This document shows, one piece after another, positions 1 to 64,000 of a stretch of DNA of 64,000 bases. Made by a program: the position numbers and the translations under genes. This DNA is from Alphaproteobacteria bacterium. GTDB taxonomy: Bacteria; Pseudomonadota; Alphaproteobacteria; DSM-16000; Inquilinaceae. The notes under the pieces were generated by a model. The model did no database searches and was not told the origin of the DNA. It worked only from the letters and a program-made list of their open reading frames with translations. The stretch is from assembly GCA_028277405.1 (NCBI GenBank), contig JANQGH010000014.1:1-64000 (forward strand), in the 5' to 3' direction. Numbering within the stretch: the stretch's first letter is position 1; the number at the start of each line of letters is the position of its first letter.

Positions 1-66
1 CGACTTGCCCGCCCCGTTGTTCCCGGACTGCCGCACCACGTGACCCAGCGCGGCAATCGGCGTAGC
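1..66 (+). pseudogene. Truncated REP-associated/IS200-like transposase N-terminus
   Basis: Frame 1 from the window edge reads RLARPVVPGLPHHVTQRGNR, the characteristic N-terminal segment of REP-associated tyrosine (Y1, TnpA_REP) transposases, which process palindromic repeats or IS200/IS605-like elements. The match stops at about base 66; the following residues do not continue the family, and the catalytic His-hydrophobic-His and Tyr motifs are absent. The frame is open at the left edge, so the first codon lies outside. It is a remnant, not an active gene. The break falls just before a lower-GC stretch and a small exported-protein gene whose signal peptide also looks incomplete. Confidence 0.6.
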
Positions 67-119
67 CTAAATAGGGATTTTGTAAACTGTCACCGTAATT
101 CGTCTCGCTGTTTGTTGCC

Positions 120-533
120 ATGCTCTGGCTGCCGGTCCTTTCCGCCGGCGCAGAGGATACCGACCTGGCCGCCGAGCTTAGCCAGGCGAGCGCCGCGCTG
201 GACCAGGCGTTTGTCGATCATGACAGGGCGGCGATCGAGGCGCTGACAACCGACGACCATGTCGCCATGACGCCCTTCTATGGCCGGCCCTTAACGATCC
301 CGCAGCAGTTCGCGGTCCTGGACAGCCTGATCATAACAGAGGTCGACCGCTCGGCCCCCACGATGGTCGCGCTTGGGCCAGACGCCGCGATGGTCACCTA
401 CGAGAACAGCTATCAGGGGTCGTACGACGGCGCCCCGCTGTCGGAACGGGTTTACGTCACCGAGGTCTGGGTGCGTGAGGGTGGCGCCTGGGTGCAGCGC
501 CAGTTTCAAGAGACACCGTTGTCAGCCGACTAA
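120..533 (+). CDS. NTF2-like (DUF4440/SnoaL-type) exported protein
   Basis: A 137-residue protein with the pattern of DUF4440/SnoaL-like alpha+beta barrel proteins: an N-terminal helix with alternating Ala/Leu and DxAF (about residues 20-45), a conserved HVAMTPFYGRP segment, then beta strands ending in W-x-RxGGxWVQRQFQET. The family includes small enzymes and ligand-binding domains, so a function cannot be given. The ATG at 120 gives a short hydrophobic start (MLWLPVLSAGA). The frame is open upstream to 99 and would extend the hydrophobic segment but contains no ATG, GTG or TTG, so the original signal-peptide start may have been lost at the junction with the transposase remnant. Confidence 0.6.
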   Translation: MLWLPVLSAGAEDTDLAAELSQASAALDQAFVDHDRAAIEALTTDDHVAMTPFYGRPLTIPQQFAVLDSLIITEVDRSAPTMVALGPDAAMVTYENSYQGSYDGAPLSERVYVTEVWVREGGAWVQRQFQETPLSAD

Positions 534-628
534 GCCCTGGACTTGCGGATGAGAGATGTTCGTCCTGCCGTCACTCCGAGAGGGACTGGGGATGGCGCTA
601 CGCCAACGCGACCCAAACGGCGCGGCCA

Positions 629-943
629 TCAAAGGCCCGGTATCTCGCAGCCGTCGCGAGTGTACACCTGGGTCACGTTGCCGGAGCGGCTGAGAGAGGC
701 GACGACCCAACCTTCCGGGCACTGGTCGACCCGTATCCACGCCGTGCTGCTGCGGGCGCGGCCATCGGACCCCTCGTTCGAATAGATGTTCATCTCACTC
801 ACCTGGTCCCTGGCGATCCCTCGTTCCGCCAACGCCTGATAGACATTGTCTTCCCGAGACGTGGCGAAGGCGGGTTGCGGTGCCGCCAAGGCAACCGCCA
901 TCGGCGCGACCAGGAACAGTGCAATCAATCTGCCTGACACCAT
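629..943 (-). CDS. Small exported protein of unknown function
   Basis: A 104-residue protein. The start at 943 is chosen because it gives a clear signal peptide: a short basic start, a hydrophobic run rich in Ala, Leu and Val, and a probable cleavage after AFA near residue 27. The mature part is about 75 residues and ends with two cysteines (CPEGWVVA and RDGC) that could form a disulfide in the periplasm. No family is recognised. The frame is open further upstream, but that extension is arginine-rich and has no coding character. The upstream purine stretch is only a weak ribosome site. Confidence 0.6.
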   Translation of the reverse strand: MVSGRLIALFLVAPMAVALAAPQPAFATSREDNVYQALAERGIARDQVSEMNIYSNEGSDGRARSSTAWIRVDQCPEGWVVASLSRSGNVTQVYTRDGCEIPGL

Positions 944-1154
944 TGTTTTTCTTTCTAAATTCAAATGACTATGTGTCCATACAGTTAGCGTGTCCGCCGC
1001 CCATTTCCAGGGTCCAGTCAGGCGAAAACGGCCGTCGGGCGCCGGCCTGCCGTGCCACTCACAAAGCTCGGCGCGGGCTTGAGACGGGTCCGTCTTATCG
1101 TTACCTCTTTTCGACACGACCGTGAGGTCCCGGGACGAGATAGGAATAGGCGTT

Positions 1155-3065
1155 ATGAGACTGTTTGGACCGGCCATGTTCGTCGCGGCCCTCGTGATCC
1201 CATGGGCGATCCTGTGGGCTGGCGCCGGTACGGCGCAGACCTATCAGGAAGCGCCGATGCTGGCCGAGCAGGTCGCGGCCGGCACGCTGCCGCCGGTCGC
1301 TGAGCGGCTGCCGGAGACGCCCGCCACGATCGTGCCGCTGAGCGCCGGCACCTATGGCGGCGAAATCGAATGGCTGGCCGGGCGCGCCCGCGACATTCGG
1401 ATCATGAACGCCTACGGCTATGCCCGCCTGGTGGGCTTCGACGCTGACCTTAACCTCGTGGCCGACATCTTGGAGAGCTACGAGGTCGAGGAAGGGCGCA
1501 TCTTCACCTTCCATTTGAGGCCGGGCCTGCGCTGGTCGGACGGCGAACCATTCACGACCGAGGATTTTCGCTACGAATGGTTCGACGTCCAGCTGAACAC
1601 GGATCTGCGCCCTTTCGGCCCCGACCCTCGGCTCCTGATCGACGGCGAGCGGCCGGAGGTCGAGATCATTGACGATTACACCGTTCGCTATAGCTGGTCC
1701 GAACCCAACCCGCGACTGATCCCGGCCCTAGCGGGCGCCCTGCCGCTCTATCTTTACGCGCCGGCCCATTATCTGCGGCAGTTTCACAAGAACTATGCCG
1801 ACCCCGATGAGCTCGCGGCCGAGGTCGCCGCCGCCCAGCTTCGCGACTGGACGGTTTTGCACATCAGGCGGGGCAACCTTTACGAGGCGCACAACCCGGA
1901 CCTGCCCGTGCTGCAGCCCTGGGTGGTGGCAACACCGGCGCCGAGCCAGCGCTTTCGCTTCGTGCGCAACCCCTATTACCACCGGGTGGACGATCAAGGG
2001 CAGCAGCTTCCCTATCTCGACAACGTCTATGTAAACGTCTCCGACCCGTCGCTGATCGCCGTCCAGACCGGAACCGGGGCCAGCGATCTGCAGGCCCGCC
2101 ATATTCGCATCGAGGACTATGCCTTCCTGGCCCAGGCCGAGGACACGAACCAGTACTATATCGATCTGTGGGAGACGGTGCGGGGCTCGGAAATCGCGAT
2201 CTACCCGAACCTGACGGCCGCCGACCCGGTCTGGCGCGAACTGCTGCAGGATGTCCGCTTTCGGCGCGCCCTGTCGCTGGCCGTCTATCGCGAGGAGATC
2301 AACGAGATCATCTATTTCGGGCTGGGTGAGCTGTCGAACAACACGGTCGTGCCCGCCTCACCGTTTTGGACCGAAGAGTTGGCGACGGCATGGACGCAAT
2401 ACGACCTGGACCAGGCCAACGAACTGCTCGATGAGATCGGCTTGACCGACTATCACCGGGGCATCCGGCTGCTACCCGACGGCCGGCGGCTGGAGATTAC
2501 CGTGGAGACCTCGGGCGAGCGCCGCGAGGAGGTCGACGCCCTGCAGCTAATCGCCGATGGCTGGCGCAGCATCGGGGTCGCCATGTCCATCAGCAACTCG
2601 CAGCGCGACCTTTTCCGCAACCGCATCTTCGCCGGCGAGACCATCATGTCGGTCTGGTTCGGCCTCGACAACGGCCTGATCACGCCGACCACCGTGCCGA
2701 CGGAACTGGCGCCTGTCGACCAGAACTGGCTGCAATACCCGGCCTGGGGCCAATACTGGCAAACCGCCGGTGTGTCGGGCCAGGCGCCGGACCTGCCCTG
2801 GGCGCAAGACCTGGTCGACCTTTACAGCGAATGGCTGATCACGACGGACCGCGATCGCAAGATCGAGATCGTCACCCGGATGCTGGCGATTCATGCTGAC
2901 CAGGTGACGTCGATCGGTCTGGTTCAGGGCCTGCCGCAGCCGATCGTCGTCGCCGACCGGCTGCACAATGTCCCGTTGGAAGCGGTCTATAGCTGGAATC
3001 CCGGCGCCCATTTCGGGCGCTATCGTACCGATACGTTCTGGGTCGACCCCCAGGATGTGAACTGA
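1155..3065 (+). CDS. ABC transporter substrate-binding protein, family 5 (peptide/opine type)
   Basis: A 636-residue periplasmic solute-binding protein of the SBP_bac_5 family, which captures peptides, opines, sugars or similar ligands for an ABC importer. A signal peptide covers about residues 1-28. The family hallmark (FHLRPGLRWSDGEPFTTEDF) lies near residues 130-150, followed by the RNPYYHRVD block and the LSLAVYREEIN motif. The start at 1155 puts the signal peptide at the N-terminus; an in-frame ATG lies at 1122. No permease or ATPase gene is adjacent, so it is an orphan that must work with a transporter encoded elsewhere. It is longer than the usual 500-550 residues of DppA-type proteins. 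Confidence 0.88.
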   Translation: MRLFGPAMFVAALVIPWAILWAGAGTAQTYQEAPMLAEQVAAGTLPPVAERLPETPATIVPLSAGTYGGEIEWLAGRARDIRIMNAYGYARLVGFDADLNLVADILESYEVEEGRIFTFHLRPGLRWSDGEPFTTEDFRYEWFDVQLNTDLRPFGPDPRLLIDGERPEVEIIDDYTVRYSWSEPNPRLIPALAGALPLYLYAPAHYLRQFHKNYADPDELAAEVAAAQLRDWTVLHIRRGNLYEAHNPDLPVLQPWVVATPAPSQRFRFVRNPYYHRVDDQGQQLPYLDNVYVNVSDPSLIAVQTGTGASDLQARHIRIEDYAFLAQAEDTNQYYIDLWETVRGSEIAIYPNLTAADPVWRELLQDVRFRRALSLAVYREEINEIIYFGLGELSNNTVVPASPFWTEELATAWTQYDLDQANELLDEIGLTDYHRGIRLLPDGRRLEITVETSGERREEVDALQLIADGWRSIGVAMSISNSQRDLFRNRIFAGETIMSVWFGLDNGLITPTTVPTELAPVDQNWLQYPAWGQYWQTAGVSGQAPDLPWAQDLVDLYSEWLITTDRDRKIEIVTRMLAIHADQVTSIGLVQGLPQPIVVADRLHNVPLEAVYSWNPGAHFGRYRTDTFWVDPQDVN

Positions 3066-3278
3066 CGCATGGCGATGATCGGGCATGGCCGCCGTGGCAG
3101 TCAGAACCTGGAGTTGCGTCGCCATAGACGCGCAGAGGATTTCTGGAAGAACAAGAGATCACGCCCAAAGACTCCCAAAAAGCTCTTTGTCACTCGATCA
3201 ATAGTGCTAGAAATTCCCGCCCTTAGTCTTTTAATTGCCGTTCGGATTCACTTCTGACCAAATGGAGATAGGGCCATC

Positions 3279-3776
3279 ATGATCGCCTTACGCGCCGCTC
3301 TGGCCTCGCTTGCCACGATCATCCTCGCCGGTTCGGCGCCTCCTCTACAGGCCCAGGACAACTCCGCCTGCGTCGCGTTCGAGGTCTATCCCGATTATGT
3401 CGACGTTCGGCTCGTGGATCTCGGCGAACCCGGCATGAGCATCGGTGACATGCGGGTCGGCGAAGTCCGCCTGCTCGACGACACCGGCGCCGAGGTCGGC
3501 CGGCAGCATTTTCAAGCCACGGTGATCCCCGGCGGGGGTGACGGCATTCATATGCTGGTCGGTCATGGCGATGAGGTTTATGCGAACGGAACGATCACTT
3601 GGAGCGGAAGCTTCACGTTCGCCGATCCGTCGACGCAGGGCCCGCCGGCGGACGATGTCGTCGTTTCGGTCATCGGCGGCACCGGTGACTTCGCCGGCGC
3701 CAACGGCACGCTGACCTGGTCCAATGATGCGCAAGGCCGGCGCGTGGCCAGCTTTGACATAAGCTGCGTTCAGTAG
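3279..3776 (+). CDS. Exported allene-oxide-cyclase-barrel-like protein
   Basis: A 165-residue protein with a signal peptide (about residues 1-25, ending QAQ). The mature domain shows alternating beta strands and the signature VSVIGGTGDFAGANGTL near the C-terminus, which resembles the GGTG.F.GA.G motif of dirigent and allene-oxide-cyclase barrel proteins. In bacteria these are mostly uncharacterised small beta barrels. A purine-rich AATGGAGATAG sequence precedes the ATG. There is one Cys near the start and one near the end of the mature protein, so a closing disulfide is possible. The gene stands alone, and enzymatic activity cannot be claimed. Confidence 0.6.
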   Translation: MIALRAALASLATIILAGSAPPLQAQDNSACVAFEVYPDYVDVRLVDLGEPGMSIGDMRVGEVRLLDDTGAEVGRQHFQATVIPGGGDGIHMLVGHGDEVYANGTITWSGSFTFADPSTQGPPADDVVVSVIGGTGDFAGANGTLTWSNDAQGRRVASFDISCVQ

Positions 3777-3989
3777 GCGTGCCTTAAGCACCGCCCAGGA
3801 TTCACCGATCCACACCAGAGTGGGATGGACAATACCGACGTCCCGACGCTCCCCACGCCAGGTTCGCCGCCACCGTCCGATTGAGAGGTCGCTTACGGAT
3901 TGATCGCCATCACCGCCTTCGCTAGTGAGGACGTGTCAGACCTTCGGCGATGGCCGCCGAGGCCGAACGCGCAGTTACAAGGCTGATTG

Positions 3990-4400
3990 ATGGTGCCTCC
4001 GCGGACCCTTGGGGCGTTGCTGATGCTGGCGCCCGCACTCGCCACGGCACAGACGGCGGACACTATGCCGGAAGACCAGGCGAACGCCGCCGCCGACGGC
4101 CTTGCCCTGGTCGGCTCCGTCTTTGTCACCGGCGCCACGGTTATGGACCTCTGCGGCGACGATGGCGCGTTGGCGGATGACGCGAGGGAAAACCAGGCCT
4201 GCCAGGCCCTGGTCATGGGGCTGTTTAACGGGTTTCTTTACGGCGCGACCTATGGCGGATTCGTCACCTGTGTTCCCGAAGATGTCGGCGCCGACCAGAT
4301 CGTGCCGCTTTTCACGGCTTATGTCCGGGCCGAGGGGCCGGAGGAATGGAACCATGCCGGCGACATGATGGCCTATCTGGCGTCGCTGACGGGCGGCTGA
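3990..4400 (+). CDS. Rap1a/Tai-like small exported protein
   Basis: A 136-residue protein with a signal peptide (about residues 1-22, ending ATAQ). The mature part carries the layout of the Rap1a/Tai immunity family: an early Cys (MDLCGDD), a central Cys followed by a GlyAla-rich helix (CQALVMGLFNGFLYG), then C-x-P-x-x-V-x-x-x-Q and a helical tail (VTCVPEDVGADQIVPL). Family members neutralise type VI secreted amidase effectors in the periplasm, but many relatives are orphans of unknown role. No effector or type VI gene is nearby. A TTG start one codon upstream (3987) is possible; the ATG is preferred. Confidence 0.55.
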   Translation: MVPPRTLGALLMLAPALATAQTADTMPEDQANAAADGLALVGSVFVTGATVMDLCGDDGALADDARENQACQALVMGLFNGFLYGATYGGFVTCVPEDVGADQIVPLFTAYVRAEGPEEWNHAGDMMAYLASLTGG

Positions 4401-4423
4401 GACGGCACGGACCAACCCCGACG

Positions 4424-4579
4424 TCAGATTGGTTGGTCATTGGTTGAGAGGTCGAGCCAGTCCCTTTGCTCGCACGGCAGGACGAGATCGCCGGCCCGGA
4501 CCGCGTCGGTAACCTGGTCGACCGTTCGGGCACCGCATAGGGCGATGGTCGGGCACGGCTTGTCGCGAAAGTCGCACAT
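4424..4579 (-). pseudogene. Aldo/keto reductase C-terminal remnant
   Basis: On the minus strand, about 50 codons ending at a TGA (4426-4424) read PTIALCGARTVDQVTDAVRA followed by LPCEQRDWLDL. This is the typical tail of aldo/keto reductases, where a (I/V)xGxRT(x)xQ element that helps bind the NADP(H) phosphate is followed by a helix and an acidic x-W-L/x-x-L-D element. Nothing upstream on this strand continues the barrel. A matching N-terminal fragment lies on the same strand at 5809-5862, beyond the GH17 gene, so the pair could be the two ends of one disrupted gene. Confidence 0.45.
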
Positions 4580-4938
4580 TGGAGATGCTTGGCCACCGAC
4601 GCACGATCGCTGCTTTCGGGCGCGGCGCAGCCTCTGAGGGCGACGTCTGGAAGCCGATTGCGTTTGGCAATTCGGATGCGCGCATCGTCACATCGTCACA
4701 ACGGACGGCATCGAGAGCGGGCCCGGCTCGCCGCGACATCCCTAAAGGGCCATGTCCGGCCACCGTTCGATGCCATGGCGTCTTATCTATTTAGTAGAAA
4801 TAAAGCAGCGCATTAAAGAATCAAAGGTTGCATCACGCGCACCATCATCATAGTTTAGGAGTGGTAGGAATTCTTGGCGATAAAAGCGTCGGTTGAACTG
4901 CCAGAGACCTCTGAGGCCATCCAAAATGGGAGAAATCA
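4580..4938 (+). other. Gene-free stretch upstream of the GH17 gene
   Basis: No credible gene is seen here. The first half is GC-rich and its open frames are arginine-rich. The second half becomes AT-richer (25 of 60 bases G/C at 4801-4860) and probably holds the promoter of the GH17 gene. A GGGAGA ribosome site at 4928-4933 fits its ATG at 4939. A weak TTGCAT-17-TAGTTT arrangement near 4828-4856 is the only promoter-like pair noticed and is not convincing. Confidence 0.4.
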
Positions 4939-5811
4939 ATGTCGTTCTTCGGCGTTTGCTACTCGCCTTTCCACTGGCGCAAGGCTCTCACGGTTACCGA
5001 GGAGGAAGTGGAAACGGACATGGCGCTGATCGCGCAGAAGTTCACGCACATTCGCACCTACGACTCCATAGGCTATCAAAAATGGAATGTAGACAAAGCG
5101 GCAAAGCACGGTTTGACGGTCGGCCTTGGCGTTTGGATTAACCCCGGCTTACCTCCCGGTGAAAACGAAGCAAGTATCGATGCCGCCGTAGATCAGGCGC
5201 AAGATGCCGCGAAACAGTATGGCGGCAAGCCCGTCATCGATCTCGTAATCGGCAATGAGTTGGATCGGGAAGATCACCACAAATACAATCCTGGCCAGAT
5301 TCTCTCATACATCAACTATGCCAAGAACGCGGCCTCAAAGCTGTCCGACATCAAGCCCCGCGTGACGAGCTGCTTTAGCGGCACGGTCCTGGAAAAGTCG
5401 AATTCGCCCTGGGTCGACGTTATCAAGGCCTGTGAAGATGTCGTGTACCTGACGGTCTATCCTTGGTACGGCCAAGATCCAGACCACAGCTCTCCCGGAA
5501 ACATCGGTCCCAACATGGAGTGGTCATGGAGCCATGGCCTGAAACAGGTGGTCAGACTGGGCAAGACGATCGTGATCGCGGAAATCGGCTGGCCAAGCGC
5601 GGGGCGGAAGGATGCGACACCCGAGAACGAGAAGATCAATTACGAGACCACAAAGCGGTTCTTGTCTGGCGAGACGGACAAGAAGTGGAACCTCGATACC
5701 TTCTGGTTCGAGATGTTCGACGAGGAATGGAAGACCGACGAGGGTCCTCAAGGACCTCATTGGGGACTCTATACAACGGGTCCGAATCCCCATCCAAAGT
5801 TCGACTTCTAG
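4939..5811 (+). CDS. GH17-family beta-1,3-glucanase-like glycoside hydrolase
   Basis: A 290-residue single-domain protein of glycoside hydrolase family 17 (endo-1,3-beta-glucanase/glucan transferase, TIM barrel). The general acid/base is expected at Glu107 in VIGNELDR and the nucleophile at Glu215 in IAEIGWPSAG. The C-terminal FWFEMFDEEWK and HWGLYTT block is also typical. There is no signal peptide, so the enzyme would be cytoplasmic unless exported otherwise, which is odd for a glucanase. Base composition is clearly lower in GC than the neighbours (27 of 60 at 5041-5100), suggesting horizontal acquisition. It lies between two minus-strand aldo/keto reductase fragments. Confidence 0.85.
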   Translation: MSFFGVCYSPFHWRKALTVTEEEVETDMALIAQKFTHIRTYDSIGYQKWNVDKAAKHGLTVGLGVWINPGLPPGENEASIDAAVDQAQDAAKQYGGKPVIDLVIGNELDREDHHKYNPGQILSYINYAKNAASKLSDIKPRVTSCFSGTVLEKSNSPWVDVIKACEDVVYLTVYPWYGQDPDHSSPGNIGPNMEWSWSHGLKQVVRLGKTIVIAEIGWPSAGRKDATPENEKINYETTKRFLSGETDKKWNLDTFWFEMFDEEWKTDEGPQGPHWGLYTTGPNPHPKFDF

Positions 5812-5862
5812 AGCGATCACCGACGCCGGTGTATCGATGCCGTCGAGCTTGATCGTGCGCAT
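5809..5862 (-). pseudogene. Aldo/keto reductase N-terminal remnant
   Basis: The minus strand from an ATG at 5862 reads MRTIKLDGIDTPASVIAL, which fits the first beta strands of an aldo/keto reductase (pattern MxTxxLxGxxxxVSxIALG). The match ends at the base where the oppositely oriented GH17 gene ends; beyond it the reading is merely antisense to that gene. With the C-terminal piece at 4424-4579 in the same orientation and correct order, this suggests one reductase gene whose middle was replaced. The fragment is only 18 codons, so chance resemblance cannot be excluded. Confidence 0.35.
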
Positions 5863-5964
5863 CGGCAACCGCGTCCCATCTCTGGCGTTGCCTGACAAAC
5901 CTATCGAGCGATTGGAAAAGCCGCTAGCCTGGCCCGGCAACCCTCAAGGACCCGGAGCGCCGCC

Positions 5965-6309
5965 TTGCCTGAGATCACCGACTTCCACGCTCATGTCTAC
6001 TACGCTGCCGACACCATCGCGCAGGCGCGGCGCTTGTGCGAGGCAGCGCGGGACCAGTTCGATGTCGAGATGGGGCGGATGCATGAGCGGCCGGTCGGGC
6101 CGCACCCGATGTGGAGCTGTCAGCTCGCCTTTCCGCCGGACCAGTTCGCCGCGGTGGTGCCGTGGCTGGCGCTGAACCGGAACGGGCTGATCGTGTTCAT
6201 CCATCCCGGAACCGGCGACCATTTGGCCGACCACACACGGCACGCGATCTGGATGGGCGGCATGCCGGATCTGAACCTGTCCATTTTTGACGAGGGTAAC
6301 GCCTCTTAG
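5965..6309 (+). CDS. DOPA 4,5-dioxygenase family protein
   Basis: A 114-residue protein of the DOPA 4,5-dioxygenase family (PF08883 type), whose members are small metal-dependent extradiol-type enzymes or relatives of unknown substrate. Expected metal-site histidines are visible in ITDFHAHVYY (His8, His10), GPHPMWSCQ (His47) and VFIHPGTGDHLADH (His80, His86, His90). The length matches bacterial members. No ATG is available, so a TTG at 5965 is the proposed start; the FHAHVYY motif sits close to it, as in relatives. The gene stands alone between the GH17 gene and a convergent aldo/keto reductase. Confidence 0.75.
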   Translation: MPEITDFHAHVYYAADTIAQARRLCEAARDQFDVEMGRMHERPVGPHPMWSCQLAFPPDQFAAVVPWLALNRNGLIVFIHPGTGDHLADHTRHAIWMGGMPDLNLSIFDEGNAS

Positions 6310-6341
6310 CCCTCGCCGTCGGCCGAAAACAGCGGTCGGCG

Positions 6342-7334
6342 TCAACAGTATCCTTCAGGCCCGACCCATTGCTGCCGCGTGTAGCGGTCGCCATGGGCCC
6401 AGCCAACCGGCAGGATACGCTCGATCTCGGCCATGATCTCATCGGTCATCTGAAACGCGCTGCCGGCGGCGCAATCGGCCAAGTGGGTGGCCGAACGCGT
6501 GCCTGGGATCGGGATCAGATGGTCACCGCGCGCCAGGCACCAGGCGATCGCCAAGGCAACCGGCGTCGTGCCTTGGTCCCGGGCGAACGTCTTGAACGGC
6601 TCGAACGCCTTGGCGTTGAGGCTGAAGTTGGGTTCGACAAAGCGCGGATTGTTGCGCCGAAAGTCGGTGTCGGCGAACTTGCCCGGGTCCGGCGTCACCG
6701 CACCGAACATACCGCGACCGACCGGGGAGAACGGCACGAAGGCGACGCCCAGTTCCGCGCAGGCCTGGATCATGCCCAGTTCCGGCAGTCGGGTCCAAAG
6801 CGAGTATTCGCTCTGCACCGCGTCGACCGGCCCGACCGCACAGGCCCTGCGCAGCGAGGCCGGCGATATCTCCGAAAACCCGATGCCGCCGATCTTGCCT
6901 TCCGCCTTCAGCGCCAGCAGTGCGCCCGTGACGTCCTCGATCGGGACGTCGGGGTCTCGCCGGTGGATGTAATAGAGATCGACCCGATCGAGCCCCAACC
7001 GCTTCAACGACTTTTCAAGCTCGTCGCGCAGATGTTCGGGCGTGTTGTTGTAAGTCCGTCGGCCGGTCTCAGGGTCGCGGCAGATACCGACCTTGGTGGC
7101 GATCGTGAACTTGGTGTCGTCTCCGTTCAGAAACGACCCGATCATCCGCTCCGACACGCCCATGCCGTAGACGTTGGCCGTGTCGAGAAAATCGACGCCG
7201 AGATCCAACGCCGCCGCCAACGTCTTATGCGCCTCTTCCTCCGTCGTCGGCCCATAGAAGCCAGCAAAGCTCATACAGCCGAGCCCGACCTCGGAAACCA
7301 TCTTGCCGTCACGCAGTAGCTGGCGCTGTTTCAC
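6342..7334 (-). CDS. Aldo/keto reductase
   Basis: A 330-residue NADP(H)-dependent aldo/keto reductase with a TIM barrel. The catalytic tetrad is intact: Asp51 and Tyr56 in DFLDTANVYG, Lys81 in IATKVG and His124 in YYIHRRDP. The cofactor end shows PIPGTRSATHL near residue 285. The LGLGCMSFAGFYG start and SLKRLGLDRVDLYYIHR segment resemble the AKR13-like group acting on aldehydes or xenobiotic carbonyls. The gene is the only minus-strand gene between the DOPA dioxygenase-like gene and hyuB; about 107 bases separate its start from the hyuB stop, so it may be the last gene of that operon or independent. The substrate is unknown. Confidence 0.88.
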   Translation of the reverse strand: MKQRQLLRDGKMVSEVGLGCMSFAGFYGPTTEEEAHKTLAAALDLGVDFLDTANVYGMGVSERMIGSFLNGDDTKFTIATKVGICRDPETGRRTYNNTPEHLRDELEKSLKRLGLDRVDLYYIHRRDPDVPIEDVTGALLALKAEGKIGGIGFSEISPASLRRACAVGPVDAVQSEYSLWTRLPELGMIQACAELGVAFVPFSPVGRGMFGAVTPDPGKFADTDFRRNNPRFVEPNFSLNAKAFEPFKTFARDQGTTPVALAIAWCLARGDHLIPIPGTRSATHLADCAAGSAFQMTDEIMAEIERILPVGWAHGDRYTRQQWVGPEGYC

Positions 7335-7441
7335 GGTCGTTCCTCTTGCGATGGGGGGTAACGGGGCCTGACCTTCTAGGAGGGCGGGCCGTTGACGTCC
7401 TTCGACAACCGCTTTCTAAACGCCGTTCGCTCCGCGCGCCA

Positions 7442-9436
7442 CTACCCTATGCCCGCGATCTCCTGTGCCAGCTTGCGTTGAAGCTCGTCTTCATTGCCAA
7501 GCGAACGGCGGTTGGCCGCGGGATCAAACAGCGTCGGGACGACATGGCGAAAGAGGGCCTGGCGTTTTTCCTGGCGCACGGCAAGCGGCAGGCGCATCAG
7601 GGCATCGTTCAGCCTGGACACCGCATCGTCGGTGAAAACCCTGTCCCATGCGTCCCTTTCCGGGCCGAAATCGAAGGTGATTTCGTTCGGCTGCTCGATG
7701 ACCGGGCGTTGGGCACGCAGCCATTCCGTGCGGTCTTTATCCACCGCACCGTCGGCGATCGCGACACCGTAATCCCGTTCCGCCGCCTCGACGCTGACGA
7801 AGCCGTAGCGCACGTCCTCCAGCACCGCCTCAGGCGGACGCAGGAACGGATCGCCATAGCCGCCACCGCCGGGGGTGAGGAAGGTGATGGTGTCGCCCTC
7901 TTCCATGGCGACCATATCGATCTTGCCGAGATCCTCTTCCGCTTCGGTACCGATGTTGCGGACCACGCGCATGTTGGCGCCGGGTTTGCCGCCCGCCATG
8001 CCCCAGGGGCGGAAATAGAAGCGCTCCAATCCGCGACCGAGCACTGCGCTGCCGCCCTGGGTGACGCGGAAGGTGAAGGCCAGACCCAAGCCGCCGCGCC
8101 AGCGGCCGGCGCCGGCGGAGTCCCGGTTCAGGCCGTAATGCAGCACGTCGATGCCGGCCTCCAGCTCACTCTTTTCCGCCGGCGTGTTGCGGATGGTCGA
8201 CAGCGAGCCGTCGACACCGTCATAGCCGTCGGAACCGTAGCGCGCGCCGGACCCGACGATGATCGAGTTCACCACCAGCACGTTGCGCGCGCCGGAGCGT
8301 TTGTCGTATTCGGCCAGCACCACCGGCACCATGGCGCCGCCCGAGGGGGTCGGCACGTCCTTGGGCACGGCGCGGGCGAAGGCGCCAGTCACCGCATCGT
8401 TCAGGCGATAGGCCGAGGCGGCGCGCACGCCGGTGGCGGCTGGAAATTCCGGGTCCAGGATCGAGCCCTTGCGGGTGGAGACCGTGATCGGTTCGAACAG
8501 ACCGCCGTTGAACGGCACGGTCGGATCGTGGGTGGTGACGAAGTGCAGCACCCGAACGGTCAGCCAGGCATGGCGCGTGCCCAGGGTCGGCACGTTATAG
8601 GCGCTGGCGACCTGCGGGTCGGTGCCGTCGAAATCGAGATGGATGCGCCCGTCCGTCACCGTCATGGCGACACGAAAGCGCACCGGCACCGGCGTCACCC
8701 CGTCATCATCCATGTAGTCCCAGAAATCGTAGGTGCCGTCGGGGATGCGGCGCAGCACCTCGCGGGCCTTCAAGGCGGCATACTCCAACAGATCGTCCTG
8801 GGCCTGGATCATGGTTTCGAAACCATGGCCCGCGACCATCTCGGCGATCCGTCTGGCCCCCGTCTCCAGCGCCGCGAGCATGGCCGTGAGGTCCTGCACG
8901 TTCAGGTCAGGCGTACGTACGTTGGCGCGGTAGATCGCCAGCACGTCCCGATTCATCTCGCCGCCGCGCACCAGCTTCAAGGGCGGGATCAACAGCCCTT
9001 CCTGGAAGATTTCCGAATTGCTGGGCGAGATGCTGGACGGCACCTTGCCGCCGATATCAGTGGAATGGATGAAGTTGTAGCCGTAGCAGACCAGTTCTCC
9101 GCCGTGGAAGTACGGCCGAATCAAGGTCAGGTCCGGCGTATGGCTGACGAGGCCGGCGCTCATATAGGGGTGGTTGGTCAAGAGAACGTCGCCCTCGCCC
9201 AAGGGCTCGCCCAAGGCGTCCAGCGTCGGCTTGATGTCGTAGTCCAACAGCGCGGAACCGAAATCGCGCGGATTGCCGAAGAAACGGCCAGATCGGGTGA
9301 CCAGGCCGACGGCGAAATCCACCGCCTCCTTCACATAGAGCGAGCGGGCCGTGCGCTTCAGCGTCAGGGCCATTTCCTCCGCCGCGGCAGCGACCTTGGT
9401 GTTCAGGATTTCCAGGCTTACCGGATCGATCTTCAT
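7442..9436 (-). CDS. hyuB: Hydantoinase B / 5-oxoprolinase beta-type subunit
   Basis: A 664-residue HyuB-family protein (Hydantoinase_B, PF02538 type). With HyuA it forms enzymes that hydrolyse N-methylhydantoin or 5-oxoproline with ATP, or act as acetone/acetophenone carboxylases. Visible markers are MKIDPVSLEILNTKV at the start, TNHPYMSAGLVSHTPDL with the following FHGGELVCYGYNFIHSTDIGG, and the C-terminal LTPGGGGYGDP. The start at 9436 is chosen over an earlier in-frame ATG at 9484 because it overlaps the hyuA stop (ATGA), implying translational coupling. It is the last gene of a five-gene run: binding protein, two permeases, hyuA, hyuB. Confidence 0.93.
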   Translation of the reverse strand: MKIDPVSLEILNTKVAAAAEEMALTLKRTARSLYVKEAVDFAVGLVTRSGRFFGNPRDFGSALLDYDIKPTLDALGEPLGEGDVLLTNHPYMSAGLVSHTPDLTLIRPYFHGGELVCYGYNFIHSTDIGGKVPSSISPSNSEIFQEGLLIPPLKLVRGGEMNRDVLAIYRANVRTPDLNVQDLTAMLAALETGARRIAEMVAGHGFETMIQAQDDLLEYAALKAREVLRRIPDGTYDFWDYMDDDGVTPVPVRFRVAMTVTDGRIHLDFDGTDPQVASAYNVPTLGTRHAWLTVRVLHFVTTHDPTVPFNGGLFEPITVSTRKGSILDPEFPAATGVRAASAYRLNDAVTGAFARAVPKDVPTPSGGAMVPVVLAEYDKRSGARNVLVVNSIIVGSGARYGSDGYDGVDGSLSTIRNTPAEKSELEAGIDVLHYGLNRDSAGAGRWRGGLGLAFTFRVTQGGSAVLGRGLERFYFRPWGMAGGKPGANMRVVRNIGTEAEEDLGKIDMVAMEEGDTITFLTPGGGGYGDPFLRPPEAVLEDVRYGFVSVEAAERDYGVAIADGAVDKDRTEWLRAQRPVIEQPNEITFDFGPERDAWDRVFTDDAVSRLNDALMRLPLAVRQEKRQALFRHVVPTLFDPAANRRSLGNEDELQRKLAQEIAGIG

Positions 9437-11523
9437 GTCGCTTGGCCTTTCCCCGAAACGTCGGTGGGGCGCAGATGCAGGCAACCGGTCGGGTCGGTCG
9501 ACGCCGCCCAGCCGGGCGGCACCCAGATGGTTGTGTCGTCCTGTTCGATGATCGCGGGGCCGGCAACCGCATGCGCGGTCGTAAGATCGGCGCGCATGCG
9601 AACGGCCGCGTCGACCCAGACACCGTCACCGACATAGACCGGCCGCATATCGGCCTGCACCGGCGCGTCGCCATCCTGGCTCGCGGCCAGTTGCACAGGC
9701 GGAACGGCGCCGTTCACACGTACGCGCAAGGTGGTGATGTCGACCGGGCTGTCGGCATGGCGAAAGGCGTACAGCCGCTCATGTTCCCGATGGAACGCCT
9801 CCTTGATCGCCGCCACGTCGCCGGACCGCCAGGCCGCGTCCGCGATCGGCACGGTCAGCACGAAGGCGGTGCGCGGATACTGCATGTCGGCCGTGACCTC
9901 GACCGCGACCGTATTGGCCAGGCCTCCCTCTTGGCCAATCCAGGCCTGGGCCTGGGCCTCAAGATCGGCGAGAATCCGCGTCACCTCGGCGCCGGCGTTC
10001 GGGTCTTCGCCCAAGGTCAGGCGCCGGGAGCGCACGAAGTCGCGCCTGATGTCCGCGACCAGGGCCCCGAAGGCGCAGAAAGTGCCGGGCGAGGGCGGGA
10101 TCACGATGTGGCTCAGCCGTGCTTCTTCCGCCAGCATCGCCGCATGGGTCGGGCCGGCGCCGCCATAGGCAACGAGCGCGAAGTCGGCCGGGTCCAGGCC
10201 GCGTTGCGCCATGCCCTTGGAGACCTCCGTCGCCATTTTGGCGGTGGCGATGCGCAAGGCCGCGCGCGCCGTTTCCGCCCCCGCGGCCGGCCCCTCAAGG
10301 CCGATCTTGGCGCCGAGCTTCGCCAACGCGTCGATCGCCGCCTGGCGGTCGATCGTCATGCGCCCGCCCAGAAAATAGACCGGATCGAGCAGGCCCAGCG
10401 CGACATAACAGTCCGTGATCGTCGGCCGGTCGCCGCCCTTGCCGTAGCAGATCGGCCCCGGATCAGCGCCGGCGCTTTCCGGGCCAACCTTCACGACCCC
10501 CTGGGCATCGATCCAGATCACCGAGCCGCCGCCGGCACCGATGGCCCAGACATCGACCACGGGCATGATGATCGGCAGATCGCCCAGCTTGGTTTCCATG
10601 GCGGTCGCGGGCGCGCCATCCTCGATGATCGCCATGTCCGACGAGGTGCCGCCCATATCGATGGTGACCAGCTTGGGCAGAGCCAGCCGCGTCGCCAGAT
10701 CGGCGGCGGCAACCACCCCCGCGGCCGGCCCCGACAGCAGGGTCTGGATCGGCTCGGCACGTGCGGAGGCCACGGAAACCGTGCCGCCGTTGGACGTGGT
10801 GACGAACAGAGGCGCGCGTGCGCCCATTCCGTTCAGCCGGTCCGTTAGACGGGCGAAATAGCGGTCCATCAACGGCTGGACGAAGCAGTTCAGCGAGGTT
10901 ACCAGCGCCCGTTCATACTCACGCACCTCCGGCCACAGTTCGGCCGACGCGGTGACCAGAATGTCCGGCAACAGGTCGCGCAGACGATTGGCGATCCGGA
11001 TTTCCAGGTCCGGATGGGCGTAGGAGTTCAGGATCAAGACGCCGACGGCATCCAAGTCGGCCTTGGCGATGCTTTCGGCCAGTGCAGCTAGATCGTCCCC
11101 GCTCGGTTCCGCCCGAACTGCACCGTCCGGCCCCAACCTGGCGTCGATCTCGAAGACATGATCGCGAGCAATCAAGGGGACCGGCTTGGGGTACTTGTAG
11201 GAAAACGTGTTCGGCAAGCCGCCGCGCGCCAACAGTATGGTGTCGCCAAAACCCCTGGAGATGACGAGGCCGATCTTGGCGCCACGCCGTTGCACAACGG
11301 CGTTAAGCGCGATCGTGGTGCCGTGAACCAGCAAGGAGATCGCGTCGGGCTTAAGCTCGGCGGTGGTGAGCAGACCGTCCAGCCCGTCGGTGACGGAGGC
11401 TGACGGGTCCGAAGGGCTGCTGGGAACCTTGAAGTTCAGCAGCCTTTCACCGTGCTCGTCGGCCAGGACAAAGTCGGTAAAGGTGCCGCCTACGTCGATA
11501 CCGACCCGGCAATGTGCTGACAC
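9433..11523 (-). CDS. hyuA: Hydantoinase A / 5-oxoprolinase alpha-type ATPase subunit
   Basis: A 696-residue HyuA-family protein of the ASKHA ATPase fold. The N-terminal Hydant_A_N domain starts with VGIDVGGTFTDFVL (first phosphate loop); the central Hydantoinase_A domain has the second loop TIDMGGTSSDMAII and a GAGGGSVIWID segment; a C-terminal domain follows. The family couples ATP hydrolysis to ring opening or carboxylation together with HyuB. The gene starts 3 bases from the end of the upstream permease and ends overlapping hyuB by four bases. Linkage to a dipeptide-type importer suggests that the imported compound is the substrate; its identity cannot be read from sequence. Confidence 0.93.
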   Translation of the reverse strand: MSAHCRVGIDVGGTFTDFVLADEHGERLLNFKVPSSPSDPSASVTDGLDGLLTTAELKPDAISLLVHGTTIALNAVVQRRGAKIGLVISRGFGDTILLARGGLPNTFSYKYPKPVPLIARDHVFEIDARLGPDGAVRAEPSGDDLAALAESIAKADLDAVGVLILNSYAHPDLEIRIANRLRDLLPDILVTASAELWPEVREYERALVTSLNCFVQPLMDRYFARLTDRLNGMGARAPLFVTTSNGGTVSVASARAEPIQTLLSGPAAGVVAAADLATRLALPKLVTIDMGGTSSDMAIIEDGAPATAMETKLGDLPIIMPVVDVWAIGAGGGSVIWIDAQGVVKVGPESAGADPGPICYGKGGDRPTITDCYVALGLLDPVYFLGGRMTIDRQAAIDALAKLGAKIGLEGPAAGAETARAALRIATAKMATEVSKGMAQRGLDPADFALVAYGGAGPTHAAMLAEEARLSHIVIPPSPGTFCAFGALVADIRRDFVRSRRLTLGEDPNAGAEVTRILADLEAQAQAWIGQEGGLANTVAVEVTADMQYPRTAFVLTVPIADAAWRSGDVAAIKEAFHREHERLYAFRHADSPVDITTLRVRVNGAVPPVQLAASQDGDAPVQADMRPVYVGDGVWVDAAVRMRADLTTAHAVAGPAIIEQDDTTIWVPPGWAASTDPTGCLHLRPTDVSGKGQAT

Positions 11524-11526
11524 GGA

Positions 11527-12492
11527 TTAGGACCCCTGGTGAAGTTTCGGATTGAGGGCGTCGCGCAGCCAGTCGCCGACCAGATTGATCGAGACGACCA
11601 GCAGCACCAGCCACAGGGCGGGAAAGACAATCAGCCACCATTCGCCGGAATAAAGGTAGTTGTACCCCGTGCGAATCAGCGTGCCGAGCGACGGCTCGGT
11701 CGGCGGCAGGCCGAAGCCGAGGAACGACAAGGTCGCCTCGCCCATGACCGCGAAAGCAATGTCGAGCGTGGCGAGCACGAAGATCGGGTTCAAGACGTTG
11801 GGCAGCAGTTGGCGGCGCATGATGGTCCAAGGGCCACGTCCCGCCAGCTTGGCCGCCGCGACATAATCCTTGTTCTTCTCCACCAGGACCGCGCCGCGCA
11901 CCAGCCGGGCGAAATGGGGCCAGTGGGACAGGCCTAGCGCCAGAACAACGATCGGCATGGCCAGCTCCGCCCGCGCCGAATTCGACAGCAGCGACTGCGA
12001 AATGCCGCCAATCAACAGGGCCAGCAGTATGGCCGGGAAGGTGAACTGGATGTCGGCGATGCGCATGATCACGCCATCGACCCGACGGCCGAAATAGCCG
12101 GCGATCAGGCCCAGTGCCGTGCCCAGAATGCTTGATGTGGCCACGGCCAGAAAGGCGACGGTCAGCGATGAGCGCATGCCGTAGAGCATCAACGACAGCA
12201 TGTCGCCGCCCTGGCTGTCGGTGCCAAGCAGGAACGGCGCGGTGCCATACTCTTCCCAAATCGGCGGCAGATGGGAGTTGAACAGGTCGAGCGTCGCCAG
12301 ATCGTACGGATCGGTGACGGCAATCAGCGGTGCGAACAGCGCCGACAGCGTCAGCAAGAGAAAGATCACGGCACCGATGAGGGCCGTCTTGGATCGGCGA
12401 AAGCTGCGCACGAGGCGCGACCGCCAAAACCGTTGCCAACGGCCAGGCGCCCGGCGCGGGTTAGTGGCGACGGTGGGATCGACGGTCGACAT
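11527..12492 (-). CDS. ABC transporter permease, DppC/OppC type
   Basis: A 321-residue inner-membrane permease of the BPD_transp_1 family. It has an N-terminal cytoplasmic segment, an OppC_N-like first transmembrane helix (ALIGAVIFLLLTLSALFAPLI), a periplasmic loop with GTAPFLLGTDSQGGDML, and about five further helices. The EAA coupling motif is seen as AAKLAGRGPWTIMRRQLLPN. It pairs with the upstream DppB-type permease and the two ATPases encoded divergently at 16652-18644 to form one importer. The adjacent permease stop and this ATG abut without a gap, so co-translation is expected. Confidence 0.92.
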   Translation of the reverse strand: MSTVDPTVATNPRRAPGRWQRFWRSRLVRSFRRSKTALIGAVIFLLLTLSALFAPLIAVTDPYDLATLDLFNSHLPPIWEEYGTAPFLLGTDSQGGDMLSLMLYGMRSSLTVAFLAVATSSILGTALGLIAGYFGRRVDGVIMRIADIQFTFPAILLALLIGGISQSLLSNSARAELAMPIVVLALGLSHWPHFARLVRGAVLVEKNKDYVAAAKLAGRGPWTIMRRQLLPNVLNPIFVLATLDIAFAVMGEATLSFLGFGLPPTEPSLGTLIRTGYNYLYSGEWWLIVFPALWLVLLVVSINLVGDWLRDALNPKLHQGS

Positions 12493-13476
12493 CTAGGTGC
12501 TTCCCAGCGCGACCTTGACCCGCAGGCGCGGATCGGCCACGGCGTACAGCATGTCGACGATGATGTTGATGGCCGAGAAGAAGAAGGCCGCCAGCATCAG
12601 GAACGCCGCGATCACCGGCAGATCGGTGTTACCCAGGGCCTGGAGGAACAAGAGGCCGAGCCCCGGCCATTGAAACACGGCCTCGGCGACGATCGCGAAG
12701 GCGACCAGGAAGCCGAGTTGGATGCCGCTGACCGTGATGATCGGGATCAGCGTGTTGCGCAACGCGTGCGACAGATTGATCTTGCGTGGCGCCAGGCCGC
12801 GTGCGCGAGCGAAACGGACATAGTCGGTCTGCAGGACCTCCAGCATCTCCGCCCGCACCAGCCGTGCGATCAAGGCCACCTGGCTGATCGCCAGCGACAG
12901 GGCCGGCATGATCAGCGCCTTCAGGCCCGACCAGGTCAAAAGCCCGGTGGACCACCAGCCGATATCGACCGTCTCGCCGCGCCCGAAGGACGGCAGCCAG
13001 CCAAGATGGACGGAGAACAGGAAGATCAGCAGAATGCCCACGACGAAGGTCGGCAGCGAGACGCCGACGATCGACCCGACCATCAGCGCCGACGACACCC
13101 AGCTATCACGATAAACGGCGGCAAAGACGCCGAGCGGAATGCCGATGGCAAGCGACAGGATTAGGGCGGAAAAGGCCAGTTCCATGGTCGCCGGGATGCG
13201 TTCCAGCAACAGGTCGCCGACCGGGCGCTGCGCGGAATAGGAAATGCCGAACTCGCCCTGGATGGCACCACCAAGAAATGACAGGTAGCGGACGATCCAG
13301 GGTTCATCCAGCCGCAGCCGTTCGGCCAGGATCGCCCGGTCTTCCGGCGTCGCCTGAATGCCCAGAATACTGGCGACCGGGTCACCAACCAACGACGTCA
13401 GCAGAAAGGCGAGAACGCTGACAACCAGGATGACCAGAACCGCGTGCAGGCTGCGCTGGACCAGTATGCTCAGCAC
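12493..13476 (-). CDS. ABC transporter permease, DppB/OppB type
   Basis: A 327-residue inner-membrane permease with about six transmembrane helices. Family markers include the N-terminal helix plus the segment LGDPVASILGIQATPEDRAI-like loop, GIPLGVFAAVYRDSW, and the EAA loop DYVRFARARGLAPRKINLSH followed by ALRNTLIPIITVSG. It forms the heterodimeric channel with the DppC-type protein encoded immediately downstream. About 47 bases separate it from the upstream binding-protein gene. Its operon partners (binding protein, hyuA, hyuB) suggest import of a small cyclic amide, peptide or modified amino acid. Confidence 0.92.
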   Translation of the reverse strand: MLSILVQRSLHAVLVILVVSVLAFLLTSLVGDPVASILGIQATPEDRAILAERLRLDEPWIVRYLSFLGGAIQGEFGISYSAQRPVGDLLLERIPATMELAFSALILSLAIGIPLGVFAAVYRDSWVSSALMVGSIVGVSLPTFVVGILLIFLFSVHLGWLPSFGRGETVDIGWWSTGLLTWSGLKALIMPALSLAISQVALIARLVRAEMLEVLQTDYVRFARARGLAPRKINLSHALRNTLIPIITVSGIQLGFLVAFAIVAEAVFQWPGLGLLFLQALGNTDLPVIAAFLMLAAFFFSAINIIVDMLYAVADPRLRVKVALGST

Positions 13477-13523
13477 GCACGCGCCTCTGGCCGTGAGGTC
13501 ATGTCAGCGTCTCGCGTTGGCTG

Positions 13524-15122
13524 TTACTCGCCGATCGTCACGTTTTGCAGGGTCAAGGTCGCATCGCCCCGGATCGGCGCCTCGACAGTGTCCTGCATGC
13601 CCCAGGTGATCATCGGCTGGTGCAGGTAGACGGCACTGATCGTGTCACGCGCCGCCTCCATGCCCATGCGATACAGCTCCTCGCGCCGCGCTTCGTCGAA
13701 GGTGACCGGCAATTCGCGCGACACCTGGTCGACGGTTTCATTGGAATAGAGCGCCCAGTTGAAGAAGCCTTCATTGGCGTCGGCGTCGCGGGTCATCATG
13801 GTCGCGGTAAAGGTGTCCTGGCTGTCGAAGCTGTTGGCGCCGTTGCCGATCAGATGAAAGCTTGAGGTCGGTCCGTTGACCAGCATGCGGGCGAACTCCG
13901 GCCAGACCATGCCGTTCACCCGGACCTCGATGCCGACACGGTCCAGCATGCCGGCCACCGCGCGGCAGATCTCCTCGGTGTTGACATACCGTTCCAGCGG
14001 GCAGTTCAGCTGGGTGATGAAGCCGTCCGGATAGCCGGCCTCGGCCAAGAGGGCGCGGGCCGCGTCGGCGTCGTAACCCCAGGGCTGGTCGAGATCGGCC
14101 TGATAGCCGCCGAAGCCGGGCACGGACGGAATACCGACCACGCGGGCATCGCCGCGCATCACCCGGTCGACGATCAGGTCGGCATCGACGGCATGGGCAA
14201 TCGCCTGGCGCACGCGCACATCGCGGAACGGATTGTCCGTGATCGGCTCGCCATCGTTGGTCCAAGTGTCCAGCGCCACGTCACGGGTGCCGTCCATCTC
14301 AAGCTGCATGAACAGCAGTTGCGGTTCCTGTTCGACATGGAAGCCGTCGGTGTTCTCCAGCCGTTCGACATCCTGTAGCGGCAGGTCGATGATCAGTTGG
14401 ACCTCGCCGGACAGCAAGGCGGCAACGCGGGTCGGGCCGGAGCCGATGGGCGAGTAGACGGCCTCGTCAACATTGCCGGGGAAGTCGCCCCAATAGTCCT
14501 CGTTGCGGACGAACGAGGTGCGCACGCTGGGGTCATGCTCGGTCAACGCCATCGGCCCGGTGCCGTTGGCGTTGCGCACGGTAAAGCCCTCCGCGCCCTC
14601 GGCACCGAGATCGGGGATCTCCAGCGAATCGTTGGCCTCCAGCCAGGCCCGGGACATGACGAACATCCGGCTCATCTTGCGTGGCAGGATCGGGTCGGGA
14701 TTGTTGGAGACCACGTCGACGGTCAGGTCATCGACAGCGGTTGCCTCCGCAACATCGCCGAACAGCGAGGTGTAGAACCGGCTGTCCTTCTGGCGCATGA
14801 TCGAAAACGCGACGTCCTCGGCCGTCAGCGGCTGGCCGTCGTGAAAGGTCACGCCCTCGCGGATGTGAAAACGCCAGGTGTTGTCACCGAGATATTCCCA
14901 ACTGGTCGCGATGCTGGGCACCAGTTCCATGTCCAGCGACAGGCCGACCACGCTGTCATAGACCTGTCGAAAGATCGCCGTGGTGACAAAGTCGTTGGTC
15001 GCGTGCGGGTCCATGGTCAGTGCCGGCGTGGTCCCGGCAAAGCGCAGGGTCTCCGCGCTCGCGGGCGCCGCCATTGCCAATGCGACGGCCGTCGCCGTGG
15101 CCATAATCGTGTGCTTGAGCAT
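13524..15122 (-). CDS. ABC transporter substrate-binding protein, family 5
   Basis: A 532-residue periplasmic binding protein of the SBP_bac_5 family and first gene of the minus-strand importer/hydantoinase operon. A signal peptide spans about residues 1-24 (ending PASA). The family motif FHIREGVTFHDGQPLTAEDV lies near residue 95, and VRQAIAHAVDAD in the second half. The start at 15122 is preferred over an in-frame ATG at 15179 because it begins the signal peptide and is preceded by AAGGGGGA, a strong ribosome site. The ligand is not identifiable from sequence. Confidence 0.92.
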   Translation of the reverse strand: MLKHTIMATATAVALAMAAPASAETLRFAGTTPALTMDPHATNDFVTTAIFRQVYDSVVGLSLDMELVPSIATSWEYLGDNTWRFHIREGVTFHDGQPLTAEDVAFSIMRQKDSRFYTSLFGDVAEATAVDDLTVDVVSNNPDPILPRKMSRMFVMSRAWLEANDSLEIPDLGAEGAEGFTVRNANGTGPMALTEHDPSVRTSFVRNEDYWGDFPGNVDEAVYSPIGSGPTRVAALLSGEVQLIIDLPLQDVERLENTDGFHVEQEPQLLFMQLEMDGTRDVALDTWTNDGEPITDNPFRDVRVRQAIAHAVDADLIVDRVMRGDARVVGIPSVPGFGGYQADLDQPWGYDADAARALLAEAGYPDGFITQLNCPLERYVNTEEICRAVAGMLDRVGIEVRVNGMVWPEFARMLVNGPTSSFHLIGNGANSFDSQDTFTATMMTRDADANEGFFNWALYSNETVDQVSRELPVTFDEARREELYRMGMEAARDTISAVYLHQPMITWGMQDTVEAPIRGDATLTLQNVTIGE

Positions 15123-15200
15123 CGTGGAAGTCCCCCTTGCTATCGCCATCTGTCCCACAACGGGCAAACGCGTTACCACCGCGCTTTTCGGGCCCTGTAC

Positions 15201-15212
15201 GGGAATGTTCCC
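15201..15212. promoter_or_regulatory. Inverted repeat in the divergent promoter region
   Basis: A perfect 12-base inverted repeat (GGGAATGTTCCC) lies in the 224-base space between the divergent binding-protein and amidohydrolase genes. Its position would suit an operator that controls both arms of the importer/hydantoinase cluster, but no local regulator gene is present to pair with it. It could also be a chance palindrome. Confidence 0.25.
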
Positions 15213-15346
15213 ATCGTTCTATCATTTGATCAAGCCGCTTTACGCCCTGCGTCGGGTAAGACATCATTAAGGGGTATCCGATTGGGGGCTTGGGTCCGCC
15301 TGGAGCGCCAGGCGGCCCGTTTGCGGGTGATGGGGAGGTAGAGCCT

Positions 15347-16633
15347 ATGTCAATCATCGTTCTCAGAAATGCGCTGTTGTTCGACGGACGGTCGGACGAT
15401 CTGCAAGACGATGTCGACATCGTGGTCGAGGACAATCGCGTGCGCGAGATCGTCGACGGGCGCGCATCGGTCGGCAACGCGACCGAGATCGACGTCGAGG
15501 GCCGGACCGTGCTGCCCGGCCTGATCGACGCGCATGTGCACGTGTTCGCCGTGCACCTGAACGCGTACAGGACCAAGGACTATCCGCTGACCTATCTGAC
15601 CGTGCTGGCGCTGCCCAGGATCAAGGCCATGCTGGACCGGGGGTTCACCACCGTGCGGGATGTCGCCGGCGGGGATTTCGGTATCAAGGATGCGCTGGCG
15701 CGGAACCTGATCCCCGGACCCCGCGCCTTTGTCGGCGGCCCCGGCTTGACCCAGACCGGCGGCCATGGCGACCATCGCAGCCGGACCGACAGCAGCGACG
15801 ATCTGTGCGGCTGCGCCAACGGTTTGGATTTCACCCGCCGCCTGGTCGACGGCCCGGACCAGATGCGCCTGGCGGTCCGCGACGAGCTGCGCAAGGGTGC
15901 CGACCACATCAAGGTCATGGCCAGCGGCGGCGTTGGCTCGCCCCATGACGCGATCGATGACTGCCAGTTTTCCGAAGAGGAACTGCGGATCGCGGCGGAG
16001 GAAACGGCGCTGCGCGGCACGTACGTCGCGGCCCACACCTATGGCAGTAAGGCGGTACAGCGGGCGGTCGGCAACGGCATCCGTACGGTCGAGCACTGCA
16101 ACCTGATCGACGAGGAAACCGCCATCTTCGTGCGCGACCACAACGCCTTCGTCGTGCCGACCATGGTCTGCTATGAGGTCACCGAGCGGCACGGCGACGA
16201 TATGGGCCTGTCGCCCGTGGTGATGGAAAAGCTGCGCTACGTCATCGAGGGCGGCCTGAGGATGCTGGAATACTGCGCCCGGTCCGGTACGAACATGGGC
16301 TTCGGCAGCGACCTGATGGGTGAGATGGAGTTTGCCCAGGCGCACGAGTTCGTCATCCGCGCCCAGGTGCAAAAGCCCATCGACGTGCTGCGCTCGGCCA
16401 CCTCGATCAACGCGGAAATCCTGAACCGGAGCGGCGAGCTTGGCTGCGTCGCACCCGGCGCGCTGGCCGACATGGTGGTGGTCGACGGCAACCCGCTGGA
16501 CGACATCGCGCTGCTCGACGGCCAGGGCGAGAACCTGTCCGTGATCATGCAGGACGGGCGGCTCTATAAAAACCGGCTGCCGGCGCGGGAGGTTTCGACC
16601 GCGACGAGCGCGCCCGCCTCCGCGGCCCACTAA
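15347..16633 (+). CDS. Amidohydrolase family metal-dependent hydrolase
   Basis: A 428-residue amidohydrolase of the group containing imidazolonepropionase-like enzymes and Xaa-Pro dipeptidases. Predicted metal site: His63 and His65 in LIDAHVHVF, Lys189 in HIKVMASGGVGSP (likely carboxylated bridging lysine), His230 in AAHTYG, His250 in TVEHC and Asp322 in GFGSDLMG. The start at 15347 is supported by GGGGAGG nine bases upstream; an in-frame start at 15290 would add an unlikely Gly/Pro tail. It heads the plus-strand arm with the two importer ATPases, so it probably hydrolyses an amide or peptide bond in the imported compound or its hydantoinase product. Confidence 0.9.
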   Translation: MSIIVLRNALLFDGRSDDLQDDVDIVVEDNRVREIVDGRASVGNATEIDVEGRTVLPGLIDAHVHVFAVHLNAYRTKDYPLTYLTVLALPRIKAMLDRGFTTVRDVAGGDFGIKDALARNLIPGPRAFVGGPGLTQTGGHGDHRSRTDSSDDLCGCANGLDFTRRLVDGPDQMRLAVRDELRKGADHIKVMASGGVGSPHDAIDDCQFSEEELRIAAEETALRGTYVAAHTYGSKAVQRAVGNGIRTVEHCNLIDEETAIFVRDHNAFVVPTMVCYEVTERHGDDMGLSPVVMEKLRYVIEGGLRMLEYCARSGTNMGFGSDLMGEMEFAQAHEFVIRAQVQKPIDVLRSATSINAEILNRSGELGCVAPGALADMVVVDGNPLDDIALLDGQGENLSVIMQDGRLYKNRLPAREVSTATSAPASAAH

Positions 16634-16651
16634 TCCAGCCGCCGGCCGAAG

Positions 16652-17620
16652 ATGGATCGACCGGCCGCACCGCTCTTGGACCTTCGCGCCCTGACCGTCC
16701 GGTTGGGGCGTTCGGACCGATCGCCGTCGGTGCTCGACCAGATAACGCTGTCGCTCCAGGCCGGCGAGATCATGGGCCTGGTCGGCGAATCGGGCGCCGG
16801 CAAATCCATGACGGGGGCGGCGATCATCGACCTGCTGGAAGCGCCGCTGACCAAGACGGGCGGCGAGATCTGGCTGAATGGCGACCGCATCGACGATTTG
16901 CCGGAAAGCGCGAAACGCAAACTGCGCGGCGCCAAGATCGGCATGATTTTTCAGGACCCGGCAACCTCGCTGAACCCGGTGCTGACGATCGGCCACCAGT
17001 TGACCGAAACCATCCGCCAGCACGCCGACCTGGACCGTCGGCAGGCCCACGACAAGGCCGTCGACCTTCTAGCCGACGTCGGCATCCCATCGCCGGCCGA
17101 ACGGCTGGGCAGCTATCCGCACGAGTTTTCCGGCGGCATGCGCCAACGGGTGGTCATCGCCTTGGCCTTGGCGGGCAATCCCGACCTGATCATCGCTGAT
17201 GAGCCGACCACGGCGCTCGACGTCTCCATCCAGGCGCAGATCATCACGCTGTTGAAGGACGTGGCGGCCGAGCGGGGGGCCGGTGTGCTGTTGATCACCC
17301 ATGATCTGGGCGTGATCGCGGAGATTGCCGACCGGGTCGCGGTGATGTATGCCGGCCGCATCGTTGAAATCGCGCCGATGGCCGACATCCTGGATGCGCC
17401 CCGCCACCCCTATACCAAGGCGTTGATGCGCTCGATCCCCCTGGTCGGCGACCGGCGTGAGCGGCTGCCGCAGATCCAGGGCGCCATGCCCCGCGTGGGT
17501 GCAAGGCCACCCGGCTGTGCCTTCCACCCGCGCTGTCCCAGCCGCCTGGACCGGTGCGATCAGGACCGTCCCGATCTCGAAACCAAGGATGGCGTGCGGG
17601 TCGCCTGCTGGGCGGTGTAG
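16652..17620 (+). CDS. ABC transporter ATP-binding protein, DppD/OppD type
   Basis: A 322-residue ATPase with Walker A GLVGESGAGKSMTG, Q-loop MIFQDPATSLNP, signature EFSGGMRQR, Walker B LIIADEPTTALDV and H-loop LITHDLG. The C-terminal oligopeptide-family extension shows PPGCAFHPRCPSRLDRC. Such proteins energise DppBC/OppBC permeases as a DppD-DppF heterodimer. It follows the amidohydrolase by 18 bases and precedes the DppF-type gene by 13 bases. The permeases it serves are encoded divergently at 11527-13476, completing one full transporter. Confidence 0.93.
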   Translation: MDRPAAPLLDLRALTVRLGRSDRSPSVLDQITLSLQAGEIMGLVGESGAGKSMTGAAIIDLLEAPLTKTGGEIWLNGDRIDDLPESAKRKLRGAKIGMIFQDPATSLNPVLTIGHQLTETIRQHADLDRRQAHDKAVDLLADVGIPSPAERLGSYPHEFSGGMRQRVVIALALAGNPDLIIADEPTTALDVSIQAQIITLLKDVAAERGAGVLLITHDLGVIAEIADRVAVMYAGRIVEIAPMADILDAPRHPYTKALMRSIPLVGDRRERLPQIQGAMPRVGARPPGCAFHPRCPSRLDRCDQDRPDLETKDGVRVACWAV

Positions 17621-17633
17621 GATTGTGACGTCG

Positions 17634-18644
17634 ATGACCGTCCCCCAAGCCGCGTCCGACAGCGGACACGATCAACACGTCATTGTCAGTGGGCTTGTGC
17701 GCACCTTCGATGCGTCCCAGCCGTGGCTGGTGCGCGTGATCGGCCGGCAGGGAAGGCGGATCGTGCGGGCCGTCGACGATCTCAGCTTTTCGATCGCGCG
17801 GGGCAAAACGCTGGGGCTGGTCGGCGAATCGGGCTGCGGTAAGTCGACCGTCGCGCGCTGCCTTGCCGGCTTGCTCTCGCCGGACGCGGGATCGATTCGC
17901 ATCGCCGGCGCAACCGCCAGCGGCACGCCGGCGCGCGGCGAGATCCAGATGGTGTTTCAGGACCCCTATTCCAGCCTGAACCCGCGCTGGCGGGTGCGCG
18001 AGGCCGTCGGCGATTCCCTGCTGGCGTTCGGGCTGGCGAGCAACCGGTCGCAGATGGGCGAACAGGTCGCCAAGCTGCTCATTGACGTTGGTCTGGCGCC
18101 GGAAGACGGCGCGCACTACCCGCACGAGTTCTCAGGCGGCCAGCGGCAACGCGTGGCCATCGCGCGCGCGATCGCGTCGGAACCGTCGATCCTGATCGCC
18201 GATGAGCCGACCTCGGCGCTCGACGTGTCGGTACAAGCCCAGATCCTGAACCTGCTGCGGGACCTGCAGGCGGCGCGCGGCCTGACCTGCCTATTCATCA
18301 GCCACGATCTCGGCGTGGTCGATCACATGGCCGATACGGTCGGCGTCATGTATCTGGGCCGGCTGGTCGAGCTGCGCGGCAAGGAAGACCTGTTCGAACG
18401 GCCGCTGCACCCGTACACGCGCATGCTGATCGAAACCGCCCCCCGCCTGCGACGGTCGAACCAGCAAAGGTCGGCAGTCCGCGGCGAAGTGCCCAGCCCC
18501 CTCGCACCGCCGCCCGGCTGCGCCTTTCACCCGCGCTGCCCGCTGGCGAACGACCGCTGTCGCCGCGAGCGACCGGAGCCTATCGCCCTGCCAGACGGCG
18601 GCAATGTCGCCTGTCACGCGGTAGAGGAAGGACGGTTGGACTAA
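17634..18644 (+). CDS. ABC transporter ATP-binding protein, DppF/OppF type
   Basis: A 336-residue ATPase partner of the DppD-type subunit. Motifs: Walker A GLVGESGCGKSTVA, Q-loop MVFQDPYSSLNP, signature EFSGGQRQRVAIARAI, Walker B ILIADEPTSALDV, H-loop FISHDLGV, and C-terminal PPGCAFHPRCPLANDRC. The ATG at 17634 is chosen; an in-frame GTG at 17625 is possible, while the longer open frame upstream merely overlaps dppD. Its stop overlaps the stop of the convergent FAD oxidoreductase gene by three bases, so transcription from the two strands meets here. Confidence 0.93.
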   Translation: MTVPQAASDSGHDQHVIVSGLVRTFDASQPWLVRVIGRQGRRIVRAVDDLSFSIARGKTLGLVGESGCGKSTVARCLAGLLSPDAGSIRIAGATASGTPARGEIQMVFQDPYSSLNPRWRVREAVGDSLLAFGLASNRSQMGEQVAKLLIDVGLAPEDGAHYPHEFSGGQRQRVAIARAIASEPSILIADEPTSALDVSVQAQILNLLRDLQAARGLTCLFISHDLGVVDHMADTVGVMYLGRLVELRGKEDLFERPLHPYTRMLIETAPRLRRSNQQRSAVRGEVPSPLAPPPGCAFHPRCPLANDRCRRERPEPIALPDGGNVACHAVEEGRLD

Positions 18645-20014
18645 CCGCGCTCCGGCTGTCTCGACTCCGCCCGCCGGTCGGCAATCATGCCGAGCGGCAG
18701 CAGCAGTTGCGGTATCAGCCTTGCCAAGGCCTGGGCCTTGATCGGCTTCGGTGCGACCATGGGCAGGGGGAGGGCTTGTTCGTCACCATCGATCGCGAAA
18801 CGGGCGAGCGCGCGGCCCAGCAAGGTGGTCAGGACGATGCCCCGGCCATTGCAGGCGATCGGCGCCAGCCAGCCGGGGGCAGGCTGGAATAGGCGTGGCA
18901 GGAAATCACCGGTCAGGGTCGCGCGAGCGCGCCAGACATAGTCCATGCGGTCAAGCGAAAGCTGCGGGAACGTTGCGTTCAGCCGCTGGACGGCCCGGCG
19001 GGGAACGCGCATCGTCCCGGCGGCCTGGCTGATCGGCGCCATGCCCCCGATGACGATGCGATGGTCGGCGGTCCAGCGGACGGCGAACAGGTTGTTGCGG
19101 CTGTCTGACAGGGATTCGCGGTCGGGCAAAAGGTCCGCGCGCACCGCCTCGGGCAAGACGGGCGTCGCCATCTGATAAACGATCAACGGCACGGTGGACC
19201 GCCGCACCTTCGCCCCCGCACGCAGGTCCGGCATCTGGGCGTTGGTCGCCTGGATCACGAGCGGGGCGCGGATGGTCGCCGCGTCGGTTTCGATCAGCCA
19301 TTGATCCTTGTCCCGCCGGACCGATCGCGCCGGCGACCGCTCGTGGATTTGCGCGCCCGCCGTGGACGCTGCACGGGCCAACCCGCGCGCGTACGCCAGC
19401 GGGTTCAGATGGCCACCCGTCGAATCGAACATCGCGCCATGAAACCGCCGGCTGCCGATGCGGTCGCGCGCCTCCGCCGCCTCCAGCCAGGTCACGCTGG
19501 CCCCCGCCGCGTGCCAATCCTCCATGCGTGCCCGCAGCTTCGGAACCAGGGACGCCGCATGGGCCGGGTGCAGCCAGCCGGATGGAAACGCGTCGCAGGC
19601 GATGTGGTGCTTGGCGATCAGATCAAAGACACCCCGCGCACCACCGGCGACCAGGGACACCAGGTGCCTGCCCCGGTCGCCCAGGGTGGCGATCGCCTGA
19701 GACGGGCCAACGCGCGGCAGGCTGGGCACGACCAATCCGCCATTCCGGCCGGACGCGCCGTCACCGATACGGCCCGCCTCGACCAGCACGGTCGTCAGCC
19801 CCGCTTCGGCCGCGTGCAGCGCGGTCGACAGCCCCAGAAAGCCGCCGCCGATAATCGCCAGGTCGGCCGTGATATCACCGGTTGCCGCCGGTGCCTCGAA
19901 GCGCTCCTTCGCGGTCGCGTGCCAAAGACTGGCGGCGATGTCGTCCGGCCCGGCGGTCACGACCGGCCGCCCCGACCAACCTTCGACTGGCAGCCATGCC
20001 GACGAGGACGGCAA
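18641..20014 (-). CDS. FAD-dependent amine/amino-acid oxidoreductase (DAO family)
   Basis: A 457-residue flavoprotein of the DAO fold. The dinucleotide-binding motif ADLAIIGGGFLGLSTALHAA lies near residues 50-70 and is followed by VLVEAG and the GASGRNGG motif typical of gamma-glutamylputrescine oxidase (PuuB) and OrdL-like enzymes. Near the C-terminus, GWLAPIACNGRGIVLTT matches the FAD-closing segment (usually GFSGHGV), here altered to CNGRGI. These enzymes oxidise secondary amines or amino acids using oxygen or the respiratory chain. The gene is convergent with the importer ATPases and divergent from the class V PLP enzyme. Confidence 0.85.
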   Translation of the reverse strand: MPSSSAWLPVEGWSGRPVVTAGPDDIAASLWHATAKERFEAPAATGDITADLAIIGGGFLGLSTALHAAEAGLTTVLVEAGRIGDGASGRNGGLVVPSLPRVGPSQAIATLGDRGRHLVSLVAGGARGVFDLIAKHHIACDAFPSGWLHPAHAASLVPKLRARMEDWHAAGASVTWLEAAEARDRIGSRRFHGAMFDSTGGHLNPLAYARGLARAASTAGAQIHERSPARSVRRDKDQWLIETDAATIRAPLVIQATNAQMPDLRAGAKVRRSTVPLIVYQMATPVLPEAVRADLLPDRESLSDSRNNLFAVRWTADHRIVIGGMAPISQAAGTMRVPRRAVQRLNATFPQLSLDRMDYVWRARATLTGDFLPRLFQPAPGWLAPIACNGRGIVLTTLLGRALARFAIDGDEQALPLPMVAPKPIKAQALARLIPQLLLPLGMIADRRAESRQPERG

Positions 20015-20088
20015 AAGCGCTGGTCGGCGGACCCGGCGCCCCTATAGGATCGCCCGACCTTCCCGAACCGCCTCCGACAAGTCGAACG

Positions 20089-21378
20089 ATGCCCCATCAA
20101 GCCGCCACCAACCGTGCCTTTGACAAGGATCTGCTGGACGAAATCCGCGCCCGGTTCCTGCATGTCGACCATTGCCCGATCATCGATGAACCGCGCGTGT
20201 TTCTGGAGAGCGGCGGCGGCTCGCTGAAGCTGAAGACGGCGATCGAGGCCGCGGCGGATATCTCCGGCCTGCCGGACCAGGAGGGGCGCGACAATGACGC
20301 CTCTCGCTTTCTGTCCTCGGTCATCAACAAGGGGCGCGACGATCTGCGCTTGCTGTTCGGCTGCGGCGACACGGGCCAGGTGGTTTCGGGCGAGACCGGG
20401 ACTGAGCTTCTGTACAAGTTCATCCGCGCCGTTGCGCTGACCGCGCCGCCGGGGCCGGTGGTTTCGTGCAATCTGGAACATCCGGCGACCTTCGACGCGG
20501 CGCGCCAATGGGCCAACTATACCGGGCGCGCCTGGAACGAGGTCGAATTCGATGCCCTGTCGGGCACCGTCCAGCCGGAAGACTATGCCCGTACGGTGAC
20601 GCCGGATACGCGCATCGCCACGGTGATCCATACCAGCCAACTGACCGGCTTTCGTGTCGATCTCGTCGGCATCGTGAAGGCGATCCGGGCGATCGCGCCG
20701 GAGTGTTTCGTGATCGTCGACGGCATTCAGCAGGCGCCGCACGGCGATATCGACGTGCTGGCGTACGGCGCGGACGCGTACGTGTTCTCGCCGTACAAGG
20801 CGTTCTCGCGGCTGGCCGTCGGCTTCGGCTGGGTCGGCGATCGGCTGTCCGATGTGCGCCACGACCACATGCTGTCGAAGAACCCAAGGCTGTGGGAGTT
20901 GGGCTCGCGCGATCCTGGTATCTATGCGGCGCAAACGGCGGTCACGGACTACCTCGCCTGGCTCGGTGGCCGGCATGTCGACGGTGATGATCGGGGCGAC
21001 CTTGTCCGCGCCGGCGCGGCAGCCATGGCGGGCCAGGAACAGGCGCTGGTCTCCCTGCTGCTCGACGGCGAAGATGGGCTGCCCGGCCTTTTCGACATTC
21101 CCGGCATCGCGGTCATCGGCCCCCGCGCGCTCGATGAGCGGGCGGGCATCGTCTCGTTCACCTTGCGCGGCGTGCCCTCGCCGGAGATCGTGCGCCAGTT
21201 GGCGGCGCGCGGCATCCGTGTTCACGCCCGGATCGACGATGGTTATTCGGGCCACATCCTGGCGGCGCTGGACCTGCCGGACTGCGTACGCGTGGCGCTC
21301 TGCCACTACAACACCGCCGACGAGATCCGCCGCCTCTTGACCGAGATGGCGAGCCTGTCGCAAGACCTGGCCGGCTGA
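20089..21378 (+). CDS. Class V aminotransferase-fold PLP enzyme
   Basis: A 429-residue fold-type I PLP protein resembling cysteine desulfurases and class V aminotransferases. The PLP Schiff-base lysine should be Lys237 in YVFSPYKAFSR, and Asp211 with the following IQQAPH (VDGIQQAPH) should contact the cofactor ring. GSxTE-like GETGTELLYKF near residue 101 binds the phosphate. No catalytic cysteine loop typical of IscS is evident. The start at 20089 leaves 74 bases to the divergent FAD enzyme gene; the longer frame would overlap it. Position between two hydantoinase clusters suggests amino-acid-type catabolism (lyase, desulfurase or transaminase), not further resolved. Confidence 0.85.
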   Translation: MPHQAATNRAFDKDLLDEIRARFLHVDHCPIIDEPRVFLESGGGSLKLKTAIEAAADISGLPDQEGRDNDASRFLSSVINKGRDDLRLLFGCGDTGQVVSGETGTELLYKFIRAVALTAPPGPVVSCNLEHPATFDAARQWANYTGRAWNEVEFDALSGTVQPEDYARTVTPDTRIATVIHTSQLTGFRVDLVGIVKAIRAIAPECFVIVDGIQQAPHGDIDVLAYGADAYVFSPYKAFSRLAVGFGWVGDRLSDVRHDHMLSKNPRLWELGSRDPGIYAAQTAVTDYLAWLGGRHVDGDDRGDLVRAGAAAMAGQEQALVSLLLDGEDGLPGLFDIPGIAVIGPRALDERAGIVSFTLRGVPSPEIVRQLAARGIRVHARIDDGYSGHILAALDLPDCVRVALCHYNTADEIRRLLTEMASLSQDLAG

Positions 21379-21388
21379 CGCCAGCCGC

Positions 21389-23056
21389 TCAGGCACGGGT
21401 GCCCAGGCCGGTCGCTGGGTCGACCGTAACATCATAGTCCGACAGCGCCCCGGCGACCGAAACGGCGCCTGCGGCAACGTCGGCCGCCACGGCCTCGACC
21501 GCGCGCAGCTTGGGATCGCCATAGCCGCCGCCGCCCGCCTCGCGGATGGTCAGCGTGTCGCCTGGGGCCAGGGCGTGCCGCCCCTTCGGCGGAATGGCGC
21601 TGCCATTGATGGCAAATTCGCGCGCGGCCCCAGGGGCACCGCCAAGGAAGCCGCGCGCCGGAAACTTGGTGCGCAGACCGAAGATCGAGACATCAACCGG
21701 CATACCAGACGTGTTCACGAGGGCGGCCTCCTGGCCCGTACCGCCGCGAAACCGGCCCGGGCCACCGGTGTCCGGCAGCATGCGGCGATAGAGGACACGC
21801 ATGCCCGTCTCCCGCTCCCACACCTCGGACGGCACGACGGCGTTGTTGGTAGGGAACGGCACGGCGGCGCGGCCGTCATGCCCGTCCATGGCGCCGAGGC
21901 CGCCGGCCAGGAAGTATTGTGTCGCCATCTCCCTGCCGTCCGACCGTCTGGCCGTGACCAGCATCAGGGTCGCCATGCCGCTGTCGGCCTGCACCCGGCC
22001 GGGCAGGACGTCGGCCAGGCAACTCATCACCAAGGGCACGATGAACCAGCCGACCGTGTGGCGCCCACCCGTGGGCGACGGCTTGGTCGCGGCCAGGATG
22101 CAGCCTTCTGGCGCGCTGATCGAGATGGGCAAAAGCGTGCCGTCATTGTTGGGGATCGACGGCGTGGTCAGGCACTTCACCGCATAGCTGGCAAACGAGC
22201 GCGTGTAACAAAACGGCACATTGATCGCGACCGGCGCAGCCGGCCCCGTGCCCGCGAAGTCAAGCGCGATCCGATCGCCCTCGACCGTGACCGCGCAGGC
22301 CAGATCCAGGGCCTCCGTCACGGTCTCGATCGCCATCTCGCGGCGATAGGTGCCGTCCGGGATCGCCGCCAGCTCGCGCCGCATCGCGCCTTCGGACTGG
22401 GCAATGATGGCGTCGGCCAAGGGCTGTAGATCGTCGATGCCGTATTCGTCCATGAATTCGCCGACGAGGCGGGCGCCCACCTCCGTGCCGGCGACGTTGG
22501 CGTCAATGTCGCCGAACACCTCGTCGACGACGCGCACATTGTTGGCCAGAATGTCGCGCAGCAGCGGGTTGAACGTACCGGCCTCGACCAGCTTGCAGAC
22601 CGGCAGGATCAGCCCCTCGTGATAGAGGTCCGGATTGCCGATCGCGAGGCCCGCCCCGCCGATGTCCGGCAAGTGAGTGATGGTCATGACGAAACCGACC
22701 ACCCGGTCGCCGCGAAACACCGGCCGCGCGACGCAAATGTCGGGCGTATGCCCCGTGCCCAGCCACGGATCGTTGGTCACCAACACGTCGCCCGGCTTCA
22801 GGCTTTCGACCGGATAACGCGCCAGCATGTGCCGCATGGTCAAGGGCGCGGTGCCGATGAAGGCCGGCATGCTGAGGCTGGCCTGGGCGATCGAGCGGCC
22901 CTTGGCGTCGAACATGACGCAGGCCAGGTCCCACGCCTCGCGCACGCCGACCGAAAATGCCGTACGTACGATCGCGGTCAGGATCTCGTCCGTGATGGCG
23001 ATCAGACGATCCCACATGATGCCCAGGCTGACGGCGTCGATCGGCGCCTTGCTCAT
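21389..23056 (-). CDS. hyuB: Hydantoinase B / oxoprolinase subunit (second copy)
   Basis: A 555-residue HyuB-family subunit, about 110 residues shorter than the first copy, mainly at the C-terminus. Markers are VSLGIMWDRLIAITDE at the start, VTNDPWLGTGHTPDICVARP, TITHLPDIGGAGL and the final IREAGGGGYGDP. Its ATG overlaps the hyuA stop by four bases, so the two subunits are coupled. It is the last gene of the minus-strand unit gntR-ridA-hyuA-hyuB, assuming read-through. It ends 10 bases from the convergent class V PLP gene. The substrate is unknown; differences from the first copy suggest a different compound rather than duplication. Confidence 0.93.
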   Translation of the reverse strand: MSKAPIDAVSLGIMWDRLIAITDEILTAIVRTAFSVGVREAWDLACVMFDAKGRSIAQASLSMPAFIGTAPLTMRHMLARYPVESLKPGDVLVTNDPWLGTGHTPDICVARPVFRGDRVVGFVMTITHLPDIGGAGLAIGNPDLYHEGLILPVCKLVEAGTFNPLLRDILANNVRVVDEVFGDIDANVAGTEVGARLVGEFMDEYGIDDLQPLADAIIAQSEGAMRRELAAIPDGTYRREMAIETVTEALDLACAVTVEGDRIALDFAGTGPAAPVAINVPFCYTRSFASYAVKCLTTPSIPNNDGTLLPISISAPEGCILAATKPSPTGGRHTVGWFIVPLVMSCLADVLPGRVQADSGMATLMLVTARRSDGREMATQYFLAGGLGAMDGHDGRAAVPFPTNNAVVPSEVWERETGMRVLYRRMLPDTGGPGRFRGGTGQEAALVNTSGMPVDVSIFGLRTKFPARGFLGGAPGAAREFAINGSAIPPKGRHALAPGDTLTIREAGGGGYGDPKLRAVEAVAADVAAGAVSVAGALSDYDVTVDPATGLGTRA

Positions 23057-25158
23057 GCGGCCAGTGTTCCTTCGGCGGCGGCGATGGACGCGATCAGATT
23101 GCCGTGGCTGTCGATCTCGACCCGGTCGCCGACCCCGATCACGCAGGTGGATTCCCGCTCCTCAACCAGGGCCGGCCCGGCAAAGCTGTCGCCCGGTTTC
23201 AGGGCCAGACGGTCGTAGACGGGCGTTTCGACAAAGCCGCCAGCATCGGGGAAATAGGCCGCCCGCACCCCTTTGCGGGCCTGATCGGCGGCACCGCGAT
23301 CGAACGCGAAATCCGTACTATCGGTCGGTCGAGGCCCGCTGACGGTTGCCTTCCACGCGATGATGTCGATCGGCCGGTCGGGAAAGGACTTGGAGAAGAC
23401 ACCCTCATACGCGTCGGCAAACAGGCGCGGCAGCGCCTCGATCAGCGCGGCACCGGCGAGGTTCGCCGGCATCGTCACCTCGATATCGTACCCTTGGCCC
23501 CGATACCGCATGTCAAGAGCGCGTACGACGGTCAGGTCGGTGCGCCGTACGTCCGTGCCGCTGAACGCGTCCGCCGCCTCGTCGACCAGATTGGCGAAAC
23601 CCTGGTCGATCGCCGCCGGTTGCAAGCCTTCCAACTCGACCAGATCCGACCGCAGCACCTCGAACGACAGCGGGCTGATCAGCATGCCGATGGCCGAGGC
23701 AACGCCCGCGCCCGCCGGGAACACCACGCGCGGCACCAACAGCTTGTGCGCCACGCGCAGCGCGTGGATCGGGCCGGAGCCACCGAACGCCACCATGGTC
23801 GAGCGGCGATAGTCGAAGCCGCGCTCGGACGCGTGATTGCGAAATGCGCGCGCGACATCCTCGTTGATCGTCTCGTGAATGCCCCAGGCCGCGCGCAGAG
23901 CGTCGACATCCAGCGGGGCGGCGATCTCTCTGCCGATGGCCTCGGTCGCAGCACCGCCGTCCAGCGCCATCTCGCCGCCGAGGAAAAAATCCGCACTCAG
24001 ATAGCCGAGCGAGAGGTTGGCGTCGGTCAAGGTCGGTGCCGAACCGCCAAGCCCGTAGCAGGCCGGGCCGGGATCGGCCCCCGCACTGCGCGGGCCGACC
24101 TTGACCACGCCGCGCGCGTCGATCTCCGCCAGGCTGCCGCCGCCGGCGCCGATCTCGATCAGGTCGATCACCGGGATCTTGGCCGGCAGGCCGCTGCCGA
24201 GCTTGAATTCGTGAACCCGCGCGACCTCCATCTCATAGCGGTGCAAGGGCGTCATGTCGCGCACCAGCGCGCCCTTGGCCGTGGTGCCGCCCATATCGTA
24301 GGCCAGCAGGTCCGCGATACCCGACGTTTCGCCCAACCTGGCGGCAAAATGCACGCCGGCGGCCGGCCCCGATTCCAGCAGGCGCACCGGATAGCGCCGG
24401 GCGGTCTCCACCGTCACCGTGCCGCCGCTGGAGGTCATGATGAACAGGCCGCCGGCAAAGCCAAGTTCGCCCAGGCCCGTCTCCAGCCGGTCCAGATAGC
24501 GGCTCAACATCGGCTGGGTGAACGCGTTCATCGTCGTCGTCGTCCAGCGCTCGTACTCGCGCATGAACGGGAAGATGTCGGCCGACCGGCTGATGGAGAC
24601 GTCGGGCAGAACCTCGGCGACGATCGCGGCGACATCCCGTTCATGGGTATCGTCGACGTACGCGTTCAACAGACAAACCGCGATCGCCTCGATCTCGCGC
24701 GCTTGGGCAAGCCGCTGAAGCCGGTCCCGGACCTGATCGTGGTCCAGCGTCTCGACGACCTCGCCCGACGGCCCGATCCGTTCCGACACCTCAATGCGCA
24801 TGGGACGTTCGATCAGCGGTTCGGGGTAACTGATGCGCAGATCGTACATATCGTATCGCCGCTCCTTGGCGATATCGAGAACGTCCGCGAAACCCTCGGT
24901 GCAGATCATGGCGGTCTTCGCACCCCGCCGCTCGATCAGCGCGTTGGTGACCAGCGTCGTGCCATGCACGATCGTCCCGACATCGCTGATCTCCGCACCC
25001 GCCTTTTGCATCAGAACGGGCAGGCCGGCGATCACGGCGGCCGACGGGTCGTGCGGCGTCGTCAGTTGCTTGTGCACGACCAGCCGCCCGGAACGCGGGT
25101 CAAGGGCGGCAAAATCGGTGAACGTCCCCCCGATATCGATGCCGACCCGCCAATCCAT
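23053..25158 (-). CDS. hyuA: Hydantoinase A / oxoprolinase ATPase subunit (second copy)
   Basis: A 701-residue HyuA-family ATPase. The first nucleotide loop is VGIDIGGTFTDFAALD, the second LAYDMGGTTAKGALV, where the TTAK variant replaces the TSSD seen in the first copy of this window and puts it in another subgroup of the family. The Hydant_A_N and Hydantoinase_A domains are both complete, and a GAGGGSLAEID segment follows. Only 4 bases separate it from the upstream ridA-like gene, so it is clearly operonic. It lies divergent from the branched-chain-type importer genes, which may supply its substrate. Confidence 0.93.
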   Translation of the reverse strand: MDWRVGIDIGGTFTDFAALDPRSGRLVVHKQLTTPHDPSAAVIAGLPVLMQKAGAEISDVGTIVHGTTLVTNALIERRGAKTAMICTEGFADVLDIAKERRYDMYDLRISYPEPLIERPMRIEVSERIGPSGEVVETLDHDQVRDRLQRLAQAREIEAIAVCLLNAYVDDTHERDVAAIVAEVLPDVSISRSADIFPFMREYERWTTTTMNAFTQPMLSRYLDRLETGLGELGFAGGLFIMTSSGGTVTVETARRYPVRLLESGPAAGVHFAARLGETSGIADLLAYDMGGTTAKGALVRDMTPLHRYEMEVARVHEFKLGSGLPAKIPVIDLIEIGAGGGSLAEIDARGVVKVGPRSAGADPGPACYGLGGSAPTLTDANLSLGYLSADFFLGGEMALDGGAATEAIGREIAAPLDVDALRAAWGIHETINEDVARAFRNHASERGFDYRRSTMVAFGGSGPIHALRVAHKLLVPRVVFPAGAGVASAIGMLISPLSFEVLRSDLVELEGLQPAAIDQGFANLVDEAADAFSGTDVRRTDLTVVRALDMRYRGQGYDIEVTMPANLAGAALIEALPRLFADAYEGVFSKSFPDRPIDIIAWKATVSGPRPTDSTDFAFDRGAADQARKGVRAAYFPDAGGFVETPVYDRLALKPGDSFAGPALVEERESTCVIGVGDRVEIDSHGNLIASIAAAEGTLAA

Positions 25159-25162
25159 GGGG

Positions 25163-25552
25163 TCAGGCCTCCGCGCGCTTCAGGGCGGTGACCTCAATCT
25201 CGACCTTCATCGCCTCTTCGGCAAAGCCGCAGATGATGGTCGTGTTGGTCGGGCGCGGCTCGGAAAAGGTCTGGCCAAGCACCAGGGAGACCGGCTCGAC
25301 ATAGCTGCGATCGGCCAGGAAGACGCGGACCCGAACGATGTCCTTCATCGCGGCGTCCGCCTGGGCCAGCGCATCGCCGATCGTCTTCAGGCATTGCCGT
25401 GCCTGCTCAGCCGGGTCGTCGGAGATGCTGTGGTCGGCGAAGTTGTAGCCGGCGGTGCCGGAGACGAAGATCCATTCGCCGTCGACGACCGCCCGGCTGT
25501 AGCCGGCCATCTTTTCGAACTTCGACCCGCTGGTAATGGCGTAGCGCGACAT
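25163..25552 (-). CDS. RidA-family protein (YjgF/YER057c/UK114)
   Basis: A 129-residue protein of the RidA superfamily, trimeric chorismate-mutase-like fold. The family pattern is visible: DGEWIFVSGTAGY near residues 24-36, AxQxxxCLxxIGDALAQADAAMKDIVRVRVFL in the middle, and KVEIEVTAL at the end. Canonical RidA proteins carry an arginine in a PARS-type motif for imine/enamine deamination; here the corresponding stretch reads RPTNTTI, so the arginine appears to be missing and a different activity or ligand is likely. Sits immediately upstream of hyuA and 29 bases after the regulator gene, consistent with a pathway-specific helper. Confidence 0.88.
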   Translation of the reverse strand: MSRYAITSGSKFEKMAGYSRAVVDGEWIFVSGTAGYNFADHSISDDPAEQARQCLKTIGDALAQADAAMKDIVRVRVFLADRSYVEPVSLVLGQTFSEPRPTNTTIICGFAEEAMKVEIEVTALKRAEA

Positions 25553-25581
25553 GGGTTTCCTTCGGCTGGTTTTGGTCAGGG

Positions 25582-26331
25582 CTAGGTGGCTTCGCCGTCG
25601 ATCAGGGCGACGAGCATGTCATACGTAGCGCCGGTGTCACCCCGGATCGCCGCCGCGGCGGCGGCCACGTCCTGGCTTTCGAACGCGGCGATCAAATCGA
25701 GATGATGAACGGCGCCATTGTCGAATTCCGCCGTGCCGATACGCGCCTCCAGGGCGCGGGACAGCATGCGCAGATAGGGTCCGAACCGGAGCCACAGCAA
25801 CCCGATCAACTGGGTCAGGACCTCCGACCCCGAGGCGCCATAGATCAGGAAATGGAACTCACGATTGCAGCGCAGCAGCGCCTCCACCCCATCGTCCCGG
25901 CTGATCTCCTGATGGGCCGCGCAGGCCTGCCTGACGCTGCGCAACAGGTCACCCTTCACGAACGGCACCGCGCGTTCCACCGCCAAGACTTCCAGCGCGT
26001 AACGGGCGTCGAACAGATGATCCAGGCGCTCGCGCGAAACGGTTGGGACACGGCAGGAACCACCCGCCGTCAGTTCCAGGGCGCTCTCCGCCGCCAGCCG
26101 GCGCAGCGCCTCGCGAACGGGCATGTGGCTGGTGCCGAAGGACTTCGCCAAGGCATCCAAGGTCAAGACCTGGCCAGGCTCAAAACGGCCGACGACCAAG
26201 GCGTCGTTCAACGCGCGATAGACCACGTCCTGCACCGTGGATCGGCCGCGCACGGGTTCGAACGGAAAAGGCGTGCTGGTTTTGGTTGAACTTGAAATGA
26301 TGGCGACCCCGGATCGAAGATGATTAAACAT
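25582..26331 (-). CDS. GntR-family regulator, FCD subfamily
   Basis: A 249-residue repressor-type protein. The N-terminal winged helix (about residues 33-98) contains YRALNDALVVGRFEPGQVL and the recognition region FGTSHMPVREALRRLAAESAL; the C-terminal all-helical FCD ligand domain has the expected YALEVLAVERA start and the metal-site histidines (REFHFLIY, AVHHLDLIAAF). FCD regulators commonly bind an organic or amino acid and control the adjacent catabolic operon. It heads the ridA-hyuA-hyuB strand and faces the importer genes across 166 bases, so control of both directions is likely. An inverted repeat overlaps its own start codon. Confidence 0.92.
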   Translation of the reverse strand: MFNHLRSGVAIISSSTKTSTPFPFEPVRGRSTVQDVVYRALNDALVVGRFEPGQVLTLDALAKSFGTSHMPVREALRRLAAESALELTAGGSCRVPTVSRERLDHLFDARYALEVLAVERAVPFVKGDLLRSVRQACAAHQEISRDDGVEALLRCNREFHFLIYGASGSEVLTQLIGLLWLRFGPYLRMLSRALEARIGTAEFDNGAVHHLDLIAAFESQDVAAAAAAIRGDTGATYDMLVALIDGEAT

Positions 26332-26346
26332 CGTTGATCAAACGAT
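26330..26346. promoter_or_regulatory. Candidate operator of the adjacent GntR regulator
   Basis: ATCGTT-GATCA-AACGAT is a perfect 6-base inverted repeat with a 5-base spacer, overlapping the ATG of the gntR gene. A second pairing, TGATC-AAAC-GATCA, overlaps it (26336-26349). FCD-type GntR proteins bind short palindromes of this size. The site could serve autorepression and, since the importer operon starts nearby on the other strand, shared control. Not proven by sequence alone. Confidence 0.4.
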
Positions 26347-26497
26347 CACACAATGCAATCCTTCGATTGCGAGACGGCAAATGCTCGGCGGGTGACTCGT
26401 GCTTGGACCCAAGCGCCGCCGGCAAAGAAACACATCGCGAATGTGTCGTGCAATGCCGTCGGAGCCGAGTTGTCATTGGGGGGCTGCCAAACCGGCG

Positions 26498-27253
26498 ATG
26501 CTGAGTGTACGCGATTTGCACAAGCGCTTTGGCGAGCTGCGCGCGGTCGACGGTGTCTCCTTCGAACTGGCGAAGGGCGGCATCACCGGGCTGATCGGCC
26601 CCAACGGCGCCGGCAAGACGACCCTGTTCAACACGCTGTGCGGCACGATCCAGGCCGATGGCGGCGAGGTCGAGCTGGACGGCACCAGGCTGGACCGGTT
26701 GCCGGCGCACAGGATCTTGCATGCGGGCCTGGCCCGCACGTTTCAGATCCCCCGCCCGTTTCCGGAAATGACCGTCCTGGAGAACGTCATGATCGCCCCG
26801 CTGAACCAGCCGGGCGAGACATTCTGGAACGCCTGGTTCCGGCGCGGCACCGTCGCTTCGGCCGAGAGACGGATCCGCGAACGGGCAATGGAGGTGCTGG
26901 AGTTTACCACGCTGGCGCATCTCGCCGGTGAACCCGCCAGGTCACTGTCCGGCGGCCAGAAAAAGCTGTTGGAACTGGCGCGCGTGCTGATCGCCGAGCC
27001 TAAGATCATCCTGCTGGACGAGCCGGCGGCCGGCGTCAATCCCGCGCTGATGGAGGTCTTGGTCGACAAGATCGTCAGCCTGAACCGGCAGGGCATCACC
27101 TTTCTGCTGATCGAGCACAATATGGACCTGGTCATGAGCGTCTGCGACCCGGTCATGGTCATGGCCCAGGGCGCCATGCTGTGCGTCGGCGATGCCGAGA
27201 CCGTACGCAACGATCCGCGCGTGCTGGCGGTCTATCTGGGCGAAGCGCCATGA
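26498..27253 (+). CDS. livG: ABC transporter ATP-binding protein, LivG type
   Basis: A 251-residue ATPase of the branched-chain (HAAT) amino-acid importer family. Walker A GLIGPNGAGKTTLFN, Q-loop region ARTFQIPRPFPEMTVLENV, signature LSGGQKKLLELARVLI, Walker B IILLDEPAAGVNP, H-loop LIEHNMDLVM. The start at 26498 puts MLSVRDLHKRFG at the N-terminus; an open frame reaches back to 26399 but has no family character. It is the first gene of a five-gene transporter operon divergent from the GntR gene, and its stop overlaps livF (ATGA). Such importers carry amino acids, amides, urea or aromatic acids. Confidence 0.93.
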   Translation: MLSVRDLHKRFGELRAVDGVSFELAKGGITGLIGPNGAGKTTLFNTLCGTIQADGGEVELDGTRLDRLPAHRILHAGLARTFQIPRPFPEMTVLENVMIAPLNQPGETFWNAWFRRGTVASAERRIRERAMEVLEFTTLAHLAGEPARSLSGGQKKLLELARVLIAEPKIILLDEPAAGVNPALMEVLVDKIVSLNRQGITFLLIEHNMDLVMSVCDPVMVMAQGAMLCVGDAETVRNDPRVLAVYLGEAP

Positions 27254-27972
27254 GTGCAGTTCTCGCCGTCGACGATCTGGTCGCGGGCTATGTGGCCGAT
27301 CTGCCGATCGTCACCGGGGTCTCGATGACCCTGTCGCCGGGCGAGCTGGTCACTATCATCGGCCCCAACGGGGCCGGCAAGTCCACGCTGGTCAAGGCCA
27401 TCGCCGGCCTGGTCACGGTCATGGGCGGCCGGGTCCGGTTGGAGGGCAACGACATCACGGGCATCCAGACCCACCGCCTGCCCCGGTCCGGCGTCGGCTA
27501 TGTCGCGCAATCCAGCAACGTCTTCACCAGCCTGACGGTGCATGAGAATCTGAGAGTCGCCAGCCACACCCTGGGGGCGGAGCGGGCCGAGCGCCTGGCC
27601 GACGCCTACGAGATGTTCCCCGACCTGAAACGCTATCGCGACCAGAAGGGGCGCGTCCTGTCCGGCGGGCAGCGGCAGATGCTGGCCCTGGGCATGGCGC
27701 TGGTCTGCCGGCCGCGCGTGATCTTGCTGGACGAACCGTCGGCCGGGCTGGCGCCTGCGATCGTGCAGGACGTCTTCAGCCGTCTGCGTGCGCTCGCCGA
27801 TTCAGGCCTCGCCCTGTTGATGGTGGAGCAAAACGCGCGCGCGGCCCTGCAGCTTTCCGATCGCGGCTATGTCATGGCCGAGGGCGCGGCCAAGATCGAG
27901 GGACCGGCGAACGATCTGTTGGCCGACCCCAAGGTGGCCGAGATCTATCTCGGCACCAGACGGGCAAGCTGA
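27250..27972 (+). CDS. livF: ABC transporter ATP-binding protein, LivF type
   Basis: A 240-residue ATPase, second nucleotide-binding subunit of the HAAT importer. Walker A IIGPNGAGKSTLVKA, Q-loop YVAQSSNVFTSLTVHENL, signature LSGGQRQMLALGMAL, Walker B VILLDEPSAGLAP, H-loop MVEQNARAAL. The ATG at 27250 overlaps the livG stop, and its TGA shares one base with the livH ATG, both signs of translational coupling. Order livG-livF-livH-livM-livK differs from the E. coli livKHMGF order but is common in alphaproteobacterial HAAT clusters. Confidence 0.93.
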   Translation: MSAVLAVDDLVAGYVADLPIVTGVSMTLSPGELVTIIGPNGAGKSTLVKAIAGLVTVMGGRVRLEGNDITGIQTHRLPRSGVGYVAQSSNVFTSLTVHENLRVASHTLGAERAERLADAYEMFPDLKRYRDQKGRVLSGGQRQMLALGMALVCRPRVILLDEPSAGLAPAIVQDVFSRLRALADSGLALLMVEQNARAALQLSDRGYVMAEGAAKIEGPANDLLADPKVAEIYLGTRRAS

Positions 27973-28871
27973 TGGGCCAGCTTATCGCAGACGGCATCCT
28001 GACCGGCGCGGTCCTGTCGCTGGGCGCCATCGGCGTCACCCTGACGCTGGGCATTCTGCGCTTCGCCAACTTCTCCCATTCCGAACTGGTCACCTGGGGC
28101 GGCTATTTCGCCCTGACCTTCATCGCCTTCGCCGGCACCAGCGCCGAGACCTTCGGGCCGCTGTCGTTCGGCTGGTCCTTCGTCGGCGCGATCATCATCG
28201 CCGGCATCGCGACCGCTGGCCTGGCCCTGCTCGTTGACGCGCTGGTGTTTTCGCGGTTGCGCAAGCGGCGCGCGGCGGAGATGACGTTGGTCTTCGCCTC
28301 GTTCGGTGTCGCGCTGCTGCTGCGCCACATCATCGTGCTGATCTTCGGGCCGCATGCCGTCTATTACACCGGCACCTTGCAGTTCGCGGTCGAGGTGCTG
28401 CCCGGTGTGCGGGTCATGCCGGACCAGATTCTGGTCCTGGTCCTGACGCTGCTGTTCGTCCTGGGCCTACACTTGACGCTGAAGTTTTCGCGCCTTGGCA
28501 TTGCCATGCGGGCCAGCGCGGAGAGCCCTGATCTCGCCCGCGTCCACGGCGTCGATGTGCGGGTCGTCATCCGCTGGACCTGGGCCATCGGCGGTGGCCT
28601 CGCGGCGGCGGCCGGCGTGTTCTACGGCCTGACCGTGCAGCTGCGGCCCGAGATCGGGTTTGCCTTGCTGCTGCCGCTGTTCACCGCCGCACTGCTGGGC
28701 GGCAGTGGCAGCGTCTATGGCGCCGTCATCGGCGGCCTGATCATCGGCCTGTCGGAAAGCCTGTCGGTCCTGATCATCCCGACTGGCTACAAGCAGGCCG
28801 TGCCGTTCCTGATCCTGCTGCTAATCCTCTATTTGCGGCCGCGCGGCCTGTTCGGGGATGTCGCCAAATGA
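27972..28871 (+). CDS. livH: Branched-chain-type ABC transporter permease, LivH
   Basis: A 299-residue integral membrane protein with about eight transmembrane helices. Family hallmarks are ILTGAVLSLGAIGVTLTLGI at the N-terminus, the LRFANFSHSELVTWGGYFAL segment, the cytoplasmic RLGIAMRASAESPDLARVHGVD loop (EAA-like) and the C-terminal LGGSGSVYGAVIGGLIIGL followed by LRPRGLFG. Pairs with LivM to make the channel. Its end overlaps the livM start by four bases. Confidence 0.93.
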   Translation: MGQLIADGILTGAVLSLGAIGVTLTLGILRFANFSHSELVTWGGYFALTFIAFAGTSAETFGPLSFGWSFVGAIIIAGIATAGLALLVDALVFSRLRKRRAAEMTLVFASFGVALLLRHIIVLIFGPHAVYYTGTLQFAVEVLPGVRVMPDQILVLVLTLLFVLGLHLTLKFSRLGIAMRASAESPDLARVHGVDVRVVIRWTWAIGGGLAAAAGVFYGLTVQLRPEIGFALLLPLFTAALLGGSGSVYGAVIGGLIIGLSESLSVLIIPTGYKQAVPFLILLLILYLRPRGLFGDVAK

Positions 28872-29824
28872 TGGGCTATGTCTCCTATCTCAGCTTCTTT
28901 CTGACCTTGGCCCTGATCTACGGCATCGCCACGATGGGGCTGAACATGCAGTGGGGTTTCACCGGCCTGTTCAACGCCGGGGTCGTCGGCTTTTTCGCCA
29001 TCGGCGGCTATGCCTACGCGATCGTGATCGGTCCCGACCGTCCGGACCTGGTGGGCGGGTTCGAACTGCCCTTTGTCATCGGGCTGCTGGGCGCCTTGGC
29101 ATTCTCCGCCTTGGCGGCGCTGATCGTCGGTTTGGCGACCATGCGCCTGCGCTCGCACTATCTGGCGATTTCGACCTTCGGCATCGCGCTGACCATCCAA
29201 CTGGTCGCGCTGAATTTCGAAAGCTTGACTGCCGGCAATCTCGGCCTGATCGGCCTGGGCCGACCGCTGGAGGACGCCTTCGACACGCCGCTCGGCTTCA
29301 ACCTGTTTTATCTCGGCCTCATGGTGGTCGCGACGCTGGTCGTCTATGGCGCGCTGCAATTGATCCTGCATTCGCCGTGGGGCCGCGTCCTACGGGCGAT
29401 CCGCGAGGATGAGGAGGCGGCGATCTCGCTGGGCAAGAATGTCAGCCGTTTTCGGCTGGAGGCTTTCGTGATCGGCTGTTCGCTGATGGGCCTTGCCGGC
29501 GCCTTTTATGTCGGCTCGATCGGCTATATCAGCCCGTTCGACTTTTTGCCCATCGTGACGTTCCAGATCTGGACCATGCTGATCCTGGGCGGCAGCGGCA
29601 ACAATCGCGGCGCCATCCTGGGCGCGATCGTCGTCTGGGGCGTCTGGACATCCAGCGGCTGGCTGATCTCCACCGTCCTGCCGCCAGCCTGGCAAGTGCG
29701 GGGGGCCGCCAGCCAGGTCATCCTGATTGGTCTTATCCTGGTGCTGACATTGCTGTACCGGCCGCGCGGCCTGATCGGCGAGCGCGTTACGGTGTCTAGC
29801 GGTGCCAAGCTGAACGACCGATAA
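28868..29824 (+). CDS. livM: Branched-chain-type ABC transporter permease, LivM
   Basis: A 318-residue integral membrane protein with about eight to ten helices. Markers are GLNMQWGFTGLFNAGVVGFF near the N-terminus, THYLAIST-like RSHYLAISTFGIALTIQ, the coupling loop WGRVLRAIREDEEAAISLGKN, and MLILGGSGNNRGAILGA before the C-terminal LYRPRGLIGE. Overlaps livH by four bases. The binding-protein gene follows after 74 bases, which include two good ribosome sites. Confidence 0.93.
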   Translation: MMGYVSYLSFFLTLALIYGIATMGLNMQWGFTGLFNAGVVGFFAIGGYAYAIVIGPDRPDLVGGFELPFVIGLLGALAFSALAALIVGLATMRLRSHYLAISTFGIALTIQLVALNFESLTAGNLGLIGLGRPLEDAFDTPLGFNLFYLGLMVVATLVVYGALQLILHSPWGRVLRAIREDEEAAISLGKNVSRFRLEAFVIGCSLMGLAGAFYVGSIGYISPFDFLPIVTFQIWTMLILGGSGNNRGAILGAIVVWGVWTSSGWLISTVLPPAWQVRGAASQVILIGLILVLTLLYRPRGLIGERVTVSSGAKLNDR

Positions 29825-29898
29825 TCGAGGGACAGAACAAGGAGGGGTCAATGAACAGACACGCATCTCATGGCAACGGGGAACAAAGGAGACAGATC

Positions 29899-31167
29899 AT
29901 GACGACACGCACATGGGCGCTGGCCGCAACGGTCGCGATAGCCGCGCTGGCCACCGGCACCACGGGTGCGCAGGCCCAGGATTGCACGATCCCGCTGGGG
30001 GCCGTGTTCCCGCTGACCGGGTCCAACGGTCCCATTGGCGAGCCGATCGCGGAGACCGGACGCTGGGCCGTGGAGCAGATGAATGAGGCCGGTGGCGTGC
30101 AAGGCTGCGAGGTCGAATACCTGCTGCGCGACACGCAGGGCCAGTCGGCCGTCGGCGTCGACGCCGCGCGCAACCTGGTCGATGTTCAGGGCGTACCGGC
30201 CCTGCTAGGCGCCATTTCCAGCGGCGTCAGCCTGCCGATCCTGACCTCGGTGACGGCCCCGTCTGAGGTCGTGCAGGTTTCCTGCTGCTCGTCCTCGCCC
30301 AGCTTCACGGAACTGGCGGAATCCGGCGAGAGCGGCGGCTTCTTCTTCCGCACCCTGCCGACCAGCCGGGCACAGGGTGTCGTGCTGGGCAACATCGCCA
30401 GCCAGAATTACGACGAGGTGTCGGTCATCTACATCAACACCGACTATGGCGTGAACCTGGCCCAGGAGTTCCAGGAGGCGTACGAGGCCTGGGGCGGCAC
30501 CATTCTGGAATCGGTCGCCTACAACCAGGAACAGGCCAGCTATCGGCCGGAGGTGAACAGCGCGCTGGCGGCGGAGCCGGACGCGCTGGTGCTGATCGCG
30601 TTCCCGGTCGACGGGTCGACCATCCTGCGCGAATGGATTTCGTTCGGCGGACCGCAAGAGTTCGTGCTGTCGAACGCGCTGCGCTCCGACGACGTGCTCG
30701 AGGCCGTCGGCGCCCAGTTCCTGGACGGCGCGCTTGGTGTCGACAATGCCCAGGTTTCCGGCCCGTCGGTCGAAGCCTTCAATGCCGACTATCAGGCGGC
30801 CTTCGATGCTGACCCGAACCGGCCGGGCATCCACATCAACTATGACGCCGCCGCTGTCACCTTGCTGGCCATGGCGGCAGCACCAGAGGCGACCGGCCCG
30901 GCGATCCGCGATCACATCCGCGTGGTGACCAACCCGGAGGGCGAAGAGGTCTATCCTGGTGTCGACGGCTTCAGCCGCGCGCTTGAGCTGATCGAGGCGG
31001 GCGAGCCGATCCGTTATGTCGGCGCCTCCGGCCCGATCAGTTTCGATGAGAACGGCGATGTTGCCGGGCCGGTTCTGATCTGGACCGTAACGAACGGCGC
31101 CCTGGCCGAGGACCGCGTCATCACCGTCGACGAGGTCAACGCGCTGTTCGACGAGCTGGCTCAATAG
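29899..31167 (+). CDS. livK: Branched-chain-type ABC transporter substrate-binding protein
   Basis: A 422-residue periplasmic binding protein of the Peripla_BP_6 family. The signal peptide spans about residues 1-27 (ending AQA); the mature protein starts with IPLGAVFPLTGSNGPIGE, and shows YLLRDTQGQSAVGVDAARNL and SCCSSSPSFTEL, where ligand-contacting Ser/Thr residues are expected. The ATG at 29899 has AAAGGAGA upstream and begins the signal peptide. A second ATG at 29851 in frame also has a strong site (AAGGAGGGG) and would add 16 residues to the n-region. The cysteine pair in SCCSS is unusual. The ligand is unknown; neighbours suggest a hydantoin- or amide-like compound. Confidence 0.92.
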   Translation: MTTRTWALAATVAIAALATGTTGAQAQDCTIPLGAVFPLTGSNGPIGEPIAETGRWAVEQMNEAGGVQGCEVEYLLRDTQGQSAVGVDAARNLVDVQGVPALLGAISSGVSLPILTSVTAPSEVVQVSCCSSSPSFTELAESGESGGFFFRTLPTSRAQGVVLGNIASQNYDEVSVIYINTDYGVNLAQEFQEAYEAWGGTILESVAYNQEQASYRPEVNSALAAEPDALVLIAFPVDGSTILREWISFGGPQEFVLSNALRSDDVLEAVGAQFLDGALGVDNAQVSGPSVEAFNADYQAAFDADPNRPGIHINYDAAAVTLLAMAAAPEATGPAIRDHIRVVTNPEGEEVYPGVDGFSRALELIEAGEPIRYVGASGPISFDENGDVAGPVLIWTVTNGALAEDRVITVDEVNALFDELAQ

Positions 31168-31175
31168 CGTCGGCC

Positions 31176-31210
31176 GAGACCCGGGAGAGCACAGGCGTCT
31201 CCCGGGTCTC
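31176..31210 (+). terminator. Strong hairpin after the importer binding-protein gene
   Basis: Two perfectly complementary 13-base arms, GAGACCCGGGAGA and TCTCCCGGGTCTC, flank a 9-base loop 8 bases after the livK stop. No T-run follows, so it is not a standard intrinsic terminator. It ends only 10 bases before the proposed ATG of the racemase-family gene and leaves little space for a ribosome site. It may partly terminate, protect the 3' end of the importer mRNA, or lower expression of the downstream genes. Confidence 0.55.
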
Positions 31211-31220
31211 AACGTTCGCG

Positions 31221-31940
31221 ATGTCAGCGCCGGTCCGTCTGGGCTGCGTCGTGCCCGCCCACAATGTGATGGTGGAGCGGGACTTCGTGGCCATGTGCCC
31301 AGAGGGCGCTTCCGTTCACTTCGCACGGGCGGATATCGATTACGGCCTGCCGCTGCGCGGCCAACTGGAGGGCATGATCGCTTCTGGCCCTGACGCCGCC
31401 CGCGTGCTTGCCAAGGCCGATGTCCGGGCGATCTGCTTTGCCTGTACCAGCGCCAGCTTCCTTCACGGGCCGGGCAGCGACACGGCGGTTGCCGCGCGCA
31501 TGGCAGAGGCCTCCGGCACCCCATGCGTCACGACCTCCACGGCCGTCTTGCGAGCACTGACTGCCATCGGCGCCAGGTCCGTGGCGGTCGCGACGCCCTA
31601 TGTCGACTGGGTGGTCGAGGCTGAGACCGAGTTCCTGGAGGCTGCGGGCGTCCGCGTGGCCGCGATCAGCGGCATGCAGCTTGAGCGCGCCGCCGATATC
31701 AACGCCGTGCCGCTTGAGGCGGTCGTGACGGCGGCAGAGGCCATCGACCGCCCGGACGCGGACGCCCTGTTCATCAGCTGCACCGACCTGGCCGCCATCG
31801 GCGCAATCGCCGAACTGGAGGCCGGCCTCGGCAAGCCGGTCATCACCAGCAATCAGGCAGGCTATTGGGCGTTGAGCCAGATGGCCAGGGCACCCATGCC
31901 GGCTGGTTGGGGAACCCTGATGTCGAAGAGACTGGCGTGA
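31221..31940 (+). CDS. Asp/Glu/hydantoin racemase-superfamily protein (maleate isomerase-like)
   Basis: A 239-residue protein of the Asp/Glu racemase superfamily, which includes maleate cis-trans isomerase, arylmalonate decarboxylase and hydantoin racemase. The start VRLGCVVPAHNVMVERD and the two cysteine motifs CFACTSASF (Cys75) and FISCTDLAAIG (Cys187) match the maleate isomerase/arylmalonate decarboxylase group, so a two-cysteine racemase, isomerase or decarboxylase activity is expected. No clear ribosome site precedes the ATG and a strong hairpin ends 10 bases before it. The stop overlaps the next gene (GTGA). With two hydantoinase modules nearby, hydantoin or dicarboxylate conversion is an attractive but unproven role. 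Confidence 0.85.
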   Translation: MSAPVRLGCVVPAHNVMVERDFVAMCPEGASVHFARADIDYGLPLRGQLEGMIASGPDAARVLAKADVRAICFACTSASFLHGPGSDTAVAARMAEASGTPCVTTSTAVLRALTAIGARSVAVATPYVDWVVEAETEFLEAAGVRVAAISGMQLERAADINAVPLEAVVTAAEAIDRPDADALFISCTDLAAIGAIAELEAGLGKPVITSNQAGYWALSQMARAPMPAGWGTLMSKRLA

Positions 31941-32809
31941 CGAACCTTTATAAAGGGTACGATCAGGCAGGCCTGGATGCGCAATTCGTCCTCTCCGGCG
32001 CCGACGATCTCGATGCCTTGTTCGCGCGCCGGCAACGGGCGGCCGAGGCCGCGCGAAACCGGCACCGGTCGGCGTGCGGCTTGGCGTATGGCGGGCTGCC
32101 CGGCGAGACGCTGGATGTTTACATGCCCGATTGTGCCGACGGCGCACCGGTTCTGCTGTTCATTCATGGCGGGTTCTGGCGATCGCTGGCCGCCGCCGAC
32201 TTCGCCTTCGTCGCCGACGGGTTCGTGCCGGCCGACATCGTGACGGTCGTGATCGACTATCCGCTGATCCCGCAAACCGACCTCGCCGGCATTATCGCGT
32301 CATGCTCTCGGGCGCTCGCCTGGGTGCGCGGGAGTATCGCGGACCATGGCGGCGATCCGGACAACGTGCACATCTCCGGCAACTCCGCCGGCGGCCATCT
32401 GGTGGCCGAACTTGCGCATCCGGACCGCGTGCGCGCCAGCGGGCTGCCGGCGGGGACGATTAAGAGCGTCTGCGCCATCAGCGGCCTGTTCGAGTTGGCG
32501 CCGGTGCGCCTGTCGTTTCAAAACGAGACGCTGGACCTGATGCAAGCGGACGTCGAGCGCTTCAGCCCGCAGCGACACGTTACGCCCGGGTTCCCGCCAA
32601 CTCTGGTCGCCGTCGGCGGCTCGGAGACGCGGGAGTTTCTGGATCAGTCAGGCGATTATGCCGACAGGTTGCGCGCCGAGGGAAACCGGGCCGATCTGCT
32701 GGTCGTGCCGGGAGCCAACCACATCACGATCGTTCTCGACCATTTCGCCAGACCCGACAGCGATCTGAACACCGCCGCGCTGGCGCTCATGGGTTTCGCC
32801 GGGGCGTAG
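31937..32809 (+). CDS. Alpha/beta hydrolase, arylformamidase (kynurenine formamidase)-like
   Basis: A 290-residue serine hydrolase. The oxyanion motif LLFIHGGFWRS (HGGFW at residues 77-81) and the nucleophile Ser150 in HISGNSAGGHLVAE resemble kynurenine formamidase-like esterases; the charge relay histidine is probably in VPGANHITIV near the C-terminus. The GTG start at 31937 overlaps the racemase stop codon; an earlier in-frame ATG at 31865 lies inside that gene. Coupled translation indicates a shared pathway. The family hydrolyses N-formyl or other amide/ester bonds, fitting degradation of a cyclic or formylated amide, but the substrate is not assigned. Confidence 0.82.
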   Translation: MTNLYKGYDQAGLDAQFVLSGADDLDALFARRQRAAEAARNRHRSACGLAYGGLPGETLDVYMPDCADGAPVLLFIHGGFWRSLAAADFAFVADGFVPADIVTVVIDYPLIPQTDLAGIIASCSRALAWVRGSIADHGGDPDNVHISGNSAGGHLVAELAHPDRVRASGLPAGTIKSVCAISGLFELAPVRLSFQNETLDLMQADVERFSPQRHVTPGFPPTLVAVGGSETREFLDQSGDYADRLRAEGNRADLLVVPGANHITIVLDHFARPDSDLNTAALALMGFAGA

Positions 32810-32929
32810 ATCACTGTAATTGGCAACCGCCGGGCACGAATCGTTTCGGGCCCGCCATGCAGCGACTTGGCTTTTCGAAACACGCGGCCGCCCGCTATGG
32901 TGGCCCGCCTTCAATCCTTGAGGACGTTC

Positions 32930-33958
32930 ATGACCTACCTCCCCGCCGACGACCGTTATGAGAAAATGGCTTACCGCAGATGCGGCCGGTCGGGGCTGAG
33001 GCTGCCGGCGATCTCGCTGGGCCTGTGGCACAATTTCGGCCATGACGCGCCGTTCGAGACCATGCGCGCGATCTGCCAGACCGCGTTCGATCACGGCGTC
33101 ACCCATTTCGATCTGGCCAACAATTACGGGCCGCCGCCGGGTTCGGCCGAGGAGGCTTTTGGCCAGATCCTGCGCACCGACTTGGCGGGCTATCGGGACG
33201 AGTTGATCATCTCGTCCAAGGCCGGCTACCTGATGTGGCCGGGGCCGTATGGCGAATGGGGCAGCCGGAAATACCTGATCGCGTCGTGCGACCAGAGCCT
33301 GGCGCGCACCGGCCTCGACTATTTTGACATCTTCTATTCCCACCGCTTCGATCCGGACACGCCACTTGAGGAGACCATGGGCGCGTTGGACCAGATCGTC
33401 CGATCGGGCAAGGCGCTTTACGCCGGCATCTCGTCCTACAATTCGGAGCGCACGCGCGAGGCAGTCGCGATCCTGAAGGCTCTCGGCACGCCCTGCCTGA
33501 TCCATCAGCCCAGCTACAACATGCTGAACCGTTGGGTCGAACGCGACGGCCTGAAGGACACGCTGCAGGAACTCGGCGTCGGCTCGATCGCGTTTACGCC
33601 GCTGGCCCAGGGCATGCTGACCAACAAGTATCTGAAGGGTGTGCCCGCCGACAGTCGCGCGGCCCAAGACAAGTCCCTGAACCCGAACCTGCTTTCGCCC
33701 CAAGCGATCGAGAACCTATCCAAGCTGAACGAGATCGCCGCCGGCCGGGGTCAGTCCCTGGCCCAGATGGCCCTGGCCTGGGTCCTGCGCGACAACGGCA
33801 TTACCACCGCCCTGATCGGCGCCTCGCGGCCATCGCAGGTCATCGACAGTGTCGGGGCCATCGACAATCTCGACTTCACAGCCGAGGAGTTGGCGGAGAT
33901 CGACCGCTACGCATCGGAGGAAAAGGTCAATCTCTGGGCGAAATCGTCGGACTCCTAG
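32930..33958 (+). CDS. Aldo/keto reductase, YghZ/AKR14-like
   Basis: A 342-residue aldo/keto reductase resembling the YghZ (L-glyceraldehyde 3-phosphate reductase)/voltage-gated potassium channel beta-like group. Seen are YRRCGRSGLRLPAISLGLWH at the start, the catalytic FDLANNYGPPPGSAEEAFG (Asp and Tyr), Lys in IISSKAGY, His in IFYSHRFDPD, and the cofactor site LIGASRPSQV. The start at 32930 is preceded by TTGAGGACG; an upstream in-frame ATG at 32867 lacks family residues. It follows the hydrolase gene by 120 bases and is convergent with the nitroreductase gene, 17 bases apart. Confidence 0.9.
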   Translation: MTYLPADDRYEKMAYRRCGRSGLRLPAISLGLWHNFGHDAPFETMRAICQTAFDHGVTHFDLANNYGPPPGSAEEAFGQILRTDLAGYRDELIISSKAGYLMWPGPYGEWGSRKYLIASCDQSLARTGLDYFDIFYSHRFDPDTPLEETMGALDQIVRSGKALYAGISSYNSERTREAVAILKALGTPCLIHQPSYNMLNRWVERDGLKDTLQELGVGSIAFTPLAQGMLTNKYLKGVPADSRAAQDKSLNPNLLSPQAIENLSKLNEIAAGRGQSLAQMALAWVLRDNGITTALIGASRPSQVIDSVGAIDNLDFTAEELAEIDRYASEEKVNLWAKSSDS

Positions 33959-33975
33959 GCGGCACCCAGCGCCTG

Positions 33976-34665
33976 CTAGACGATCTTGCAGACCTCGTCG
34001 AAATCGAACCTAGGCAGACGCTGAAAGATGGCCGTCTCGTCGGCATAGCCGAAGCTGCACAGAAAGTTCGTCTTCAGGCTGGTGCCGGCGAAGAAGGCCG
34101 CGTCCACCTTGTCATGGTCGAAGCCGGATTTCGGGCCGACATCGAACCCCATGGCCCGCGCGGCGATCATGAAATAGGCGCCTTGCAGGCTTGAGTTTCT
34201 GAACGCCGTCTTTTCCGCGTGCGCCTGCTTGTCGCGAAACATCGGCGTCATGTCCTTGTGCGGGTGCAGCCGCGGCAGTTCGGTCCAGAAGTCCGTATCG
34301 TAGGCGATAATCGCGGTAACCGGCGCGGCCAGAACCTTCGGCACGTTACCGGGCTTCACGCATTCGGACAGTCTCTGCTTGGCCTCGGGTGACCTGACGA
34401 AGACGAAGCGCGCCGGGTTACCGTTGGCGCTGGTCGGCCCCCATTTCACGACGTCGTAGAGCTCGCGGATTTCATCATCCGTCACCGGACGGTCCTGCCA
34501 GCCATAGTGGGACCGTGCGTCGCGGAAGAGCAGGTCCAGCCCGTCATCGCCCAGCTTGGTCAGCCGCTGGCGCATTGCGCGAATGGCCTCATGCGCGGCC
34601 GCGCGCACGTCATTGTCATTGTCGCCGCTTGGCGGTGTGGAGGTCACGTTGTTCTGGTCAGTCAT
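33976..34665 (-). CDS. Nitroreductase family flavoprotein, RutE/HadB type
   Basis: A 229-residue FMN-dependent oxidoreductase of the malonic-semialdehyde-reductase (RutE)-like nitroreductase subgroup. Typical are LLFRDARSHYGWQDRPVTDDEI, the VVKWGPTSANGNPARFVFV segment (usually YDLMKWGPTSAN.QPARFVWV) and AARAMGFDVGPKSGFD. The first 25 residues are hydrophilic and extend beyond the domain. RutE proteins reduce malonic semialdehyde to 3-hydroxypropionate in uracil breakdown, but no other Rut genes are here. It is divergent from the YciI gene with 153 bases between and convergent with an aldo/keto reductase. Confidence 0.87.
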   Translation of the reverse strand: MTDQNNVTSTPPSGDNDNDVRAAAHEAIRAMRQRLTKLGDDGLDLLFRDARSHYGWQDRPVTDDEIRELYDVVKWGPTSANGNPARFVFVRSPEAKQRLSECVKPGNVPKVLAAPVTAIIAYDTDFWTELPRLHPHKDMTPMFRDKQAHAEKTAFRNSSLQGAYFMIAARAMGFDVGPKSGFDHDKVDAAFFAGTSLKTNFLCSFGYADETAIFQRLPRFDFDEVCKIV

Positions 34666-34751
34666 CTCGTTGCCACTCGGTTGCCGCTAAAGGCATCGCG
34701 TCATATTTGTCCATTTATTCGCCTTTGTCCCATTTTTACCGATTTTTTATG

Positions 34752-34767
34752 GATTTCTCAAGAAATC
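34752..34767. promoter_or_regulatory. Inverted repeat between the nitroreductase and YciI genes
   Basis: GATTTC-TCAA-GAAATC is a perfect 6-base inverted repeat in the AT-rich divergent region, 51 bases before the YciI-type start. The size and place would fit an operator for one or both genes. No promoter elements were securely identified. Confidence 0.3.
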
Positions 34768-34818
34768 TAGGCTTCAATCGGAGTGTGCTGTCGCAGGGCA
34801 CTGCAAGGGCGAACATCG

Positions 34819-35205
34819 ATGTCCAAGTGGGAAGACTACAGCAACCACGCCAGATCAAAAGGCGTGCTGGCCAAGCAACAGTTCATGGTACGCTCGACCC
34901 CCGCCGTTCCCCTGAACGAATTGGCGGAGCAGTTACCGCCGCACCTGGCCTACCAAAAGAAGCTTGAGGACGAGGGCATACTGGTCTTCGCGGGGCCACT
35001 CTCCGATACCAGCGGCCAGGAATGGTCCGGCGAGGGCTTGATCATCTATCGCGCCGGCTCAATCGATGAGGCGCGGCGCATAGCAGACGGAGATCCGATG
35101 CACGCCAAGGGCCTGCGCACCTACGAACTGCGGGCCTGGCTGTTGAACGAGGGGTCGCTGAACCTCTCGCTCTCGCTGTCGACCCAGAAGCTGACGTTCG
35201 ACTAA
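34819..35205 (+). CDS. YciI-family protein
   Basis: A 128-residue protein of the YciI/dimeric alpha-beta barrel family, which includes muconolactone-type dehalogenases and many unknowns. Seen are AYQKKLEDEGILVFAGPLSD, matching the H.xx..L...G.l..aGP pattern of YciI, and the later AGSIDEARRIADGDPMHAKGL, matching the eARa.ia.DPf...gl pattern. The His of that last motif is a likely functional residue. The ATG at 34819 is preferred over an in-frame GTG at 34783 that adds an unrelated leader. Its location next to ring-cleavage genes makes an aromatic catabolic role possible. Confidence 0.8.
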   Translation: MSKWEDYSNHARSKGVLAKQQFMVRSTPAVPLNELAEQLPPHLAYQKKLEDEGILVFAGPLSDTSGQEWSGEGLIIYRAGSIDEARRIADGDPMHAKGLRTYELRAWLLNEGSLNLSLSLSTQKLTFD

Positions 35206-35253
35206 GCAAACGGGCAAGAACGGCGCCAGGCACGCACAGCCGCTCTGAAAAAC

Positions 35254-36111
35254 CTAGCCTTTCGGCGCCAGCATAAAGTCGTGAACCACCTTCAAATAGG
35301 GCGTCGGCAGGCCGTGGCGCGCGGCCTCGTCGGCGTCGTTGGTCAGAGTGTAATCCGCCACCAGGCTTTCACGCACGCCGAACACCGCATCCTCGTCGAC
35401 ATAGCGATCCTCGCTATCGAACAGCTCCGTGATCAACTCGCGATAGCCGTCCTTGGAAATGCGGAAATGGATATGCGCCGGGCGCCAGGGATGGCGCCCG
35501 GTGGCGCGCAGCAGGTCGCCGACCGGCCCGTCATCCGGTACCGTGTAGGGCTTGGCGCGCACGGTGGTGAAGCGGTACGCGCCCCTGTCATCCGTGATCA
35601 TACGACAGCGCAGATTGTAGCCGTCGCGATCGGCTTCCTGGACGTCATAAAGGCCGTTGTCGGCATTCTGCCAGATGTCCAGGACGGCGCCCGGCAAGGG
35701 CGTTCCGTCCGGCGCGCGAATGACGCCTTCGACCAGCACCGGCTGGCCGGGCTGGCCTTGGATCATGTCGCCGCCGACGGGCAGTCCGGGCGGATCAGTG
35801 ACGTAGAACGGCCCCAGCACGCTACTTTCCGAGGCGTTGTTGGCGCTGTTGACCAGGTCGACGGTCGAAGAAACGCCCAGCACGTCCGACAGCAGGATGA
35901 ACTCCTGCCGGCTATCGTCGGAGATCTGGCCGGCGCGCCACAGAAAGTTAACGGCATACTCCCATTCCTGATGGGTCAGCCGCGCTTCCTCGACGATCTG
36001 GTGCAGATGCCGGACGAGCACCGACAGGATCTCTTTCAGGCGCGCATCGCCGGCGCCTTCGACGGTCTTGGTGACCACCTCGGTAATTGTGTCGAGCGAA
36101 ACGGAACGCAT
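35254..36111 (-). CDS. Intradiol ring-cleavage dioxygenase (catechol/hydroxyquinol 1,2-type)
   Basis: A 285-residue non-heme Fe(III) dioxygenase that opens catechol-type rings between the two hydroxyl groups. A helical N-terminal dimerisation domain (QEFILLSDVLGVSSTVDLVN near residues 69-88) precedes the catalytic domain. The four iron ligands are in place: Tyr155 (NGLYDVQ), Tyr189 (KPYTVPDDGPVG), His213 and His215 (RPAHIHF), with the 24 and 2 residue spacings of known enzymes. The N-terminal domain and ESSVLGPFY motif favour the hydroxyquinol/catechol group over protocatechuate dioxygenases. Last gene of a five-gene operon with a TRAP transporter and an FAH-family enzyme, 12 bases after dctM. 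Confidence 0.92.
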   Translation of the reverse strand: MRSVSLDTITEVVTKTVEGAGDARLKEILSVLVRHLHQIVEEARLTHQEWEYAVNFLWRAGQISDDSRQEFILLSDVLGVSSTVDLVNSANNASESSVLGPFYVTDPPGLPVGGDMIQGQPGQPVLVEGVIRAPDGTPLPGAVLDIWQNADNGLYDVQEADRDGYNLRCRMITDDRGAYRFTTVRAKPYTVPDDGPVGDLLRATGRHPWRPAHIHFRISKDGYRELITELFDSEDRYVDEDAVFGVRESLVADYTLTNDADEAARHGLPTPYLKVVHDFMLAPKG

Positions 36112-36123
36112 CGCGATACTTCC

Positions 36124-37443
36124 TTAGCGGACGAGAACCAGGCTAATCTGGGGAAAGGCGATCACGAAGATCAAAACCACGAGCATGACCGCGGCAAACG
36201 GCAGGGCGCCGAGAAACACGTCCGCCAGGCTGATCGACGGGTCGTCGATCGTGCTTTTGATGACGAAGCAGGAAAGCCCAAGGGGCGGGGTCAAAAGGCC
36301 GATCTCCGCGCCGATCACGGTGACGATGCCGAACCAGACCAGATCCGCGCCGAACGCCTCGACCGCCGTTAAGAACAGCGGCACGACGACCAGAATGATC
36401 GAGGCGGTGTCGAGGATCGTCCCGAGTACGATCAGCAGCAGGACGTAAATCGCCATCATCATGGCCAGGTTCAGATCCATGCTTTGCATCCACTCGCCGA
36501 ACAGGGTCGGCAGGCCGGCGATGCCCAGCATGCGGCTGTAGGTCGACGCGGCGATGATCAGGAACAGGATCGTCGCGGTGATGTGCCCGGTCTCGACCAG
36601 CGCCTCCCAAACGCTGCGCAGTGTGAGCCGCCGCCGCGCCGCCGCGATCAGGATGGCCATCAGGCCGCCGGCCGCGCCCGCCTCGGTCGGCGTGAACACG
36701 CCGCCATAGATGCCGCCCAGAACCACCAGGATCAGCAGCACCACCGGCACCAGCTTGACCATGATCTCGCGAAAGCTGATCAGCGGTTCGGTACGCTCAG
36801 CCCCCTCGCCATAGCGCCCGCCGACGAAACGTGGGGCCAGCCAGGCCATGATCAGGATGGCAAAGCCGAACACGGTCGCGAGCAGCAGCCCGGGCACCAC
36901 GCCGGCCAGGAACATAGCGCCGATCGACTGTTCGGCGACGACGGCGTAGATGATCAGCATGACGCTGGGCGGGATCAGCATGCCCAGCACCGACGAGCCG
37001 GCGACGACCCCGACCGCGAAGCGCTTGCCATAGTGAAAGCGCCGCATTTCCGGCACCGAGACCTTGGTGAACACTGAGGCCGAGGCGATCGACGAGCCGG
37101 TGACGGAGGCGAAGATGGCGTTGGCGGCCACCGTGGCGATGCCCAGCCCGCCCCGGATTGCCCGGAAGATCTGGTTGGCCACCTCGTAGACGTCACGGCC
37201 CAAGCCGGCCTTGGAAACAATCAGCCCCATCATGGTGAACAGAGGCACGGTCGCGAAATTATAGTCCGAGACGGTGTCCTTGACGGAGATGGTCAGCAAA
37301 TTGATGGCGATATCGATGTTGCCGCGCATCAGCCAGACGCTGACGAACGACACCAAAGCCAGCACAACCGGGATGTAAAGCCCGGCATAGATCAAGAGAA
37401 CGATGACGCCGAGCGAAATCAGGCCGAGTTCCAGAGGGCCCAT
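36124..37443 (-). CDS. dctM: TRAP transporter large permease, DctM family
   Basis: A 439-residue integral membrane protein with about 12 transmembrane helices, the transport channel of a tripartite ATP-independent periplasmic (TRAP) importer driven by sodium or proton gradient. Segments typical of DctM: VPLFTMMGLIVSKAGLGRDV, SSVLGMLIPPSVMLIIYAVV and LGTILDTASIILVVVPLF. The ATG at 37443 overlaps the dctQ stop (ATGA). TRAP systems carry dicarboxylates, keto acids and aromatic acids; here the operon context (FAH hydrolase, ring-cleavage dioxygenase) suggests an aromatic or organic acid. Confidence 0.92.
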   Translation of the reverse strand: MGPLELGLISLGVIVLLIYAGLYIPVVLALVSFVSVWLMRGNIDIAINLLTISVKDTVSDYNFATVPLFTMMGLIVSKAGLGRDVYEVANQIFRAIRGGLGIATVAANAIFASVTGSSIASASVFTKVSVPEMRRFHYGKRFAVGVVAGSSVLGMLIPPSVMLIIYAVVAEQSIGAMFLAGVVPGLLLATVFGFAILIMAWLAPRFVGGRYGEGAERTEPLISFREIMVKLVPVVLLILVVLGGIYGGVFTPTEAGAAGGLMAILIAAARRRLTLRSVWEALVETGHITATILFLIIAASTYSRMLGIAGLPTLFGEWMQSMDLNLAMMMAIYVLLLIVLGTILDTASIILVVVPLFLTAVEAFGADLVWFGIVTVIGAEIGLLTPPLGLSCFVIKSTIDDPSISLADVFLGALPFAAVMLVVLIFVIAFPQISLVLVR

Positions 37444-38033
37444 CAATCGGCCTCGAACCCTGCGGCGACGGCCCCGCGCGCGGGCCCCGTCGGCCTGCCG
37501 GTGATCAACAGCCAGGCGGACAGCACGAATTTCGCCAGACACACCGTCGTGCCGATGACGACGATCACCCGGACCGGCCATTCCGGCACGACGAACAGGC
37601 CCTCATTGCCGAAATACTCACCCCGCTCGATCGCATGAATCATGGTCGACCACGCGCCGATCAGGATCAGCGCCATCAGCGCGGCCCCGGCGAGATCGAA
37701 GCAGATGCGCATCACCCGCTCCACGTTCGGATGGCGCCGCGCCAGGATCGTCAGCAAGCCGTCGGACCGGGTCAACCGTCCCAGCCGGATCGTGTCGCCG
37801 AGTTGCAGGAACACGATGGCCACCAGCGACAATTCGACCAGTTCAGCGACACCAGTAAACGGTTCGTTGAACAGAGTGCGGCCGAAGGAATCGGTGTTGA
37901 TGATGACCAACAGGATCAGGATCCAGATGGACCCGATGGCGTTCATGCCGGCGAGAAGCCGGTTCAATGCGCCGTCGAGCCGACCGGACATCGATGCCGC
38001 GGCCGGCCCTTCGGTGCGCATGTCAGACGGCAT
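37443..38033 (-). CDS. dctQ: TRAP transporter small permease, DctQ family
   Basis: A 196-residue membrane protein with four predicted transmembrane helices, the small permease subunit of the TRAP importer. The first helix segment SIWILILLVIINTDSFGRTL and the ELVELSLVAIVFLQLGDTIR stretch follow the DctQ pattern, including the conserved polar loop with R-L-G-R-L-T-R-S-D. It lies 26 bases after the binding-protein gene and overlaps dctM by one base of each start and stop. It is required with DctM and DctP for transport. Confidence 0.9.
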   Translation of the reverse strand: MPSDMRTEGPAAASMSGRLDGALNRLLAGMNAIGSIWILILLVIINTDSFGRTLFNEPFTGVAELVELSLVAIVFLQLGDTIRLGRLTRSDGLLTILARRHPNVERVMRICFDLAGAALMALILIGAWSTMIHAIERGEYFGNEGLFVVPEWPVRVIVVIGTTVCLAKFVLSAWLLITGRPTGPARGAVAAGFEAD

Positions 38034-38059
38034 CTTGGTCTCGCGCCGTCAGCCCTGGC

Positions 38060-39145
38060 CTATTCCTGGTCCCATTGCCGCGCGATCGGCTGATCGGCCT
38101 CGCGCATCATATCCATGTAAGCCTGCAGCATTTCGGTCCCCGGCAAGCCCTGTTCGTCCAGGTTTGCCGCCCATTCAAGCGCCAGGTTGGGCATGCTCGC
38201 GGCCCAGGCTTCACGTTGCTCCGGCGACAGCTCATGCACCGTGCCACCGGAGTCGACGTAAGCCTGCTGGCTGCCCGCTCCAAGGTTCGCCGTCATGCCC
38301 GCCAGATGGTCGCGATAGTCGATCGCCACCTCCTGCAGCACTTGCTGGACTTCTTCCGGCAGGCCCACCCAAACGTCGCGGTTGACCGTGATCGCCTTGG
38401 AATTCATCGAGCCTATATCGGCGTCCAGCATGTAAGGCGCGACCTCGACCAGCGAGAAGGTGACCGCCGCCTCCGGCCACAGCATGGTTGCGTCGATCAC
38501 CCCCGTTTGGAGGTTGTTGTAGTATTCGACCAGCGGGCCCGAAACACCTGCCGCGCCGAGGTTTTCGATGTAGCGCAGGTTCGTCCCCGCACCGCCGACG
38601 CGCAGGCCGTCCAAATCGGCGAGGCCCTCGATCGGATCGGTCGAAAACACCTGATAGGAATCGAGCACGACGCCGTTGGTCAGATAGACCTGGTTGGCAT
38701 CGAGATAGGCCTCGGTCACCTCCGGGAACTGGTCCGCCAACGCGTCGATCGCGCGGGTGACAAGCTCAGGGTCGGTGGTCACGAACGGTGTCACATACGC
38801 GATCTGGACCAACGGCAGGCGGTCGGGGTGGAACACGGTGGTCACGACGCCGATATCGCCGAGACCGAGTTCCAACCCCTCAAGCACGCCGCGCGGACGC
38901 ACGATCTGGCCGCCCCAGGCCTGGTTCCAGTCGATCTCGTAATTGCCGGCCTCCGCCAGCCTACGATCGACCTCCGGAATGAAATACGCGATGAACTCCT
39001 GCACCCACAGCGATCGCGGCGGATAGCCATCGATTGCCGTCAGCGCGATGGTTTCCTGGCCGAAGGTCGCGGGCGATGCGCCCAGCACGCTTGCGGCCAC
39101 CAACGCCGTCAGCCCGGTCGCTCCATATCGTTTCTTTGTCTTCAT
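38060..39145 (-). CDS. dctP: TRAP transporter substrate-binding protein, DctP family
   Basis: A 361-residue periplasmic binding protein. The signal peptide spans about residues 1-30, and the mature protein has the DctP pattern: WGGQIVRPRGVLEGLELGLG with DIGVV, a long central helix region, the ligand-binding arginine probably in DLDGLRVGGAG, and PEEVQQVLQEVAIDYRDHLA near the end. The start at 39145 is preceded by GGGAGG; an in-frame ATG at 39190 would overlap the preceding gene. It lies 25 bases after the FAH-family gene and feeds DctQM encoded next. The carboxylate ligand cannot be specified. Confidence 0.9.
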   Translation of the reverse strand: MKTKKRYGATGLTALVAASVLGASPATFGQETIALTAIDGYPPRSLWVQEFIAYFIPEVDRRLAEAGNYEIDWNQAWGGQIVRPRGVLEGLELGLGDIGVVTTVFHPDRLPLVQIAYVTPFVTTDPELVTRAIDALADQFPEVTEAYLDANQVYLTNGVVLDSYQVFSTDPIEGLADLDGLRVGGAGTNLRYIENLGAAGVSGPLVEYYNNLQTGVIDATMLWPEAAVTFSLVEVAPYMLDADIGSMNSKAITVNRDVWVGLPEEVQQVLQEVAIDYRDHLAGMTANLGAGSQQAYVDSGGTVHELSPEQREAWAASMPNLALEWAANLDEQGLPGTEMLQAYMDMMREADQPIARQWDQE

Positions 39146-39170
39146 GGATCCCTCCCTTATTGGGTCTGGT

Positions 39171-40037
39171 TCAGACCACCTCGTCGGCAATCGGATTTCG
39201 CAACACCCCGATACCTTCGATCTCTATTTCGCAGACGTCCCCGGCCTTCATCCAAACCGGCGGTCTGCGTGCATGGCCGACGCCGGCCGGCGTGCCCATG
39301 GCGATGATGTCGCCGGGTTCCAGCGTCATCACCTCGGTCAGATAGCAAAGCGTGTCGACGACGCTGAAAACCATGTCAGAGGTGTTGGCGTCTTGCATGA
39401 CCTGCCCGTTCAGGCGCGACTGAATGCGCAAGCCCGCCGCGCCCGGCGGCAGTTCGTCGGCGGAGACAAATTCGGGCCCGAACCCACCCGTTGCATCGAA
39501 ATTCTTGCCCATCGTCCATTGATGAGTCTTGCGCTGATAGTCCCGCACAGACCCATCATCGAAGACCGCGTAGCCGGCGACGCAGCTCAACGCCTCGCCT
39601 GGGGTTAAATGCCGGGCCGTGGTGCCGATTATCACCGCCAGTTCCGCCTCGTAATCCAGCCGCTCGGAACATCGTGGCCGGATCATCGGTTTGCCATGTG
39701 CCACAAGCGATGTCCGGCCGCGCATGAACAGTACCGGATAGTCAGGCTTCTCAAAGCCCCCTTCGTCGGCATGGTCAACGTAGTTGAGGCCGAGGCACAA
39801 GACCTTTCCGGGGCTGACCACGGGCGTCAGGAGATCAAGCTCGCCCATGGGCGTTCGCGGTGCATTCGATACCGACGCTGCGGTCCATGCTTCGGCAAGC
39901 CGCTCGCCGCCTTCACCGATCAGATCGTCCAATCGGCCGGGCCAGCCGGGCCCGAGATCGGCAAGCCGCACGACACCGCCCGGGAGATGAGCCCCCAGGG
40001 CAGGGGCGCCGTCTTGAACATAGGAGACGAAACGCAT
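39171..40037 (-). CDS. Fumarylacetoacetate hydrolase family protein
   Basis: A 288-residue FAH-fold enzyme, a Mg- or Ca-dependent family including fumarylpyruvate hydrolase, acylpyruvase and 2-hydroxyhepta-2,4-diene-1,7-dioate isomerase. Seen are VLCLGLNYVDHADE near residue 78, the metal carboxylates in RLDYEAELAVIIG, GYAVFDDGSVRDYQ, KNFDATGGFGPEFV and IIAMGTPAGVGHAR. First gene of the operon with the TRAP transporter and intradiol dioxygenase; a -35/-10 pair lies directly upstream. It may process a ring-cleavage product or a similar beta-diketo acid. Confidence 0.9.
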   Translation of the reverse strand: MRFVSYVQDGAPALGAHLPGGVVRLADLGPGWPGRLDDLIGEGGERLAEAWTAASVSNAPRTPMGELDLLTPVVSPGKVLCLGLNYVDHADEGGFEKPDYPVLFMRGRTSLVAHGKPMIRPRCSERLDYEAELAVIIGTTARHLTPGEALSCVAGYAVFDDGSVRDYQRKTHQWTMGKNFDATGGFGPEFVSADELPPGAAGLRIQSRLNGQVMQDANTSDMVFSVVDTLCYLTEVMTLEPGDIIAMGTPAGVGHARRPPVWMKAGDVCEIEIEGIGVLRNPIADEVV

Positions 40038-40069
40038 ACCTATCTCTCGATAAATTTTCTATAATCTAA

Positions 40070-40098
40070 ATAAAATCGATGATTTAGGAAAATGTCAA
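40070..40098 (-). promoter_or_regulatory. Sigma70-type promoter of the FAH-TRAP-dioxygenase operon
   Basis: On the minus strand, a perfect -35 TTGACA (40098-40093) is followed after 17 bases by TTTTAT (40075-40070), matching four of six -10 consensus bases. Transcription would begin near 40063, about 26 bases before the FAH-family ATG at 40037. The sequence is AT-rich within a GC-rich genome, as expected of a real promoter. Confidence 0.55.
40073..40085. promoter_or_regulatory. Candidate operator overlapping the -10 region
   Basis: AAATC-GAT-GATTT, a 5-base inverted repeat with 3-base spacer, overlaps the -10 element of the minus-strand promoter. A regulator bound here would block that promoter. 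The GntR gene at 43221-43889 in the divergent malonyl-CoA operon is a plausible partner, but this is an inference from location only. Confidence 0.3.
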
Positions 40099-40214
40099 CC
40101 TGGCATGCAGAAGGAGGCTGAAAGCATCCGACCAGGGTCCCACATGGGAGTCGAAACGCGGATGTTGCCGACACACCCTGTTGAATGCGAGAAAATGATC
40201 GATATAACCAGATA

Positions 40215-41600
40215 ATGGCCGAAACATCGATTTTCTGGAAAGTCATTGAATCGGTTTCCGATCAAGGACGGCGGCTGATCCGCTTGGGCGACGGCGGCAG
40301 CGTCAAGAATGCCTCAATCGACAGGCTGGCCCGGGCGCTGGTCTCGGAAAAGGGCGAGGCCTCCGGCGTCGCCCTCGCCGCCTTGCTCATCGAGCGCTAT
40401 GACGCTTTGGAAACGTCGGACAAGCGGGCGTTCTTTCGACTGCTCCTGGACGAATTCGGGCCGGATCGGGAGGCGTCGAGGCAGGCCCTGGCCGCTCTTG
40501 AAACCAATCCCGACGACGCGGCCGCCTTGTCGCGACTGCATTACGCGGCGGAGCCGAAGCGACAAGAGCTGCTGCGGTGCATCAATCTGGCGCCGGGCGG
40601 CATCACCGCGCTGGTCGCCATGCGCTCCAACCTGCTGGACGCCATGGCCTCCGACCCGGATCTAGCCGTGGTCGATGCCGACTTCGAGCATCTGTTCAGG
40701 TCCTGGTTCAATCGCGGCTTTCTGACGTTGGCGCGCATCGATTGGCAGACGCCGGCCGCCATCCTGGAGAAGATCATAGAGTACGAGGCGGTCCACGCGA
40801 TCGAGGACTGGGATGATCTGAGGCGGCGCGTCGATGCGCCGGACCGCCGCCTCTACGCCTTTTTCCACCCCGCCCTGTCGGACCGCCCCTTGATTTTTGT
40901 CGAGGTTGCCCTGACCCGCGACACCCCGACGAGCATACAGCAGATCCTGGCAGAGGACCGCGAACCGATACCGGCTGAAGACGTTTCGACAGCGGTCTTC
41001 TACTCGATCTCCAACTGCCAGCGCGGCTTGCGCGGCGTCTCGTTCGGCAACTTTCTGATCAAGCAGGTCGTCGACGAGTTGCGCGGCGAATTGTCCCAGC
41101 TGCACACGTTCGCCACACTGTCACCAATACCCGGGTTAAGCCACTGGTTGCGAGAAGAAGCCATATTGCAATCGAATGTCTTGACGGATCGGGATCGGCA
41201 AATCATCGATGGCCTGACCGGCGGCGAAGGCCTGATCGATCGCGCGCAGGACACGGAGGTTAGGAAAGCCATGATCAGCCTGGCCGGCCAGTATCTGGTC
41301 CGCGAAAAGGCCAAAGACGGCCGACCCGTTGATCCGGTTGCCCGGTTTCATTTGGGCAACGGCGCCCGGCTTGAACGAATCAACTGGCTGGCCGATACCA
41401 GCGCCAAGGGTCTCGCCGAATCGCACGGTCTGATGGTGAACTATCATTACCTGGCCGACGAGATCGAGGCCAATCACGAGGCCTTTGCCAAGCACGACGC
41501 CGTCGCGGTCTCGTCGTCGGTCCGCCGATTGTTGAGATCCCGGCGTTCGGCCGAACGACCACAGACGTCGCCAGTACCAGCGGAGGCCGCAGGGCCGTGA
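40215..41600 (+). CDS. Malonyl-CoA decarboxylase
   Basis: A 461-residue malonyl-CoA decarboxylase (MCD family), which converts malonyl-CoA to acetyl-CoA and CO2. The N-terminal helical domain (to about residue 170) is followed by a GNAT-like catalytic domain. FATLSPIPGLSHWL holds the catalytic serine region and ARFHLGNGARLERINWLAD the catalytic histidine, both well conserved. The ATG at 40215 is chosen; an in-frame ATG at 40185 is possible and neither has a strong ribosome site. The stop overlaps the GTG of the malonyl-CoA synthetase gene (GTGA), so the two enzymes form a malonate-to-acetyl-CoA route like rhizobial matAB. Confidence 0.93.
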   Translation: MAETSIFWKVIESVSDQGRRLIRLGDGGSVKNASIDRLARALVSEKGEASGVALAALLIERYDALETSDKRAFFRLLLDEFGPDREASRQALAALETNPDDAAALSRLHYAAEPKRQELLRCINLAPGGITALVAMRSNLLDAMASDPDLAVVDADFEHLFRSWFNRGFLTLARIDWQTPAAILEKIIEYEAVHAIEDWDDLRRRVDAPDRRLYAFFHPALSDRPLIFVEVALTRDTPTSIQQILAEDREPIPAEDVSTAVFYSISNCQRGLRGVSFGNFLIKQVVDELRGELSQLHTFATLSPIPGLSHWLREEAILQSNVLTDRDRQIIDGLTGGEGLIDRAQDTEVRKAMISLAGQYLVREKAKDGRPVDPVARFHLGNGARLERINWLADTSAKGLAESHGLMVNYHYLADEIEANHEAFAKHDAVAVSSSVRRLLRSRRSAERPQTSPVPAEAAGP

Positions 41601-43117
41601 CCGAGAACCATCTTTTCGCCCAGTTCCGAGCGGCAATCGACCGGCCAGACGCTGTCTTCATCGAGACCGAGAACGGCGCGCGCATCACCTATGGCGACAT
41701 GCTGGCTGAATCCGCCCGCATCGCCCGGGCCCTTAAAGGCATGGGGCTAATGCCCGGCGACCGCGTCGCGGTCCAGGTGGAAAAGTCGGTCGCGGCGTTG
41801 ATGCTGTACCTGGGCGCTGTGCGCGCCGGCGCCGTCTTCCTGCCGCTGAACACCGGCTACACCGCGTCCGAGGTCGGCTATTTCCTGCAAAACGCGGAAC
41901 CGACGCTGTTTGTCTGCGACCCCGCCAAACAGCATGATCTGGCCGCGGTGGCATCGACGGCGGGCGTGCCGCATCTGGAAACCCTCGACGCCGAAGGCAA
42001 GGGATCACTGGCGGAACGCTGGTCGCGAGAGCCCGCAGAGTTCGACGACGTGCCGCGCGGGCCTGAGGATCTGGCCGCCATCCTCTACACCTCGGGCACG
42101 ACGGGCCTGTCGAAGGGCGCCATGCTGTCCCACGACAACCTGGCGTCGAACGCCCATACCCTGCGTCGGGCTTGGCGGTTCACGGCGGACGACGTCCTGA
42201 TCCATGCCCTGCCGATCTTTCATACCCACGGCCTGTTCGTCGCCACGAACATCACCCTGATCGCCGGCGGCTCGATGATCTTTCTGCCGAAGTTCGACCC
42301 TGACCGCGTGTTGTCGGTGATGCCGCGGGCGACTGCCATGATGGGCGTGCCGACCTTCTACACCAGGCTGTTGGCCCATCCCGGCCTGACGCGCGAAGCG
42401 GCCGGCGGCATGCGCCTGTTCGTGTCCGGTTCCGCGCCACTTCTGGCCGAAACCCACGCCCAGTTCCGGGACCGCACGGGTCACGCAATCCTGGAACGCT
42501 ACGGCATGACCGAAACCAACATGAACACGTCCAACCCCTATGACGGTGACAGGCGCGCCGGCACGGTCGGCTTTTCGCTGGACGACGTTGCGCTGCGCAT
42601 CGTCGACCCCGAGAGCGGACAGCGCCTCGACACTGGTGAGGTCGGCGTCATCGAGGTCAAGGGCCCCAACGTCTTTCAAGGTTACTGGCGCATGCCGGAG
42701 AAAACGGCGGCCGAGTTCCGGCCCGACGGGTACTTCATCACCGGCGATTTGGGGGCCATCGACGCGGACGGCTATGTGTCGATCGTCGGTCGGGCCAAGG
42801 ACCTCATCATCTCCGGCGGCTTCAATGTCTACCCCAAGGAAATCGAGGGCGAGATTAACAGGGTCGCCGGCGTGGCGGAGTCGGCCGTGATCGGTGTGCC
42901 GCATCCCGACTTCGGTGAAGGCGTCACGGCGGTGATTGTCCGCGCGCCCGATCACGCCGTTTCCGACACCGAAATTCTGGCCCAACTCGACGGCAGACTG
43001 GCCCGTTTCAAACAGCCCAAGAAGGTCCTGTTCGTCGATGAGCTGCCGATCAACGCGATGGGAAAGGTTCAGAAAAACGTGCTGCGAGACCGTTTTTGGA
43101 ACACCTATGCACAATAG
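41597..43117 (+). CDS. matB: Malonyl-CoA/methylmalonyl-CoA synthetase
   Basis: A 506-residue acyl-CoA synthetase of the MatB type, forming malonyl-CoA from malonate, ATP and CoA. The adenylation motifs are [17 protein letters not shown] near residue 160, the [18 protein letters not shown] segment, [16 protein letters not shown], and the C-terminal lysine in [12 protein letters not shown]. The [18 protein letters not shown] stretch is typical of malonyl-CoA rather than acetyl-CoA synthetases. The GTG start overlaps the decarboxylase stop by four bases. Together they allow growth on malonate; malonate could enter through the neighbouring TRAP importer. Confidence 0.92.
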
Positions 43118-43220
43118 TTCATTGAATAGGACAAGGCGCAACGGTTTAATGCTCGCGAATTCGAATAGGTGGATGCCGGACTCTTGACTGACTTCTTTCA
43201 AGTAACTGGACGGTGACATA

Positions 43221-43889
43221 ATGGAAGCCGCTTCGACTGCAGAGTCCTTGACCAGTAGAGCCTATGCCCAGCTGCGCGCAGCAATTATTGCGGGCGATTT
43301 GGAACCGGGGCGAAAGCTTAAGATCGACGAGCTGCGGCAACTATACGGCTATGGCGGCAGCCCGATTCGCGAGGCGTTGAGCCTGCTGACGTCGGACGGT
43401 CTCGTTTCGCGATTCGAGCAGCGCGGCTTCAACGTCGCCGAAGTCAGCCGTCGCGAGTTCAGCGAACTCCTGAAGACCCGTTGTTGGCTTGAAGAGCGGG
43501 CTTTGCGCGAATCCATCGCCAATGGCGGCAAGGAGTGGGAGGAACGCGTCATCCTGGCCCAGCACTGGTTGTCGCGCGAACCGCGCAGCCGGAACGACGG
43601 CGGCGCCTTCCTTGCCAACGAGGCGTGGGAAGTCCGGCATAAGGAGTTTCACACGGCCCTGATCTCGGCCTGCGGCTCGTCGATCCTGTTGCGCATTTGC
43701 GACCAGCTTTACGATCAGAACATCCGCTATCGCATGCTGTCGGGTCCGGCTGCCTATCCCAGCCGAAATGTCGCCGACGAACACGCCGCCATCATGCAGG
43801 CGACCCTCGATCGCGATGCGGATCTCGCGGTTGCCAAGCTGGTCGAGCACTACAACAAGACCGGTGCGTTTTTGGCTGAGCGGCTCTGA
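43221..43889 (+). CDS. GntR-family regulator, FCD subfamily (MatR-like position)
   Basis: A 222-residue regulator with an N-terminal winged helix (AYAQLRAAIIAGDLEPGRKL, then GYGGSPIREALSLLTSDGLV) and a C-terminal FCD ligand-binding domain with the expected helices and histidines (EVRHKEFHTALISACGS, ADEHAAIMQAT). In rhizobia, an FCD regulator (MatR) encoded beside malonyl-CoA decarboxylase and MatB represses them and responds to malonate; the same role is plausible here. It is on the same strand, 103 bases downstream of matB, in a lower-GC gap that contains a CGAATTCG palindrome and may hold its own promoter. RecQ follows after about 46 bases. Confidence 0.88.
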   Translation: MEAASTAESLTSRAYAQLRAAIIAGDLEPGRKLKIDELRQLYGYGGSPIREALSLLTSDGLVSRFEQRGFNVAEVSRREFSELLKTRCWLEERALRESIANGGKEWEERVILAQHWLSREPRSRNDGGAFLANEAWEVRHKEFHTALISACGSSILLRICDQLYDQNIRYRMLSGPAAYPSRNVADEHAAIMQATLDRDADLAVAKLVEHYNKTGAFLAERL

Positions 43890-43935
43890 CGGAATGGGGG
43901 TCGCGGCGAACGCACCCAGCGGCCATGATGGCCCG

Positions 43936-45768
43936 ATGGCGTCGACGCTTCCCGACATCGATCAAACCCTCGCCACCACCTTTGGCTTCACCGATTTTCG
44001 ACCCGGCCAGCGCACCATCGTCGAGGCGCTGATCGGCGGCGAGAACGTGCTCGCGGTAATGCCGACGGGGTCGGGCAAGAGCCTCTGTTACCAGTTGCCG
44101 GCCGTGATCTCACCCGGCACGACGCTGGTCGTATCACCCTTGCTGGCCCTGATGCGCGACCAGGTCGCCGCCCTGCGCAGGGCCGGCATCGAAGCGGGCT
44201 CGCTGTCATCGGCAACGCCGCCGCAAGAGGCACGGTCGGCGCTGGACGGCCTCGCGGACGGCAGCCTGAAACTGCTCTACATGGCACCGGAACGGTTGGC
44301 GGCGAACGGTACGATCGGTCTCCTGAAAGGCAAGATCGCGCGCATCGCGGTGGACGAGGCGCATTGCGTTTCCCAATGGGGCCATGACTTTCGGCCCGAA
44401 TATCTGAAGATCCGCGAGGCGGCCGACGCGATCGGCCACGACCTGCCCATCGCCGCCTTCACCGCCACCGCCGATCCGGGCACCCGCGACGAAATCGCCC
44501 GGGCCATGTTCCGGCGCAAACCCAAGATCATCGTCCACGGCTTCGACCGGCCGAACCTGTCCATCGCCATGGAGCCCAAATCCGACCCGCGCCGACAGAT
44601 CATCGCGTTCATCCGTCAACGTCCGGGCGCCAGCGGCATCGTCTATGTCTCGACCCGGCGCAAGGCCGACCAGCTTGCCGACGGCCTGGTGAAAGCCAAC
44701 ATTCCGGCGATCTCCTATCACGCCGGCCTGGACGGCGCGGAGCGCACGGCACGCCAGGACCGGTTTCAGCGCGAGGATGGCCTGGTCATCGTCGCCACCG
44801 TCGCGTTCGGCATGGGCATCGACAAGCCCGACGTGCGCTTCGTCGCCCATGCCGACATGCCCAAGACCATCGAGGCCTATTATCAGGAGATCGGCCGCGC
44901 CGGCCGCGACGGTCTGCCGGCCGACACGCTGACCCTCTACGGGCTGGACGACATGCGGCTGCGGCGCCTGCAGATCGACCAGTCCGAGGCGCCGGACCAG
45001 GTCAAGCGGGCGGAGCATCAGCGGCTGTCGGCCCTGCTGGCACTCTTGGAATCGCCCGCCTGCCGCTGGCGCATGCTGCGATCGTATTTCGGCGAGCCGT
45101 CGGAACCGTGCGGCCGCTGCGACGTCTGCCGCGACGGCATCGTCGAGGCGGACGCGACGACCGAGGCGCGCATGGCCTTGTCCGCCCTGTTGCGCACGGG
45201 CCAGCGCTTCGGCACGGAACATCTGATCGACGTCCTGCTGGGCGAAGAGACGGACAAGGTCCAGCGGTTCGGCCATGCCGGCCTGCCGACCTTCGGTGTC
45301 GGCAAGGAACGGACGCGGCCCGTGTGGCGCGGTATCTTCCGACAGCTCTATGCCGCCGGCATGATTGCCACGGACAGGGACGGCCACGGCACTTGGCAAA
45401 TGGCGCCGGAGGCGCGGCCGCTGTTGAAAGGCGAGGTTCCCTTTTCCGTCCGCGCCGATGTGTTCCAGGCACGCGCCAAGCAAAAGGCACCGCCGGCAAC
45501 CAAGGCGGCCCTGTCAGACCTAGACGAAGCCGGCCAGGCCCTGTTCGACGCCTTGCGCGCCAAGCGCCGTGAGGTGGCCGAGGCGGAGGAGGTGCCGGCC
45601 TATGTCGTCTTCCCGGACCGGACGCTGATCGACATCGCCATGAAGAAGCCGACCGACAAGTCGGCCTTCGCCGACGTCCATGGTGTCGGTCAGGCCAAAC
45701 TGGACCGCTACGCCGACATGTTCCTGCCGATCGTGGCGGCACATCTCGGCCAACCTACCGCTCATTGA
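43936..45768 (+). CDS. recQ: ATP-dependent DNA helicase RecQ
   Basis: A 610-residue superfamily 2 DNA helicase acting in recombination and fork repair. Seen in order: motif 0 FGFTDFRPGQRTIVEALIGG, Walker A MPTGSGKSLCYQLP, DEAH box VDEAHCVSQWGHDFRPEY, motif III FTATADP, motif VI QEIGRAGRDGLPA, the RecQ zinc site with CGRCDVCRDG, a winged-helix (RQC) region, and a C-terminal HRDC domain (ADVHGVGQAKLDRYADMF). The start at 43936 places the first helix directly before motif 0; an in-frame ATG at 43894 is an alternative. The last 14 bases overlap the convergent aldo/keto reductase gene. Confidence 0.94.
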   Translation: MASTLPDIDQTLATTFGFTDFRPGQRTIVEALIGGENVLAVMPTGSGKSLCYQLPAVISPGTTLVVSPLLALMRDQVAALRRAGIEAGSLSSATPPQEARSALDGLADGSLKLLYMAPERLAANGTIGLLKGKIARIAVDEAHCVSQWGHDFRPEYLKIREAADAIGHDLPIAAFTATADPGTRDEIARAMFRRKPKIIVHGFDRPNLSIAMEPKSDPRRQIIAFIRQRPGASGIVYVSTRRKADQLADGLVKANIPAISYHAGLDGAERTARQDRFQREDGLVIVATVAFGMGIDKPDVRFVAHADMPKTIEAYYQEIGRAGRDGLPADTLTLYGLDDMRLRRLQIDQSEAPDQVKRAEHQRLSALLALLESPACRWRMLRSYFGEPSEPCGRCDVCRDGIVEADATTEARMALSALLRTGQRFGTEHLIDVLLGEETDKVQRFGHAGLPTFGVGKERTRPVWRGIFRQLYAAGMIATDRDGHGTWQMAPEARPLLKGEVPFSVRADVFQARAKQKAPPATKAALSDLDEAGQALFDALRAKRREVAEAEEVPAYVVFPDRTLIDIAMKKPTDKSAFADVHGVGQAKLDRYADMFLPIVAAHLGQPTAH

Positions 45769-46792
45769 GGTTGTAGCGCATGATGCGCCCATGCGGCCCC
45801 TCCCGGTCCCGCTCCAACCCGTAACAGTCCCCCGGCGGCCCCTCGCGCAGCGCCAGAACATCCTCGATCCTGTCGCGGTCCTCCTGATCGAGGGCGAGGC
45901 CAAAGATGGCCTGGTTGGCCGCCAGGTGCCGTGTCGAGGTCGCGCCGACGATGGCCGCGGCCGCCCACGGCCGATCGAGCAGCCAGCGCACGGCCACCTG
46001 ACCGATCGAAACGCCATGCCGCTTCGCGACCGTGTCGAGCGCCGACAAGAGCTGCTGAAACAGGTCCCAGCCGCCGAACTCGTCGATGATCAGCTTGTAT
46101 TTGGTCAGCGAGCGGTTGGTGAAGGGCGTTTGCGGTTCCGCCGCGCCCAACCAGCGCGGCGCAAAAAACCCGCCGGCCAGCGTGCCGTAGCACAGAAGCG
46201 CGATGCCATGATCCTTGCAAAAGGCGACCATGCCATGCTCCGGCCGGTCGTCGATCAGCGAGTATTGAAGCTGATGCACGGCGACGGGCACCCCGGCATC
46301 GAGCAGCTGGCCGAGATGGGCCATGTCGTAATTGGTGACGCCGATGCGATCGATCTTGCCGCGCTGGCGCAGGCCTTCGAGATGAAGCGCGATTTCGACA
46401 TGGCGGGCGACGGCAAAGTCCCACCAGTGGAACTGGACGAGGTCCAACCGTTCGGCACGGAGCCGCTTCAGCGAGCGATCGATGATCCGCTCGACATACG
46501 CCCCGTCGCACGTGTCCAGCGCACCGAGGTCAGGAACGAATTTCGTGTGAATCTGGATCCTGGGCGCCAAGTCCGGGTAGGCCGCCCGGAAATCACCGAT
46601 CAGTTCCTCGACGCCGGTGTAATGATCGGCGCAGTCGAAGGTGGTAATGCCGGCCTCGACGAATTGGGCCATGTCGTCGATCGCTTGGGTCTGATCGACC
46701 TCCCCATGGCCGCCGGCGAGATGCCAGCCCCCCTTGATCAATCGTGAAATGCTGTAGTCGGGCCACAGGTCTGTGCGCTGAATCGCGGTCAT
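45755..46792 (-). CDS. Aldo/keto reductase
   Basis: A 345-residue aldo/keto reductase. The catalytic Asp and Tyr are in GITTFDCADHYTGVEELIG, Lys in IQIHTKFVPD and His in LVQFHWWDFA; the cofactor end shows AIVGATSTRHL. The AxHYTGxEExxG version (instead of NxYGxGxSE) and FHWWD motif mark a less common group of the family. It starts 13 bases after the acyl-CoA synthetase stop and is the last gene of a four-gene minus-strand operon with a ceramidase-like protein, a cupin and the synthetase. Its 3' end overlaps recQ. The substrate is unknown. Confidence 0.87.
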   Translation of the reverse strand: MTAIQRTDLWPDYSISRLIKGGWHLAGGHGEVDQTQAIDDMAQFVEAGITTFDCADHYTGVEELIGDFRAAYPDLAPRIQIHTKFVPDLGALDTCDGAYVERIIDRSLKRLRAERLDLVQFHWWDFAVARHVEIALHLEGLRQRGKIDRIGVTNYDMAHLGQLLDAGVPVAVHQLQYSLIDDRPEHGMVAFCKDHGIALLCYGTLAGGFFAPRWLGAAEPQTPFTNRSLTKYKLIIDEFGGWDLFQQLLSALDTVAKRHGVSIGQVAVRWLLDRPWAAAAIVGATSTRHLAANQAIFGLALDQEDRDRIEDVLALREGPPGDCYGLERDREGPHGRIMRYNLNER

Positions 46793-46805
46793 GAGCCAGT
46801 CTTTA

Positions 46806-48371
46806 TCACGGGGACGATTCCGGCAAGGCCGTCGCGTGATCGGCCTCCGCCAGACGCTTCAGCGCCATCCGGTCCACCTTGCTGGACGGCGTCAGGGGCA
46901 TGGTGTCGAGGAAGACGATCTCCTCCGGCGCCTTGTAGCCGACGCGCTGACGCGCAAACGCAATCAACTCCACCGCGGACGGCCGGTCAATGCCTGGCTT
47001 TATGGTCACGTACGCGCGGACGTTCTCGCCATGAACGAGATCCCGAACGCCGACGACGCCCGCCAACGCGACACTGTCATGGGCCAACAACGCGTCCTCG
47101 ACCTCCTGCGGAAAGATGTTCGAACTGTCGTGCACGATCAGTTGCTTGCGCCGGCCGCAGAACCAGTAATAGCCCTGATCGTCGGTACGCAGAACGTCGC
47201 CGGTATCGAACCAGCCATCGCGCCGGACTTCATTGGTCGCCTTTTCATCGCGCCAGTAATAGGGCGAAATGCCTTTGAACGTCACCCACAGCCGACCTTC
47301 GGTGCCGGGCTGGACCTCATGGAAATCGTCATCGCGGATCGAGGCGGTGAAGCCGGGCGCCGTACGTCCGACTGCGCCGCGCTTTGAGCGGTTCGACGAG
47401 ATGTTGATGTGCGACAGGCCGTTTTCTGTCATGCCATAGATCTCGGTAATCGACAGGCCGGTCTTGGTCGCGAATTCGTCTGCTAAGGGGCCAGGCACCT
47501 TATCGCCGCCGGCGAGCACCAGCCGGACGGAATCGAAGTCGGCGGCCGTCGTTTGGTTCTCCCGCTCCATTTGGAACAGCAGTGCGGGCGGCATCTGAAA
47601 AATGGTCGGCCGCCATCGTCGCATGAGGTCGAGCGTCTCGGCCATCTGTCCAACCCGGGGAAGCAGGATGGCGGCACCGCGGCTCAAGCCGGCTAGCATC
47701 ATCAGGAACGCGCCGATATGGGACGCCGATGACGCCGGCAAAACGATATCGTCCGCGCTGACCTGATAGGCGTACGCCTGATTGGCCAGCATCCAGCCCA
47801 GATTTCCGAATGTGTGAGTCACTCCCTTGGCCGGGCCGGTGCTGCCAGAAGTGAAGAAGATGAAGCACGGCGTCGACGGCGCGTGTTGCCCGAACGAAGC
47901 CGGGTCTTCCGATGGCAGAAACAGGCTTTCCACAGTCGACCCATGCGCGCCCTCGCCGGCTTCGATCTTCAGAGGCAAGTCCCGGGCGCGCGCGCTGGCA
48001 CCAATGTCGGCGCGGCGTTCGGCGTGGTAGACGAGGGCGGCCGCGCCGCTGACCTCAAGCGCGTGATCGAGCTCCGGCGCGGTATAGCGATAGTTCAGCG
48101 GCACGGCGACAAGGCCGGCCTTCAACGTGGCCAGATAGTGAATGACGAGCGCATGACCGTTGGGCAACAGGGACGCCACCCGGTCCCCGATCTTTAGGCC
48201 CAGGCGCAAGAGATTGCGTGCATACAAGGTGCTGAGAGCGTCCAGCTGGCGCCACGACCAAGCGCCCTCGATGGTCGCCAGACCTGTTTCGTCCGGTGTC
48301 CTGTCCAAGCCAGGGCGCAGGATTTGCGAGAGCTCAACCGGCCCCGGCAGAGGTTCGCCGTAATTGGGCAT
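46806..48371 (-). CDS. Acyl-CoA synthetase / AMP-dependent ligase
   Basis: A 521-residue class I adenylate-forming ligase (AMP-binding plus AMP-binding_C). Motifs are FIFFTSGSTGPAKGVTHTFG near residue 165, ITEIYGMTENGLSHIN, GWFDTGDVLRTDDQGYYWFCGRRKQLI and the catalytic lysine in LTPSSKVDRMALKRL. It activates a carboxylic acid to an acyl-CoA; the fatty or aromatic specificity is not readable. The ATG at 48371 is used because the longer frame has no family match. It lies 47 bases after the cupin gene in an operon with a ceramidase-like gene, which could release fatty acids for it (inference). Confidence 0.88.
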   Translation of the reverse strand: MPNYGEPLPGPVELSQILRPGLDRTPDETGLATIEGAWSWRQLDALSTLYARNLLRLGLKIGDRVASLLPNGHALVIHYLATLKAGLVAVPLNYRYTAPELDHALEVSGAAALVYHAERRADIGASARARDLPLKIEAGEGAHGSTVESLFLPSEDPASFGQHAPSTPCFIFFTSGSTGPAKGVTHTFGNLGWMLANQAYAYQVSADDIVLPASSASHIGAFLMMLAGLSRGAAILLPRVGQMAETLDLMRRWRPTIFQMPPALLFQMERENQTTAADFDSVRLVLAGGDKVPGPLADEFATKTGLSITEIYGMTENGLSHINISSNRSKRGAVGRTAPGFTASIRDDDFHEVQPGTEGRLWVTFKGISPYYWRDEKATNEVRRDGWFDTGDVLRTDDQGYYWFCGRRKQLIVHDSSNIFPQEVEDALLAHDSVALAGVVGVRDLVHGENVRAYVTIKPGIDRPSAVELIAFARQRVGYKAPEEIVFLDTMPLTPSSKVDRMALKRLAEADHATALPESSP

Positions 48372-48418
48372 TAGGGCCTCATCGGCTGTGGATGAATCGG
48401 CCCTGCCGCCAACGGTTT

Positions 48419-48823
48419 CTAACCAGGCGTCTGGCCATAGATATCGTCCGGCACATGCTCCAGCCAGTCGGTATGGCTGCCGTCGGCGCTTTCCTGAATG
48501 GCGACATGGATCATGCCGATCGTCGGTGAGGCGCCGTGCCAATGCTTCTCGCCCGGCGGAATCCAGACCGTGTCACCGGCACGGATCTCGCGCAGCGGGC
48601 CGTCCCACGCCTGCACCCGACCGACGCCGGACAAGACGTGCAGCGTCTGGCCCAGCGGGTGCGTGTGCCAGGCGGTGCGCGCGCCCGGTTCGAAATTCAC
48701 CCGATAGGATCTAACCCTCGCCGGCTCCGGCGCCTCCAGAATCGGGTCCAGCCAGACGGTCCCGGTGAACCAGTCTGCGGGTCCGCGCCGGGTCGGTTCC
48801 TCGGCGGGCGATCGAACCTCCAT
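48419..48823 (-). CDS. Cupin-domain protein, hydroxynitrile-lyase-like
   Basis: A 134-residue single-domain cupin. The motif TAWHTHPLGQTLHVLSGVG gives the metal ligands His, His and probably Gln, and PPGEKHWHGASP the fourth ligand His; this arrangement is that of small manganese cupins such as the bacterial hydroxynitrile lyase of Granulicella and related proteins beside carboxymuconolactone decarboxylases. The N-terminal WFTGTVWLDPI strand is also characteristic. The ATG at 48823 is preceded by GGAG. It begins 2 bases after the ceramidase-like gene ends, so they are co-transcribed. Substrate unassigned. Confidence 0.82.
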   Translation of the reverse strand: MEVRSPAEEPTRRGPADWFTGTVWLDPILEAPEPARVRSYRVNFEPGARTAWHTHPLGQTLHVLSGVGRVQAWDGPLREIRAGDTVWIPPGEKHWHGASPTIGMIHVAIQESADGSHTDWLEHVPDDIYGQTPG

Positions 48824-48825
48824 CT

Positions 48826-49488
48826 CTACGCTCCTTGGTTTCTTGCCGATGTGCCGTAACGGATTATCGCGTGGGTAACGAGATAAAGCACGATCGCGTT
48901 CAGCACATGCCAGAAGAAATGGGTGCCGAGGGGATAGATACTGCACAAGGGTTCATCGATCATCCGCAGGGTTAGGGAAACCGCGAACAAGCCCGCGGCC
49001 ACGAGCACCGCCGGTCCGGCCGCATGCCGCCGTGCGACGACCAAGAACAGACCGATCGCGGCCATGGTGATCAGCGCTGCGATGTAAGGCCCGCCGGGCA
49101 CCCCGATCAGCGCCGGCGGCACGATGGCCAGCACCAGCACGACCAGAACTGCGATCAGTCCGCCCCAATAGGGCAGGCCCACCAACCGCGTGACCGCCAG
49201 GTAGGTCGCCGCCAGGATGAACAGGCCGATCGGAATGACGTCCGCTAGCGCCGCCCAGAACACGGCCAGCGTGTGAAACAGAAAACTGCCGATGCCGATG
49301 GCGAGGACCAGCAGCACCAGGATCCAGTTCGCCGGGTCATGGTTGGGCTGGCGACGCGCGCGGTTGAGCTCAACCGCCAACACCAAAGCGGCGATGATGA
49401 AGGCGAGATTGGTGACGGCGTTGATCGGCTCGGCCCAGAAATCCGGGCCGACCCGTTCGCAATAGACGTCGATATGGTCGCTTTCCAT
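48826..49488 (-). CDS. Ceramidase-like (CREST superfamily) membrane hydrolase
   Basis: A 220-residue integral membrane protein with about seven transmembrane helices, resembling bacterial members of the alkaline ceramidase/CREST superfamily. The family's N-terminal IDVYCERVGPDFWAEPINA and the putative zinc-site elements SFLFHTLAVFWAALADVIPI and GTHFFWHVLNAIVLYL are present, with His, Asp and two His residues in the expected transmembrane positions. Enzymes of this group hydrolyse amide bonds of ceramides, but bacterial activities are poorly known. First gene of a minus-strand operon with a cupin, an acyl-CoA synthetase and an aldo/keto reductase. Confidence 0.82.
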   Translation of the reverse strand: MESDHIDVYCERVGPDFWAEPINAVTNLAFIIAALVLAVELNRARRQPNHDPANWILVLLVLAIGIGSFLFHTLAVFWAALADVIPIGLFILAATYLAVTRLVGLPYWGGLIAVLVVLVLAIVPPALIGVPGGPYIAALITMAAIGLFLVVARRHAAGPAVLVAAGLFAVSLTLRMIDEPLCSIYPLGTHFFWHVLNAIVLYLVTHAIIRYGTSARNQGA

Positions 49489-49607
49489 GTCCAGATCAGG
49501 GTAGACGGTCGGTGAAGGCGATCAACCGGCCTCCCTGTACAAATCGCCGCACATGGTCACACTGTGGCTCTCACCCTGGCCTCCCTGATGACATGAGACA
49601 AGGCACC

Positions 49608-50471
49608 ATGGCTTTCGACTCGCTGCCCCCGCAATCGCCGATCAACCCGCGCGCGGACGCCTATGCCGAGACGGCGTTGACCCTGTCAAAGGAAGCGGCC
49701 GCCAGATGCCGTTGCGTGCTGGACGTGCCCTACGGCGACGACTATTGGCAGAAGGTCGACATCTACCTGCCGGACGATCCGTCGGCGACCGGGCTGCCGG
49801 TCTTCATGAACCTGCATGGCGGGGGCTGGACCCACGGCTATAAGGAATGGCTGGGCTTCCAGGCCCCGCCCATCGTCAGCCTGCCCGCGATCTATGTCTC
49901 CGCCTCATACCGGCTGGCGCCGGATCATCTGTATCCGACCCCGTTGGAAGACACCTTCCGGGCGTTGAAATGGACCGTCGACCATATCGCGGGCCATGGG
50001 GGCGACCCGAACCGGATTTTCATCGGCGGCCATTCGGCCGGCGGCCACCTGTCCAGCCTGGCGACATTGCGTCGAGACATGGCCGCCGATTTCGGCCTGC
50101 CGGACGGCGTGATCAAGGGCTGCTTTCCGGTCAGCGGGGTCTACGAGATCGACTTTGAAGACGCCGACTTGAAGGAATGGGCCGAGGGGCCGGGCAGCGT
50201 CATGCTGCGCAGCCGCGACGATGCGAAGGCGGCCAGCCCGATCGCCCATATCGAGGGCAATCGAACGCCGTTCTACATCACCTGGGCCGACGGCGACGGC
50301 ATCTATGCCACGGTCACCGGCCCGAGAATGGTCGAGGCCCTGTCACAACAGCCGGGGCGGGTCGCGTGGCACGTCTTTGAGGACAAGAACCACTTTTCCG
50401 TCAATCTGGACATGGCCGATGAAAGCAACCGCTGGGTCCAAACGCTGCGATCCTGGATGGCGGTAAGCTAG
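49608..50471 (+). CDS. Alpha/beta hydrolase (BD-FAE/esterase-like)
   Basis: A 287-residue serine hydrolase of the hormone-sensitive-lipase/kynurenine-formamidase-like group. The oxyanion motif FMNLHGGGWTHGYK and the nucleophile motif FIGGHSAGGHLSSL are clear, the acid is probably in TWADGDGIY, and the histidine in FEDKNHFSVNL. The start at 49608 follows AAGG at a suitable distance; in-frame ATGs at 49593 and 49512 are less supported. It is divergent from the ceramidase-like gene. Two plus-strand enzymes follow at close spacing, so it may be the first gene of that group. Substrate unknown. Confidence 0.85.
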   Translation: MAFDSLPPQSPINPRADAYAETALTLSKEAAARCRCVLDVPYGDDYWQKVDIYLPDDPSATGLPVFMNLHGGGWTHGYKEWLGFQAPPIVSLPAIYVSASYRLAPDHLYPTPLEDTFRALKWTVDHIAGHGGDPNRIFIGGHSAGGHLSSLATLRRDMAADFGLPDGVIKGCFPVSGVYEIDFEDADLKEWAEGPGSVMLRSRDDAKAASPIAHIEGNRTPFYITWADGDGIYATVTGPRMVEALSQQPGRVAWHVFEDKNHFSVNLDMADESNRWVQTLRSWMAVS

Positions 50472-50511
50472 ACATGGCGCACCAATACAAAGCACCGCGC
50501 CGCGGCCTGAA

Positions 50512-51243
50512 ATGAAACGCGTGAGCATCATGGGCGCGGGTCGCATCGGCAGACCGGTGATGAACTTCGTGCGCGATGGCGACCCTTGGCGGCTAACCGC
50601 CGTGCTGGTGCGCAGAAACCGCGCCTTCGCCGAGCCCGAGATCACCTCGGATGCCGATCGCTTTTTTGACCGCGAGACCGATCTCATTATCGATACTGCC
50701 GGGCCGGAGGCGCTGCGCGCCCACGGTGAGCGGGCGCTGTCCCTGGCCGACGTCTGGACGATCAGCGGTACGGCCCTTTCGGACCCCGACCTGATGCGGC
50801 ACTTGGCGAAAACCGGAGAGGCGACCGGCCACCGCCTGCGCATCCTGCCCGGCGCGATCGGCGGCCTGGACGCGGTGTCGGCCTTGGCGCGCGACCCGTC
50901 GATGCGGCTTGGCATCCACGCCAAGGGTCCGGAGTCGATCGATGCGCCGGCCAATGCATTCTCCGGATCGGCGCGGGAGGCGTCGGCACGGTTTCCCAAC
51001 ATGGTGAATGTTGCCGCTGCGGCCGCCCTCGCCGGCCTCGGCCTGGACGCGACATCGGTCACGGTGACGGGCGGTAGCGAGGGACAAGGGCATCATCTCG
51101 GCGTCCGGGCAGAGGGTTCCTACGGTCGTTTGACCGTGGATATCGACATTCCGCCGGATCTCGCCACCGGCGACCACAATCCAGTGTCGGCCTCGATCAT
51201 CGCCGCCCTTGTGCGCGAAACGCAGACCATCTGGGTTGGCTAG
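50512..51243 (+). CDS. L-aspartate dehydrogenase-like protein
   Basis: A 243-residue NAD(P)-binding protein of the aspartate dehydrogenase family. An N-terminal Rossmann domain starts with VSIMGAGRIGRPVMNFV, and the C-terminal DUF108-type catalytic domain shows LPGAIGGLDAVSAL, FPNMVNVAAAAALAGLGLDAT and GQGHHLGVRAEGSYG, the last containing the likely catalytic histidine. These enzymes oxidise aspartate to iminoaspartate for NAD synthesis or reductively aminate oxaloacetate. No nadA or nadC is nearby, so a catabolic role on an aspartate-like compound is equally possible. It lies 40 bases after the hydrolase gene. Confidence 0.85.
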   Translation: MKRVSIMGAGRIGRPVMNFVRDGDPWRLTAVLVRRNRAFAEPEITSDADRFFDRETDLIIDTAGPEALRAHGERALSLADVWTISGTALSDPDLMRHLAKTGEATGHRLRILPGAIGGLDAVSALARDPSMRLGIHAKGPESIDAPANAFSGSAREASARFPNMVNVAAAAALAGLGLDATSVTVTGGSEGQGHHLGVRAEGSYGRLTVDIDIPPDLATGDHNPVSASIIAALVRETQTIWVG

Positions 51244-51258
51244 GCAGGAGAGGGAGTG

Positions 51259-51651
51259 ATGGCCGAAAGCACGTCGCCGGAGGATGAGGTCAAGCGGCTG
51301 CACGACGACCTTCAGGCCTGGATCGGCCGGGGGGACGTCTCGCGCTGGCCCACGTTCGAGTCCGCGCTGGCCGACGATTTCGTTCAGATCGGCCCCGATG
51401 GTATTGCCCGCGACCGCGCCACGGTGCTCGATCTCGTCGCCGGCTTGAAGAGCATTGCCGGCCCCACCTTCGTCATCGAGATCAAGGAGGCGAGGGCGCG
51501 GACGCTCGGCGGCGGGTACGCCTTGGTCAGCTATCGCGAGGTTCAGCGCGGCGGTTCCAGGGACACCGATCGCTGGTCGTCCGCGCTTCTCAGCCGATCG
51601 TCGACAGGCGCATGGCGATGGCACCATCTGCATGAATGCTGGGCCGGTTAG
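51259..51651 (+). CDS. NTF2-like (SnoaL/DUF4440) protein
   Basis: A 130-residue cytoplasmic protein with the DUF4440/SnoaL pattern: an amphipathic N-terminal helix (EDEVKRLHDDLQAWIGRGD), the ALADDFVQIGPDG segment, and beta strands ending in STGAWRWHHLHECW. It could be a small enzyme or a binding protein. An AGGAGAGGGAG ribosome site precedes; a GTG one codon upstream (51256) is also usable. It lies between the aspartate dehydrogenase-like and metallo-hydrolase genes with gaps of 15 and 3 bases, so it belongs to that operon. Confidence 0.75.
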   Translation: MAESTSPEDEVKRLHDDLQAWIGRGDVSRWPTFESALADDFVQIGPDGIARDRATVLDLVAGLKSIAGPTFVIEIKEARARTLGGGYALVSYREVQRGGSRDTDRWSSALLSRSSTGAWRWHHLHECWAG

Positions 51652-51654
51652 GCC

Positions 51655-52623
51655 ATGTTCCACCCCAGCTCAGCCGACCTGGCGTACGACTTTCGGTCCG
51701 GCATGCATGTCGTCATCACCGGCTCCGCGCTGATCGATCCGGAAAGGGGCGGCGCCAGTGCGGCGGTGATCGTCGATGGCGCGATCCTGCAGTTCGATTG
51801 CGGCCGCGGCGTCATGGAAAACCTGACACGGGCTGGCATCAATCCGGTCGACATCGACCATCTGTTTTTCACCCACCTGCACTTCGATCACATCGCGTCG
51901 TTCGGCTATTTCGTGATTTCCACCTGGATTGCCGGCCGCCAGCAAACGCTGCCGGTCTATGGACCGGCGGATACGCGCGAAATGGCGGAGACGCTGGTCT
52001 TCGACGGCCATTTCGTCGATGTCCGGTTCGCCCGCGGCCTGGTCGCGACATGGCCGGAGGATGTTCCCGGCCGGCCGCGCGACGAACCGCCGATCGAGGT
52101 TCGGGAAATCGGCCCCGGCATCGTGCTGAAGACAGACAAAGTGACCGTAACGGCGGTCGCCGTGCCGCATTTTCAGGATCTGGGCGTCCAAAGCCTCGGC
52201 TATCGCGTCGACAGCGCGCACGGCTCGGTCGTCATCACCGGCGATGGCAGGCCGTCCGACGCGATGATCGAGCTGGCCCAAGGCGCCGACGTTCTGGTCC
52301 ATGAATGCGCCAAGCCGGACGCGGATATGGTCACCGGCGGCAAGCTGGCCCGGTCCAAGGCGACCGATACCCCGTCCGGCCCCCACACGACGCCGACCTG
52401 GTTGGGCCGGGTCGCGCGCGATGCCAAGGTCAAGCATCTGGTGCCAACCCATCTCGGCCCGTTCCGGTCCGTGCCGGCGGCCTTCGCCATGTCCCGCACC
52501 TATTATGGCGATACTCAACCGGGCCCTGATTTCTGGGCGACCTATGAACGCCGTATCCGCGAGACCTATGACGGACGCCTGACCCTCGCCCATGACGGGC
52601 TGGTGATCACGGTCGCTGAGTAG
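51655..52623 (+). CDS. Metallo-beta-lactamase-fold hydrolase
   Basis: A 322-residue MBL-fold protein resembling RNase Z-like and arylsulfatase/phosphodiesterase-like hydrolases. The zinc motif FFTHLHFDHIASFGYFV, the later VITGDGRPSDA (bridging Asp), VHECAKPDAD and the final HLVPTHLGPF histidine are all present. No signal peptide. It starts 3 bases after the NTF2-like gene stop. The substrate (ester, lactone, phosphodiester or sulfate) is not evident. Followed after 131 bases by the E1-alpha gene with its own promoter. Confidence 0.85.
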   Translation: MFHPSSADLAYDFRSGMHVVITGSALIDPERGGASAAVIVDGAILQFDCGRGVMENLTRAGINPVDIDHLFFTHLHFDHIASFGYFVISTWIAGRQQTLPVYGPADTREMAETLVFDGHFVDVRFARGLVATWPEDVPGRPRDEPPIEVREIGPGIVLKTDKVTVTAVAVPHFQDLGVQSLGYRVDSAHGSVVITGDGRPSDAMIELAQGADVLVHECAKPDADMVTGGKLARSKATDTPSGPHTTPTWLGRVARDAKVKHLVPTHLGPFRSVPAAFAMSRTYYGDTQPGPDFWATYERRIRETYDGRLTLAHDGLVITVAE

Positions 52624-52644
52624 GCAGCCGCCACCACGTCCCGA

Positions 52645-52672
52645 TTGAGCGACCAGGGAAATCTGTTATAAT
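52645..52672 (+). promoter_or_regulatory. Sigma70-type promoter of the E1/sugar-isomerase operon
   Basis: TTGAGC (52645-52650), a 16-base spacer and a perfect TATAAT (52667-52672) stand 82 bases before the E1-alpha ATG. A direct repeat CAATTC occurs at 52673-52678 and 52687-52692, right over the expected transcription start, and could be part of a binding site for the HutC-type regulator encoded in the operon. Confidence 0.55.
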
Positions 52673-52754
52673 CAATTCAATACAAACAATTCGGTATCGG
52701 ACATCGGGTTCCTGATGCCGGGACGGTCGTTAGCGGCCAGCAAAGGGGGAGATC

Positions 52755-53738
52755 ATGTTGGACGATGCGCCCGTTGAGTGGATGTATCGGACCTTGTTCC
52801 GCATCCGCTTTTTCGAAGACCGGGTGCAGGAGCTGGCGCGCACCAACGCCGTGCCCGGCTATCTGCACACCTATCTGGGGTCGGAGGCGATCGCCGTCGG
52901 CGTAATGGCCGCGCTGCGCCAGGACGACTGGATAACCTCGACCTATCGCAGCCACGGCCACGCGATCGCCAAGAACGTTTCGCTCTACTCCATCGCCGCA
53001 GAGATCCACGGCCGCACTACCGGCACCTGCCAGGGCCGCGGCGGCAGCATGCACATCTCCGACTTCGACAAGGGCATGCTGGGCGCGCTGGGCATTGTCG
53101 CGGCCGGCCCGCCGCTGGCGCTGGGCGCGGCGTTGCAGGAACGCCGGTCCGGCAGCGACCGGATCGCCGCCTCGTTCTTCGGCGATGGCGCCCCCCATAA
53201 CGGTGTGTTCCATGAGGCCGCCGGCCTGGCCAAGCAGTGGGAGGCGCCGGTCCTTCTGGTCTGCGAGAACAACGGCTATGCCGAGGCGACGGCGACCGAC
53301 TGGCACCTCAACACCGACACGGTGGCCGACATGATGTCCGCCTATGCCATCCCGGCCGAGACGGTCGACGGCATGGACATGTTCACGGTATATGCGGCGG
53401 CCAAGCCGGCCGTGAACCGGATGCGCGCCGGCGGCGGCCCGGAGCTGATCGAGTTCCTGTCCTACCGTTTCTCCGGCCAGTATGAGGGCGACAATCAGGC
53501 CTATCAGCCACCGGAAGAAATCGCCGAGGCCAAAAAGCGTGACCCGGTGCTGCTGGCGCGGGAACGGGCTGCGCAGATGGGGCTGAACGCGGAGGCCTTG
53601 GCCAAGATCGAGGCCGAGGTGCACCAGGAGGTCGACGACGCCTTCGCGGCCGCTGAAAAGGACCCGTGGCCCGAACCCGAGGACGCCTTGAAGGACGTCT
53701 ATGTCGACTATCCGGAGGGGCAGATCCGCTATGCGTGA
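52755..53738 (+). CDS. Thiamine-diphosphate E1 component, alpha subunit (acetoin/2-oxoacid dehydrogenase type)
   Basis: A 327-residue E1-alpha protein. In this family E1 decarboxylates or cleaves a 2-oxoacid or acyloin on thiamine diphosphate and passes the fragment to a lipoyl E2. Markers: MYRTLFRIRFFEDRV, TYLGSEAIAVG, TYRSHGHAIAKN, GRGGSMHISD, and the TPP motif from ASFFGDGAPHNG to VCENNGYAE. A very good ribosome site (AAAGGGGGAGA) precedes the ATG. The E1-beta gene overlaps by 8 bases. No E2 or E3 gene is adjacent; instead a regulator, sugar isomerases and kinase subunits follow, which makes a standard dehydrogenase complex role doubtful. Confidence 0.93.
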   Translation: MLDDAPVEWMYRTLFRIRFFEDRVQELARTNAVPGYLHTYLGSEAIAVGVMAALRQDDWITSTYRSHGHAIAKNVSLYSIAAEIHGRTTGTCQGRGGSMHISDFDKGMLGALGIVAAGPPLALGAALQERRSGSDRIAASFFGDGAPHNGVFHEAAGLAKQWEAPVLLVCENNGYAEATATDWHLNTDTVADMMSAYAIPAETVDGMDMFTVYAAAKPAVNRMRAGGGPELIEFLSYRFSGQYEGDNQAYQPPEEIAEAKKRDPVLLARERAAQMGLNAEALAKIEAEVHQEVDDAFAAAEKDPWPEPEDALKDVYVDYPEGQIRYA

Positions 53739-54747
53739 GCTTACCGTCAAGGACGCCATCAACGAGGGTCTGCGCCAGTGCATGGAGGCGGACCCCAACG
53801 TCGTGCTGTTCGGCGAGGACATCGCCGGCGGACAGGGCCGCGACGACCATCCCGGCGCCATGGATGCCTGGGGCGGGCCGTTCGGCGTCACCCAGGGCTT
53901 ATGCACCCAGTTCGGCCGCGAACGGGTGCGCGACACGACGATCGCGGAGGCCGGCTTTTTCGGTGCCGCCGTCGGCGCCGCCATGGTCGGCATGCGCCCG
54001 GTCTGCGAGCTGATGTATGCCGATTTCGCCGGTGTCTGCTTCGACCAGATGATGAACCAGGCCGCCAAGATGCGTTACATGTTCGGCGGCAAGCAGCGGG
54101 TGCCGATGGTCATGCGCACGGTGGTCGGCGCCGGGTTCCGGGCGGCGGCGGAGCATTCCCAGACGCTCTATTCCCTGTTCGCCCATATTCCCGGGCTGAA
54201 GGTGGTGGCGCCCTACAGCGCGGCCGACGCCAAGGCGCTGATCATCGCCGCCATCCAGGATGACGACCCGGTCGTCTTTCTGGAGCACAAGCGGCTCTAC
54301 ATGGAAAAGGAACCGGTCGACGAGGCGATGACGCCGTTGCCGCTGGGCCAGGGCGTGGTCCGGCGGGAGGGCAAGGACATTACCATCGTGGCGGTTCAGC
54401 GCATGAACCTGTTCGCCCTTCAAGCGGCCGAGGCGTTGGCCCAGGACGGTATCGACGCGGAGATCATCGATCCGCGCACCTATTCGCCGCTGGACGAGGA
54501 TCTGATCCTCGGCTCGGTCGCCAAGACCGGCCGACTTGTCGTGGTCGATGAAAGCTACCCCCGCTGCTCGCTGGCTGCCGATATCGCCGCCCTGGCCGCC
54601 GAACGGGCGTTTGGATCGCTGAAGGCACCGGTCGCGCGGGTCACGGCACCGCACACGCCGGTGCCGTTCAGCCCGCCGATGGAGGACTATTTCATCCCCT
54701 CGGCGGAGCGAATCGCGCGGCGTGTGCGCGAGACGGTCAGCTTCTAA
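53731..54747 (+). CDS. Thiamine-diphosphate E1 component, beta subunit
   Basis: A 338-residue E1-beta protein with the transketolase pyrimidine-binding domain (RELTVKDAINEGLRQCM, FGEDIAGG, with the TPP-activating Glu expected in RDTTIAEAGFFG) and the C-terminal transketolase domain (GKDITIVAVQRM, EIIDPRTYSPLDED, VVVDESYPRCS). The middle segment AEHSQTLYSLFAHIPGLKV is typical of pyruvate/acetoin E1-beta. It overlaps the E1-alpha gene by 8 bases, confirming a heterotetramer pair. Followed 9 bases later by a HutC-type regulator. Same doubt about the missing E2/E3 as for the alpha subunit. Confidence 0.93.
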   Translation: MRELTVKDAINEGLRQCMEADPNVVLFGEDIAGGQGRDDHPGAMDAWGGPFGVTQGLCTQFGRERVRDTTIAEAGFFGAAVGAAMVGMRPVCELMYADFAGVCFDQMMNQAAKMRYMFGGKQRVPMVMRTVVGAGFRAAAEHSQTLYSLFAHIPGLKVVAPYSAADAKALIIAAIQDDDPVVFLEHKRLYMEKEPVDEAMTPLPLGQGVVRREGKDITIVAVQRMNLFALQAAEALAQDGIDAEIIDPRTYSPLDEDLILGSVAKTGRLVVVDESYPRCSLAADIAALAAERAFGSLKAPVARVTAPHTPVPFSPPMEDYFIPSAERIARRVRETVSF

Positions 54748-54756
54748 GGCCCGTCC

Positions 54757-55524
54757 ATGCGGCCCGCCACGCCCAAATATCTGGCCGTCTATCAGGATCT
54801 GCGGCGCATGATCGAAGGCGGCCGCTATACGGTCGGCAGCCGGCTGCCCAGCGAGGGCCAGTTGACGATCGGTTTCGCCGTCAGCCGGATCACCGTGCGC
54901 CACGCCTTGGAAAAGCTGGTCACGGAGGGCTTTCTGGACCGTCGCCAAGGCAGCGGCTACACCGTCGTCGCTCAGTCGCCGCCCCAGCACAACTGCCTCT
55001 CATCCTTCACCGACGCGGTCTATAAGGCCGGCAAGACGCCCTCCTCGCGTCTGGTCGGGCTGGCGCGGATCGAGGGCGCGGACAGCCAGGATGCACCGGC
55101 CGGGTTGCGGTCGGCGGGCAGCCTGCTGAGGATCGAGCGGCTGCGCTGCATCGATCAACGGCCGGCCATGCTCGTGCGCACCTGGATGCCCGCCACCCTT
55201 GCGGCCTCTGCCGAACCGTCGGACTTTCCCGAAGACGGGCCTGAACAGTCCATGCTGCGCATCCTCAAGGAGCGCTTCGGCCTCGACTGGGCTTGGGCGT
55301 GTGAGGAAATCAGCTCCCTGGCGGCCCCCAAACCCGTCGCTGATCTGTTGTCGATTGATGTCGGCACCCCGATCTTGAATCAGGCCTGCACGGCCTTTGA
55401 TGCGGATGAGGCGATCGTGTTCCATGAAGAACTGTTCCGAAAGGACAAGGTCAGCTTCGAACTGCGGCCCGTGCGGCGCGAAGTCCTGACACAGACACCG
55501 ATGCAAGAGGCGGTCGGCCAATGA
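54757..55524 (+). CDS. GntR-family regulator, HutC/UTRA subfamily
   Basis: A 255-residue regulator. The winged helix (residues about 5-70: YLAVYQDLRRMIEGGRYTVG, LPSEGQLTIGFAVSRITVRH, then RRQGSGYTV) is followed by a UTRA ligand domain, expected in regulators sensing a sugar or metabolite. Located inside the operon it probably controls; stop and start overlap the isomerase-like gene by four bases. Its likely ligand is a pathway sugar or phosphate, and a likely target is the promoter at 52645-52692. Confidence 0.9.
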   Translation: MRPATPKYLAVYQDLRRMIEGGRYTVGSRLPSEGQLTIGFAVSRITVRHALEKLVTEGFLDRRQGSGYTVVAQSPPQHNCLSSFTDAVYKAGKTPSSRLVGLARIEGADSQDAPAGLRSAGSLLRIERLRCIDQRPAMLVRTWMPATLAASAEPSDFPEDGPEQSMLRILKERFGLDWAWACEEISSLAAPKPVADLLSIDVGTPILNQACTAFDADEAIVFHEELFRKDKVSFELRPVRREVLTQTPMQEAVGQ

Positions 55525-56969
55525 CCGATACCCAACCGACCATCGCGCTGATCAAGGCGTCCCTGCCGACCTATTTCCCGGTCGACTATGGCGTTTTCGA
55601 CGCCGCCGAACGCGCTTTGGCCTCGCTGGCGGACAGCGAAGGCTTCCAGCTTCACGTCGAGGCGGAGGTCCCCATGGATGGGCGGCAGACCGACGCCTGC
55701 CTCGACCGGTGCCGGGCGGCGGGCGCCGATTTCATCCTGCTGCTGCATGGCGGCTTCACCATGGGCGATGTCGCCAGGGCGGTAGCGGCATCCGGCCTGC
55801 GGGCCGGCTTCTGGGCGACGCCGGAGCCGGTGCGCGAGGGCGACATCAAGCTGAACAACTATGTCTCGCTGAACATGAGCCTGTCGATCGCCCGGCGGCT
55901 GCGGGACCTCTCTCAAGCGCCGGTGCAATGGTATTACGGCGCCCCGGACTCCGACCTGTTCGCCGACCGGTTCAAGGCGACCGTGACCGCCTTGAAGGCG
56001 ATCAAAGCCCTGAGCCAAGCCCGCATCGGCATGATCGGGGGCCTGGCCCCGACCTTCTACAACATGGAGGTTGCAACCAACGCGCTGCATCGACGGCTTG
56101 GCGTCGATGTGGTCTACCACGATCTGGACGAGTTCACCGGTCGGCTGGCCGGGATCGACGCGGCCCGCGCGGCGGCGGAGCGAGATGCCATGCTGGCGGC
56201 CGCCCCCGCCGACGGCGTCAGCGATGAGGCGATGGAGATGTCGGCACGCATGACGCTGGCGCTGCGCGACATGGCGCAAGAGCATGGACATGCCGCGCTT
56301 ACGGTCAGCGATTGGCCAAGGCTTCAGGAATATCCCGGCCTGCATCCGGGCGCCGCGTTCACCTGGCTGGAAGAGAAGGACGGCCTGCCGGTCGCCAGCG
56401 AGGGTGACGTTTTGGGTGCCATCAGTCAGCTCGTCGCGCGCTCGATCACCGGGCGACCCGGCTACTTGCTGGACATGACCGACCCGGACGTGGAGGCCGA
56501 GGCGCTGCTGATGTGGCATGGCGGCGGTGGGCCGCTCTACCTGGCCGACGAGGGCGGCGCCCGCTGGATCAACCACCCGATGCTGGGGCGCAGCGACCCC
56601 GAAGGGGCGCGCTTCGGCGCCATCGCGGACCTGGTCTTCAGCGACGGCCCAGTGACCGCCTTTCGGGTCGGCGAGGACGCCGGCGCGCTCTTTGCCATGC
56701 AGGCGCGGGTCGAGGGCCGATCACCGTCCGGTTTCACCGGCTGTCGCGGCTGGCTGCGCGATTTCGAGATCGCGGGCGAAGCCGCCTCGCTCTTGGACGT
56801 GGTCCAGACCACCATGGCCCATGGCCTGGAACACCATTTCGTCCTGGTGCCGGGGCACCACGCCGCTGCCTTGATCGAGTTCGCCTCGTGGGCCGGGCAG
56901 CGGCTGTTTCGGCGGGTGCCCTACGCACCCTATCTGGTCGCCGAGGACTATGAGGAGAGGTCGTACTGA
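55521..56969 (+). CDS. L-fucose/L-arabinose isomerase-superfamily protein
   Basis: A 482-residue protein of the fucose isomerase/arabinose isomerase superfamily, which interconverts aldoses and ketoses with a divalent metal. The N-terminal Rossmann-like substrate domain (IALIKASLPTYFPVDYG to about residue 150), the middle domain (IGMIGGLAPTFYN) and the C-terminal beta barrel with LLMWHGGGGPLYLAD and the late FVLVPGHHAAALIEF histidines are visible. The typical Glu-Asp-His metal set is only partly identifiable by eye (EKDGLPVASEGDVLGAI holds the family-conserved Glu and Asp of the EGD motif). No clear ortholog name. Overlaps the regulator gene by four bases; the epimerase follows 1 base later. 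Confidence 0.8.
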   Translation: MTDTQPTIALIKASLPTYFPVDYGVFDAAERALASLADSEGFQLHVEAEVPMDGRQTDACLDRCRAAGADFILLLHGGFTMGDVARAVAASGLRAGFWATPEPVREGDIKLNNYVSLNMSLSIARRLRDLSQAPVQWYYGAPDSDLFADRFKATVTALKAIKALSQARIGMIGGLAPTFYNMEVATNALHRRLGVDVVYHDLDEFTGRLAGIDAARAAAERDAMLAAAPADGVSDEAMEMSARMTLALRDMAQEHGHAALTVSDWPRLQEYPGLHPGAAFTWLEEKDGLPVASEGDVLGAISQLVARSITGRPGYLLDMTDPDVEAEALLMWHGGGGPLYLADEGGARWINHPMLGRSDPEGARFGAIADLVFSDGPVTAFRVGEDAGALFAMQARVEGRSPSGFTGCRGWLRDFEIAGEAASLLDVVQTTMAHGLEHHFVLVPGHHAAALIEFASWAGQRLFRRVPYAPYLVAEDYEERSY

Positions 56970-56970
56970 C

Positions 56971-57810
56971 ATGGCGAAGCTGGGCGTTCATCTGGCGCTT
57001 TGGACCCGCGACTGGTCCGACGACATCCTGCCTTATGCCGAAACGGCAAAGTCGATTGGCTTTGACGGCGTCGAAATCTCACTGCTCGGCGATGTAGCGG
57101 CAGCACCGGAGGCGACGGGTGAGGCCATCCGCGCAATGGGGCTGGAGGCCACCTGCACGACCGGTCTCGGCCCGAGCACGGATCTCGCCAGCGAAGACCC
57201 GACCGTCCGGGCAGCCGGGGTAGACGCCCTGCGATCCTCGATCGATGTGACCGCGCGGCTCGGCAGCCCGCAGCTGACCGGCGTCATCTACGGGGCCTGG
57301 GGCGTTGTTGCGCCGGGTAAACGTCGTGATCGCCTGGCCTGGGCGCGCGACGGGCTGGCCGCAGTGGCCGGCGATGCCGAGGCCGCCAATGTCCAGCTCG
57401 GCATCGAGGCCATCAACCGCTACGAGACCGATCTGGTGAACACGGCCGACCAGGCCGTCGGTCTGGCCGAGGCGGTCGGCTCCAGCCATGTTGGCGTCCT
57501 GCTCGACAGCTATCACATGAACATCGAAGAGGTGCTGCCCGCCGACGCGATCCGGCGGACGGGGCGGTGGTTGCGGCACTTCCATGTTTCGGACAATGAT
57601 CGCGGCGCGCCCGGCGGCGGGCTGATCGACTTTGCGGCACAGGCGAAGGCCCTTGCCGAGATCGGCTATGACGGCTGGGTCACGACCGAGATGTTCATTC
57701 TGCCGGATGTGAATGTCAGCGCGGACCTGACGATCTGGCGCGCGATCGAACCTGGCCCGGACGAAGCCGCGCGGGCAGCCTTGTCCCACATGCGAAAGAC
57801 CTTTGGATGA
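56971..57810 (+). CDS. Sugar epimerase, D-tagatose/D-psicose 3-epimerase family
   Basis: A 279-residue TIM-barrel xylose-isomerase-like protein. The metal ligands Glu146 (GIEAINRYE), Asp179 (LLDSYHMNIEE), His205 (HFHVSDNDRG) and Glu240 (TTEMF) have the same spacings (33, 26, 35) as in characterised D-tagatose 3-epimerase, so a ketose 3-epimerase is likely. NDRGAPGGGLIDF is also typical. The ATG at 56971 follows GAGGAGAGG; the upstream in-frame alternative lies within the isomerase gene. The stop overlaps the dhaL start (ATGA). It is placed between an isomerase and a ketose kinase, which supports a sequential ketose pathway. Confidence 0.88.
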   Translation: MAKLGVHLALWTRDWSDDILPYAETAKSIGFDGVEISLLGDVAAAPEATGEAIRAMGLEATCTTGLGPSTDLASEDPTVRAAGVDALRSSIDVTARLGSPQLTGVIYGAWGVVAPGKRRDRLAWARDGLAAVAGDAEAANVQLGIEAINRYETDLVNTADQAVGLAEAVGSSHVGVLLDSYHMNIEEVLPADAIRRTGRWLRHFHVSDNDRGAPGGGLIDFAAQAKALAEIGYDGWVTTEMFILPDVNVSADLTIWRAIEPGPDEAARAALSHMRKTFG

Positions 57811-58409
57811 CGGGCACGATGGACCGCGACCGGGCGGTCGATCTCATGGTGCGCCTCGACCGGCGCTTTGCCGAGGCCAAGGACGACCTGAACGCGCTCG
57901 ATGCCGCTGTCGGCGATGGCGATCACGGCACGACGATCCAGCGGGGTATGGCAGCGGCTTTACATGCCGTCCAAGCGGCTGATTGCGCGTCCGCCGGCGC
58001 GGTGTTCAAGGTGGCCGGCGACGGGTTTCAAAGGGCCTCCGGCGGCGCGGGCGGCCTGCTGTTCGCGCAGATCTTCAAATCCATCGGCCAGGCCGCGGGG
58101 GATGGCGATGTCGCCCCCGGCGATCTCGCCAAAGGGCTGGCCGGCGCCAAAGCGATGGTCGCGCGTTTCGGCCGCGCCCAGCGGGGCGACAAGACCATGC
58201 TGGATGCCTTGGGACCGGCGGCTGATACCCTGGCCAATGGCGGCGACCTGGCAAAGGCGGCGGCAAGCGCTGCGAACGGTGCGGCAGCGACGCGTGACAT
58301 GGCCGCTACGCAAGGCCGGGCGCGTTTCGTCGCGGATGGCGGGCGCGGCCACATCGATCCGGGCGCCCAGTCGGTGGCGCTGATCGTCGAAACGCTGGCG
58401 GCCGTATAG
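57807..58409 (+). CDS. dhaL: Dihydroxyacetone kinase subunit DhaL-like
   Basis: A 200-residue DhaL-family ADP-binding subunit. The Mg-ADP-binding acidic loop is visible as DAAVGDGDHGTTIQRGM, followed by SGGAGGLLFAQIF, RGDKTMLDALGPA and a C-terminal GRGHIDPGAQS segment, all family traits. In the DhaKL(M) system or ATP-dependent kinases, DhaL supplies the phosphoryl group to the ketone held by DhaK. No DhaM phosphotransferase gene is nearby, so an ATP-dependent kinase is likely. Upstream of dhaK by 35 bases and coupled to the epimerase gene by a four-base overlap. Confidence 0.92.
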   Translation: MTGTMDRDRAVDLMVRLDRRFAEAKDDLNALDAAVGDGDHGTTIQRGMAAALHAVQAADCASAGAVFKVAGDGFQRASGGAGGLLFAQIFKSIGQAAGDGDVAPGDLAKGLAGAKAMVARFGRAQRGDKTMLDALGPAADTLANGGDLAKAAASAANGAAATRDMAATQGRARFVADGGRGHIDPGAQSVALIVETLAAV

Positions 58410-58444
58410 CACCAGGACCCAACAGGCGGCGTAGGGGGAAACTC

Positions 58445-59446
58445 ATGAAGAAGATGCTGAACAAGGTCGAGGAAGCCGTCGACGAGATGATCGACGGTTT
58501 CGTCAAGGCCCGGCCCGATCACGTCAAGCGCTGGGCCGGTAATCCGCGCGTCGTGGTGCGCGCCAACCAGAAGGGGCCGGGCAAGGTCGGGCTGGTGATC
58601 GGCAACGGCTCCGGCCACGAGCCGATCGCCGTCGGCTGGGTCGGCGACGGCATGCTGGACGCCAATGCGGTCGGCGACATTTTTGCCGCACCGCCGCCCG
58701 AGCTGATTTGCGATGCCATTCGGGCCGCCGATACCGGCGCCGGCGTTCTGCTCTTGATCTCCAACCATGCCGGCGACGTCATGAATGGCGAGGCTGGGGC
58801 GGACCTGGCCCGAGAAGCCGGCATCGAGGTCGAGACGCTGTGGATGTATGACGACATCTCCTCCGCCCCGCGCGATCAGTTGGACCGGCGGCGCGGCGGG
58901 CCCGGCACGACCTTCATTTACAAGATCGTCGGCGCCCGGGCCGAACAGGGCGCCGGCCTGCAAGAACTGAAGACCCTTGGGGAGAGCGTGCGCGACGCCA
59001 CCTGCACGCTGGCCGCGTCGCTGACACCCGGCGTGTCGCCGCTGACCCGCCTGCCGATGTTCACCCTGCCGGAGAACGAGGTCTTCGTCGGCATGGGCGT
59101 CCATGGCGAGCCGGGCGTTGCCAGCATGCCGGCCGGCGTCGCCGACGACATCGTCGCCTTCATGGCCGGCAAGATCCTGGACGATCTGCCATTCCGCCAG
59201 GGCGATGCCGTGCTCGCCATGGTCAACGGCATGGGCGGCACGACCTTGATGGAACTGCTGGTGATTTACCGCAAGTTCGCGGAATGCCTTGGCGAGCGCG
59301 GCGTCGAACTGGCCGCCGACCCGTTGATCGGCACCTATGTCACGACCCAGGAAATGGGCGGCTTCTCCCTGTCCCTGTGCCGGGTGGAGCCATCGATGAT
59401 CGCCCTTTGGAACGAGCCGCAGGGCGCGCCGTTCTTTGCCATGTGA
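58445..59446 (+). CDS. dhaK: Dihydroxyacetone kinase subunit DhaK-like
   Basis: A 333-residue DhaK-family subunit that binds a ketone covalently. The nucleotide-fold GLVIGNGSGHEPIAVGWVG near residue 50 and the catalytic His220 in GMGVHGEPG (equivalent of His218 in E. coli DhaK) are present; Asp in VGDIF and the SNHAGDVMN segment line the pocket. The start MKKMLNKVEEAVDEMIDGF is longer than in DhaK of glycerol metabolism, and relatives act on erythrulose or other ketoses. With the isomerase and epimerase it would phosphorylate a ketose. The gene ends 21 bases from the convergent RipA-like gene; no terminator is clear. Confidence 0.92.
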   Translation: MKKMLNKVEEAVDEMIDGFVKARPDHVKRWAGNPRVVVRANQKGPGKVGLVIGNGSGHEPIAVGWVGDGMLDANAVGDIFAAPPPELICDAIRAADTGAGVLLLISNHAGDVMNGEAGADLAREAGIEVETLWMYDDISSAPRDQLDRRRGGPGTTFIYKIVGARAEQGAGLQELKTLGESVRDATCTLAASLTPGVSPLTRLPMFTLPENEVFVGMGVHGEPGVASMPAGVADDIVAFMAGKILDDLPFRQGDAVLAMVNGMGGTTLMELLVIYRKFAECLGERGVELAADPLIGTYVTTQEMGGFSLSLCRVEPSMIALWNEPQGAPFFAM

Positions 59447-59467
59447 CGACGAGGCCCGAACAGCCCG

Positions 59468-59962
59468 TCAGAACAGAATGATCGCCAACAGAAAGATCAC
59501 GTAAAGGCCGACGAAAACCATCGGCACGATCGCCTCTTGGCGGGCGATGGATTTGTACTCGCTGTAGGCCGGCCCCTTCTTGATCATCCGCCATTCGTCC
59601 GTATAGGGCGCGACGGGAAAGCGCGCCTCCATCTCGGTGATCACGTCGAAGCGGGCCTTGGTCAAGATGCGATAGGACCGGGTCAGCAGCCACCAGACGG
59701 CGCAGACGATAATGCCGGCGATCGGCAGCGCCACCAGCCAGAAATTGCCGCCGGGCTGCAGTTCCAACAGCGCGCCTGTGATGCTGGAAATACCGGCATT
59801 CACGGTCAGGAAATAGCGGCTGTTGGCACCGCGCCGATTGATCAAGGCTTCGGTCTGGCCGGCATAATACAGGTAGAGCTTCATCAGCATCGACCCGTCG
59901 GCATCCGGGAACTTCTCGACCGCCATCGGCGCCTCTTCCGCCGCTTGTTCACCGTCGCTCAT
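59468..59962 (-). CDS. Small membrane protein, RipA-like
   Basis: A 164-residue protein. A soluble N-terminal part (about residues 1-50, with [19 protein letters not shown]) is followed by three likely transmembrane segments (about 51-68, 74-93, 145-163) separated by a polar loop with the conserved-looking [20 protein letters not shown] and YTDEWRMI. This pattern fits the RipA-family membrane proteins of unknown mechanism and, more loosely, SLATT-type two-helix membrane effectors. The ATG overlaps the stop of the STAND-WD40 gene (ATGA), so the two are made together. A role as the membrane-acting partner of the STAND protein is an inference. Confidence 0.65.
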
Positions 59963-62900
59963 TCAGTGTCCTCGCAGCCTTCGACGCGCAGATTGTACTC
60001 ACATTCTTCCGCGGGCGAGAGCGGGTCCAGCACGTCCACGACGGAGACGGCATAATCCCAAAGCTCGTCCATCGACTGGAAATGCCGCCAAATCCTGGCC
60101 GTACGGTCGCGCGACGCGGTCACGATCAACGCGCCGTCACCGGAAAACGTCGCCGATAGGACCGGACCGCTATGCCCCGCCATGACTGCGATCAGATCGC
60201 CGCTTTCAACATCCCATAGCCGCACGGTCTCATCCGTCGAGGCGGTGACGAGGCGATCGCCGTCGGGCGAGAACGCGACCGAATGAACGGCCGAGTCATG
60301 GTCGGACAAAACCTGCTCTTCGACACCCGTGTCGGCGTCCCACAGCCGGGCCGTGCCATCAGTCGAGGCCGTGGCGATCCGGCTGCCCTCCGGCGAGAAG
60401 GCGGCGGTGGTTACCGCCCCAGCATGACCTTCCAGTTGCAGGATCTCCGACCCGTCGTCGGCGTCCCACAGCCTTGCAGTGTTGTCGGACGAGGTCGTCA
60501 GGACCCGGTCGCCGTCTGGCGAAAACGACACCGAGGTGACCTGATCCCCGTGGCCGTCCAGCAGCGCGCGTTCGCTGCCGTCGGCCGCATCCCAAAGCCG
60601 GGCGCTGCCATCCTGCGCGCCGGTCACGATTTGGCTGCCGTCCGGCGAGAAGGCGGCGCGGTTTATGGCGGCTTCGTGGCCATTAAGCGCGGCGATCTCC
60701 TCTCCGGTCGCGACGCGCCACAGCCGCGCGGAACGGTCGCGGGAGGTCGTGACCAATTGCTCGCCATCAGGCGAGAAGACCGCGTTGGAAATGTCTGCGC
60801 CATGGCCTTCGAGGGTGGCAATCGGCTCTCCGGTCTCGGCGTGCCAAAGCCGCGCGGTGTCGTCCTGAGACGCGGTAACGATGGTCGTGCCGTCCGGCGA
60901 GAACAGCGCGGTCGTCAGCGGTTCTGCGTGGCCATCGAGATCGGCCAAGGTGCGCTGCTCGGCGATGTTCCAGACCCGCGCGGCATTGTCCGGCAGCGCG
61001 GTGATGATGTGCCGCCCATCCGGCGACAGAGAGACGGCCGACGCTGTGCCAACGAAATCGTCGATCAGCGTCACCTCCGTCCCGTCCGCCGCGTCCCAGA
61101 GCCTGGCCGCGTTGTCGAGGCCGGCGGTGACGACACGGCTGCCGTCGGGCGAAAACGCAGCCGTAACCACATCGTCGTCATGGCCGCGCAAGACGGCGAT
61201 CTGCAATCCGGTCCGCGCGTTCCAGACCCGCGCCGTATCGTCCCATGAGCTGGTTACCACCCAGGCCTCGTCGGTCGAGAATGCTGCGTTGGAGACGATG
61301 TCCGAATGGCCACGCAAGACGGCCTGGGACGCGCCCGTGACCGCATCCCAAATGCGCGCGGTGTCGTCGGCGGAAACGGTCGCGACAAGGCGCCCGCCGG
61401 GCGAGAACCGCACCGCGAGGATGTCGGCCTCATGGCCGCGCAGCACGGCGATCAGCCCGGCATCCCGCGCGTCCCACAGGCGCGCCGTGTTGTCCGAGGC
61501 GACCGTGATGATCCTTGTCCCGTCCGGCGAGAAGGCGGCTTGCGTCAGGCTGGCGCGATGGCCGCCGAGCATGGCGATCTCCTCGCCATCGTCGGCCGCC
61601 CACACCCGCGCCGTCTCGTCCTTTGAGGTGGTGACAAGCCGCGAACCGTCGGGCGAAAACGCGGCAAACGTGACCGAGCCGTTGTGGCCCTCAAGCCGGT
61701 TCGCCTCATCGCCGGTTTCCATATCCCAAAGACTCACCGAGCCATCCGTTGCGGCGCTGGCGGCAATCGACTCGGCGGGTGCATACGCCATAAAGCCTTG
61801 ATCGGCAGGTACCTCCAGGGACGTGGTCACCGCCGAGCCGTCCGCGGTCCAGGTTTGCACGGTGCCGTCATCGGCGGCGGTGATGATCTCCGCGCCATCG
61901 GCGGAAAAGCCCACCCAGCTCATCGGCAGGTCGTGGTCGCCCAGCACGGCCAGTTGCGCGCCGCTGTCGGCGTCCCACAAGCGCGCCGTGCCATCCCAAG
62001 ACGCCGTCAGAATCCGGCTGCCGTCCGGCGAAAACCGTGCTGACGTAACGAAATCCTCGTGACCACGCAGCACCATGGTCTCACGGCGATCCAGCAAGGC
62101 CGCGGCGAGCACGCGCGGCACCTCCATAATCTCGGCGATGTCGGGCCAGCCATCGGGGTTGGCCTGCGGCATGGCCCTCAAGGCGACGTCGATCGCCTCG
62201 CCGATGTCGCCATCCTTGAACAGCATTTCGGCCAGGATCGCGCGCGACCGGGCTTGTTCGACCTGAGACTGATACAAAGCCACTTCGGCCGAATCGCGCT
62301 GCTGTTCGGCCACCACCGCCTGCCAGGCGGCCGCGGCGGAAAAAACCGCCAGCAGGAGAATGGCCGCAACCGCCGACCAGCGGATCCACATGCGCTGGCG
62401 CTGCCGCTTCTTCAGAGCCCTGTCCGCCTGATCGATGCTGCGATCGATAAAGCCGCGATTTGCGTCCGACAGCTCGTCGCCGCGTTGGGCGCGCCACTCT
62501 CGCGCCGTCGTCAAGGCCAGACCCATCAGCAGCGCGTTGTCCTTCTGGTCCTTGTCGGCGCCTTCCCAAGCCAGACGCGCGGTTTCCAGTTGGCCCTTCC
62601 AGATCAGGAACTCCCGTTCCGCGTCCAGCCATTGGGACAGGCGCGGCCAATGACGCAAGAGCGCCTCATGAGCCACTTCGGCGACGGGTTCTTCATCTGC
62701 ATCGCTGGTGGTCAACAGTCGCCAGTCGCTGCCAGCCAGCTCGTCCGCCAGGGCCCATTCCGCGTCGGTGCAATCCGATCGCTGGGCGCGCCGTCGCACC
62801 GGCTGGCCCTCGCGCGGCACATGGGCCAAGCGCAGCGTCAACAGGCGACGCAGCGTGTCGGTATCGTCGGGGTGCAGCTCCAGGAAACGTTCGGCCCGGT

Positions 62901-64000
62901 CGACCAAGGGCCGGCTGACGTCCACAACCCGGAACGGAAAATGCAGCGTCCCGGTCGACGCGTCATCCCGGCGCATCTCCTCCCACGCGTCCTGCATCAG
63001 ATAGGACAGCATGGGCAGGCCACCCGGCTCCTTATAGGTCGCCTCGGCGATCACCGACACGATGTCCGGGTTTTCGAACCGCACGCCCAGCCGTTCGGCT
63101 GGTTCGCGCACGACCCGCTCGATCTGCTGCTTGGTCAGCGGCGGCACGTCGATGCGGTCCCCGTTGGCGAAGAACGGCTCGTCGGCTTGCCACTGGCCGT
63201 AATAGTCGGCGCGCAGGCTGGCCATCACCATGATGTCCGGATGGCTGACGGCGCCGCCGATCAGCCGGGAAAAAACGGCGGCGTCGTCCGGCTCGGCCCT
63301 CGTGTAGAGCTCCTCGCCCTGGTCGACATAAAGAATGGCCTTAGTCGGGGGCTCGGCACCTGTCCGGCGGGCGATTTCCTCGCGCGCCGCCCGCGCCAGC
63401 TCCGTCAGGTCGGAGCCCTCACGAAACAGCTTTGCCCAGGCACTGGCTTCGCGCTCGATGGCGCTGGGCGAGTCCAGCCAGGTGCGCGCGATCGACCGTG
63501 CGAGTTCCTTGCACGGTTTGACGCCCGGAGTCACGACGATCGGCAGCCAGCCGGGGCTGGTTTCCATGTCGGCCGGCCACTCCCGGTCAAGGTCACCCGG
63601 CCACATGCGGCTGCGCAATGCCGCCAGCACGCCGGCAAAGGCGACCGAGGACTTGCCGACGCCCGAGCTGCCGATCAGCGTGTGGATACGGTCCGGCCGC
63701 TGCCTGAGTGCCTCCAGGATCTCGCCGGTCAATGCCTCGCGGCCGACGAAAAAAGCCGAGTCTTCGGTCTTCATCGCCGGCAGGCCGGCATAGGGATTGA
63801 CCTGCCGCCACAACGGTTCCACCTCGGCGCCCGCCGGAATGCCGGCACCGTCCATGGCGGACAGGATCTGGCCGATCAGTTCCTCAAACGGATGCCGCTC
63901 GAAAATCAGCCGATGAAAATGGTCGAGGAACGGCAGGCCGGGCAACCGCTCGGCCAGCGCGATGGGCGCGATCAGCGGTCGCCCCGCCTTGCGGTTGCGC
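59959..64000 (-). CDS. nSTAND-type P-loop NTPase with 16 WD40 repeats (5' end outside window)
   Basis: At least 1346 residues, open at the right edge. Numbering from the TTG codon at 63945: [20 protein letters not shown] (50-69) opens the nSTAND domain, Walker A is [10 protein letters not shown] (91-100), Walker [11 protein letters not shown] (204-213), a possible sensor region lies near 240-250, a winged helix follows ([20 protein letters not shown] near 421-440), then one transmembrane helix (about 520-546) and 16 WD40 blades (about 622-1300). The codons before 63945 ([18 protein letters not shown]) lead into a domain whose start is missing, possibly an effector such as TIR. STAND-WD40 proteins are oligomerising switches; some STANDs defend against phage. 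The small membrane protein gene overlaps the stop. Confidence 0.9.
60070..62080 (-). repeat. Tandem WD40 repeat region, about 126 bp per unit, 16 units
   Basis: Within the STAND gene, 16 successive units of about 42 codons follow the pattern xLxGHxxxVxxAAFSPDGxxIVTASxDxTARLWDAxxG. Units 2, 3 and 9 are degenerate (for example missing GH or FSPDG), the last has the variant IWRHF. The number fits two closed propellers (seven plus nine, or eight plus eight). The nucleotide repeats encode protein blades and are not a CRISPR array. Confidence 0.9.

Follow-up and report, generated by a model that had tools for sequence, protein, structure and literature searches.

A foreign-looking GH17 gene lying between apparent remnants of an aldo/keto reductase gene in an alphaproteobacterial genome

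How does a plus-strand gene for a GH17 protein come to lie between two minus-strand pieces that resemble the opposite ends of an aldo/keto reductase (AKR)? This question is raised by a locus within the window, by which we mean the whole 64 kb of alphaproteobacterial DNA that was analysed (contig JANQGH010000014.1, positions 1-64,000). An earlier note on this DNA had proposed that the pieces belong to one broken gene, the middle of which was replaced by foreign DNA. Below, we consider the reductase pieces, the GH17 gene and its origin, and the way in which the present arrangement may have come about. The features of the locus are listed in Table 1.

Table 1. Features of the GH17 locus, with positions in the window
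Feature	Position	Strand	Remarks
AKR C-terminal remnant	about 4439-4564	-	KPCPTIALCGARTVDQVTDAVRAGDLVLPCEQRDWLDL...; inside ORF 4424-4579
Segment between C-terminal remnant and AT-rich region	4565-4780		host-like GC, about 65%
AT-rich region 5' of GH17	4781-4938	+	158 bases; 42.4% GC
GH17 (beta-1,3-glucanase/transglycosylase family) gene	4939-5811	+	290 aa; PF00332
AKR N-terminal remnant, probable	5809-5862	-	18 codons; MRTIKLDGIDTPASVIAL

Two reductase-like pieces on one strand

Judged by its sequence, the C-terminal piece is beyond doubt a remnant of an AKR. A profile built from the AKRs of relatives, of the own genome and of plasmids, run against all six frames of the window, recovers it at E=3.6e-9 (32.6 bits), ranking directly after three intact AKRs and followed by a next match of E=1.9. 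Scored against its own shuffled versions, the piece has 34.3 bits, and the shuffles reach 3.8 bits at most (n=2000 shuffles). AKRs matching the piece are found both in relatives and on plasmids. An aspartate aminotransferase-like origin was considered for positions 4541-4567 (27 nt, 93% in several relatives), and was rejected since this likeness ends after KPSPTIA, while the match to AKRs spans about 40 residues.

The N-terminal piece is short and of modest score, and is likely to be a remnant of the same AKR. Scored with a matrix of the 16 N-terminal residues in the AKR group closest to it, it ranks second among the 96,140 peptides of 16 residues in the window. Elsewhere, 17 of 550,394 peptides from other fetched DNA reach its score; eleven of these 17 have a Met at the right distance upstream, and all eleven are real AKR members. 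Could the likeness nevertheless be due to chance, with the C-terminal remnant alone being real and GH17 having been inserted beside a truncated AKR? The score of 17.8, compared to 31-42 for true members, would allow for this, as would the fact that the mixed AKR profile misses the piece. Its rank, its correct strand and order, a Met-to-Gly spacing of 8 as in standalone members, and the lack of any comparable Met-preceded non-AKR peptide among the 550,394 all argue against it, and we regard such a coincidence as distinctly unlikely.

The two pieces are collinear on the minus strand, on either side of GH17, in the order and orientation that the earlier note had described as fitting one broken gene. 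A paralogue within the own genome, a Gfo/Idh-AKR fusion with an open frame of 684 aa (L009, G000:C53:81606-82520), aligns to both remnants at its two AKR ends, and its match to the N-terminal piece has a score that was unmatched in 500 shuffles. The pieces thus do not match different reductases, or none. Both also align at the expected ends with Gfo/Idh-AKR fusions in general and with standalone 'IPGVxxPVxRMVMG' reductases; unlike these, the AKR in the window lacks its whole middle, and the about 60 residues that are left are too few to fix its subfamily. We infer that both remnants were once one gene. Assuming an AKR length of about 309 residues, roughly 240 codons (about 0.72 kb) are missing, and about 1.23 kb occupies their place. 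The AKR core (the Asp-Tyr-Lys-His barrel) is absent from every frame of positions 4580-5808; having no catalytic core, this copy is a pseudogene rather than a reductase. A truncated AKR at another locus (L010) was considered as the missing middle, and turned out to cover the N-terminal half of an AKR instead (profile positions 1-162).

The GH17 gene and its predicted product

The open reading frame matches the Pfam profile PF00332 with E=1.3e-11 and 45.1 bits, above the cut-off of 28.2. Its protein keeps both catalytic glutamates, E107 (in GNE) and E215 (in EIGWPS), which are invariant in the alignment with relatives. Structure prediction yields a barrel-like fold (pLDDT 70, pTM 0.76) that is weak over residues 265-274, and the top PDB matches of this model are the plant GH17 beta-1,3-glucanases 3ur8 and 4hpg (E about 1e-7); confidence in the predicted barrel is moderate. 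Among bacterial enzymes, MlGH17B from Muricauda and FbGH17A from Formosa (PDB 6fcg) share with the window protein the GH17 family and the two catalytic glutamates, while the similarity in sequence to such enzymes is weak (E=0.01 for 6fcg).

No signal peptide is present in the 290 residues, and an in-frame leader peptide sought 5' of position 4939 was not found, a stop codon standing immediately upstream; the start of the protein coincides with the edge of the domain. Because the Bacteroidota homologues have a lipoprotein-type leader and 2-5 extra C-terminal residues, both ends of the window protein look trimmed. MlGH17B is likewise devoid of a signal peptide, and is thought to be cytoplasmic (PMC11005184). 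Directly readable before the ATG at 4939 is GGGAGA, and a promoter scan recognised no sigma-70-like promoter in the AT-rich region upstream. The enzyme is predicted to be a cytoplasmic hydrolase or transglycosylase of beta-1,3-glucan or laminari-oligosaccharides, and its expression would be driven by its own upstream region. The neighbours examined encode peptide-type transporters, hydantoinase-like proteins and further AKRs, none of them recognisable as part of a beta-glucan pathway.

Several other features of this part of the contig deserve mention in their own right. The gene at 1213-3048, for a family-5 solute-binding protein, has a paralogue in the own genome (G000:C87:212751-214586) with 82% DNA identity, compared to 68-71% in relatives, which suggests a recent duplication. 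A secreted-type ORF at 3279-3776 weakly matches an allene oxide cyclase/dirigent-like barrel, below the Pfam cut-off. At 3987-4400 lies a small, TTG-started ORF, also of the secreted type, with a marginal match to the Rap1a immunity protein (28.0 bits, cut-off 27.7), and no copy of it was seen in the loci fetched from relatives. Finally, contig C38 begins with the same 76 bases as this contig (positions 1-76), and part of contig C79 is 87% similar to them; they are probably a repeat at which the assembly broke.

Probable foreign origin of the GH17 gene

Composition, codon use and taxonomic distribution together support a foreign origin of GH17. With a GC content of 54.8% (GC3 70%), compared to a window mean of 65.1% (sd 2.8%; z=-3.6), the gene has the lowest GC among stretches of equal size in the window, and it also has the poorest codon-usage score among window ORFs of at least 200 codons. 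The low GC pointed out in the earlier note is thus indeed the extreme of the window, though the 45% given there, taken from a 60-base sample, exaggerates it. The AT-rich region immediately 5' of the gene probably belongs to the foreign DNA as well.

The gene is missing from all 16 other genomes of the family, none of which therefore carries it in the same order. Searches of 385 Alphaproteobacteria genomes (E<=1e-20) and 398 Pseudomonadota genomes (E<=1e-18), two sets that overlap in part, gave no match apart from the gene itself; the best sub-threshold matches, near 1e-16, are GH17 domains within larger proteins. Among 84,980 species genomes scanned, relatives turned up in Bacteroidota only, at 33-36% identity over the alignment, with uncharacterised Bacteroidota lipoproteins as the nearest ones found, although closer relatives may escape a scan that relies on exact short peptides from one query. 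Collections of phages and viral contigs held no GH17 relative.

Might the segment instead have been wrongly joined from another organism during assembly? Besides the odd composition of GH17, one could point to a genome that is fragmented (101 contigs) with 1.2% contamination, and to the 76 identical bases common to the contig start and another contig. Such a chimera would, however, require the assembly to have gone wrong twice, at points about 1.2 kb from each other within a 65 kb contig, and the GC content of GH17 is intermediate. We therefore consider a misassembly very improbable.

How the reductase gene may have been replaced

At the junction on the N-terminal side, the reductase piece closes with a Leu codon (CTA) whose complementary strand reads exactly as the GH17 stop codon (TAG, 5809-5811), and the piece does end precisely there, as had been noted before. 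An 8-base sequence, TCGATGCC, is common to sites near 4767 and 5834, which is within chance expectation, and no significant repeats were found at the junctions of the insert. The inverted repeat GACGGCATCGA/TCGATGCCGTC (4704/5834) was discarded, as about 0.3 occurrences are expected by chance in this length by our estimate. Signs of a mobile element were equally lacking, with no convincing repeats, no tRNA in the window and no Rfam match at 3000-7500. Insertion of a transposon, an integron cassette or a phage was rejected for want of terminal repeats, a tRNA, an Rfam match, or a phage or viral relative of GH17.

The locus was also compared between genomes. The neighbouring DOPA-dioxygenase gene is present in 21 other genomes, and in none of them does an AKR lie next to it within a distance of about 1.5 kb; comparing 13.5 kb of DNA throughout the family produced scattered matches only. 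The nearest genomes compared are from different genera and show a different gene order at this locus.

So how did the GH17 gene get there? We think it probable that illegitimate recombination brought in a foreign fragment, which replaced the middle of a resident AKR. Linear foreign DNA with a GH17 domain gene would have been integrated either through recombination that was homology-facilitated at one end, or through end-joining at both. About 240 codons would have been deleted from the middle of the resident minus-strand AKR, with about 1.23 kb left instead, and the GH17 stop codon, sitting at the junction, may derive from resident sequence. This mechanism is proposed by resemblance to known products of recombination. 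In Streptococcus pneumoniae, Acinetobacter baylyi and Pseudomonas stutzeri, about 1 kb of foreign DNA takes the place of a comparably long stretch of resident DNA, no mobile element being involved, and homology-facilitated illegitimate recombination on average inserts about 1 kb and deletes 1 kb (PMC3240628). The apparent gain of about 1.23 kb and loss of about 0.72 kb in the window, the latter derived from AKR length, may be compared with the ~1 kb/~1 kb of these transformation-linked insertion-deletions. Unlike those cases, the event in the window is read from the anatomy of the locus alone, and of a homologous end and a junction microhomology of 3-10 bp, both of which were sought at the GH17 insert, neither was identified. 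A bolder proposal would be that one transformation-type event both broke the reductase and made a working cytoplasmic GH17 enzyme out of a leaderless foreign fragment, with a stop codon provided by the antisense strand of that reductase gene; this we find rather unlikely.

Since no insert-free allele, and no intact AKR orthologue at the same locus, was found among the genomes compared, a single event is something we infer. The segment at 4565-4780 complicates the picture: it contains no AKR in any frame, its DNA matches are just 25-28 nt long and at chance level, and its host-like GC makes more than one event possible. Conceivably, the AKR had decayed earlier by ordinary deletion and GH17 arrived later in or beside the dead remnant, in at least one separate event. 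Such a history would be in line with the shortness of the remnants, and with this very segment separating the C-terminal remnant from the AT-rich foreign DNA. Against it stand the exact end of the N-terminal remnant at the GH17 stop and the absence of other AKR debris from all frames, and we consider it unlikely. Replacement of the AKR middle by foreign DNA, as the earlier note had it, is thus borne out by composition, codon use and distribution as far as the foreign origin is concerned, while one gene and one event are how we read the arrangement of the pieces.

As a gene acquisition by replacement, the locus is real and well formed but ordinary, and leaves the general understanding of such events unchanged. 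It would provide a compact natural case of a gene captured without a recognisable mobile element, one gene replacing another, and its GH17, diverged and leaderless, extends a bacterial branch that has been sampled poorly.

Follow-up and report, generated by a model that had tools for sequence, protein, structure and literature searches.

The gene studied here lies in the 64,000-nucleotide stretch of DNA that was analysed (the window) and encodes what its sequence identifies as a true and complete enzyme of family GH17, predicted to cut beta-1,3-glucans. The reading we prefer, with moderate confidence, is that this protein (the window GH17) is a cytoplasmic retaining beta-1,3-glucan hydrolase, horizontally gained from a donor that was Bacteroidota-like or from an unsampled relative of it. 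A first-pass annotation had set the enzyme apart from the membrane-linked forms usual in proteobacteria and had hinted at a plant or fungal affinity. This interpretation was supported in part: membrane fusion is indeed the norm in the class, and the plant or fungal hint was not supported.

Table 1. Features in and around the GH17 gene, in window positions
Feature	Position	Strand	Remark
GH17 glucanase-like gene	4939-5811	+	290 aa; one catalytic domain; N-terminus not signal-like
In-frame TGA	4912-4914	+	Bars any N-terminal extension of the window GH17
GGGAG, plausible Shine-Dalgarno site	4928-4932	+	6 nt 5' of the ATG; by consensus only
Codon of E107, predicted general acid/base	5257-5259	+	Motif GNE, just after strand beta-4
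Codon of E215, predicted nucleophile	5581-5583	+	Motif AEIGWP, in strand beta-7
FDEEWK block	5716-5733	+	Residues 260-265; from sequence and alignment
Family-5 solute-binding protein	1122-3065		Pfam
Secreted-looking protein	3279-3776	+	Below-cut-off barrel matches, AOC-like (4.6e-5) and Dirigent (4e-4)
Small protein	3987-4400	+	Just above the Rap1a immunity cut-off (28.0 vs 27.7 bits)
DOPA 4,5-dioxygenase family gene	5965-6309	+	Directly downstream of the GH17 gene; 8.5e-36
Hydantoinase/oxoprolinase A-B gene pair	7442-11523		First of two separate pairs
Family-5 binding protein	13524-15179		Adjoins peptide-type permease, near hydantoinases
Hydantoinase/oxoprolinase A-B gene pair	21389-25158		Second pair
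Ceramidase-family protein	48826-49488	-	1.5e-11; a family unusual in bacteria

The gene starts with ATG in an open frame of 298 codons and has no internal stops. The eight codons between the upstream TGA and the start contain no ATG, GTG or TTG. A promoter scan at the gene found none (mean of 0.7 in shuffled sequences), and a terminator scan found one, upstream of the gene (mean of 1.4 in shuffles). An overlapping frame from position 4927 looks signal-like by eye, and we rejected it as a frameshift-hidden signal peptide because the conserved first strand would be lost to it. The intact 290-residue frame and a PF00332 score of 45.1 bits confirmed the GH17 enzyme that had been annotated at this place.

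The Pfam match (cut-off 28.2 bits, E 1.3e-11) aligned residues 210-288 only, and GH17 was the sole Pfam family above cut-off; an NCBIfam search with the protein gave nothing up to E 0.1. Both catalytic glutamates and the C-terminal FDEEWK block were present, as first described. E107 and E215 were identical in all 99 other rows of the alignment, and from established knowledge of GH17 and clan GH-A we take them to be the general acid/base and the nucleophile, respectively. An AlphaFold2 model built from eight sequences (pTM 0.77, mean pLDDT 72.1), in which we place moderate confidence, predicted a complete (beta/alpha)8 barrel with eight strands alternating with helices. In the model strand beta-4 spans residues 99-104, ahead of E107, and strand beta-7 (residues 210-216) holds E215. 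Three structures were tied at the top of the structural alignments: 4wtp (Z 23.7), the R. miehei transferase RmBgt17A, whose title names GH17; 8akp (Z 23.6), a Penicillium sumatraense protein whose title names no family; and 6fcg (Z 23.3), an endo-laminarinase from Formosa. The first row of another family followed at Z 21.3, about 2 below these. Foldseek ranked 8akp and plant GH17s first, and neither 6fcg nor 4wtp was among the 50 matches that it listed for the model.

The annotated lack of an export signal was borne out by a simple hydropathy and pattern test, which is not a signal-peptide predictor. Over the first 45 residues of the window GH17 the highest mean hydropathy of any 12-residue stretch was 0.74, as compared to 2.32-3.12 over the first 70 residues of its seven nearest relatives (L002-L008), and no usual start codon lies upstream in frame. 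A lipoprotein-type signal with a lipobox-like cysteine was found in all seven relatives and was absent from the window GH17, in whose model only three residues precede the first strand of the barrel. Based on these features the relatives are inferred to be exported and lipid-anchored, and the window GH17 is probably cytoplasmic.

The gene appears isolated in its own lineage. The family and order samples consist of the same 17 genomes, 12 of them with a completeness of 90% or more and a contamination of 5% or less. Close homologues throughout the relatives, the result that the first-pass annotation had named as speaking against its view, were searched for, and a GH17 match was found in 0 of the 16 other genomes. 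At the level of the class some GH17 match occurred in 77 of 385 genomes, the window genome included. Among the 43 best-matching loci that were fetched from the class (L009-L027, L029-L052), 41 encode the GH17 within an ORF of 535-1253 aa that contains 4-8 hydrophobic segments, so the statement that proteobacterial GH17s are usually membrane-linked is true for most of those in the class. L022 is shortened by the contig end and still has four hydrophobic segments, L027 with its 328-aa ORF is the exception, and the open frame of a further class match (G048:C9) is just 390 codons long.

The nearest relatives were found elsewhere and are not among these membrane-fused proteins. A pattern-based scan of species genomes picked out seven loci, each from a Bacteroidota metagenome-assembled genome, with 29-33% identity in the best segments. 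For L002-L006, scoring of whole genomes against the window GH17 gave E-values between 9e-43 and 9e-38 and identities of 35-37%; L007 scored E 3e-27 and L008 E 1e-25. Identity to the closest relatives is at most 37-38%. The seven match nearly end to end and have ORFs of 349-380 aa. The L008 genome contains a further, eighth copy of lipoprotein type (G672:C290, E 3.1e-40), which is outside the trees; as this copy had gone unlisted, the pattern-based scan is incomplete. The best other matches were far weaker, with E 4e-19 among the 385 class genomes and 2e-18 among 299 genomes of the phylum. Around G666, the sole carrier of the strong type in both its 296-genome phylum sample and its 393-genome order sample, the best matches were E 3e-16 in the 295 other genomes of the phylum and 8e-16 in the 392 others of the order, and the subgroup therefore looks rare even there. 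PF00332 gave 24.4 bits, below cut-off, on one of two lipoprotein relatives and no match on the other. Ten genes scanned beside the lipoprotein loci included no recognised glucan enzyme; a DUF5686 gene lies upstream at two loci and a lipase-3-domain gene nearby at two. A limited literature search returned no title on this subgroup.

The first tree was made from 101 of 141 domain hits, after removal of duplicates, loci marked for thinning, domains shorter than 240 residues and X-rich rows. A 44-row tree was drawn from these 101; it kept every one of the seven lipoproteins, and its other rows were picked by seeded random choice. L027 was excluded from the 44-row tree and from the second large quick tree because its branch was 3.97 in the first quick tree. 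The window GH17 grouped with the seven lipoproteins at 100/99.9 (two support measures) in the 44-row tree, and at 89 with L027 and 100 without it in the large quick trees. The seven alone were grouped at 95/90 in the 44-row tree and at 58 in the quick tree without L027, and were ungrouped in the one with it. Support for the window GH17 as their sister or as nested among them thus differs between trees. The kinship with the seven is firm within the sample. The indication for Bacteroidota as donor is weak because the terminal branch is long (1.31-1.62 changes per column), identity reaches at most 37-38% and only seven relatives are in the tree. Joining the window GH17 to the membrane-fused group of its phylum in the 44-row tree cost 55 log-likelihood units and was rejected (p-AU 1.65e-05). 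This rejection bears on the idea that an old gene of the class has survived by vertical descent in this genome alone. The very long branch and the mere 17 family and order genomes available for searching would suit such a relic, but the phylum's membrane-fused GH17s are separate and the composition of the gene differs from that of its neighbours, and we consider the idea very improbable.

The comparison of codon usage proposed in the annotation was run on the window, with a background of 29 Pfam-supported genes of at least 200 codons each. The GH17 gene had a GC content of 0.548 (background 0.650 +/- 0.018, z -5.6), a GC3 of 0.700 (0.822 +/- 0.028, z -4.3) and a codon log-likelihood of -1.091 (z -2.7), about equal to the lowest of the 29 genes. 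Against 226 other window ORFs its GC was third lowest of 227 (z -3.8); the GC3 (z -0.6) and codon (z -0.4) figures from that background were set aside because it includes antisense ORFs. The gene lies inside a 65,464-base contig and is flanked by genes of normal composition. A foreign contig is unlikely because of this interior position, the normal neighbours and the match of one neighbour in a family genome: of the 16 other family genomes, 6 have the DOPA-dioxygenase gene, with 62% identity in one. As for the host, two window proteins, a hydantoinase A and a malonyl-CoA decarboxylase, have only alphaproteobacterial genera among their ten best listed plasmid matches (48-54% identity), which fits the proteobacterial label of the annotation but does not prove it. 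The window GH17 was probably acquired horizontally. Among the window proteins tested for synteny around the dioxygenase in three family genomes, only the dioxygenase itself matched; beyond 7.4 kb the test list was made up of whichever ORF was longest at a given position, so that some real genes fall outside it. As no synteny was found, no insertion site can be demonstrated, and a search for an insertion scar gave only short two-copy repeats that may be due to chance. A phage origin was rejected, since tblastn of a phage collection gave no match and the pattern matches in viral contigs, obtained with the protein or with alignment A1, included no relative. A plasmid origin was likewise set aside, with only four distant matches at 24-27% identity (three Azospirillum plasmids and one Candidatus Chlorohelix).

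The phylogeny groups the protein with Bacteroidota sequences, and the hint at plants or fungi was not supported. When the window GH17 alone was searched against the PDB, plant enzymes (3ur7, 1ghs) were best, at a weak E of 2e-5 over the last 80 residues only, and 6fcg was ninth (E 0.01), whereas the Bacteroidota matches are near end to end with E down to 9e-43. A profile of the window GH17 and its seven relatives had the bacterial 6fcg as its best match (E 3.6e-22), and on this basis a plant or fungal origin was not favoured. The donor comparison covered bacterial genomes, plasmids and phages, and the source may yet be a eukaryote beyond that sample.

The plant idea suits another protein of the class better. 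The GH17 of L027 (L027:772-1755, in G094:C36; L166:8639-9622) is a 328-aa single-domain protein of plant type, with a phmmer E of 1.4e-46 to barley 1,3-1,4-beta-glucanase 1aq0 and 179 bits to PF00332. Its N-terminus is not strongly hydrophobic (1.16), and its gene lies inside a 219-kb contig where the neighbours are bacterial-looking by eye.

The genes around the window GH17 give little sign of a glucan system. None of the 36 Pfam-scanned window ORFs, the GH17 included, is a glycosyltransferase or another glucan enzyme, in agreement with the annotated lack of a glycosyltransferase beside the gene. The accompanying claim that no transporter is nearby was too strong, given the family-5 solute-binding protein at 1122-3065 and the components of a peptide-type ABC system that lie between 12.5 and 18.6 kb. 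Neither these components nor the two family-5 binding proteins point to uptake of glucan. In the host genome no second match to PF00332, a model that detects the subgroup poorly, and no GH16 was found. One GH3 is present, which we take to be NagZ because it has a KHIPGHG motif and adjoins a ScpA-like gene. As GH16 is absent and the sole GH3 is NagZ-like, no beta-glucan pathway is visible around the window GH17.

This setting, with no glucan partner genes among those scanned and no match in 16 other genomes, would also fit a decayed import whose signal was cut off on transfer and whose protein has no cellular role. The lipoprotein-type signals in seven of seven nearest relatives and a start only three residues before the first strand point the same way. 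The frame, however, is fully open, the catalytic and core residues are kept despite the long branch, and a plausible ribosome-binding site precedes the start, which together suggest that the window GH17 is still translated and constrained. We regard such a decapitated relic as unlikely.

Contrary to what had been suggested, single-domain GH17s without a signal are not chiefly a plant or fungal trait. Among 24 complete short Bacteroidota GH17 ORFs, 21 scored under 2.0 in the hydropathy test, as did L073, L080 and L085 (294-297 aa) from the window's phylum outside its class. Short GH17s also occur side by side in twos, one of about 294-311 aa and one of about 306-386 aa, each from a different GH17 group of the tree, both at these three loci and at Bacteroidota loci such as L110, L114, L120, L124, L133 and L134. 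One such enzyme has been published: the available text of PMC11005184 and PMC13188888 describes MlGH17B of Muricauda lutaonensis as a single-domain protein of 295 aa without a signal peptide, predicted to be cytoplasmic and characterised as a beta-1,3-glucanosyltransglycosylase. The parts available of PMC13188888 report Tyr136, Trp191 and Glu192 as crucial to its transglycosylation, and the laminarinase MlGH17A as lacking their counterparts.

We located the corresponding columns from 26 short Bacteroidota rows, as MlGH17B itself is outside our alignment and trees. The Trp-Glu columns hold W in 24 and E in 23 of these 26 rows, and the Tyr column Y in 13; in the fused rows of the window's phylum W is found in 54 of 54 and E in 48 of 54. 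In the window GH17 the pair is Y177-G178 and the Tyr136 column is R110. The pair is missing from all seven lipoproteins (W in one, E in none). The lack of Trp-Glu favours hydrolysis over transfer in the window GH17, by analogy to the published enzymes.

These columns also bear on whether the window GH17 could be a cytoplasmic glucanosyltransferase of the MlGH17B kind, remodelling a beta-1,3-glucan store. It shares the size class and the missing signal with MlGH17B (as described in the available text of PMC11005184 and PMC13188888), and its model matches the transferase RmBgt17A. That match, though, is tied with the hydrolase 6fcg, the window GH17 stands apart from the short signal-free rows in the trees, and the Trp-Glu pair common in short and fused rows is replaced by Y-G. 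A transferase of this kind seems to us improbable, to about the same degree as the decapitated relic.

Under the preferred reading of a horizontally gained cytoplasmic hydrolase, the gene would have reached the window lineage from a source resembling Bacteroidota or from an unsampled relative of that source. The export module would have been lost or never transferred, because the relatives are apparently exported and nothing but the barrel is left in the window form, and the enzyme would work in the cytoplasm. E107 would protonate the glycosidic oxygen and E215 would form the glucosyl-enzyme. Water would be a likelier acceptor of the glucosyl unit than a sugar, because the Trp-Glu pair of MlGH17B transglycosylation is Tyr-Gly here. 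The substrate may be an imported or self-made beta-1,3-gluco-oligosaccharide. A more specific proposal, which we put forward tentatively as a possibility short of likely, is that the window GH17 and the lipoproteins form a GH17 subgroup without the W-E pair, of which the window copy has moved from the surface to the cytoplasm and trims intracellular beta-1,3-glucan. Relocation would then have come about by loss of the lipoprotein signal after transfer between phyla, into a host in which no other GH17 or GH16 was found.

If active, the window GH17 would provide a biochemical anchor for a GH17 branch that family models barely detect. It would also illustrate how, after inter-phylum transfer, the relative of an exported polysaccharide hydrolase can act, or simply persist, within the cell. 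The wider lesson is modest, a bacterial signal-free GH17 having already been published.

The window GH17 was compared with known enzymes. With the L002-L008 lipoproteins, a group in which we found no characterised member, it shares the G-x-C-Y-x-P-x-H start, the FWFEMFDE block, both glutamates and the absence of a W-E pair; they differ in having a signal and linker, whereas the window GH17 is a bare barrel. Its likeness to MlGH17B (single domain, about 290-295 aa and no signal peptide in the available text of PMC11005184 and PMC13188888) is set against a probably different clade, as judged from the short Bacteroidota rows, the missing Trp-Glu and the absence of a visible laminarin gene cluster around the gene. 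The Formosa endo-laminarinase FbGH17A (6FCG), a hydrolase, has the same GH17 fold and is the best PDB match of the profile, but it is larger, carries insertions and lies inside a laminarin gene cluster, according to the available text of PMC6246565. The GH17-GT2 fusions of Proteobacteria (NdvB/Orphan and Glt enzymes) have the same GH17 catalytic residues. In these, as the available text of PMC10237404 describes them, a periplasmic GH17 is fused to membrane helices and GT2, while the window GH17 is a 290-aa GH17 alone and is separate in the tree from the fused GH17s of its phylum. The plant endo-beta-1,3-glucanases (3ur7, 1ghs) share the fold and the catalytic glutamates, but are matched in sequence only over the C-terminal 80 residues. 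Since signal-free bacterial GH17s are already known, the window GH17 is a mildly interesting acquisition rather than a new type of system.
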